A stretch of 35,465 nt of DNA, taken from assembly GCA_017522915.1 (NCBI GenBank), contig JAFWXX010000019.1, positions 1-35,465 of the forward strand. Direction: 5' to 3'. A model generated the notes under the pieces. It saw only the letters and a program-made list of their open reading frames with translations, did no database searches and was not told where the DNA came from. A program made the translations under genes and the position numbers. The DNA comes from Bacteroidaceae bacterium. GTDB lineage: Bacteria > Bacteroidota > Bacteroidia > Bacteroidales > Bacteroidaceae. Positions 1 to 35,465 of the stretch are shown here, one piece after another (the stretch's first letter is position 1; every line of letters starts with the position of its first letter).

Positions 1-654
1 GCCTGAGCCCCGTTCCCAAACTCTCATACGAATGCTTCCGTCTGGTTTTATTTCCGCAAACTCTACATTTGTCTTTTGAGGAAAAAGTTGATGATTCTCT
101 AATATGGGCCCAATCTCTGATAATGGAACAGATTCCACATCTTCCACAAAGATGACAAGATGCGGATTACCCATGCACACATATGTACCGTAATAGGTTA
201 CACTATTGATGTTGAAATCCTTTTTCATCAAGCTACCGTCCCTTGTTGCCACCTGTCGGGAATTGGATAAAGAGGGGACTCCCATATCTACGGTGACACT
301 CTCAACCTCATTGCCTGTGACATGCAACATGAGCCGTTTGATTCCGGACAACGTCTCAAGCGAAATCTCATTCTTTCTTGTCAGGGCATTGTCATATACG
401 AACTTGCCGATGCAGCGGCTGGCATTGCCGCACATCATTGCCTCGGAACCGTCGGCATTGAATATACGCATGGAAAAATCTGCAACCGGGCTCATTCCTA
501 TCAGGACCAAGCCGTCAGCACCAATTCCTTTGTGGCGATCACTCCATTTGATGGAAGTTGCCGACGGATCTTTTATAGGATACAATGAAGTATCGACATA
601 TATATAATCGTTGCCAAGTCCGTGCATTTTTGTAAATCTGACTACTCTTGACAT
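1..654 (-). CDS. dapF: Diaminopimelate epimerase, C-terminus cut by window edge
   Basis: The enzyme interconverts LL- and meso-diaminopimelate in lysine and peptidoglycan precursor synthesis in the cytoplasm. Reading leftward from the ATG at 654 gives 218 open codons to the window edge. The protein begins [17 protein letters not shown] and carries the substrate-binding GIGADGL and the first catalytic cysteine in MCGNASRC, both family hallmarks. The last visible residues, ERGSG, are the start of the second catalytic motif (ERGSGET...ACGTG), so about 55-60 residues of a usual 270-280 lie outside the window. It follows glnN by 128 bases on the same strand, with dapL further upstream, which fits the DapL route to meso-diaminopimelate. 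No stop or frameshift is seen in the visible part. Confidence 0.95.
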
Positions 655-716
655 CTTGCCTGTACTTTATATAACTTTAAATGTCAGGTCAGGTAATCCT
701 TTTTACCGCTTTCACA

Positions 717-744
717 AGGGAGAAGGGAATATGCCCTTCCTCCT
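717..744 (-). terminator. Possible hairpin between glnN and dapF
   Basis: On the minus strand, GAAGGG and CCCTTC can pair around a short A/T-rich loop, extended by further G/C-rich imperfect pairing. It lies 40-65 bases after the glnN stop. The bases that follow are not a clean run of T, so this could be a weak terminator, an attenuator or an RNA-stability hairpin. Confidence 0.35.
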
Positions 745-782
745 GCCAAACAAACCTAACCGCTAAATTACAACCAATGAAC

Positions 783-2972
783 TCATCGGATGAATAAAAG
801 TTCTCTATATTTAGGCAACGGCCACATACGGTTATCGATAATGAATTCCAGTTTGTCGATGTGATAACGGATCTGCTCCAACATTGGAGCTATTGTATCA
901 TGATAGGCAATTGCCTTTTCTCTCTCCTCAGAAATGCGGTTTGCACTCTTGCGCGCCTCGATCATCGTTTCAACATGAGCAGCGATGTAAATGGTATGCT
1001 CAGCTATCTCCTCTATCAGACGCATGTTCTCCGCAGAAAGCCTGTCGGCGACTTCCAGCGTGTATATATCCATCATCTTGTGGACATTAGCGATGAGTTT
1101 GCTCTGGTATTCCATTGCTACAGGAATGATATGATTCATTGCCAAATCTCCGAGGACTCTCGCTTCAATCTGGATTTTCTTCGTATACATCTCCCATTTC
1201 ACCTCATTGCGGGCCTTAAGTTCCTTACGGGTCATGACTCCCGTATTCTCAAACATTGCGATACTCTCGGGTTTCAGATAGTTGTCGAAAATCAGAGGAC
1301 AACTTGTTTCGCAATCAAGGCCTCTGCGGACAGCTTCCTCTTTCCATTCGTCGGAATAGCCGTTACCGTCAAAGCAGATAGGGGCACACTCTTTTATGTA
1401 GCGGCGGACAACCTTGACAATGGCTTTCATCTTCTGCTCACCGCCCTCGACAAGTGCATCGACATCCTTCTTGAATGTAATCAATTGGTCTGCGACTGCG
1501 GTATTCAGGGCAATCATCGCACAGGCACAGTTCGCACCGGAGCCTACTGCACGGAATTCGAAACGGTTGCCCGTAAAGGCGAATGGCGATGTGCGGTTAC
1601 GGTCGGTATTGTCGATCATAATCTCCGGTATCTGCGGGATATCAAGCTTCATCTCCTGCTTGCCGCCAAAGGAAATGATATCGTCACTGTCGTTTTCGGC
1701 AAGATGCTTCAAGACCTGGGACAACTGTGAACCGAGAAATGAGGAGATGATAGCAGGAGGTGCTTCGTTGGCGCCTAAGCGGTGGGCATTGTCGGCGCTC
1801 ATAATGGAGGCTTTGATAAGGCCGTTATGATGATACAAGGCTTTCAGTGTATTCACCACGAATGTCACGAAGCGAAGATTCTCCTTAGCTGTCTTGCCAG
1901 GTGACATAAGCAACACTCCCGTATCGGTTCCGAGCGACCAGTTATTGTGCTTTCCTGAGCCATTGACACCCTTGAAAGGTTTCTCGTGCAGCAGGACCCT
2001 GAATCCGTGGTTACGGGCAACATTACGCATGAGTGACATTATCTGCATATTATGGTCTACCGCAAGGTTGCACTCCTCAAAGACCGGTGCCAGTTCAAAC
2101 TGGTTGGGAGCCACTTCGTTGTGGCGGGTCTTCACCGGAATTCCCAATTGCAGTGCCTGGATTTCCAGGTCTTTCATGAATGCTGCAACTCTTTGAGGTA
2201 TTGCACCGAAGTAATGGTCTTCCATCTGCTGGTTCTTCGGTGCCTCTTGTCCCATCAGGGTCCTTCCGGTCATCAGCAGGTCGGGGCGTGCAGCATATAA
2301 CCCCTCGTCAACCAGGAAATACTCCTGTTCCCATCCTAAATAGGCAAATACTCTCTGTACTCCGGGATTGAAGTAGTGACAAACATCTGTTGCAGCCTTG
2401 TCTACAGCACTCAGTGCACGTAAAAGAGGTGCCTTATAATCAAGTGCCTCACCCGTATAGGCAATGAAGATTGTGGGGATACACAGTGTGTCATCGACAA
2501 CAAAAACCGGTGATGAGGGGTCCCACGCCGAATAGCCTCTGGCCTCGAATGTATTACGGATACCTCCGCTGGGGAACGAGGAGGCATCGGGCTCCTGCTG
2601 GACGAGCAACTTGCCCGAGAACTCTTCAATCAACCCGCCTTTACCGTTCGGCTCAAAGAACGAGTCATGTTTTTCGGCCGTTCCTTCGGTGAGAGGCTGG
2701 AACCAATGGGTATAATGCGTAACGCCCAAGTCCGCAGCCCAACGGCGCATTCCTTCGGCAATCTCATCTGCAACCTTGCGGTCAAGGGTAGCCCCCTTGT
2801 CGATGACATCTATCATTGATGAGTATGTTTCGGATTTTAAATAGCGGGACATCTGTTCACGACCAAAAACATACTTCCCGAAATAGTCGCAAGGGCGGCT
2901 GTCGGGAATCTTCACTGCAGCAGCTTTCTTGCGGAAAGCACTCTCCACAACATTGAATCTTAGTGTAGACAT
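783..2972 (-). CDS. glnN: Type III glutamine synthetase (GSIII)
   Basis: This enzyme makes glutamine from glutamate, ammonia and ATP in the cytoplasm. The 729-residue length is typical of the GSIII family first described in Bacteroides fragilis and much longer than GSI (about 450-470). GSIII landmarks are visible: the N-terminal block RPCDYFGKYVFG, NEVAPNQFELAPVFEE in the catalytic core, the ATP-site stretch NGSGKHNNWSLGTDTG, and DNAHRLGANEAPPA. The C-terminal third is helical, as expected for the family. The ATG at 2972 lies 14 bases after the dapL stop, so the two are probably co-transcribed. Its product is the amide donor for the five amidotransferases encoded divergently nearby. No broken motif was seen. 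Confidence 0.97.
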   Translation of the reverse strand: MSTLRFNVVESAFRKKAAAVKIPDSRPCDYFGKYVFGREQMSRYLKSETYSSMIDVIDKGATLDRKVADEIAEGMRRWAADLGVTHYTHWFQPLTEGTAEKHDSFFEPNGKGGLIEEFSGKLLVQQEPDASSFPSGGIRNTFEARGYSAWDPSSPVFVVDDTLCIPTIFIAYTGEALDYKAPLLRALSAVDKAATDVCHYFNPGVQRVFAYLGWEQEYFLVDEGLYAARPDLLMTGRTLMGQEAPKNQQMEDHYFGAIPQRVAAFMKDLEIQALQLGIPVKTRHNEVAPNQFELAPVFEECNLAVDHNMQIMSLMRNVARNHGFRVLLHEKPFKGVNGSGKHNNWSLGTDTGVLLMSPGKTAKENLRFVTFVVNTLKALYHHNGLIKASIMSADNAHRLGANEAPPAIISSFLGSQLSQVLKHLAENDSDDIISFGGKQEMKLDIPQIPEIMIDNTDRNRTSPFAFTGNRFEFRAVGSGANCACAMIALNTAVADQLITFKKDVDALVEGGEQKMKAIVKVVRRYIKECAPICFDGNGYSDEWKEEAVRRGLDCETSCPLIFDNYLKPESIAMFENTGVMTRKELKARNEVKWEMYTKKIQIEARVLGDLAMNHIIPVAMEYQSKLIANVHKMMDIYTLEVADRLSAENMRLIEEIAEHTIYIAAHVETMIEARKSANRISEEREKAIAYHDTIAPMLEQIRYHIDKLEFIIDNRMWPLPKYRELLFIR

Positions 2973-2986
2973 AACTGACTATAATG

Positions 2987-4216
2987 CTATTTTAACCAAT
3001 CTCTTAACCTTTTTGCGGCTTGCTCGCATGCCTCTTTTTTCGCAAATGCGCTCAATCTCACAAAACCCTCACCGCCGGGGCCGAACACGACACCCGGGGT
3101 ACATATTACCTTTGCACCGTACAACATCGATTCGAAAAACTCCCATGATGATGTTTCAGTCGGGATTTTTATCCACAGATAAGGAATATGTTCGCCGCCG
3201 TAAATCTTTAGGTTTAATTGTGACAGTATCCGTCTCATTAGACGGGCATTCTCCATGTAATATTCCCTTGTTGTGCGAAGTTCTTTTTCTCCTTCGGGAG
3301 AATATGTCGCAGCAGCGGCACATTGGGTGATATACGACACGCCATTGAAACGGACGCTCTGCCTACGGCTCCACAATGTATTCATCTGTAATCTACGGCC
3401 ATCCAGTGTCTGCACCATCAGCTCTTTGGGAATAATGGTATATCCACACCTCAAACCTGTGAAACCGGCAGTCCGCGAAAAGCTCCGGAGCTCAATGGCG
3501 ACCTTCTTTGCGCCGCGTATTTCATATATGGAGTGTGGAATATCCGGCGATTGGATATATGCTTCATAAGAGGCATCAAAGAGGATAAGTGTATTGTTCT
3601 TTAATGCATAATCCACCCATTTCTTGAGTTGCCCTTTACTGTAGGCTGCCCCCGTAGGATTATCGGGTGAGCATAAATAGACAATATCGATGGGGATTTC
3701 AGGAGGCATTGGCGTAAAGCCATTGTTCTCGTTACAGTTCAAATAGCATACGTTGCTCCACTTGCCATGGTTGAAGACTCCTGCTCTGCCTGATATTACA
3801 TTACTTTCAATGTAAATAGGATAGATAGGGTCTATGACACCTATTGTATTATCTGCACGCAAGATATCACCGATATTCCCGATTTCACTTTTTACACCGT
3901 CGTTTATAAAGACTTCGTTGGGCATCAGGTGTATGCCACGGGGATTGAAATCGTTTTTGACAATGGCTTCCCGTAAGAACTCGTATCCCTGTTCGGGGCC
4001 ATAACCGTGAAACGTTGTTGAATCGGCCATGTCATCCACTGCTTTATGCATAGCTTCGACAACAGGGGAGGGCAGAGGACTGGTGACGTCGTTTATGCCC
4101 ATATCAATAAGTTCGGCATTGGGTCGGATGACTTTGAATGTGTTGATTTTCTTCGCTACATCCGAAAACAGACTCTCGCCCGGTAACTCTAAAAAGAATT
4201 CATTCAGGAGTGCCAT
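2987..4216 (-). CDS. dapL: DapL-type LL-diaminopimelate aminotransferase, Schiff-base lysine replaced by Arg
   Basis: This is a fold-type I PLP aminotransferase of 409 residues, the family's usual length. DapL converts tetrahydrodipicolinate and glutamate directly to LL-diaminopimelate. Seen in order: TFHGYGPEQGY, the cofactor phosphate loop around K109, DPIYPIY (Y132), the Asn in SPDNPTGA (N186), D214 and Y217 in FDASYEAY, then SFSRTAGFTGLRCGY, RFNGVSY (N291) and GFVRLSAF (R387). In the family the fourth residue of SFSKTAGFTG is the lysine that forms the internal aldimine with PLP. Here it is R248, codon CGG at 3473-3475. Everything else that normally contacts cofactor and substrate is present. 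The protein may therefore be catalytically crippled, a PLP-independent paralogue, or a divergent enzyme. The neighbours glnN and dapF fit the DapL pathway. The ATG at 4216 is the only good start. Confidence 0.88.
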   Translation of the reverse strand: MALLNEFFLELPGESLFSDVAKKINTFKVIRPNAELIDMGINDVTSPLPSPVVEAMHKAVDDMADSTTFHGYGPEQGYEFLREAIVKNDFNPRGIHLMPNEVFINDGVKSEIGNIGDILRADNTIGVIDPIYPIYIESNVISGRAGVFNHGKWSNVCYLNCNENNGFTPMPPEIPIDIVYLCSPDNPTGAAYSKGQLKKWVDYALKNNTLILFDASYEAYIQSPDIPHSIYEIRGAKKVAIELRSFSRTAGFTGLRCGYTIIPKELMVQTLDGRRLQMNTLWSRRQSVRFNGVSYITQCAAAATYSPEGEKELRTTREYYMENARLMRRILSQLNLKIYGGEHIPYLWIKIPTETSSWEFFESMLYGAKVICTPGVVFGPGGEGFVRLSAFAKKEACEQAAKRLRDWLK

Positions 4217-4371
4217 AACATATTCTTTTACAGGTCATGATCTTTTTCAGGCAATACACCTTAAAGAAATACAATACGGTAATATCGGCAGGATATCCGG
4301 TATATATTGTCATCTTGGTCAGCGTCATTGATATTGGTTCCTTTCCCATCTGATTTACCTGAATTATGCTG

Positions 4372-4379
4372 CAAATTTA
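4372..4379 (-). promoter_or_regulatory. Candidate -7 box for dapL-glnN-dapF
   Basis: The minus strand reads TAAATTTG, matching the Bacteroidota -7 consensus TAnnTTTG. No good TTTG -33 element is seen at the right distance, so this rests on one box only. Confidence 0.35.
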
Positions 4380-4578
4380 ATGAGATTGCCTTTAAGTTGT
4401 GACGCAGAAGGAGTGCCGAACAAACAAAAAAATTACATGCGCTGTAAAAGTACAATCAAGAAAACTGAATTGCTTTAACATTTAATCTAAATATTCTTAA
4501 AAACTTTAATATTGAAAGTGTAACGATTTCTCTTTTCCAAAAGTTGTTGTCGCGATGAGACTGTCACATTATATAAAA

Positions 4579-4586
4579 TAATTTTG
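4579..4586 (+). promoter_or_regulatory. Candidate -7 box for the amidotransferase operon
   Basis: TAATTTTG matches the Bacteroidota -7 consensus TAnnTTTG. It lies 18 bases before the ATG at 4605 and would leave a leader of about a dozen bases. This placement argues against the in-frame ATG at 4584, which falls inside the box. The -33 element is not clear. Confidence 0.55.
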
Positions 4587-4604
4587 CAGCGCAATTCAAT
4601 TGAC

Positions 4605-6497
4605 ATGGAAAAGTTAAAGCACGAGTGTGGAGTCGCGATGGTTCGTCTGCTCAAACCTCTCCGGTATTACCAAGAGAAATACGGCACCTGGATGTGGGGC
4701 CTGAACAAGCTCTATCTGTTGATGGAGAAGCAGCGCAACAGAGGTCAGGACGGAGCCGGATTGGCCTGCGTCAAACTTAACGCTGCTCCCGGTGAAGAGT
4801 ATATGTTCAGGGAACGCGCAGTCGGTACAAGTGCCATATCTGAAATTTTCGATGCCGTATATCATAACTATCATTCGCTGACAGCCGGGCAATTGAAGGA
4901 TGCGATAATGGCAGAAAAGAGATTGCCTTTTGCCGGAGAGTTGTATATGGGACACCTACGCTATTCCACGACGGGCAAGAAAGGATTGGAGTACATCCAC
5001 CCATTCTTGCGACGCAACAACTACCGTGCCAGGAATCTTGCATTGTGCGGCAATTTCAATCTCACGAATGTTGATGAGGTTTTTGACAAAATTACGTCGG
5101 CCGGACAACATCCACGAAAATATGCCGATACATACATAATGTTGGAACAGGTAGGGCACAGACTTGACAGGGAGGTCGAGAGGCTCTACGGCGAGTGCAG
5201 AAACGAAGGGCTACAAGGCATAGAATTGACTTGCCGTATAGAAGAGCGTCTGGATTTGCAGAATGTTCTGCAGACTTCAAGTCCATGGTGGGACGGAGGC
5301 TATGTCATCTGCGGCATGACCGGCAGCGGAGACTCATTTGCCGTGCGAGACCCTTGGGGTATCCGCACGGCATTTTATTATAAGGATGACGAAGTGATGG
5401 TTCTTGCCTCGGAACGCCCTGTAATCCAGACGGTCCTTGATGTTTCGGTGGAAGCCATAAATGAGTTGCGGGCAGGCGAAGCAATCATCATAAAGAAATC
5501 GGGCGACACCAGGCTTGTACAAGTCAACAGGCAGCAACAACTGCAGCCCTGTTCTTTTGAAAGAATCTATTTTTCCCGTGGTAGCGACAAGGATATCTAT
5601 CAGGAGCGTAAGGCTCTTGGAAGAAATCTTACGCCGGCAATCCTTAAGTCGATAGATTATGATATCCGGCACACGGTCTTTTCCTTTATCCCGAATACCG
5701 CCGAGGTCGCATTCTACGGCATGCTGGAGGGGTTGGATGATTATCTTGACAAGTTGAAAGCCAGAAAGATTAGGGAGTTGGGACACAAGGCCGGGTATAA
5801 AGAACTGGAGCAGATTCTTTCAATGCGCATACGAAGCGAAAAAGTTGCCATAAAAGATATAAAGCTGCGCACATTCATCGCCGAAGGCAAGACCCGCAAT
5901 GACCTTGCCGCACACGTCTATGATATAACCTACGGGAGCATAGAGCCGTTCGTGGATAATCTGGTAGTCATAGATGACAGCATCGTCCGTGGCACTACAT
6001 TGCATCAAAGCATCATTTCCATTCTCGACAGGCTGCATCCGCGCAAGATTGTGATTGCCTCTTCATCTCCTCAGGTCCGTTATCCCGATTATTATGGGAT
6101 TGATATGTCGAGCATGGAGCAGTTCATTACTTTCCGTGCAGCGATAGCCCTGCTTAAAGAGCAGGGGAAAGAGGATATAATCACTTCAACCTATAACAGT
6201 TGCAAGGTACAGGAGAATTTGCCCAAAGAGAAGATGCGGAACTATGTAAAGAATATATATGAGCCATTCACTGATGAAGATATTTCCACAAAAATAGCGG
6301 AACTGATCACCCCTCCCTCAATCAAGGCTAAGGTTGAGATTGTGTATCAAAGCATTGAAGGGTTGAAAAAATCTTGCGCGAATCATTCAGGTAACTGGTA
6401 TTTCAGTGGAGATTATCCTACTTGTGGAGGGTTGAGACTTCTGAACAAAGCATTTATTGATTATATTGAAAATGAAGAAAGCAGCATTAATCCTTGA
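4605..6497 (+). CDS. PurF-like amidophosphoribosyltransferase, long Bacteroidota form
   Basis: This is a class II glutamine amidotransferase joined to a phosphoribosyltransferase domain. PurF itself makes 5-phosphoribosylamine from PRPP and glutamine, the first step of purine synthesis. From the ATG at 4605 the protein has 630 residues. The likely nucleophile is C8 in LKHECGVAM, preceded by a short propeptide. Further Ntn-type motifs are KQRNRGQDGAGLA and GHLRYSTTG. The PRPP-binding loop VVIDDSIVRGTT is at residues 454-465. At 630 residues it is well above classical PurF (about 470-510), matching a second amidophosphoribosyltransferase-like family common in Bacteroidales, so its role may not be the housekeeping PurF role. 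Its stop overlaps carA by 26 bases, implying translational coupling. The ATG at 4584 is rejected because it overlaps the promoter and adds non-conserved residues. Confidence 0.88.
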   Translation: MEKLKHECGVAMVRLLKPLRYYQEKYGTWMWGLNKLYLLMEKQRNRGQDGAGLACVKLNAAPGEEYMFRERAVGTSAISEIFDAVYHNYHSLTAGQLKDAIMAEKRLPFAGELYMGHLRYSTTGKKGLEYIHPFLRRNNYRARNLALCGNFNLTNVDEVFDKITSAGQHPRKYADTYIMLEQVGHRLDREVERLYGECRNEGLQGIELTCRIEERLDLQNVLQTSSPWWDGGYVICGMTGSGDSFAVRDPWGIRTAFYYKDDEVMVLASERPVIQTVLDVSVEAINELRAGEAIIIKKSGDTRLVQVNRQQQLQPCSFERIYFSRGSDKDIYQERKALGRNLTPAILKSIDYDIRHTVFSFIPNTAEVAFYGMLEGLDDYLDKLKARKIRELGHKAGYKELEQILSMRIRSEKVAIKDIKLRTFIAEGKTRNDLAAHVYDITYGSIEPFVDNLVVIDDSIVRGTTLHQSIISILDRLHPRKIVIASSSPQVRYPDYYGIDMSSMEQFITFRAAIALLKEQGKEDIITSTYNSCKVQENLPKEKMRNYVKNIYEPFTDEDISTKIAELITPPSIKAKVEIVYQSIEGLKKSCANHSGNWYFSGDYPTCGGLRLLNKAFIDYIENEESSINP

Positions 6498-7518
6498 CGA
6501 CAACACCCGCTTCAACGGTTACTCGTTCGGGGCAGAGCATCCGGCAAGTGGGGAGGTCGTCTTCAACACAGCAATGACCGGCTATACAGAGAGCCTTACC
6601 GACCCATCTTATGCAGGCCAGATAGCAGTGCTGACATTTCCGTTGATAGGTAATTATGGCGTTCCCGGGAAGTTATTCTGGGAAAGTGAGCATATACACC
6701 CCGAGGCACTGATTGTCGGCGATTACAGTGAGTCATTCAGCCATTGGAATGCTGTCGAAAGCCTCGGGGAATGGCTGAAACGCGAGAATATTCCCGGCAT
6801 AACCGGTATAGATACACGTGCCCTCACAAAGCGTTTAAGGGAGTCGGGAGTGATGCTGGGCAAGATAGAGATTGAGGGTGCAGACAACACCTTGTCACCA
6901 GTTGATTATGGCTCGGAGAATTATGTGGAGAAAGTCAGTTGCCGCGAAGTCATACAATATAATGAGGGTAAATCAAAAAGAGTTGTTCTTGTTGATTGCG
7001 GAGTCAAGGCAAACATCATCAGGTGTCTGATAAAGCGTGGTCTGGAGGTAATTAGAGTCCCTTGGGATTATGATTTCAAGGAATTGGAATATGACGGTGT
7101 GCTTGTTTCCAACGGCCCGGGTAATCCCGACAGATGTCAGGCAACAGTAGAAAATATCAGACGGGCAATGCATGACGAGAAACCTGTTTTTGGAATATGT
7201 ATGGGACATCAACTGCTTGCAAAAGCCGGTGGTGCCTCAATATATAAACTCAAATATGGTCACAGGAGTCATAATCAGCCTGTGAGAATGGTGGGGACAG
7301 ACCGCTGTTTTATAACAAGTCAGAACCATGGTTATGCAGTAGACAACAAGACCTTGGGAACCGATTGGGAGACTCTGTTCGAGAATATGAACGACGGGTC
7401 GAATGAGGGAATCCGTCATCGCTGCAAACCTTGGTTCTCGGTCCAATTCCACCCGGAAGCAGCTGCGGGCCCGACAGACACAGAGTTCCTTTTTGATGAA
7501 TTCGTAAAATTATTGTGA
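6472..7518 (+). CDS. carA: Carbamoyl-phosphate synthase small (glutaminase) subunit
   Basis: CarA hydrolyses glutamine and channels ammonia to CarB for carbamoyl phosphate, used for pyrimidine and arginine synthesis. The 348-residue protein starts MKKAALILDDNTRF and shows the N-terminal small-subunit domain (FNTAMTGYTESLTDPSY). A class I glutamine amidotransferase domain follows, with nucleophile C243 in GICMGHQ and the His/Glu pair in QFHPEA. TSQNHGYAVD is also a CarA signature. The ATG at 6472 was preferred over the upstream in-frame ATG at 6457 because it gives the family N-terminus. It overlaps the previous gene by 26 bases, and carB begins 2 bases after its stop. Confidence 0.96.
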   Translation: MKKAALILDDNTRFNGYSFGAEHPASGEVVFNTAMTGYTESLTDPSYAGQIAVLTFPLIGNYGVPGKLFWESEHIHPEALIVGDYSESFSHWNAVESLGEWLKRENIPGITGIDTRALTKRLRESGVMLGKIEIEGADNTLSPVDYGSENYVEKVSCREVIQYNEGKSKRVVLVDCGVKANIIRCLIKRGLEVIRVPWDYDFKELEYDGVLVSNGPGNPDRCQATVENIRRAMHDEKPVFGICMGHQLLAKAGGASIYKLKYGHRSHNQPVRMVGTDRCFITSQNHGYAVDNKTLGTDWETLFENMNDGSNEGIRHRCKPWFSVQFHPEAAAGPTDTEFLFDEFVKLL

Positions 7519-7520
7519 CA

Positions 7521-10500
7521 ATGAAACGGTGTAATATAAAGAAAGTCCTGCTTCTGGGCTCCGGCGCTCTGAAAATAGGGGAGGGCGGAGAGTTTGACTA
7601 TTCAGGCAGTCAGGCATTGAAGGCGCTCAAGGAAGAGGGTATCGAGACAGTGCTTGTAAACCCCAATATAGCAACCGTGCAGACATCCGAGGGCATAGCC
7701 GACAATATCTATTTCCTGCCTGTCACGCCATATTTTGTAGAACGTGTCATTGCCAAAGAACGGCCTGACGGCATCCTCCTCTCCTTTGGTGGCCAGACTG
7801 CCCTCAATTGTGGCGTTGAAATATACAAGAGCGGTGTCCTGGAACGCTACGGCATTGAAGTGCTGGGCACGTCGGTGCAGGCTATCATAGACACGGAGGA
7901 TAGGGAAAAGTTCATCCGGCGGCTTAATGAGATAGGGGTCAAGACAATCCGCAGCCATGCAGTGGAGTCAACAGCCCAGGCACACGAGGCTGCCAACGAA
8001 TTAGGGTATCCGGTGATTGTCCGTGCGGCGTACGCGCTGGGCGGTCTCGGCTCCGGCTTCTGCAATAATGGAATGGAACTGGATTCGTTGTGTGAAAAGG
8101 CATTCTCGTTTTCGCCGCAGATTCTGGTGGAGAAGAGCCTGAAAGGGTGGAAAGAGATTGAGTACGAAGTTGTTCGCGACTCGTATGACAACTGTATTAC
8201 AGTCTGCAATATGGAGAATTTCGATCCGCTTGGCATCCACACAGGCGAGTCTATTGTCGTAGCTCCTTCGCAGACACTCTCCAACAGCGAATACCATAAA
8301 CTGCGTGAGCTTTCTATCCGCGTAGTCCGCCATATAGGTATTGTCGGTGAGTGCAATGTACAGTATGCTCTTGATCCGGAGTCGGAAGATTATCGTGTCA
8401 TTGAGGTAAATGCCCGTTTGAGCCGTTCATCGGCTTTGGCGTCAAAAGCGACAGGTTATCCGCTGGCATTCGTAGCGGCGAAACTCGGATTGGGTTATGG
8501 CCTGTTCGAGTTGAAGAATTCCGTAACAAAGTCAACTTCTGCCTTTTTTGAACCGGCATTGGATTATGTAGTATGCAAGATTCCACGATGGGATTTGGGT
8601 AAGTTCCACGGCGTGGAGAGGGAATTGGGTTCCTCAATGAAATCGGTAGGTGAGGTAATGGCCATAGGCAGGACTTTTGAAGAGGCAATACAGAAGGGAT
8701 TGCGTATGATAGGTCAAGGTATGCACGGTTTTGTAGAGAACAAGGAACTTGTAATTGCGGATATTGACAAATCACTATGGGAGCCTACCGATAAACGTAT
8801 CTTTGTTATAAGCAAGGCTATGTGTGCGGGATACACTGTCGAACAGATTCACATTCTCACAAAAATAGACAAGTGGTTCTTGTATAAGTTGCAGAATATA
8901 ATGGATACGTCAATAGAACTCCATAGTATCACAGATTTGCAATCGCTGCCCGAATGTTTGCTCAGGAAAGCCAAACGGCAAGGCTTCTCTGATTTTCAGA
9001 TTGCACGGGCCATCGGTTTTGACGATGATACCGAACAGGCAGCGCTCAAGGTACGTAACTACCGTAAGGCAATGGGGGTTGTCCCTGTCGTTTCTCAGAT
9101 AGACACTTTGGCTGCAGAGTATCCTGCCCAGACAAATTATCTGTATCTTACATATAACGGTGTCGAGAGTGATGTCAGGAAATCAGAAGACCACAGGTCT
9201 GTTGTTGTTCTCGGTTCTGGCGCTTACCGTATCGGTTCATCAGTGGAGTTCGATTGGTGTGGAGTACAGGCTCTGAATACAATCCGCAAAGAGGGCTATC
9301 GCGGTGTTATGATAAATTACAACCCGGAGACGGTGTCTACCGACTACGATATTTGTGACAGGCTATACTTTGATGAGCTCACCTTCGAGCGTGTCATGGA
9401 TATACTGGACGTGGAAAGCCCGCGTGGAGTCATTCTCTCTACCGGAGGACAGATTCCCAACAATCTCGCATTGCGATTGGATAGTCAAAGGGTACATATT
9501 CTTGGAACAAATGCGGCATCAATCGATAATGCAGAAGATAGGGATAAATTTTCGGCAATGCTCGACAGAATCGGGGTGGACCAGCCTGAATGGAAGGCGC
9601 TCACCTCAATGAAAGAGATTGATACATTTATTGACAAGGTCGGGTTCCCTGTACTTGTGCGTCCCTCTTATGTCCTTTCGGGTGCAGCGATGAATGTGTG
9701 CTCAAATTATGATGAGCTGGAACGTTTCCTCAAGCTTGCAGTAAGTGTATCAAAGGAACATCCTGTCGTCGTCAGTCGTTTTATCGAAGATGCTAAAGAG
9801 GTTGAAATGGATGCCGTGGCACAGAATGGAGAAATCATTACATACGCTATCAGCGAGCATGTGGAGTTTGCCGGTGTACACTCAGGTGATGCCACAATCC
9901 AGTTTCCGCCGCAGAAAACTTATATCGAGACCATGCGGAGAATAAAATGTATATCCCGAAAGATTGCAAAGGAACTGAGCATATCCGGTCCTTTCAACAT
10001 CCAATACCTTGCCCGTGAGAACGAGATTAAGGTCATTGAGTGTAACCTTAGGGCATCACGCTCATTCCCGTTTGTGAGCAAGATACTTAAACTGAATCTC
10101 ATTGAATTGGCAACCCGCATAATGTTAGGCAAGAAGGTCGAGAGACCTGCAAAGAATCTCTTCGACCTGGACTATGTGGGAATCAAGGCAAGCCAGTTCT
10201 CGTTCAATCGTCTGCAGAATGCCGACCCTGTCCTGGGTGTCGACATGGCCTCCACAGGCGAGGTGGGCTGCATAGGTGACGATACCCAATCGGCCATATT
10301 GAAAGCGATGCTGTCTGTGGGATACCGTGTTCCTGCGAAGAACATTCTCCTGTCAACAGGCAACACAAAACAAAAGGCAGATATGCTGCCGGCCGTACGG
10401 CTGTTGCAGGATAGGGGATATACGCTGTTTGCGACAGGCGGAACATCGCGCTACCTGGCAGAAAACGGTATAAAGAACACTTTTGTCTATTGGCCAAGTG

Positions 10501-10754
10501 AGGGGCTGCAGCCACAGGCTCTTGACATGCTTCATGAGCGAAAGATAGACCTTGTAGTAAACATACCCAAGAATTTGAGTGCCGGTGAGTTGGATAACGG
10601 TTACCGCATCCGCCGCGCAGCTGTGGATTTGAATATACCTTTAATAACCAATGCCCGCCTTGCGAGTGCTTTCATAAATGCATTCTGCAATATGTCGATA
10701 GAGCGGCTTGCAATCAAAAGTTGGGCAGAATACGGCAACGATAATAATTTATAG
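7521..10754 (+). CDS. carB: Carbamoyl-phosphate synthase large subunit
   Basis: CarB makes carbamoyl phosphate from bicarbonate, two ATP and ammonia supplied by CarA. The 1077-residue protein has the expected duplicated plan: [21 protein letters not shown] opens the first synthetase half and [19 protein letters not shown] the second. The halves carry GGQTALNCG and [10 protein letters not shown] at matching places, and each has an ATP-grasp domain ([33 protein letters not shown]). The C-terminal part (roughly residue 930 on) is the MGS-like allosteric domain with [11 protein letters not shown]. The ATG at 7521 is used in place of an overlapping GTG at 7515. guaA begins 2 bases after the stop. 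No motif is missing. Confidence 0.97.
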
Positions 10755-10756
10755 AT

Positions 10757-12301
10757 ATGGCACGGCAGAAGATTATAATCCTTGACTTCGGTTCACAGAC
10801 AACGCAGCTGATTGGCCGCCGTCTGCGTGAACTTGATACTTTCTGTGAAATCTTGCCCTATAACAGGTTCCCTTCCGATGATGAGAGCATAATAGGTGTA
10901 ATACTCTCCGGCTCACCTTACAGCGTCTATGACCCGGAGGCATTCAAGGTAGACCTGTCACATATCCGTGGGCGTTATCCTATACTTGGAATCTGCTACG
11001 GTGCACAATTCATGGCACAGTTTTATGGTGGTAGAGTAGAGCCTGCTGTCGCCCGTGAATATGGACGGGCTGAACTGCAAAGATTCGATTCCGGCAATCC
11101 GCTGTTCAAGGGATTCCGGGAAGGTTCACAAGTGTGGATGAGCCACGGCGATACTATAACATCACTGCCCGAAGGTTTCCATGCGATAGCCTCCACCGAC
11201 AAGGTCAGATATGCAGCGTATCAGGCAGATGCTGAGCCGTTGTGGGGCGTACAGTTTCACCCTGAGGCATTCCATTCGGAACAGGGCGCACTGTTGCTGA
11301 AGAATTTTGCGGTGGATATATGTGGCAGCCGTCAGGACTGGAGTCCGGTCTCTTTTATCGAATCATCTGTAGAGGAGTTGAGATCACAGATTGGCAACGA
11401 GCGTGTAATACTCGGCCTGTCAGGAGGTGTCGACTCCTCGGTAGCGGCAGTCATGTTGAATAAGGCCATCGGCAAGAGGCTGACATGCATATTTGTGGAC
11501 CACGGCCTACTACGCAAAGGTGAATATGAACGCGTCATGCGTGACTATGAGTGTCTGGGACTGAATGTTATCGGAGTAGATGCCGGCGAGAGGTTCTTAG
11601 CGGCATTGAAGGGAATCGCTTCCCCCGAAGAGAAACGTAAAATCATCGGGGCAAAATTCATAGAGGTGTTCGAAGAGGAGTCCCGTAAGATTGAGGGTGT
11701 GCGCTGGTTGGCACAGGGAACAATATACCCAGATTGCATCGAGAGCCTGAATATTACAGGAAAGGTAATCAAAAGTCATCACAATGTGGGAGGATTGCCG
11801 GAGAAGATGCATCTCAAGCTCTGTGAGCCGTTGCGTTGGCTGTTCAAGGATGAGGTGCGGCGTGTAGGGCGTCAACTGGGAATGCCCGAGCAATTGATTA
11901 AAAGACATCCTTTCCCCGGCCCAGGATTGGCAGTAAGGGTGTTGGGTGAAGTTACCCGTGAAAAAATCAGGATTCTGCAGGATGCCGATGATATTTTTAT
12001 ATCATCCATGCTGCGTTGGAGGTGCCCTGACGGAAAATCTTTATATGACGAGGTATGGCAGGCCGGAGTGGTGCTGCTGCCGGTTCATAGTGTAGGTGTC
12101 ATGGGCGACGAACGCACATACGAGCAGGTTGTTGCACTGCGTGCGGTGACAAGCACCGATGCAATGTCGGCCGACTGGGCACGCTTGCCTTATGAATTCC
12201 TTGCACAGGTAAGCAATGAAATAATCAACAGTGTAAAAGGCATCAATAGAGTATGCTACGATGTTTCTTCAAAGCCACCTGCAACAATAGAGTGGGAGTA
12301 A
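10757..12301 (+). CDS. guaA: GMP synthase (glutamine-hydrolysing)
   Basis: GuaA aminates XMP to GMP using ATP and glutamine. The 514-residue single-chain enzyme has an N-terminal class I amidotransferase domain with C80 in GICYGAQF and H168/E170 in QFHPEAF. A PP-loop ATP pyrophosphatase domain follows, with SGGVDSS at residues 222-228. The C-terminal dimerisation domain includes [16 protein letters not shown]. It starts 2 bases after carB, so it is almost surely in the same transcript. This puts purine and pyrimidine/arginine amidotransferases together. Confidence 0.97.
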
Positions 12302-12380
12302 TAAAAACTGCGTTTTTACAACTACATAGCAAACAAATAAATGGAGCATACAGGAATGAATCAATACAGATAATAAGGAT

Positions 12381-13991
12381 ATGAATCAGGCAAAATATAT
12401 ATTTGTGACAGGAGGCGTAGCGAGTTCACTCGGCAAAGGAATCGTCGCAGCCTCTATCGGCAAACTGCTGCAGGCTCGAGGCTATCGTATCACCATCCAG
12501 AAGTTTGACCCGTACATCAACATTGACCCAGGGACGCTCAATCCTTATGAACATGGTGAATGTTATGTGACGGAGGATGGGTGCGAGACCGACCTTGACC
12601 TTGGGCACTATGAGCGTTTCACGGATATCAGGACAAGTACCGACAACAATGTTACGACAGGTAAAGTGTACCAGGCTGTCATTGAACGTGAGCGTAAGGG
12701 AGGATACCTCGGCCGCACAATCCAGGTAGTTCCGCACATCACTGACGAGATTAAAAGAAGGATGCTCAGGCTTGGAACTACGGGAGATTATGACTTTATA
12801 ATCACAGAAATAGGAGGTACAGTTGGAGACATTGAGGGACTGCCGTTCCTTGAAGCTGTGCGTCAGCTCAAATGGGAACTCGCAAATGATGCGGTTTGTG
12901 TCCATTTGACATATGTTCCTTATATAGCAGCCGCCGGCGAATTGAAAACCAAGCCGTCACAACATTCGGTAAAGGAGTTGCAGGGGCTCGGGCTACAGCC
13001 CGATGTGTTGGTGTTGAGAAGTGACCGCGGGCTCGGACGAGGGTTACTTGACAAAGTAGCACATTTCTGCAATGTTGAGAAGGATTCTGTGATACAGAGT
13101 ATCGACCTGCCTACCATTTATGAGGTACCCATAAAAATGGCAGAGCAGAATCTGGATGCTGTAATACTCCGTAAGTTCGGCATGACATGTGGCAATCCGC
13201 TTGAACTGGATGCCTGGCAGAACTTTATCCGTCGCCGGGAACAGGCAAGCAAAGAGGTTGATATTGCCCTTGTCGGGAAATACGATTTGCAGGATGCCTA
13301 CAAATCCATTTTGGAATCTCTGTCACAGGCTGCCACATATAATGACTGCAGGGTCAGAACACATTTCATCCAAAGTGAGAGCCTCACGCATAGCAACATT
13401 GCAGACTCCCTTTCCTCTATGGACGGTGTTGTTATATGTCCGGGATTCGGGCAACGCGGAACAGAAGGGAAGATTATTGCAGCCGAGTATTGCCGCACGC
13501 ACGACATCCCCACGTTCGGAATCTGCCTTGGCATGCAGATTATGGTTATTGAGTTTGCACGGAACGTGTTGGGCCTGGAGGACGCGAATTCCAGCGAAAT
13601 GGACCCGAAGTCGGCCAATCATGTAATTGACCTGATGGAAGAGCAGAAGAATATCACACAAATGGGCGGTACAATGCGGTTGGGAGCCTATTCCTGTGAG
13701 TTGAGTATCGGTTCAAAAGCTTATGACGCATACGGCAGGTCTCCTGTCAAAGAACGGCATCGCCACCGTTACGAATTCAGCAGCCCTTATCGCCGACAGT
13801 TCGAACAGGCCGGGATGTTGTGCACCGGTGTGAATCCCGAGAGTGGGCTGGTTGAGATTGTTGAAGTACCCGCCTGCCGTTGGTACGTAGGAGTCCAGTT
13901 CCATCCGGAATATACGGGCACCGTCCTTAATCCCAATCCCTTGTTTATGGCTTTTGTCAGAAGTGCGGTGGGTTCATCTGCAAATCAATGA
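12381..13991 (+). CDS. pyrG: CTP synthase
   Basis: PyrG converts UTP to CTP with ATP and glutamine. The 536-residue protein shows the N-terminal synthetase domain: VTGGVASSLGKGI P-loop, KFDPYINIDPGTLNPYEHGE and DLDLGHYERF. The C-terminal class I amidotransferase domain has nucleophile C382 in GICLGMQ and QFHPEY. It is the fifth glutamine-using enzyme in a row, 79 bases after guaA, so it may share the transcript or have a weak promoter of its own; no clear TAnnTTTG box was found in the gap. Length and motifs are normal for the family. Confidence 0.97.
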   Translation: MNQAKYIFVTGGVASSLGKGIVAASIGKLLQARGYRITIQKFDPYINIDPGTLNPYEHGECYVTEDGCETDLDLGHYERFTDIRTSTDNNVTTGKVYQAVIERERKGGYLGRTIQVVPHITDEIKRRMLRLGTTGDYDFIITEIGGTVGDIEGLPFLEAVRQLKWELANDAVCVHLTYVPYIAAAGELKTKPSQHSVKELQGLGLQPDVLVLRSDRGLGRGLLDKVAHFCNVEKDSVIQSIDLPTIYEVPIKMAEQNLDAVILRKFGMTCGNPLELDAWQNFIRRREQASKEVDIALVGKYDLQDAYKSILESLSQAATYNDCRVRTHFIQSESLTHSNIADSLSSMDGVVICPGFGQRGTEGKIIAAEYCRTHDIPTFGICLGMQIMVIEFARNVLGLEDANSSEMDPKSANHVIDLMEEQKNITQMGGTMRLGAYSCELSIGSKAYDAYGRSPVKERHRHRYEFSSPYRRQFEQAGMLCTGVNPESGLVEIVEVPACRWYVGVQFHPEYTGTVLNPNPLFMAFVRSAVGSSANQ

Positions 13992-14327
13992 TGACATACT
14001 GCGCGTTATTGCCAGACAGGGCGGAATGTGCCACCATGTAATCAGTAAAAAACGTGTACACAAAACCAACGAGCGAACAGAAACAGAAAAACATTGCAAA
14101 AAAAGAGATCTCTCACATACGTTGCCTTTGACCCCTTTGGGCGGCGAACTCCGTTTCGAGATGACAAATACTATACAAACACACCAATTTATAGCGAAAA
14201 TTTTATATCGAACTCAGGTTAAGATAAAGAGTGCCGTTGACAATGTATGTTGCCAAAACATAATCATAGGAAGGTGTGCGCTCTTATTTGCGGTATCATC
14301 AGAATGTAAGAATAGCTCTGGCCAATG
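13992..14327. other. Convergent spacer between pyrG and the purine permease, no gene identified
   Basis: In these 336 bases the longest frames lack good starts and family features. Short palindromes occur (AGAGATCTCT near 14104 and GTGTACAC near 14054), but there is no clear terminator with a T run for either convergent gene. A stop-free minus-strand stretch of about 70 codons crosses the area without an ATG near its start. I cannot assign a function. Confidence 0.4.
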
Positions 14328-15626
14328 TTATATAAATATGTATTTGGATATGAATAGTATGGTTAGGATATACATGGCCGGTGTAATTTTCCTATATGAG
14401 CCGCATATCAGGTTCAAGAGTACATAAGTTATCATTCCTAACAGTATCCCGTTCGATATTGAATATGTCAATGGCATCATGATGATGCATACAAATGCAG
14501 GAATTGACTCAGTGAAGTCATCGAACGGAATCTTCAATATTGGCTCCATCATCATCAAACCGACGATTATGAGTGCGGGAGCAGTGGCTGCAGCCGGTAT
14601 GGAAAGAAAAAGCGGAGAGAAAAAAACGGCGACAGCAAAACATGCAGCTACTGTAAATGCGGTAAGTCCCGAACGTCCGCCTTGCGCTACGCCAGCCGCA
14701 CTTTCTATATACGTTGTAGTGGTCGATGTCCCTAACATGGCTCCTGCCGTAGTTGCAATGGCATCTGCCATGAGTGCTTCTTTAGCCCGTCTTATATTGC
14801 CGTTCTTTTCAATCATGTTGCTTTTGGTACAAACCCCAATAAGTGTTCCGATAGTGTCGAACATATCTATGAAAAGGAGCGTGAATACAACTATAAGCAT
14901 ATCGGTGGTGAAGATGTTCTCGAACTCGAACTTACAGAAGATGGGAGTGATGGATTCCGGTTGTGAGATTATGCCATTGAATTCGGTAATTCCCATAGGG
15001 ATACCAATAATCATTGTTGCCATAATACCTGCAAGTATGGCTCCCGGAACGTTTCGGGCATACATGTACCCGGTAATGATTATTCCTGCCGATGCAAGAA
15101 GTGCCGGCCCGGAAGTTATATCTCCCAAAGATACAAGAGTCGCTTCGTCGCTAACAACTATACCGGCACTGCTAAGGCCTATAAATGCAATGAACAGTCC
15201 AATGCCTGCACCAATGGCATTCCTGAGGCTTGAAGGAATGGCGTTGACGATGGCCTCCCGGATATTCGTCACTGTGAGCAGTATGAATATGAGTCCTTCG
15301 AGAAATACCGCGGTAAGCGCAAACTGCCAAGAATAGCCCATGCCCAGACATACGCTATATACGAAAAAAGCATTGAGTCCCATTCCCGGTGCCAATCCGA
15401 ACGGAAGCTTGCCCCAGAATGCCATGACAAGAGAACCTATTATAGCTGCCAGCGCAGTGGATGTGAATACAGCTCCTATAGGCATGCCTTCAAGCTGACT
15501 GAACATTGTTGGGTTGACTGCCAGAATATATGACATTGTAAGGAATGTGGTGATTCCTGCCAAAATCTCTTTCTTGACAGTTGTCTGTAGCGGATCAAAT
15601 CCGAATAGTTTTTTGAGCATTTGCAT
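14328..15626 (-). CDS. Purine permease of the NCS2 AzgA/PbuG type
   Basis: This integral inner-membrane transporter of 432 residues has about a dozen hydrophobic segments. AzgA/PbuG-type permeases import adenine, guanine or hypoxanthine with protons. Family features seen: EILAGITTFLTMSYILAVNP near the start, LPFGLAPGMGLNAFF, LLFIDMFDTIGTLIGV, and the GTSTTTTYIESAAGVAQGGR stretch in the substrate site. The ATG at 15626 or the second Met at 15620 (MLKKLFGFDP) could be used; the latter fits the usual family N-terminus. It is transcribed toward pyrG. Its place beside guaA and the PurF-like gene suggests purine salvage alongside synthesis. The exact base transported cannot be read from sequence. 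Confidence 0.9.
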   Translation of the reverse strand: MQMLKKLFGFDPLQTTVKKEILAGITTFLTMSYILAVNPTMFSQLEGMPIGAVFTSTALAAIIGSLVMAFWGKLPFGLAPGMGLNAFFVYSVCLGMGYSWQFALTAVFLEGLIFILLTVTNIREAIVNAIPSSLRNAIGAGIGLFIAFIGLSSAGIVVSDEATLVSLGDITSGPALLASAGIIITGYMYARNVPGAILAGIMATMIIGIPMGITEFNGIISQPESITPIFCKFEFENIFTTDMLIVVFTLLFIDMFDTIGTLIGVCTKSNMIEKNGNIRRAKEALMADAIATTAGAMLGTSTTTTYIESAAGVAQGGRSGLTAFTVAACFAVAVFFSPLFLSIPAAATAPALIIVGLMMMEPILKIPFDDFTESIPAFVCIIMMPLTYSISNGILLGMITYVLLNLICGSYRKITPAMYILTILFISKYIFI

Positions 15627-15810
15627 TCTGGACCGTTATTTTTTTTGTTGACACGAAGGTAGTGATAAATAAACAAACTTCAGCAATATATTATGTGAAA
15701 AAAGCCTGCTCGAAAAATGATGCAACTGAATGAACGGACAGTGACGGGTGACAAATGATTTTATTGCTGAATAAATTTAAGACATTCTCTTAATTTTGAG
15801 AAAAAAAGTG

Positions 15811-15818
15811 TAAATTTG
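15811..15818 (+). promoter_or_regulatory. Candidate -7 box for pheT
   Basis: TAAATTTG matches TAnnTTTG and lies 62 bases before the pheT ATG. A TTTG at 15795-15798 is nearer than the usual 19-20 bases, so the -33 element is doubtful. Confidence 0.4.
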
Positions 15819-15880
15819 CAAGTTGAAACAGAATGCGGTGTATTTTGCCGTTCTGGCTTTTGAAATAAAAAATATAATAT

Positions 15881-18346
15881 ATGAACATTTCTTATAATTG
15901 GCTTAAAGAGTATGTCGATTTCGACATGACACCCGAAGAGGTGTCCGCGGCGTTGACATCCATTGGTCTTGAGACCGACGGCGTTGAGGAGGTACAGACA
16001 ATAAAAGGCGGTCTTGAGGGCCTGGTGATAGGTGAAGTGCTTACTTGCATCGACCATCCCGACAGTGACCATCTTCATATAACTACAGTGAACCTCGGTG
16101 ACGGCAATCCGGTACAGATTGTATGCGGTGCGCCCAATGTGGCTGCCGGGCAGAAGGTTGTAGTGGCAACCATCGGTACAAAGCTCTACAGCGGTGACGA
16201 GTGCTTCACTATAAAGAAAGGAAAGATACGCGGTGCCGAGTCTTTCGGTATGATTTGTGCCGAGGACGAGATTGGCATAGGCAATAGCCACGACGGAATA
16301 ATCGTGCTTCCTGCCGATGCTGTTCCGGGCACACCGGCAAAGGAGTACTACAACATAAAGAGCGATTACCTCATAGGTGTTGACATCACTCCCAACCGTG
16401 CCGATGCATGCTCGCACTACGGCGTGGCTCGCGACCTCTATGCCTATGCAATGCAGAACAAGGGCACAAGCTCTTTGCGCCGTCCTTCATGTGACGGTTT
16501 CAAGGTCGATGATAACTCACTCGACATAGAAATCGAGGTGCAGAACACTGAGGCCTGCATGCGCTATGCCGGCGTTACAGTTAAAGGCGTTACCGTTAAG
16601 GAGAGCCCCGACTGGCTTAAGGAGAAGCTGCAGATAATAGGTCTCCGTCCGATAAACAACATCGTCGATGTCACCAACTACATCCTTCACGCATACGGCC
16701 AGCCGATGCACTGCTTCGATGCCGACAAGATAAAAGGCGGCAAGGTTGTAGTGCGCACATTCCCCGAAGGAACACCTTTCGTCACTCTCGACGGCGTAGA
16801 GCGCAAACTGTCGGAGCGTGACCTCATGATATGCAATGCCGAAGAGCCTATGTGCATTGCCGGTGTGTTCGGAGGCCTTGAGTCGGGAACAACCGAGGCT
16901 ACAAAGAACATCTTCCTTGAGAGTGCCTACTTCCACCCGACATGGGTGCGCAAGACATCGCGCCGTCATGCCTTGCAGACCGACTCCTCTTTCCGCTTTG
17001 AGCGCGGTACCGACCCCAACAACGTCATTTACGCGCTCAAGCAGGCTGCAATGCTCATAAAGGAGCTTGCCGGCGGAACAATTTCAATGGAGATAAAAGA
17101 TGTATATCCTGCTCCGGTAGAGGATTTCAAGGTGGAACTTGAGTACGGCTATGTGAACCGCCTTATCGGTGTAGAGCTTGCTCCTGAGACTGTAAAGAGC
17201 ATTGTTGCATCGCTCGAAATGAAGATTGTTTCCGAGACTGCCGAAGGCATTACGCTGCAGGTGCCTCCTTACCGTGTAGATGTACAGCGTCCATGCGATG
17301 TGGTAGAGGATATCCTCCGTATATACGGATATAACAATATCGATATAAATACGACTCTTCACTCTTCAATCATCACCAAGGGTGCCGAGGATAAGTCGCA
17401 CAAGTTACAGAATCTCATATCGGAACAGCTTGTAGGCTGCGGCTTCAATGAGATACTGAACAACTCTCTGACCGCTGCCGCATACTACGACGGCCTTGAG
17501 AGCTACAAGAGCGAGAATCTTGTACGCCTCATGAATCCGCTCAGCAACGACCTCAACGTGCTTCGCCAGACACTCCTTTTCGGCGGTCTCGAAAGCATGC
17601 AGCGCAATATAAGCCGCAAGTTTACCGACCTCCGTTTCTTTGAGTTCGGAAACAGCTACCGCTTTGATGCGGACAAGCGTGTCGAGGAGAAAATCCTCAG
17701 CCCGTACAGCGAGAGCTATCACCTCGCATTGTGGATGACCGGCAACAATGTCTCTTCGTCATGGATAGAGGCCGGACGTCCTCTCTCGGTATATGACCTC
17801 AAGGCTATCGTAGAGCATATATTCGACCGCCTCGGCTTCAAGCCCGGCATGCGCCTTGTCACAACATTCAGCGACGACATATTCTCGGCAGCTATACAGG
17901 TGCAGGCCCAGAGCAACAAGAAGGTTGTTGCACAGCTCGGCATTCTCCGCAAGAAGATTGCAAAGCGTTTCGACATCGAAAGCGAGGTGCTTTATGCCGA
18001 CATCAACTGGACTGAACTCATGAAGGCTGTAAAGAATGCCAAGATAGGCTATGCCGAGATAAGCAAGTATCCTGCAGTGAAGCGTGACCTTGCCCTTCTT
18101 ATCGACAAGAGCGTGACCTTTGCCCAGATAGAGCAGGTGGCACGTGAGACAGAGAAGAAGCTTCTTAAGGCTGTTACTCTGTTCGATGTTTACGAAGGCA
18201 AGAACCTCGAAGAGGGCAAGAAGAGCTATGCTGTCAGCTTCGTTCTTCAGGATGACAACGCAACCCTTAACGACAAGGTGATTGACAAGACAATGGCACG
18301 CCTCATGGAGAACTTCGAGAAACGTCTCGGTGCCGTACAGCGATAA
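15881..18346 (+). CDS. pheT: Phenylalanine--tRNA ligase beta subunit
   Basis: This is the tRNA-binding and editing subunit of the alpha2-beta2 phenylalanyl-tRNA synthetase. The 821-residue protein begins MNISYNWLKEYVDFD and has the EMAP-like tRNA-binding domain near residues 40-150 (DSDHLHITTVNLG). The B3/B4 editing domain comes next (NIVDVTNYILHAYGQPMHCFD), then the B5 domain, the catalytic-like core, and a C-terminal ferredoxin-fold anticodon-binding domain (KYPAVKRDLALLID). pheS is not adjacent, which is common in Bacteroidota. yebC follows after 34 bases. Codons are rich in those typical of strongly expressed genes compared with the neighbouring permease. Confidence 0.97.
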   Translation: MNISYNWLKEYVDFDMTPEEVSAALTSIGLETDGVEEVQTIKGGLEGLVIGEVLTCIDHPDSDHLHITTVNLGDGNPVQIVCGAPNVAAGQKVVVATIGTKLYSGDECFTIKKGKIRGAESFGMICAEDEIGIGNSHDGIIVLPADAVPGTPAKEYYNIKSDYLIGVDITPNRADACSHYGVARDLYAYAMQNKGTSSLRRPSCDGFKVDDNSLDIEIEVQNTEACMRYAGVTVKGVTVKESPDWLKEKLQIIGLRPINNIVDVTNYILHAYGQPMHCFDADKIKGGKVVVRTFPEGTPFVTLDGVERKLSERDLMICNAEEPMCIAGVFGGLESGTTEATKNIFLESAYFHPTWVRKTSRRHALQTDSSFRFERGTDPNNVIYALKQAAMLIKELAGGTISMEIKDVYPAPVEDFKVELEYGYVNRLIGVELAPETVKSIVASLEMKIVSETAEGITLQVPPYRVDVQRPCDVVEDILRIYGYNNIDINTTLHSSIITKGAEDKSHKLQNLISEQLVGCGFNEILNNSLTAAAYYDGLESYKSENLVRLMNPLSNDLNVLRQTLLFGGLESMQRNISRKFTDLRFFEFGNSYRFDADKRVEEKILSPYSESYHLALWMTGNNVSSSWIEAGRPLSVYDLKAIVEHIFDRLGFKPGMRLVTTFSDDIFSAAIQVQAQSNKKVVAQLGILRKKIAKRFDIESEVLYADINWTELMKAVKNAKIGYAEISKYPAVKRDLALLIDKSVTFAQIEQVARETEKKLLKAVTLFDVYEGKNLEEGKKSYAVSFVLQDDNATLNDKVIDKTMARLMENFEKRLGAVQR

Positions 18347-18380
18347 ACAACGGAATAACAATAACTAAAATATTAAAACT

Positions 18381-19106
18381 ATGGGTAGAGCTTTTGAATA
18401 CCGTAAAGCTGCGAAATTGAAAAGATGGGGTAATATGGCACGTACATTTACCCGTGTTGGAAAACAGATTGCCATTGCTGTAAAGGCAGGTGGTCCCGAC
18501 CCCGATACAAACCCTCACTTGAGAGCTATCATTGCAAATGCAAAGCGCGAGAACATGCCTAAGGACAATATCGAGCGCGCGATAAAGAATGCAATGGGCA
18601 AGGACCAGAAGGATTACAAGGAGGTAACATACGAGGGATACGGCCCGTTCGGCATCGCTATCTTTGTCGATGCTGCTACCGACAACACAACACGTACCGT
18701 TGCCAATGTACGCGCTGTCTTCAATAAGTTCGGCGGTACACTCGGAACACAGGGCAGTCTCGACTTCATGTTCACACAGAAGAGCGTTTTCACTTTCAAC
18801 AAGAAAGACGGTCTTGACATGGACGAGCTGATACTCGACCTTATCGACTTCGGCGTTGAGGACGAGTACGATGAGGAGGAGAACGAAATCACAATCTATG
18901 GCGATCCCAAGTCTTTCGGTGCGATACAGAAGACACTTGAAGAGAAGGGCTTTGAGATAACCGGCAGTGAGTTCACACGTATTCCTAACGACCAGAAGGA
19001 ACTGGACGGCGAGCAGCGTGCGACAATCGACAAGATTGTTGAACGTCTCGAAGAGGATGACGATGTACAGAATGTTTATACAAATATGAAGCCGGCAGAG
19101 GAGTAA
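18381..19106 (+). CDS. yebC: YebC/PmpR-family protein (TACO1 family)
   Basis: This family acts in the cytoplasm. It was named as DNA-binding regulators, and later work links members to relief of ribosome stalling, including at proline-rich stretches. The 241-residue protein has the hallmark start MGRAFEYRKAAKLKRW, then PHLRAIIANAKRENMPKDNIERAI and YEGYGPFGIAIFV, and an acidic C-terminal domain ending in a highly charged tail. It lies 34 bases after pheT, probably in the same transcript, and ends at a strong hairpin. A Pro-rich coding stretch lies just across the terminator, but I see no direct link. Confidence 0.95.
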   Translation: MGRAFEYRKAAKLKRWGNMARTFTRVGKQIAIAVKAGGPDPDTNPHLRAIIANAKRENMPKDNIERAIKNAMGKDQKDYKEVTYEGYGPFGIAIFVDAATDNTTRTVANVRAVFNKFGGTLGTQGSLDFMFTQKSVFTFNKKDGLDMDELILDLIDFGVEDEYDEEENEITIYGDPKSFGAIQKTLEEKGFEITGSEFTRIPNDQKELDGEQRATIDKIVERLEEDDDVQNVYTNMKPAEE

Positions 19107-19123
19107 CAACCTATTGTCATAAT

Positions 19124-19169
19124 ATATAAGGAGAGAGAGATGCTTATGCGCATCTCTCTCTCCTTATAT
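19124..19169. terminator. Bidirectional hairpin terminator between yebC and the DUF4251 gene
   Basis: A perfect 20-base stem (19124-19143 with 19150-19169) has a 6-base loop. It is made of a GAGAGAGA run and its complement and flanked by A/T. It lies 17 bases after the yebC stop. On the other strand it starts right after the TAA at 19171-19173 that ends the Pro-rich frame. Confidence 0.85.
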
Positions 19170-19170
19170 G

Positions 19171-19380
19171 TTACCTTGTGAACCCAGGCGGTTTTATGTT
19201 GCCTCCTCCCGGTGAACCGAACCCCGGAGGCCTTGTCCCTGCCGGTGGCCCTAAAGATGGCGGAGCAGGGCGGGGTGGTCTGATGCCTCCTGGCGGCCAT
19301 GGCCGAGGTATTATCGGTGGATACGGTCTGTATGCCGGTCTGTCATTCCAGTCCCAGAACGGGTCGCGGTCCCTTGTCAG
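19171..19380 (-). other. In-frame Pro-rich reading frame beyond the DUF4251 stop codon
   Basis: Directly after the TGA of the DUF4251 gene (19381-19383), the same frame stays open for 69 codons to a TAA that abuts the hairpin terminator. The encoded segment begins LTRDRDPFWDWNDRP and becomes strongly Pro/Gly-rich (RPYPPIIPRPWPPGG, PSLGPPAGTRPPGFGSPGGG). There is no ATG, GTG or TTG that would start it as a separate gene. This looks like a former or conditional C-terminal tail of the upstream protein, reached by stop read-through, or a tail lost by a recent nonsense change. The coding-like composition and the terminator position are seen; the explanation is inferred. Confidence 0.5.
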
Positions 19381-20058
19381 TCAGTAGCCGGTCGTTCCCT
19401 CAAATATTCCGGCAGAACTGTATGGATATATGCTTCCGCTCATTGTCATGTCGTTGCTGCTGAAATTAGGGCTCACAGTGGCTGTCGCCTGGTTGCTGTA
19501 TCCCGAAATGACGATGTTGACGGTTGCCGACAGCTGAGGTCCCATGATAGTGTAATTATATGTGACATTTCCGTCATTGTCCATATTTACCTCTTCGCCG
19601 GTGATGCGTCCTTCAAGGGTAACGCCGCCTATTCCGTTAGGCGAGTAGATGTTGCTGTTGTCGAATGCGGTCTGCACAACACCTGTCCCTTCGTTCATCG
19701 ACAGGAAGTTGGTGCTTGGAGTAACGAAGCGGGTCACCCCATTGTCGAATGTTATGCTCGATGCCTCAAGAGCCCATGAGCCTTCCTTTATGGCCTCTAT
19801 TGTCTGCAGGAACTCTATGGAGTCGTTGCGCATCTCTTCAGCCTTCTCCTCGGCCCGTTTCTTCAGGCGTTCGGCGCGCCATGCGGCCTCTTTCTCCTTA
19901 CGGGTCATCTTTTTGTTCTCCTGAGCTACAGTGGCACCTGTAACTGCCGAAAAAATCATTACGAAAGTCAATGATATCACTAATAGAATCCCGACTCGAT
20001 TGTTCATGCGGTTGGCTGTACCGTTTTCGTTTTCTCCCTTTTTTGAAATAGTTTTCAT
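19381..20058 (-). CDS. Exported DUF4251-domain protein
   Basis: This 225-residue protein is of unknown function. A hydrophobic signal segment (GILLVISLTFVMIFSAVTGATVAQ) points to export. If translation starts at the inner Met at 20007 it has a standard signal peptide; the ATG at 20058 adds 17 charged residues, and I cannot decide between them. A short highly charged helix follows (TRKEKEAAWRAERLKKRAEEK). Then comes the beta-rich DUF4251 domain found in Bacteroidota, recognised by TPSTNFLSMNEGTGVVQTAF, NGIGGVTLEGRITG and the end MSGSIYPYSSAGIFEG. The gene stops at a TGA, but the frame continues as a Pro-rich tail up to the terminator. It is transcribed toward yebC and stands alone. Confidence 0.82.
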   Translation of the reverse strand: MKTISKKGENENGTANRMNNRVGILLVISLTFVMIFSAVTGATVAQENKKMTRKEKEAAWRAERLKKRAEEKAEEMRNDSIEFLQTIEAIKEGSWALEASSITFDNGVTRFVTPSTNFLSMNEGTGVVQTAFDNSNIYSPNGIGGVTLEGRITGEEVNMDNDGNVTYNYTIMGPQLSATVNIVISGYSNQATATVSPNFSSNDMTMSGSIYPYSSAGIFEGTTGY

Positions 20059-20234
20059 GACAGATTCAGTTTGGTTTATCCTAAAAACAAAACCGGTGTA
20101 TGTTTTTTCGCAAAGCCTGGCCTAATTTTTGTGAAAAAGCACCTTTATGCAGCATGTTTTTCGCTTTTTTGTGAAATAAACAGCAGTAAAATGTTTTTTT
20201 TATGCTTTCGATGTCTTGTTTATATAAAAATGAT

Positions 20235-20242
20235 TATCTTTA
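20235..20242 (+). promoter_or_regulatory. Candidate -7 box for the lipoprotein-nagB pair
   Basis: TATCTTTA matches seven of eight positions of TAnnTTTG and lies 22 bases before the GTG start. The -33 element is unclear. Just upstream (20104-20176) two short words, TTTTTCGC and TTTTTGTGAAA, each occur twice. Confidence 0.35.
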
Positions 20243-20264
20243 CCAATAAATCTGTTTATAATAG

Positions 20265-21308
20265 GTGAAGAGTAAGGTATTTGCATACATGCTGGCATTG
20301 GTTGCTCTTGTTTCCTGCGGAACCGGGGGCGACAGGAGTGCTTTGTCTGCCGATGAGCAGTGGACCTTGACCGTTCCGGCAGGAGTGAAGGCCGATACCG
20401 TCTCCATTGATACAATGTCCGTGGAAAATCCTTTCATAACCTATGACAGCGAAAGCAACATGTATTACATGGTTGCCGACGGCGGATACATGTGGACAAG
20501 CAAGGAACTCCGTCTATGGCATGGCTCGTACAACATCCTGGTACAGGACCGGGCTTCGTGGATGAGCAAGGCTTCGGCAATTTACTCCCCGGAGATACAC
20601 AAGTACAATGGCCGCTATTATTATATGGCATCCTTCGAACGTGCCGACACAATGGTTGCCGGCAGCAACGGGGAACTCTTTCCGCGCCGTTCGTGCGTGG
20701 CATTGGTCTCAAACAGCATAACAGGGCCGTACAAGACAATAGATGTTGCCGGTGAGCTGCTCGATATTCGCGAGAAAGCGGTGCATCCTACATTCTGTAC
20801 CGATGATTTCGGTGCAGCGTATATGATATATAATCAGGACGCGAGCCAGAACGGTGACGGCACGGTGCAGATAGTGCGCTTCTCCGAGAATATGGCCCGC
20901 AGGGTAGGGGAAGCATATATAATGTTCTCAGCATCGCGTAACGGATGGTCACGTTCGGCCAATAGTGAGGAGAATGGCTTTTCTCCGGTTATGGAAGCTC
21001 CGTTCCTCTTTGTTACCGACGGCGGCAGAATGGGAATCATCTTCACTACGTGCATCGGTGATGAAAAGGCTCTTGGAGTTGCATATACCGAAACAGGGCA
21101 TCTCGACGGCCCATGGACAATAGAACCGGAGCCTTTCATGACAGGCAATGTGGGCAGTGCGATGATGTTCAAGGACTATGACGGAACACTGGTAATGGCT
21201 GTTCAGAAAGATACTGTAATTGACGGCAAGCAAAGGCATCTTCCGCGCCTTCTTAAGATGGAATCGCAATTTGAGAAACTACAAATTAAAGGATACTATA
21301 AATTTTAG
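20265..21308 (+). CDS. Lipoprotein with GH43-like beta-propeller, two catalytic Asp positions changed
   Basis: This 347-residue protein starts at GTG, with a lipoprotein signal [18 protein letters not shown] and lipobox cysteine C18, so it is anchored in the envelope. The rest matches the five-bladed fold of glycoside hydrolase family 43 and relatives: [24 protein letters not shown] (family form WAPE...NGKYY), [17 protein letters not shown] and EAPFLF. In active GH43 enzymes the base is the Asp of a DP motif and the pKa modulator the Asp of an IDP motif. Here these are N55 and H174, while the acid Glu is kept as E244. It may bind sugar without cleaving it, or use another mechanism. nagB starts 5 bases after the stop, suggesting a link to amino sugars. 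The family call rests on motif recall, not a search. Confidence 0.7.
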
Positions 21309-21313
21309 GAATT

Positions 21314-22126
21314 ATGCGTTTAATTATTCAACCAAACTATCAGCAACTCTCTTGCTGGGCTGCATCTTATGTAGCAAAGAAAATCAATGAGTTCAAACCT
21401 ACAGCCGAGAAACCGTTCGTTCTTGGTCTTCCTACCGGCGGCACTCCGCTCGGTACATACAAGGAGCTCATCAACCTTTACAACAAGGGTATCGTAAGTT
21501 TCCAGAATGTCGTTACATTCAACATGGACGAGTATGTTGGTCTTCCTGAGGAGCACCCTGAGAGCTACCACTCATTCATGTGGAACAACTTCTTCAGCCA
21601 TGTAGATGTCAAGAGAGAGAATGTGAACATCCTCAACGGCAACGCAGAGGACCTTATCGCTGAGTGCGCTCGCTATGAGGAAAAAATCAAGTCTTACGGC
21701 GGTATCGACCTCTTCCTTGGCGGTATCGGCCCCGACGGTCACATCGCATTCAACGAGCCGGGCTCATCTCTCGCATCACGTACACGTATCAAGACTTTGA
21801 CAACCGATACAATCATTGCGAACTCACGTTTCTTCGACAATGACATCAACAAGGTTCCAAAGACTGCCGTTACAGTAGGTGTCGGCACTGTTATGGATGC
21901 AAAGGAGGTTCTTATCCTCGTTAACGGCCACAACAAGGCTCAGGCTCTTTACCATGCAGTTGAGGGCAATATCACACAAATGTGGACTATCAGCGTTCTT
22001 CAGATGCACCAGAGCGGTATCATCGTTTGCGACGATGCGGCAACTGCTGAGCTTAAGGTAGGTACTGTAAACTACTTCAAGGATATCGAGCGCGACAACA
22101 TGACTCCATGCTACTGCTCTAAGTAA
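21314..22126 (+). CDS. nagB: Glucosamine-6-phosphate deaminase
   Basis: NagB converts glucosamine-6-phosphate to fructose-6-phosphate and ammonia in the cytoplasm, the entry of amino sugars into glycolysis. The 270-residue protein is of normal length. Catalytic residues are in their standard places: D72 in FNMDEYVGL, and D141, H143 and E148 in [14 protein letters not shown]. The TGGTP loop at 41-45 binds phosphate. It sits 5 bases after the GH43-like lipoprotein, so the pair is probably an operon for host or microbial amino sugar use. A strong hairpin follows. The released ammonia could feed GSIII. Confidence 0.97.
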
Positions 22127-22143
22127 GCAATCGAGCTATAATG

Positions 22144-22184
22144 AAAAAGAACAGGACTGTTCAATGCGCAGTCCTGTTCTTTTT
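22144..22184. terminator. Terminator shared by nagB and the convergent glycosyltransferase
   Basis: A perfect 16-base stem (22144-22159 with 22169-22184) has a 9-base loop, with an A run on one side and a T run on the other. It can therefore stop transcription from both directions. The glycosyltransferase stop codon starts one base beyond the stem. Confidence 0.88.
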
Positions 22185-23042
22185 TTATTCTTCTTGTTCG
22201 AGTCTCGCAATAAGCCCGGTGCTGAACTCTATCCACTCGTTAATGTAGGGCTCAATCATCTCCTTTGTCGGGCGGCAATCCTTTATCTCGCTAATGCATC
22301 CGGCATATCCTTCGGCCAGCGGAATTGCCGTAAGCAGTTCCTTGTCGTGCTTTTCGAAGAATCTGATGAGGTCGGCTGCGCACAATGCCCTGAAGAGTGC
22401 ATTCTTGAACCTTGTCGCACTATGTGTAAGACTGCCGGGCCGCATACGGTAGTTGTAGCCGATATTGTCGGTATATACAACCTTGTTCGCGAAGAAGAGC
22501 TGGGGAATTATTACAGGCGTGTCCTCTATGAACCTGCGCTTGCAGTAGGGCACCATGTCGTGAAGCTCCCTTCTTATAAGCTTGTTGTTCATGAAGACAA
22601 TCCTTTCACCCCAGAACCTTGTTAGCTTTTCCCGTCCCTCCACAATGCAGTTGCCGTATGACTTGCCCTCCCAACTGCCGTCGCTGTTGGCGATTCTTAT
22701 TCCTCCGCTGACGATGTCGGCGTCATGTTCCTTCGCGCAGTTGTAGAGCGTCTCTATGAAATCATCCTCAAGCCAGTCATCTCCGTCAAGCAGGAGAATG
22801 TATTCACCCTCTGCGGCTTCTATTCCTTTCCTGCGCGATGCACCGGCACCCATGTTCGTGCTGTTGTATATAACTTTTACTCTCCAGTCCTTTATTTGCG
22901 AGAGTATCTCACGGGTGTTGTCGGTAGAGCAATCCTCCACCACGATTATCTCCAGTTCCTTGAATGTCTGCCTGCATGCCGATGCAATGGACTCTTCAAT
23001 CCAGGGAGCTACGTTGTACGCGGTTATTACTATACTTATCAT
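22185..23042 (-). CDS. Family 2 glycosyltransferase (GT-A fold)
   Basis: This 285-residue cytoplasmic enzyme would transfer a sugar from a nucleotide-sugar donor. The N-terminal half is a typical GT2 domain: ISIVITAYNVAPWIEESIAS, EIIVVEDCSTDNT, the Asp-containing metal/nucleotide motif DGDDW at residues 86-90, then MNNKLIRRE. The C-terminal 80 residues are helical with no transmembrane segment, so it is not a processive synthase. Its ATG overlaps the stop of the preceding small gene by one base (TAATG), a sign of translational coupling. The acceptor is unknown; with phage-like small genes upstream it could act on a surface structure. No other sugar-pathway genes flank it. Confidence 0.88.
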   Translation of the reverse strand: MISIVITAYNVAPWIEESIASACRQTFKELEIIVVEDCSTDNTREILSQIKDWRVKVIYNSTNMGAGASRRKGIEAAEGEYILLLDGDDWLEDDFIETLYNCAKEHDADIVSGGIRIANSDGSWEGKSYGNCIVEGREKLTRFWGERIVFMNNKLIRRELHDMVPYCKRRFIEDTPVIIPQLFFANKVVYTDNIGYNYRMRPGSLTHSATRFKNALFRALCAADLIRFFEKHDKELLTAIPLAEGYAGCISEIKDCRPTKEMIEPYINEWIEFSTGLIARLEQEE

Positions 23043-23290
23043 TACTGTCCGGTCTTGAATCCCAATGCTTTGAGGAATATAGTGAACTGTGCGGTGTCAA
23101 TGGTGAAATTCCCCTCCTTTACATTTATTCCGGTGTCGTTTACAATACCGTTGCTTGCAACTGCTGTGCCTAATGTCACATACAGCTTGTTCTGGTTTGC
23201 AAGGCTTGTACCGAACTGCAATCCTTTCCCTACTTCGGGAATGATATCGTATGTATCATCCCCAATCCTGATTTTGTTTATTGATGCCAT
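23042..23290 (-). CDS. Small protein resembling a phage structural N-terminus
   Basis: This 82-residue protein starts MASINKIRIGDDTYDI. Openings of this form (ASI-KI-VG-TYDI) are common at the start of phage tail or head-fibre proteins in gut bacteria. The rest is beta-rich, with NKLYVTLGTAVASNG and a repeat-like ending FTIDTAQFTIFLKALGF. No signal peptide or membrane segment is seen. It lies 5 bases after the 92-residue gene and overlaps the glycosyltransferase start by one base, so the three form an operon. No other phage genes are near, so it may be a domesticated fragment. The phage likeness is from recall only and moderately uncertain. Confidence 0.6.
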   Translation of the reverse strand: MASINKIRIGDDTYDIIPEVGKGLQFGTSLANQNKLYVTLGTAVASNGIVNDTGINVKEGNFTIDTAQFTIFLKALGFKTGQ

Positions 23291-23295
23291 ATCCT

Positions 23296-23574
23296 TTAAT
23301 TAATGATTAGTACTCCATCTTTTGCTCTTACGTTGTCGGCCTTCAGTGCAAGAATATTCCCGGCTCTTCTTATGCACAAGGCATTGCTGCCGACGAGCTT
23401 CAGTACACCGCCGTTGAATATGTACTCGATGCGTATTGCAGTGTTCATGCACGATGACGCAATCTTCGAAGCTATCAGTTCGAGGTCGTTGCTGCCGAAC
23501 AGCTCCTTTATGTTGTTGAGGAATGTCATTGCAGGGCTGCCGTTTGACGAACTGAAGATTATTTTCTTTTTCAT
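23296..23574 (-). CDS. Small hypothetical protein upstream of the phage-like gene
   Basis: I do not recognise this 92-residue protein. It begins MKKKIIFSSSNGSPAMTFLNN, has an amphipathic middle (ELFGSNDLELIASKIASS), and ends in a beta-rich part (GGVLKLVGSNALCIRRAGN...) closing with KDGVLIIN. The start at 23574 is chosen over the in-frame ATG at 23619 because a TACATTTG box (minus strand, 23592-23599) lies between them. It is the first gene of a three-gene minus-strand unit with the phage-like protein and the glycosyltransferase. Confidence 0.55.
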   Translation of the reverse strand: MKKKIIFSSSNGSPAMTFLNNIKELFGSNDLELIASKIASSCMNTAIRIEYIFNGGVLKLVGSNALCIRRAGNILALKADNVRAKDGVLIIN

Positions 23575-23591
23575 TCTGTTTGTTTTTTCGG

Positions 23592-23599
23592 CAAATGTA
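23592..23599 (-). promoter_or_regulatory. Candidate -7 box for the small-gene/glycosyltransferase operon
   Basis: The minus strand reads TACATTTG, a match to TAnnTTTG, 17 bases before the ATG at 23574. The -33 element is weak. Confidence 0.4.
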
Positions 23600-23694
23600 G
23601 CACGGAGTCTCTCCTGCATGGTTGCTGAATTGCCATAATGGAATGGCCTTTTGCAATGTCGCTCTATAAATTATGTAGTTTACAATAATTTAGA

Positions 23695-23702
23695 TATATT
23701 TG
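23695..23702 (+). promoter_or_regulatory. Candidate -7 box for the TPR-TIR-TPR operon
   Basis: TATATTTG matches TAnnTTTG and lies 31 bases before the ATG at 23734. No clear TTTG is found 19-20 bases upstream. The surroundings are A/T-rich. Confidence 0.45.
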
Positions 23703-23733
23703 TAAATTATAATTGATTGTAAGATTCGTGTAT

Positions 23734-26433
23734 ATGAACAAGAAACTGTTTCTTCTTCTGTTGTCATTGCTGTCAGTGTTGCCTATTCTTGCGCAGGTGC
23801 AGAAAGGTGTTGTCAAGAGCCGCGGACGCGTCGATTCAAAAGGCACTTATATTCCGGGAAAGGGCATTGCCGATGCTTTTGTCAAGGTAAAAGGCGCAAA
23901 TGAGGTAGCCAGCGGTGCCGACGGAAGCTTTGAACTGAATCTTCTTAACAGGAGCTTTTATCTTGAAAGTGTTTCCAAGAAGGGGTATATGCTGGTCGAT
24001 GGGGATATGCTCATGAAACACTACGACTACTCTCCTAACAGCTTCGTGATACTCCTTACTACACCAGAGCAGCGCAACAAGGATGAGATAATGGCAGAAC
24101 GCCGTTTGCGTAGTGCAATGCAGCAACAACTTCAGAAGAGAGCAGCTGAAATAGACTCGCTTCTTAAAATGAACAAGCTGAGCGAGGAGGAATACAACAA
24201 ACTTCATAAGGAGTTCATACGCAGTCAGGAAACGAACGAAAAGCATGTGAGGGAAATGGTCGAACGCTATTCAACCATAGACTACGACCAGCTCGATGAA
24301 TCAAACCGCCGGATAACATTCTTCATGGAAAATGGCGAGTTCGCTAAAGCCGATTCTATGCTCAGAAGCAAAGGCGATGTCGCCCAGCGGGTAAAAGAGT
24401 ACATGGAGCACAATAAACTGAACAAGTCGAGGCGTGACGAACTTGACAAGGAGCAGGGTGACTATGCAAAGAGCGAACAGATAGCACGCCGTAACCTTGA
24501 GGAACTGGCCAACGACTGCTACAGCAAGCACGAGATATACAGGATGTCCCATGAGAATGACTCGGCTGTATATTATATAAAGATGCGTGCAGCACTCGAT
24601 GAGGAGAATGTACAGTGGCAACTCGATGCAGGAGGGTTTCTTAATAAATTCGTGTCCGATTATGCTGCGGCATTCACCTATTACGACAGGTCGTTGAAGC
24701 TTGTCATTGACCGTTATGGCAGGAATCATGACGCTACAGCTTCATGCTTCAGCTACATAGCCAATATCCACGAAAACAGCGGAGATTACTCGAAGGCTAT
24801 CGAATACTACGGCCTGGCATTGGGTATAGAAGAGTCGCTGCACGGTGCAAACAGTTCCGAGGTCGCTGCCTGCCTGAACAATCTGGGCGGTGTGTATAAT
24901 ATGACGGGGGCGTACTCTATGGCAATGGATTACTACAGCAGGGCTCTTGAGATATACATTAACCAGTATGGTGAGAACCATCCGGCTGTAGCAGCTGCCT
25001 ACAATAACATAAGTACTCTTCTCAGCAAGCAAGGCGACTACAACAAGGCACTGGAGTATTCTCTGAAGTCAATGGAGATTGGCGACTCGCTCATTGGGGA
25101 AACTTCTCCGGCAATGGCCGCCAACTACAGCAGTATTGCACTTGCATACGATAATCTATGCATTTACGACAAGGCTCTTGAATATTATGAGAAGTCGCTT
25201 AAGATCAAGCTTTCCATGTATGGCGAAAGACATCCCGATGTGGCTGCCGGTTATTGCAATATCGGAACATTATACAGCGAGATTGCTTCATACGGCAATG
25301 CCTTGGGCTATTACCGCAAGGCACTTGATATACAACGTGCAATACTGAGCGACAAGCACCCCGATATTGCGACTACCTATAACAACATAGGACAGCTGTA
25401 TGGCAATACAGGCAATTACCAGGAAGCACTCGAACATTACAGGAAGGCTCTGGAGATACGTCTGGGTATTTATGGCGAGAATAATCCCGAAGTAGCAAAA
25501 TCGTATGGCAATATCGGAGTCGCCTATTTCAACATCGGCAACTACGAACTGGCCGAGCTCAATTATCAGAAGGCACTTGAGCTTCAGCTTATGATTCATG
25601 GCGAGAAACATCCCGACATTGCTGTCACATACGGCAATATGGCACTTCTGGCCGAAAAGAAAGGCCATTACTCCTTGGCTATGGAGTACTTTGACAAGGC
25701 AATGGATGTACGCAAGGAGATTCTTGGCGGTGAGCACCCCGATGTTGCAATGAGCTGCAACGGCATAGCCGGCATATATGTTGTAATGGCCGACTATTCA
25801 ATGGCTCTGAAATTCTACGGAAAGGCTCTTGAGATACTGCTGAAGGCATACGGAGAGAAACACCCCTCTGTAGCTTCGGTTTACAGCAATATGGGTGACG
25901 TGTATGCGAAAGACAAGATTTGGGAAAAGAGCCTCGAATACCACGAAAAGGCTTTGGGCCTGCGCCGGGAACTCTTGGGCGAGAACCACCCCGACCTTGC
26001 TGAGAGCTATAACGACCTTGCTGCCATATATGAGAACGACGGAAAGCACAATGAGGCAATAAAGCATTATAAGGATGCTCTTGACATACAGCTCGAAGTG
26101 CTGGGCGAGAATCATCCGAATGTTGCTGTCACTTATAACAATCTTGGCATTGTATATAATAATATCGAGATGTATCAGAAGGCTCTTGAATGTTATACAA
26201 AGGCCTTGAACATACAGCTTGAGGTGTATGGCGAGAATCATCCCGACGTCGCGACAAGCTATAACAATATCGGTGCGGTATATTTCAACTTCCTCAACTT
26301 TGAAAAAGCCGCCGAGAACTTGAAGAAAGCATACGGGATAATGAAAGGATTCCTTCCGCACAATCATCCTACCCTTCAGATATTCAAGGATAATATAGAA
26401 CGTGCAGAAGATGAAATCAGAGCCAGACGATAA
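23734..26433 (+). CDS. Exported TPR protein with 13 tandem 42-residue repeats
   Basis: This 899-residue protein of unknown function starts MNKKLFLLLLSLLSVLPILAQ, a signal peptide for export; the upstream in-frame ATG at 23713 is unlikely. After it comes a small beta-sandwich-like domain resembling carboxypeptidase-regulatory domains (PGKGIADAFVKVKGANEV...GADGSFELNLL). A charged helical, probably coiled-coil part follows at about residues 115-260. Then come 13 head-to-tail repeats of exactly 42 residues (DNA 24718-26355) of the form GENHPDVATSYNNIG..Y...G.Y.KALEYY.KALEI...., the kinesin-light-chain type of TPR, well diverged from one another. Such arrays bind proteins or peptides. It is 36 bases upstream of the TIR gene and paralogous to the TPR gene on the other side. 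No catalytic motif was seen. Confidence 0.85.
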   Translation: MNKKLFLLLLSLLSVLPILAQVQKGVVKSRGRVDSKGTYIPGKGIADAFVKVKGANEVASGADGSFELNLLNRSFYLESVSKKGYMLVDGDMLMKHYDYSPNSFVILLTTPEQRNKDEIMAERRLRSAMQQQLQKRAAEIDSLLKMNKLSEEEYNKLHKEFIRSQETNEKHVREMVERYSTIDYDQLDESNRRITFFMENGEFAKADSMLRSKGDVAQRVKEYMEHNKLNKSRRDELDKEQGDYAKSEQIARRNLEELANDCYSKHEIYRMSHENDSAVYYIKMRAALDEENVQWQLDAGGFLNKFVSDYAAAFTYYDRSLKLVIDRYGRNHDATASCFSYIANIHENSGDYSKAIEYYGLALGIEESLHGANSSEVAACLNNLGGVYNMTGAYSMAMDYYSRALEIYINQYGENHPAVAAAYNNISTLLSKQGDYNKALEYSLKSMEIGDSLIGETSPAMAANYSSIALAYDNLCIYDKALEYYEKSLKIKLSMYGERHPDVAAGYCNIGTLYSEIASYGNALGYYRKALDIQRAILSDKHPDIATTYNNIGQLYGNTGNYQEALEHYRKALEIRLGIYGENNPEVAKSYGNIGVAYFNIGNYELAELNYQKALELQLMIHGEKHPDIAVTYGNMALLAEKKGHYSLAMEYFDKAMDVRKEILGGEHPDVAMSCNGIAGIYVVMADYSMALKFYGKALEILLKAYGEKHPSVASVYSNMGDVYAKDKIWEKSLEYHEKALGLRRELLGENHPDLAESYNDLAAIYENDGKHNEAIKHYKDALDIQLEVLGENHPNVAVTYNNLGIVYNNIEMYQKALECYTKALNIQLEVYGENHPDVATSYNNIGAVYFNFLNFEKAAENLKKAYGIMKGFLPHNHPTLQIFKDNIERAEDEIRARR

Positions 26434-26469
26434 ATAAGAGTCGGATAATTCAAGAAGCTTCTTAGGAAT

Positions 26470-27594
26470 ATGGAGAAATATAGATATTTTGCGTTCATCA
26501 GCTACAACTCCAAGGATGTGGAGTGGGGCAAGCGTCTGCAGCGCAAGCTCGAAAGCTACAGGTTGCCTTCAACTTTGTGCAGCAAGCATAACCTGGAAAA
26601 GAGACCTATCAAGCCGGTCTTCTTTGCTCCGACTGATATACAGCCGGGCGGCCTCACTGCAGAACTGCAGGAGCGGTTGAAGGCTGCACGTCATCTTATA
26701 GTAATCTGTTCGCCGAATTCGGCTAAGTCGCAATGGGTTGCTAAGGAGATAGAGTTCTTCCACTTGTTAGGCCGTAGCTCGAATATACATTTCTTTATAG
26801 TAGCCGGCGAACCTCATAGCGGCAACCCCGACACGGAGTGCTTCAACCCGGTGGTAGATGAACTGGGAATCCCTGAAATACTCGGTGCCAATGTCAACGA
26901 GAAGGTTTACCGTTGGCCATGGCTCAACAAAGAACGCGCCTATGTGCAGCTTGTAACAAAGCTGCTGGGCATTGAGTTCGATTCAATATGGCAACGCCAC
27001 AAGAGACGGCTGATATACAGCACGGTCATGTGGGCCATTTCCCTGTTGGCAGTGCTTGCCATTATTCTCTTTGCATGGCAGGCCAACTATCCGCGTGATG
27101 TGGAAGTAACGGTAAACGATTCGTTTGTCAACAGCGAGCTTCTGGCGCCGGAGAATATAATCGTGACACTTGAACTTGAAAATGAAGAGCGCATAGATAC
27201 CGTTCCCGGTTTGGAACACCTTGTCATGTTCAAGAATATACCGGCCAAGTTCTTCAACGGGAATGTCCGTATCGGTGTACGTTGCGGTTCCTATCTTGCA
27301 ACAGACACAACAGTGCTCCTTGAAGAGAAACTAAATGTTGCCATAAGGCGCGACCCTGCAATCTATGGCGATGTGCATTTCTATGTAAAGGATGAATCGG
27401 GAGAGGTTGCCGTGCCCGGTGTCGAGGTGGAGATTGCAGGAATAAAGGCCGTTTCGGCAGCCGATGGCCTCGTCGAGTTCAAGATACCGCTGGAGAAGCA
27501 ACGTAGAAGCTATGCTATCTCATCTTCAGCAGCATTGATGGCCGATACTCTTTACATGCCTTGCAACCCCAACAGCGTAATAAGGCTTAAGTGA
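26470..27594 (+). CDS. Transmembrane TIR-domain protein with periplasmic beta domain
   Basis: This is a 374-residue protein. Residues 1 to about 150 form a bacterial TIR domain: YFAFISYNSKD (first strand and loop), PVFFAPTDIQ, LIVICSPNSAKSQWVAKEIEFF. E93, in the W-x-x-x-E position of the last motif, matches the catalytic Glu of TIR NAD-cleaving enzymes. A basic stretch (QRHKRR) and one membrane helix (about 181-203) follow. The remaining 165 residues would lie in the periplasm and include VPGVEVEIAGIKAVSAADGLVEFKIP, a carboxypeptidase-regulatory-like beta fold. Known TIR proteins act in NAD depletion or nucleotide signalling, often in phage defence; that activity here is inference. It sits between two exported TPR proteins, 36 bases after the first and about 29 bases before the second. 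Confidence 0.85.
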   Translation: MEKYRYFAFISYNSKDVEWGKRLQRKLESYRLPSTLCSKHNLEKRPIKPVFFAPTDIQPGGLTAELQERLKAARHLIVICSPNSAKSQWVAKEIEFFHLLGRSSNIHFFIVAGEPHSGNPDTECFNPVVDELGIPEILGANVNEKVYRWPWLNKERAYVQLVTKLLGIEFDSIWQRHKRRLIYSTVMWAISLLAVLAIILFAWQANYPRDVEVTVNDSFVNSELLAPENIIVTLELENEERIDTVPGLEHLVMFKNIPAKFFNGNVRIGVRCGSYLATDTTVLLEEKLNVAIRRDPAIYGDVHFYVKDESGEVAVPGVEVEIAGIKAVSAADGLVEFKIPLEKQRRSYAISSSAALMADTLYMPCNPNSVIRLK

Positions 27595-27623
27595 GATATA
27601 TCAAGACAAAAACCAATTTTATT

Positions 27624-29690
27624 ATGAAACGCTTTTTCGTATTCTTTCATTTGTTTCTTTTGGTTTACGCATCTGCTTCTTCTCAAATTCAGCAGGGTTT
27701 AGTAAAGACTCCAGGGCGTATAAATGCTGATGGTGAATATGTTCCAGGCAAGGGTATTTCAAATGTTCTTGTCAAGGTGAAAGGCGCAAATGAGGTCAAT
27801 AGCGGAAATACAGGATGTTTCAGCCTTAAATTGCTTAAGACAAAGTTCTATCTTGAAAATGTTATAAAGAACGGATATGTGCTTGTTGACAATGATGTCC
27901 TCTCCAAGGAATACAGCATAAGCCCCGATACTTTCAAAATAGTTCTTGCTGCACCTCAGGAACAGTTGGATGCAGAAGTTGCCAATTATCGCAGAATCCG
28001 GCGCAATCTCACCCGCCAGCTGCAGAAACGCGAGGATGAGATAGAAGAACTGTACGCTTCAAACAAGATTCTTAAGGCTGAACGTGACAGTGCATTGCAA
28101 CAGCTCTATTCTGCACATGCCAACAACGAGAAACTTATAAAGGATATGGTAGAACGCTATTCGCGCATCGACTTTGACAATCTGGATGAATATAACCGTA
28201 AAATAAGCGAGTATATTCTTGAAGGAGAACTTGTAAAGGCCGATTCCATGCTCAATAGCAAGGGCGATATCCATTCCCGTATTAAACAGTTGCGTAGTCA
28301 GGAGAGAATCAATGAGGCTGAACGTGCCGAACTTGACGAACGTGAAGCTGCGCTGCTGAAGAGCGAGGAATATGCCCGCAAAAATCTTGATGATATTGCT
28401 GCCGATTGCTACCATAAGTTCGAGATGTTCAAGATTCAGCATCTGAACGATTCTGCAGCTTATTATATTGAACTGCGTGCCGGGCTTGATACAACAAATA
28501 TCGATTGGCAATTTGATGCCGGCGTATTTATATCGGAATATCTTGCCGAATATGACAAAGCAGTTAATTATTACAAACTTGCTTTACAATCAGCACTTTT
28601 AAAAGATGGTGGACGTCATCCCGATGTAGCAGCCAGTTACAATAATATAGGTTATATATACAATCGTCAAGGCGATTATGCCAAAGCTTTGGAATACTAT
28701 AATAAAGCAGTTGAAATCCTTTTGTCTGTTTTAGGTGAACGTCATCCCGATGTAGCAACCAGTTACAATAATATAGGTTATATATACAATCGTCAAGGCG
28801 ATTATGCCAAAGCCTTGGAATACTATAATAAATCCCTTGAAATCCGTTTGTCTGTTTTAGGCGAACGTCATCCCGATGTAGCAACCAGTTTTAATAATAT
28901 AGGTCAGATATACCATAGTCAAGGCGATTATGCCAAAGCCTTGGAATACTATAATAAATCCCTTGAAATCCTTTTGTCTGTTTTAGGCGAACGTCATCCC
29001 GATGTAGCAACCAGTTTTAATAATATAGGTCAGATATACTATAGTCAAGGCGATTATGCCAAAGCCTTGGAATACCATAATAAATCCCTTGAAATCCTTT
29101 TGTCTGTTTTAGGTGAACGTCATCCATATGTAGCAACCATTTACAATAATATAGGTCTTGCATACCATAGTCAAGGCGATTATGTCAAAGCTTTGGAATA
29201 CCATAATAAATCCCTTGAAATCCGTTTGTCTGTTTTAGGCGAACGTCATCCCGATGTAGCAACCAGTTACAATAATATAGGTCTTGCATACCATAGTCAA
29301 GGCGATTATGCCAAACCCTTGGAATACTGTAATAAATCCCTTGAAATCCGTTTGTCTGTTTTAGGCGAACGTCATCCCGATGTAGCAACCAGTTACAATA
29401 ATATAGGTCTTGCATACCATAGTCAAGGCGATTATGCCAAAGCTTTGGAATACCATAATAAATCCCTTGAAATCCGTTTGTCTGTTTTAGGTGAACGTCA
29501 TCCCGATGTAGCAACCAGTTACAATAATATAGGTGGTATATACTATAGTCAAGGCGATTATGCCAAAGCTTTGGAATACCTTGATAAGTCATACGGTATT
29601 TTAAAGGATTTCTTGCCGGATGAGCATCCATACATAAAAACTGTTAGAGGCAATATAGAATATCTGAAATCCAAAATCAACAAACAATAA
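27624..29690 (+). CDS. Exported TPR protein with 8 near-identical 42-residue repeats
   Basis: This 688-residue protein is paralogous to the TPR protein upstream of the TIR gene. The chosen ATG at 27624 gives a signal peptide MKRFFVFFHLFLLVYASASSQ. An in-frame GTG at 27591 overlapping the TIR stop is less likely. The same small beta domain (PGKGISNVLVKVKGANEV) and charged helical region follow. Then come 8 repeats of 42 residues at 28608-29615 (consensus GERHPDVATSYNNIG.AY.SQGDYAKALEY). Unlike the first paralogue, the repeats are nearly identical in DNA, and their A/T content is higher than in surrounding genes. The array can therefore change copy number by recombination. Function is unknown; protein binding is the usual role of such repeats. 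It is last in the TPR-TIR-TPR unit. Confidence 0.85.
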   Translation: MKRFFVFFHLFLLVYASASSQIQQGLVKTPGRINADGEYVPGKGISNVLVKVKGANEVNSGNTGCFSLKLLKTKFYLENVIKNGYVLVDNDVLSKEYSISPDTFKIVLAAPQEQLDAEVANYRRIRRNLTRQLQKREDEIEELYASNKILKAERDSALQQLYSAHANNEKLIKDMVERYSRIDFDNLDEYNRKISEYILEGELVKADSMLNSKGDIHSRIKQLRSQERINEAERAELDEREAALLKSEEYARKNLDDIAADCYHKFEMFKIQHLNDSAAYYIELRAGLDTTNIDWQFDAGVFISEYLAEYDKAVNYYKLALQSALLKDGGRHPDVAASYNNIGYIYNRQGDYAKALEYYNKAVEILLSVLGERHPDVATSYNNIGYIYNRQGDYAKALEYYNKSLEIRLSVLGERHPDVATSFNNIGQIYHSQGDYAKALEYYNKSLEILLSVLGERHPDVATSFNNIGQIYYSQGDYAKALEYHNKSLEILLSVLGERHPYVATIYNNIGLAYHSQGDYVKALEYHNKSLEIRLSVLGERHPDVATSYNNIGLAYHSQGDYAKPLEYCNKSLEIRLSVLGERHPDVATSYNNIGLAYHSQGDYAKALEYHNKSLEIRLSVLGERHPDVATSYNNIGGIYYSQGDYAKALEYLDKSYGILKDFLPDEHPYIKTVRGNIEYLKSKINKQ
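28608..29615 (+). repeat. Tandem array of eight 126-base repeats inside the second TPR gene
   Basis: Eight in-frame units of exactly 126 bases begin at 28608, 28734, 28860, 28986, 29112, 29238, 29364 and 29490. Units 2 to 8 differ at few positions. The first and last are more diverged, as expected at array edges. Counting one unit gives about 39% G+C. Confidence 0.92.
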
Positions 29691-29691
29691 T

Positions 29692-29722
29692 TTTGCATTG
29701 CCTGTAACTTTTAGTAATTTTG
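29692..29722 (+). promoter_or_regulatory. Bacteroidota promoter for the peptidase operon
   Basis: TTTG at 29692-29695, then 19 bases, then TAATTTTG at 29715-29722: a full match to the Bacteroidota -33/-7 consensus with ideal spacing. It sits just after the second TPR gene stop, so the peptidase is transcribed separately. Confidence 0.75.
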
Positions 29723-29737
29723 CATAAATTTATGCAA
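29720..29737. promoter_or_regulatory. 18-base palindrome overlapping the -7 box
   Basis: TTGCATAAATTTATGCAA is a perfect 18-base palindrome. It overlaps the end of the -7 box and would cover the transcription start, a typical place for a repressor operator. No regulator gene is adjacent. Confidence 0.5.
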
Positions 29738-29784
29738 TATATCTATTGCTTGATTTAACTCGTTGACAATAAAACAAATAATAT

Positions 29785-31086
29785 ATGAATAAAAGATTCC
29801 TGTTTCTCCTTTCGTTCTTGTGCGTGGCTCTTTTTGCTTCGGCACAGGAGGTTGATGTAAAGAAAATGCTCGAAGGCATTGAGTCTGTAACTTCTATCGA
29901 AAAGATTGAGAAAGCCGACACTACACGTCAGTACTTTCTCATGAAGTTTACGCAGCAGCTCGACCCGAAGGATGCTTCTGCCGGTACTTTCGAGCAGCGT
30001 ATAATGCTCGGTCACCGTGGCTACGACCGTCCTGTAGTCCTTGTTACCGAAGGTTACGGAGCCGATTATGCATTCAACTCTCCCAAATACATGGAAGAGC
30101 TTACCTACATCCTCGATGCAAACATAATCTTTGTCGAGTACCGTTACTTCTCAGGCTCAATGCCGAATCCGTGCAATTGGGACTATCTCACAGTAGAGAA
30201 CTCGATGACCGACTACCACAAGATTATAACAGCCTTCAAGCCGTTCTACAAAGGCAAGTGGGCATCAACAGGAATAAGCAAGGGCGGTTCAACTTCTATT
30301 TTCTTCCGTGCATACTTCCCCGATGACCTTGACGTATCGGTTCCATACGTAGGCCCGTTGAGCGGTGCTGTTGAGGACGGACGCCATGAATCGTTCCTCG
30401 AAAGAGTGGGAACAAAGGCCGAGCGTGACGCTATACGAAACTTCCAGTTCGAACTTTTCGAGCGCAAGGAGCGTCTGATGCCGATGTTCGATGCATATTG
30501 CCTTGAGAAGAACATGGTGTTCCGTGTGCCCACATCTACTGTTTACGACCTTCTTGTCCTTGAATACCAGTTCTCGATGTGGCAGTGGGGTACTCCTGTC
30601 AACACCATTCCGGCACTCGATTCCGATGATAAGGTGATTTTCGACTACTTTGTAAAGATGTGTGGTCCCGACTACTTTGCAGCAGGAAGCGATATCGAGT
30701 CTTTCTTCGTACAGGCATTGAAGGATTTCGGCTACTATGGCTATAACATCGAGCCGTTCCGCAAGTATGTGAACGAGAATGAAATTGAGGGTTATCTGAG
30801 ACGCGTGCTTCTTCCTGAGCAGTTTGCCGATGTTGAGTTCGACGACAGCAACTACCGTTTTGTTACGGACTACTATACAGAGAATGACCCGAAGATGATT
30901 CTTATCTACGGTGAGGTTGACCCATGGACAGCAAGCGGCATCACATGGCTGCGCGACCGCAACAAACAGAATGTAAAGGTATATATTCAGCCAGGCGGCA
31001 GCCATAGAGCGCGTATTCTCAACATGCCTGAAAAGATGCGTGACGAGATACTGGAGCAGCTCAACGAGTGGATGCAGTATAAGTGA
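29785..31086 (+). CDS. Exported serine peptidase of the S37 (PS-10) type
   Basis: The 433-residue protein has a signal peptide (MNKRFLFLLSFLCVALFASAQ) and an alpha/beta-hydrolase fold. The family, known from a Streptomyces tripeptidyl aminopeptidase, removes short peptides from N-termini. Catalytic triad candidates are in order: S165 in TGISKGGSTS, D379 in IYGEVDPWTA and H407 in PGGSHRARI. FVEYRYFSGSMP and DLDVSVPYVGPLSG are also family-like. It would act in the periplasm or at the surface. It has its own promoter with an overlapping palindrome, and the ABC ATPase gene begins 6 bases after its stop, so it is first of a three-gene operon. Substrate is unknown; the residues look intact for activity. 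Confidence 0.85.
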   Translation: MNKRFLFLLSFLCVALFASAQEVDVKKMLEGIESVTSIEKIEKADTTRQYFLMKFTQQLDPKDASAGTFEQRIMLGHRGYDRPVVLVTEGYGADYAFNSPKYMEELTYILDANIIFVEYRYFSGSMPNPCNWDYLTVENSMTDYHKIITAFKPFYKGKWASTGISKGGSTSIFFRAYFPDDLDVSVPYVGPLSGAVEDGRHESFLERVGTKAERDAIRNFQFELFERKERLMPMFDAYCLEKNMVFRVPTSTVYDLLVLEYQFSMWQWGTPVNTIPALDSDDKVIFDYFVKMCGPDYFAAGSDIESFFVQALKDFGYYGYNIEPFRKYVNENEIEGYLRRVLLPEQFADVEFDDSNYRFVTDYYTENDPKMILIYGEVDPWTASGITWLRDRNKQNVKVYIQPGGSHRARILNMPEKMRDEILEQLNEWMQYK

Positions 31087-31092
31087 TTCCTT

Positions 31093-31869
31093 ATGCGCAG
31101 GGCTGCTTTAGTCATTAAGGACGCATCGGTAGGGTACGGCAGGGGAGAGAAGACAACATGCGTTGTCTCCGAAATGAATGCCTCTATCTCCAGCGGTGAG
31201 CTTGTGGCCCTTATAGGAAGGAACGGTGCCGGAAAGTCAACCCTGTTGCGTACATTGGCTGCATACCAGCCGCCTTTGTCGGGTAGAGTGGAATTCTCCG
31301 GAAACAATGTGGAGAACATGAGCCAACGCGATATTGCACGGCAGATATCGGTTGTGCTGACAACGTCCCCTTCAGCATCTCTCACCGTAGAGGAACTGGT
31401 GTCATTGGGCCGTACGCCATATACCGGTTTCCTGGGCCGTCTGAGAGGAGAAGACAAAGCCGCAGTTGCTAAGGCTATGGAATTGATGGGGGTTGCTTCA
31501 TTCGCAAAGCGGAGAATAGAGGAGCTGAGCGACGGTGAACGTCAGAAATGCATGATAGCGAAAGCCCTGGCGCAAGAGACACCGGTGATGCTTCTTGACG
31601 AACCTACGGCATACCTCGATTATCCGAGCAAGGTGCATCTCTTCGGAACCCTGAAGAGGCTTGCCAAGGATAACGGAAAGGCAGTGATAGTATCGACCCA
31701 CGACCTTGAGCTTGCACTGAGGCTTGCCGACAAGGTATGGCTTGCCGAAGGAAAGAGACTCTATTGCGGAACCGTGGCAGAACTTGCATCTAAAGGGGTC
31801 ATACAGTCTTTCATAGACAATGAGAACATACGCTACGATGCAATAACGAACAGAATAGAAATAATTTGA
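31093..31869 (+). CDS. ABC transporter ATP-binding protein, FecE/BtuD type, without permease
   Basis: This 258-residue cytoplasmic ATPase resembles those that power uptake of iron-siderophore, haem or cobalamin. Walker A is GRNGAGKST (42-50), the ABC signature LSDGERQ (145-151), Walker B VMLLDEP (165-171) and the switch histidine STHD. The LGRTPYTGF segment before the signature is characteristic of this importer subfamily. No permease or substrate-binding protein is encoded in the window, so it must pair with components from elsewhere, or the family call hides another role. It is 6 bases after the peptidase and 4 bases before the malY-type gene. Confidence 0.88.
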   Translation: MRRAALVIKDASVGYGRGEKTTCVVSEMNASISSGELVALIGRNGAGKSTLLRTLAAYQPPLSGRVEFSGNNVENMSQRDIARQISVVLTTSPSASLTVEELVSLGRTPYTGFLGRLRGEDKAAVAKAMELMGVASFAKRRIEELSDGERQKCMIAKALAQETPVMLLDEPTAYLDYPSKVHLFGTLKRLAKDNGKAVIVSTHDLELALRLADKVWLAEGKRLYCGTVAELASKGVIQSFIDNENIRYDAITNRIEII

Positions 31870-31873
31870 GGAT

Positions 31874-33046
31874 ATGAAATACAATTTCGACGAAATCGTG
31901 CCGCGCAAGCACACCGATTGCTTGAAGTACGATAATGTAATGGAGATTTTCGGTACAGAAGAGGTCATTCCTATGTGGATAGCCGACATGGACTTCAAGA
32001 CACCTTCTTTCATAGTTGATGCCATACGCAAGAGAATGCAGCACGAGGTGCTTGGTTACACCTATTGCTGCAGCAGATGGAAACCGGCAATACAGAGCTG
32101 GGTGTCACGTCACTACGGTTGGGAAGTGCAGCCCGAAGAGATTGGTTTTGTCGGCGGTATTGTTCCGGCAATATCATTCGCGTTGCAGTGCTTTACAAAT
32201 GCCGGTGACAAGGTACTTGTCCAGCCGCCTGTATATCACCCCTACCACCACGTTACGCACGATTTGGAGCGTACTCTGGTGACAAGTCCCCTGAAGCTTG
32301 TCAACGGCCAGTTCGAAATTGATTTCGAAGATTTCGAGGAGAAGATAAAAGGGTGCAGAATGTTCCTGCTCTGCAACCCCCATAATCCGGGCGGCCGTGT
32401 GTGGACTAAAGAGGAGCTTGCGCGCATGTGCCGTATATGTGCCGAGAATGATGTGCTTGTCATCTCCGACGAGATTCACTGCGATATGGCACTGAAGGGC
32501 TACAAGCATACTCCGTTCGTAATGTCGTGCGAAGAGGCTAAGGAGCGTTGCATCACTTTCATGGCAGCAAGCAAGACATTCAACATCGCAGGCTTGAAGA
32601 GTTCCTATCATATAATTCAGAACGAGGAGCTTCGCAACCGGTATCATGAGTTCCTTCGCAAGAGCGAGCTCGATACAGCACATGTCTTCGCCACAGGCCC
32701 GGTGGCAACAGCATACAACGAAGGCGACGAGTGGCTTGAGCAGATGCTCGAATATGTAGAGGCTAACATCAATTTCATGGAAAATTACCTTAAGGAAAAT
32801 ATGCCGAAGATGGGCATGATACGTCCTCAGGCATCCTATCTTGTTTTTCTCGATGCGCGTGGCCTCGGCTTGCCTCACGACCGGTTGGTAGAGTTCTTCA
32901 TACGCGAGGCCAAGGTGGGCATGAACGACGGTGCCATGTTCGGCGAGGGCGGTTCGGGTTTCATGCGCATGAACCTCGGTTGTCCACGTTCTATACTCGT
33001 CAAGGCCCTTGAACAGATAAAGGGCGCATACGACAAAATTTGCTGA
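31874..33046 (+). CDS. MalY/PatB-family cystathionine beta-lyase (C-S lyase)
   Basis: The 390-residue PLP enzyme of aminotransferase fold cleaves C-S bonds of cystathionine or cysteine conjugates, giving a thiol, pyruvate and ammonia. Seen: IPMWIADMDFKTP near the N-terminus, LLCNPHNPGGRVW, VISDEIHCD, and the Schiff-base lysine K234 in AASKTFNIAGLKSSY. The C-terminal FGEGGSGFMRMNLGCPR holds the carboxylate-binding Arg. All expected residues are present, in contrast to the dapL product in this window. It is last in the operon with the peptidase and the ABC ATPase and is followed by a hairpin terminator. A role in methionine synthesis or in sulfur release from peptides is possible. Confidence 0.92.
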   Translation: MKYNFDEIVPRKHTDCLKYDNVMEIFGTEEVIPMWIADMDFKTPSFIVDAIRKRMQHEVLGYTYCCSRWKPAIQSWVSRHYGWEVQPEEIGFVGGIVPAISFALQCFTNAGDKVLVQPPVYHPYHHVTHDLERTLVTSPLKLVNGQFEIDFEDFEEKIKGCRMFLLCNPHNPGGRVWTKEELARMCRICAENDVLVISDEIHCDMALKGYKHTPFVMSCEEAKERCITFMAASKTFNIAGLKSSYHIIQNEELRNRYHEFLRKSELDTAHVFATGPVATAYNEGDEWLEQMLEYVEANINFMENYLKENMPKMGMIRPQASYLVFLDARGLGLPHDRLVEFFIREAKVGMNDGAMFGEGGSGFMRMNLGCPRSILVKALEQIKGAYDKIC

Positions 33047-33068
33047 AGAGCGTATTTTTAACAGTATG

Positions 33069-33099
33069 CGGAGCATGCCGACAACAAAGGCATGCTCCG
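33069..33099 (+). terminator. Terminator after the malY-type gene
   Basis: An 11-base perfect stem (CGGAGCATGCC at 33069-33079 with its complement at 33089-33099) has a 9-base loop and is followed by TTCTTTATT. Confidence 0.8.
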
Positions 33100-33122
33100 T
33101 TCTTTATTATTTGCCGGCATAA

Positions 33123-33154
33123 TTTGCACCTCTGCAAAAAAAACTCTATCTTTG
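33123..33154 (+). promoter_or_regulatory. Bacteroidota promoter for the nif3-like gene
   Basis: TTTG at 33123-33126, then 20 bases, then TATCTTTG at 33147-33154: a full match to the -33/-7 consensus. It lies 26 bases before the TTG start at 33181 and rules out the upstream ATG at 33040 as the start. Confidence 0.8.
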
Positions 33155-33180
33155 CAATAGGAATAATCTTATATCGCAAT

Positions 33181-34275
33181 TTGGTTAAGATAAAAGATAT
33201 AGCGAATGCCCTTGAAATGTTCGCGCCTCTGCCGTTGCAGGACGATTTTGACAATAGCGGCCTGCAGATTGGATTGACAGATGCGGAAGTTGCAGGGGTT
33301 TTATTGTGTCTTGATGTGACTGAGGCTATTGTTGATGAAGCCATTGCATCGGGATGCAACCTTATTATATCACATCATCCTATAATATTCAAGCCTCTCA
33401 AAAGAATCACGGGCAGCAATTATATCGAGCGTCTAATCATCAAGGCACTCGCCAACGGAATTGCAATATACTCGGCGCATACAAATCTCGACAACGCTGC
33501 TGAAGGCATCAACAATCGTCTGGCCGGAATCATCGGCATGCAGAACGTGCGTATTCTTCTTCCAAAAGAGGATTCCTTGCTAAAGCTATCCGTCTATGTT
33601 CCGGTGTCGCACGCCGATGCTGTACGCAATGCCCTGTTTGCTGCAGGATGCGGCAATATCGGCAATTACGATTCATGCAGCTACAATGTCGAGGGCTTTG
33701 GAACATTCCGTGCCGGCGAAGGGTGCAATCCGTTCTGCGGTGCAACAGGAGAGCTGCATAAGGAAGAAGAGATGCGTATAGAAACCGTATTGCCTTCGTA
33801 CATCAAGAACCGGGTTATTTCAGCACTGCTGAAAGCGCATCCGTACGAAGAGCCTGCGTACGACATCTATCCTATAAAGAACAGCTGGGACACTGTCGGT
33901 ACCGGGGTCATAGGCGAACTGCCTGTGGAGCGCGATGCATTGGAGCTGCTTGCTGAGATAAAGGGCAAGTTTGGGGTAGGGTGTCTGCGATACTCACCTC
34001 TGCCTGGCAAGAAAATAAAGAGAGTTGCATTATGCAGCGGAGCCGGAGGCGGTTTTGCCCAGGCTGCAATGTCGGCCGGTGCCGATCTTTACCTCACCGG
34101 CGAGGCACGTTATCACGATTTGTTCAATTATCCGGGAATGACAGTTGCAGTGATAGGGCATTACGAGAGCGAGATATGTGCAACGGATATTTTTTCAGAG
34201 GTATTGTCGCGCAGTTTTCCTGGATTGAAGATTGTGAAGACAGCCCTGAATGTAAATCCGGTAAATTACATGTAG
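33181..34275 (+). CDS. Nif3/YbgI-family protein (GTP cyclohydrolase I type 2-like)
   Basis: This 364-residue cytoplasmic protein forms metal-binding toroid hexamers in known relatives; its in vivo role is unsettled, though some members are annotated as GTP cyclohydrolase I type 2. Starting from TTG at 33181, the protein reads MVKIKDIANALEMFAPLPLQ, the normal family N-terminus. The metal site is visible: H65/H66 in ISHHPIIFKPL, H100 and D104 in SAHTNLDNA, and GHYESE near the C-terminus. An inserted domain at about residues 120-230 (QNVRILLPKEDSLLKLSVYVP...) is the PII-like insert of the long subfamily. The start follows from the promoter and the malY terminator upstream; no ATG suits. The zinc-ribbon gene follows after 27 bases. 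Confidence 0.92.
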   Translation: MVKIKDIANALEMFAPLPLQDDFDNSGLQIGLTDAEVAGVLLCLDVTEAIVDEAIASGCNLIISHHPIIFKPLKRITGSNYIERLIIKALANGIAIYSAHTNLDNAAEGINNRLAGIIGMQNVRILLPKEDSLLKLSVYVPVSHADAVRNALFAAGCGNIGNYDSCSYNVEGFGTFRAGEGCNPFCGATGELHKEEEMRIETVLPSYIKNRVISALLKAHPYEEPAYDIYPIKNSWDTVGTGVIGELPVERDALELLAEIKGKFGVGCLRYSPLPGKKIKRVALCSGAGGGFAQAAMSAGADLYLTGEARYHDLFNYPGMTVAVIGHYESEICATDIFSEVLSRSFPGLKIVKTALNVNPVNYM

Positions 34276-34302
34276 AACATTAACTTTTAAATAAATAATA
34301 AT

Positions 34303-35121
34303 ATGGCAAAGAAAGACCCTGCTGATTACACAGTAGAAGAGAAATTGAAGACACTCTATGAGTTGCAGACTATCCTTTCACAGATAGACAAGATAAAGAT
34401 TCTCCGTGGCGAGCTTCCTCTTGAAGTAAAGGACCTTGAAGATGAGATTGTAGGTCTTGGTACACGTATCGAGAATATCAACAACGACCTCAAGACTATT
34501 CGTGAGAACATTGTAAGCTTCCGCGAGGAGATGGAACAGGCAAAGAGAAGCATCGACAAATATACAGAGGACCAGAACAACGTACGCAACAACCGTGAGT
34601 TCGATCTCTTGAACAAGGAAATCGAGTACAACCGTCTTGTTATCGAGCACGATGAGAAGAAAATCAACGAAGCCAAGAGACAGGAAGTGCAGAAGAACGA
34701 GGACCTTGAGAAGTCTAACGCTCTTCTCGATGAGCGTCGCAAGGATCTTGAGATGAAGAAGACAGAGCTGGAGGAGATTGTAACAGAGACAAAGGCCGAG
34801 GAAGAGAAGCTCCGTGAGCAGGCCCGTGATCTTGAACTGAATATCGAGCCACGTCTTTTGACATCGTTCAAGCGTATCCGCAAGAGCTCACGCAACGGTC
34901 TTGGAATCGTATATGTTGAGCGTGATGCATGTGCCGGCTGCTTCAGCAAGATACCGCCACAGCGTCAGATGGATATCCGTATGAGAAAGAAAATCATTGT
35001 TTGCGAAAACTGCGGCCGTATTATGATTGACCCGGAACTTGCAGGTGTACAGCAGGAGAAACCGGCAGAGGCACCAACCACAAAGCGTCGTGGTATCCGC
35101 CGCGCAGCAAAGGCTGAATAA
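34303..35121 (+). CDS. Coiled-coil C4 zinc-ribbon protein (zf-RING_7 family)
   Basis: The 272-residue cytoplasmic protein is mostly a long charged coiled coil (about residues 15-185, with DLEDEIVGLGTRIENINNDL and many E/K heptads). A zinc ribbon follows, with CAGC and CENC as the two Cys pairs, separated by RQMDIRMRKKIIV. The tail is basic and disordered (KRRGIRRAAKAE). Family members are poorly characterised; binding to nucleic acid or protein is supposed. It is often found next to Nif3-family genes in Bacteroidota, as here, 27 bases downstream and clearly in the same transcript. It ends at a strong terminator. Confidence 0.92.
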   Translation: MAKKDPADYTVEEKLKTLYELQTILSQIDKIKILRGELPLEVKDLEDEIVGLGTRIENINNDLKTIRENIVSFREEMEQAKRSIDKYTEDQNNVRNNREFDLLNKEIEYNRLVIEHDEKKINEAKRQEVQKNEDLEKSNALLDERRKDLEMKKTELEEIVTETKAEEEKLREQARDLELNIEPRLLTSFKRIRKSSRNGLGIVYVERDACAGCFSKIPPQRQMDIRMRKKIIVCENCGRIMIDPELAGVQQEKPAEAPTTKRRGIRRAAKAE

Positions 35122-35130
35122 TTGCAACTC

Positions 35131-35189
35131 TTGCGATAAAATAATCATCGGACTTCAGATTTGAAGTCCGATGATTATTTTATCGCCTT
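35131..35189 (+). terminator. Strong terminator after the zinc-ribbon gene
   Basis: A perfect 25-base stem (35131-35155 with 35160-35184) has a 4-base loop and is followed by CTTTTT. It starts 9 bases after the stop codon. Confidence 0.92.
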
Positions 35190-35465
35190 TTTATTATCAA
35201 CGCTTTATCCGGCTCAGTAGAAATTTACTGTGGTTAATATTGTACATGTACGATTAATTTCTATCCAAGATATCTTCTTCCAAGGTTCGTTTTACCCTTA
35301 ATCAGTTATCTTTTATTCTTCTTGTTGTCGCTCTATCATGTACTTTTGTCGCTCAAAAGTACCAAAACGCCCGGCACACGGGAATTTCAGTCAACCTCTT
35401 TTTGGTTGATAATACCGCCCTTATAGCAACCCGTGCGGCACCAATTTCATCGGTGCTACGCACGA
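35190..35465. repeat. Gene-free tail with small inverted repeats, possibly an extragenic palindromic element
   Basis: No gene is recognisable here. Three small inverted repeats follow each other: GTACTTTTG / CAAAAGTAC (35340-35348 with 35354-35362, 5-base loop), TCAACC / GGTTGA around 35393-35411, and GCACCAAT / ATCGGTGC near 35440-35456 with one mismatch. The stretch around the first resembles sequence I associate with scattered intergenic repeats in Bacteroidota, but copy number cannot be judged from one window. Confidence 0.3.

Follow-up and report, generated by a model that had tools for sequence, protein, structure and literature searches.

A candidate transmembrane TIR receptor with exported TPR partners and interchangeable cytoplasmic heads in Bacteroidales

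Introduction

To our knowledge, bacterial TIR defence systems sense in the cytoplasm. The locus described here, a cassette of three genes (TPRa, a TIR receptor, and TPRb), shares with Thoeris (ThsB TIR and ThsA) a TIR domain with a conserved Glu, and an NAD-made nucleotide with a separate reader would be the output. In the cassette, however, the TIR domain is predicted to be membrane-anchored and to have an ectodomain, and the candidate sensors are exported TPR proteins; PADLOC gave no match to the ThsA effector among the three cassette proteins and five of their neighbours. STAND/NLR proteins with TIR have an NTPase domain between TIR and repeats, whereas the Pfam matches listed for the cassette proteins (25 of 27 in the case of TPRb) include neither NACHT nor NB-ARC. 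FimS-type TPR-sensor histidine kinases differ as well: the Pfam scan of the three cassette proteins returned no kinase family, and the FimS model scored 138.7 and 95.8 bits on TPR stretches, against a cut-off of 600.

With Toll-like and IL-1 receptors, the cassette shares, by prediction, a cytoplasmic TIR domain, one membrane helix, and a ligand side beyond the membrane. The available part of a TIR survey mentions transmembrane TIR receptors for the Toll/TLR and IL-1R groups and gives IL-1R types Ig-like ectodomains (PMC7075850). The cassette TIR, in contrast, is N-terminal and is followed by a CnaB/CarboxypepD-like ectodomain; moreover, repeats are part of the same chain in Toll/IL-1R, whereas the TPR repeats of the cassette are found in separate exported proteins and the receptor chain has beta-sandwich domains. 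The cassette looks like a gut-bacterial counterpart of Toll-type receptors.

Two other described groups touch on relatives or neighbours of the receptor. DUF4062 is reported, in the available part of the Swarozyc study, to be a TIR-like antiphage NADase, with phage portal protein as the activator of Swarozyc, and the words ‘transmembrane’ and ‘periplasm’ are absent from its main text (PMC13174449); a DUF4062-like head replaces TIR in four relatives of the receptor, the protein studied here being itself a TIR protein. RyR-domain phage proteins are reported, likewise in the available part of the source, to bind or cleave 2'/3'cADPR and to serve phage counter-defence (PMC13232231). The resemblance to such RyR proteins acting on cADPR signals is that many TIR-headed receptors have a RyR gene next to them or elsewhere in their genome; here, in contrast, the RyR proteins are bacterial and their genes often adjoin channel-like genes. 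A 2015 survey of nucleotide-centred systems reportedly treats TIR, and perhaps RyR, domains, so the TIR-RyR link may have been predicted before.

The available part of an eLife conflict-system survey has no such module (PMC7159879), and the main text of a gut TIR NADase study lacks the words ‘transmembrane’, ‘operon’, ‘tetratricopeptide’, and ‘periplasm’ (PMC9092222). A literature search found the layout in none of the titles and abstract openings that it returned, in keeping with the original prediction that it is not a named system. Here, we describe the cassette in its window (by which we mean the whole analysed stretch of 35,465 nucleotides, positions 1 to 35,465 of JAFWXX010000019.1 from a Bacteroidaceae bacterium) and compare it with relatives from other genomes.

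Organization of the three-gene cassette

The window is contig C36 of a 2.41-Mb assembly. Among named records, it is matched most closely by three Bacteroidales MAGs, two from the cecum and one from the abomasum of water buffalo. In the window's ORF list, the cassette consists of three plus-strand ORFs in the order TPRa, TIR receptor, TPRb, with intergenic gaps of 36 bases (TPRa/TIR) and 29 bases (TIR/TPRb), confirming the earlier claim of three genes on one strand with short gaps. Upstream of TPRa lies TATATTTG (23695..23702, plus strand), 31 bases before the ATG, which matches TAnnTTTG, a motif that we take to be the Bacteroides -7 promoter element; no plus-strand match to TAnnTTTG occurs between the three cassette genes. 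A match before TPRa and none between the genes fits a single transcript.

TPRa (23734..26433, plus strand; ATG at 23734, stop codon ending at 26433; called from ORF and Pfam) is a candidate exported sensor of 899 aa. Its signal-peptide-like start (23734-23793, plus strand) is followed by a beta domain, a coiled coil, and a TPR array that spans approximately residues 315-890 (24676..26403, plus strand), where Pfam TPR_12 matches 13 stretches and PADLOC reports TPR from residue 315. TPRb (27624..29690, plus strand; ATG at 27624, stop codon ending at 29690), a second candidate exported sensor of 688 aa, has a signal-peptide-like start at 27624-27683 (plus strand) and a 126-bp tandem repeat at 28613..29579 (plus strand; 7.7 copies, 94% matches, a size that the assembly may have got wrong) whose units are near-identical 42-aa TPR units. 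Its structure model (mean pLDDT 90.1) places the beta domain at residues 21-109, followed by long helices and by TPR helices at 275-660. TPR_12 matches are strong in both proteins (1.7e-166 in TPRa and 1.6e-139 in TPRb), and the N-terminal partner profile matches TPRa at 2e-98. Signal-peptide-like starts were called by a simple hydrophobicity rule, not by SignalP; the rule found one in 41 of 46 partners, and at least some of the other 5 are cut or over-long ORF calls. The make-up originally proposed for the outer proteins (signal peptide, beta domain, coiled coil, and long TPR array) is upheld by TPR_12, this rule, and the TPRb model.

The TIR receptor

Between the two lies the gene for the 374-aa receptor (26470..27594, plus strand), delimited from the ORF, Pfam, the alignment of relatives, and a structure model. 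Residues 1-170 (26470..26979, plus strand) form a TIR domain predicted to be cytoplasmic, with E93 (codon 26746-26748) within SPNSAKSQWVAKE. Pfam assigns TIR_2 (4.7e-11, above the family cut-off) and ThsB_TIR (2.6e-6); matches to ThsB-type profiles are weak. E93 is kept without exception in the 15 full-length relatives that were aligned, a number that counts the window's own protein. In the structure model (mean pLDDT 86.3), TIR chains of SARM1, SPARTA, and MyD88 are among the top structural matches, in a comparison that mainly covers residues 3-169 and not the ectodomain. Both the alignment and these modelled likenesses are consistent with the proposed TIR fold with an intact catalytic Glu.

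A single membrane helix is predicted at residues 184-202 (27019..27075, plus strand), with a basic stretch on the TIR side: four K/R in the 15 residues before the helix and one after. The same bias, more K/R before the helix than after, is seen in 32 of 34 receptors, with one tie, and agrees with the cytoplasmic-TIR topology of the original prediction. Residues 206-374 (27085..27591, plus strand) form an ectodomain that, judging from the model and Foldseek, seems to consist of two beta-sandwich domains in tandem. Of these, the distal domain is related to the beta domain of the partners (profile match 95.2%, E 2.5e-8); the likeness of the ectodomain to pilin/CnaB comes solely from Foldseek, with TM-scores that are low over the whole chain. 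The predicted combination in the middle protein (TIR with E93, one membrane helix, and a beta domain) is thus matched by Pfam, alignment, and predictions.

Distribution and linkage to partners

Matches to the whole TIR protein occur in 21 of 201 family genomes, many of them covering only the TIR part. A receptor profile restricted to the membrane helix and ectodomain (A3; 32 rows, threshold E <= 1e-9) finds matches in 9 of the 201 genomes of the family and in 17 of the 393 of the order, with the window's genome counted. In the phylum sample, 2 of 394 genomes match besides the window's own; both are short loci without the cassette layout, L109 with no head or partner seen and L110 with a CarboxypepD-type stretch only. 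We therefore reject a phylum-wide system, for which the phylum sample adds just these two matches, and also a strain-only oddity, given the matches in other family and order genomes.

A set of 34 receptors (the window's, three from named MAGs, and 30 from other genomes) was inspected for neighbours. A partner with the N-terminal domain of TPRa/TPRb lies at most three gene slots away from 26 of the 34, always on the same strand, and four further receptors (L039, L043, L065, and L091) have a TPR gene upstream that is cut by the contig end, almost 1 kb off in L043. No partner was seen beside the receptor at L036, L099, L102, and L104, whose genomes have the partner domain elsewhere. By comparison, 1 of 20 control TIR proteins that lack this ectodomain has a partner neighbour, and that one shares its locus with a receptor; chance neighbourhood is rejected on these counts. 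The arrangement recurs in other genomes, so the gene order is not unique to this strain, and it varies: long TPR-TIR-short coiled coil (L034, L037, and L040), TIR-short-long (L038), TIR, short, long (L046, long-short read in the other direction from TIR), and short-long-TIR (L005).

At the level of genomes, the partner domain (E <= 1e-15, 80 genomes) is present in 24 of 25 receptor genomes and in none of 55 receptor-free genomes, the latter drawn mostly in handle order from non-matching lists (neither random nor kinship-matched, with weak or TIR-only matches in some) and including 12 from the window's family, which supplies 9 of the 25 receptor genomes. The single miss is G076, whose receptor locus sits at a contig start. 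Among receptor genomes outside the partner query alignment, 8 of 9 match. This linkage bears out the view of the layout as a conserved unit. Several paralogues can occur in one genome: four lie within 8 kb in G285, and G490 has eight matches.

Interchangeable cytoplasmic heads

Seven of the 34 receptors have a cytoplasmic head other than TIR: four DUF4062-like (L101, L103, L105, and L106), two C39-peptidase-like (L100 and L102), and one short head without family assignment (L104). Partners adjoin five of these seven. As a group, the DUF4062-like heads match DUF4062 in a profile comparison at 97.5% (E 8e-12, against four DUF4062 sequences, from 4 of 10 loci considered, one of the sequences being below the Pfam cut-off), with other profile pairs at 0.1-1% and the TIR profile of the window at 0.3%; the head of the window is therefore not DUF4062. 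The Pfam match of DUF4062 to these heads, E 0.059 in one of two scanned singly, is too weak by itself, and solved structures gave no useful match to the DUF4062-like head. The C39-peptidase-like heads match Pfam Peptidase_C39_2 at 2e-5 and 6e-3, only the first being above the cut-off. By eye, a sigma-factor-like ORF (L102:7600-8202) is seen just upstream of one C39-headed receptor. Relatives with the same receptor and other alarm enzymes suggest a signalling or immune system without a name.

RyR-domain and channel-like genes

The largest neighbour family at receptor loci and other TIR loci is a membrane protein of ~700 aa; it occurs at 10 loci, of which 7 also have a receptor. Of eight members scanned with Pfam, the one at L046 passes the RCK cut-off (Slo-like_RCK 2.1e-5), L181 falls below it, and six have no match, so that a channel identity is weakly suggested by sequence. 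The assignment of small RyR-domain proteins is clear, with Pfam matches of 6e-30 to 1e-36 in three of them and further members identified by profile. A second membrane family, related by profile to the channel-like one (96.3%), was seen at four loci, three with a DUF4062-headed receptor and one of TIR-WD40 type; TrkA_N matches are below threshold in both members scanned.

RyR family members occur in 14 of the 25 receptor genomes, against 9 of the 55 without a receptor (p 4.8e-4; this and the other co-occurrence p-values ignore kinship and are uncorrected, 19 tests having been run). Within the window's family, the counts are 7 of 9 against 3 of 12 for RyR (p 0.024) and 9 of 9 against 4 of 12 for RyR or channel-like genes (p 0.0024). 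Members of the channel-like family occur in 16 of the 18 genomes whose receptors are TIR-headed, in 0 of the 7 whose receptors have another head, and in 7 of the 55 receptor-free ones; loci from TIR-bearing genomes supplied the query, and the 0 of 7 may partly reflect its reach. For RyR and/or channel-like genes, the respective counts are 17 of 18, 2 of 7, and 11 of 55. Considered by itself, RyR occurs in 12 of 18 receptor genomes with TIR heads and in 2 of 7 with other heads, which is not a clear difference (p 0.10), and the latter group is no different from receptor-free genomes. Judging by the match coordinates, 9 of the 19 RyR rows from receptor genomes are no more than about 11 kb away from a receptor gene; for the channel family, 6 of 21 rows are at most about 5 kb away from one.

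The window itself has no RyR or channel-like gene; the copies of its genome (G000) are on another contig, C51 (L176:8904-13427), as a consecutive PrsW-protease-RyR fusion, RyR protein with a zinc-ribbon-like tail, and channel-family gene. As to the output, the swappable heads and the RyR/channel-like genes are more informative than the three genes by themselves.

Other arrangements involving these families were seen. At L180:5932-8389, the genes ahead of two partner genes encode an MscS-type channel (Pfam 2e-8), part of a channel-like family protein, and a RyR protein, an arrangement that may include a split channel; L090:2866-5373 resembles it by eye. At L179:7537-9482 (G127), a RyR protein comes first, then a TIR-FGE-sulfatase-like protein predicted to have a membrane helix, and then exported-looking proteins.

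Insertion site and surroundings

In the window, nagB and the S37 peptidase gene are separated by a stretch (22127..29784, compared with relatives) that holds a GT2 gene, a small ORF, and the three-gene cassette. Measured between tblastn match ends, the nagB-S37 gap is about 190-330 bp in 5 of 12 relatives versus 7.66 kb in the window; at the other S37 loci, the gap is filled by other genes (L163), nagB is not beside S37 (four relatives), or the stretch reaches a contig edge (two). The cassette interrupts the nagB-S37 junction and is an insertion polymorphism. In the relative L003, this site is occupied by TPR-TIR, and both TPRb and the GT2 gene are missing. A small minus-strand ORF (23296-23619, 107 aa) is 57% identical in L003, where it occupies the same place beside the cassette; it has no Pfam and no PADLOC match.

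The neighbours of the cassette read as metabolic genes, PADLOC matched none of five neighbouring proteins of the window, phages and viral contigs gave no match, and plasmid matches cover the TIR part only. The metabolic-looking neighbours, the five unmatched proteins, and the lack of phage or viral relatives speak against a role in defence. The same observations would suit ordinary envelope or nutrient sensing (of cell-wall stress, glycans, or peptides) with an identical topology, in which the TIR domain is a scaffold or a low-level signalling enzyme; TPR arrays of peptide sensors such as Rap and NprR also rank among the top structural matches, as do many other TPR proteins. We nevertheless consider such a housekeeping role unlikely: the patchy spread (9 of 201 family and 17 of 393 order genomes), the insertion polymorphism, the head swapping, and the RyR/channel-like link all fit conflict systems better, and E93 is kept in 15 of 15 relatives.

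Sequence divergence and the nature of the threat

Between the window and L003, TPRa has a dN of 0.349 with saturated synonymous sites, and the TIR receptor has a dN of 0.092 and a dS of 0.595; these values are rough, many synonymous sites being saturated and TPR registers being liable to shift. Flanking genes range in dN from 0.003 (nagB) to 0.290 (ABC), with GH43 at 0.258, and TPRa is not far above the last two, which are fast flanking genes. In three other pairs of loci, the TPR array of the long partner is 84, 64, and 37% identical, compared with 97, 74, and 92% for TIR and 87, 69, and 68% for the ectodomain.

In these pairs, the TPR arrays show less conservation than do TIR and ectodomain; the sensors are predicted to be extracytoplasmic; and several paralogues can share a genome (the four in the 8-kb stretch of G285 and the eight matches of G490). 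These observations would also suit a defence aimed not at phage but at other bacteria or at toxins that damage the envelope, in which the TPR proteins would bind an incoming effector or debris and the TIR branch would lead to dormancy or death. No evidence here separates this version from the phage version, and taken as a replacement for it, an exclusively antibacterial or antitoxin role seems to us rather improbable.

Proposed mechanism

We somewhat favour a transmembrane receptor module that runs from TPR sensors through NAD cleavage by TIR to a RyR/channel output and that responds to threats. TPRa and TPRb would be exported and reside in the periplasm, where their TPR arrays may bind a ligand and the proteins may contact the receptor at its beta ectodomain. 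The receptor could be clustered by the coiled coils or by TPR superhelices, and clustering would gather the cytoplasmic TIR domains and lead to NAD cleavage, either as depletion or as an ADP-ribose-type signal; such a signal would probably be read by RyR-domain proteins and RCK-type channel-like membrane proteins. The likely role would be a response to an extracytoplasmic threat, be it phage at the surface, envelope attack, or damage.

We suggest, as a reading slightly less likely than not, that these receptors constitute a class of bacterial innate immune receptors: Toll/IL-1R-like, with a fast-changing TPR sensor that is exported separately, a swappable head (TIR, DUF4062-type NADase, or C39-type peptidase), and a TIR branch leading to RyR/RCK-type channels, serving to detect attack from beyond the inner membrane. 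If true, a membrane-crossing receptor with exported sensors and swappable heads would mean that bacteria share the logic of animal Toll/IL-1 receptors, and it would make testable whether bacteria sense attack before DNA entry. The RyR/channel link additionally suggests a bacterial setting for NAD-derived signals paired with ryanodine-receptor domains.

Related architectures

Several proteins of related design were seen alongside. A single-chain TIR-membrane-helix protein at L051:7238-9529 has a WD40 array, and others (L048:4460-7867, L055:9750-13019, and L041:3578-6862) have long ectodomains without a Pfam repeat family; these WD40 or long ectodomains stand where the split system has exported TPR proteins. 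TIR-WD40 proteins at L056 and L057 have no membrane helix by the helix-calling rule. Finally, exported-looking TPR-CHAT proteins (L005:9092-11347 and L107:6548-9322; CHAT 5e-48 and 6e-48) adjoin TIR membrane proteins.
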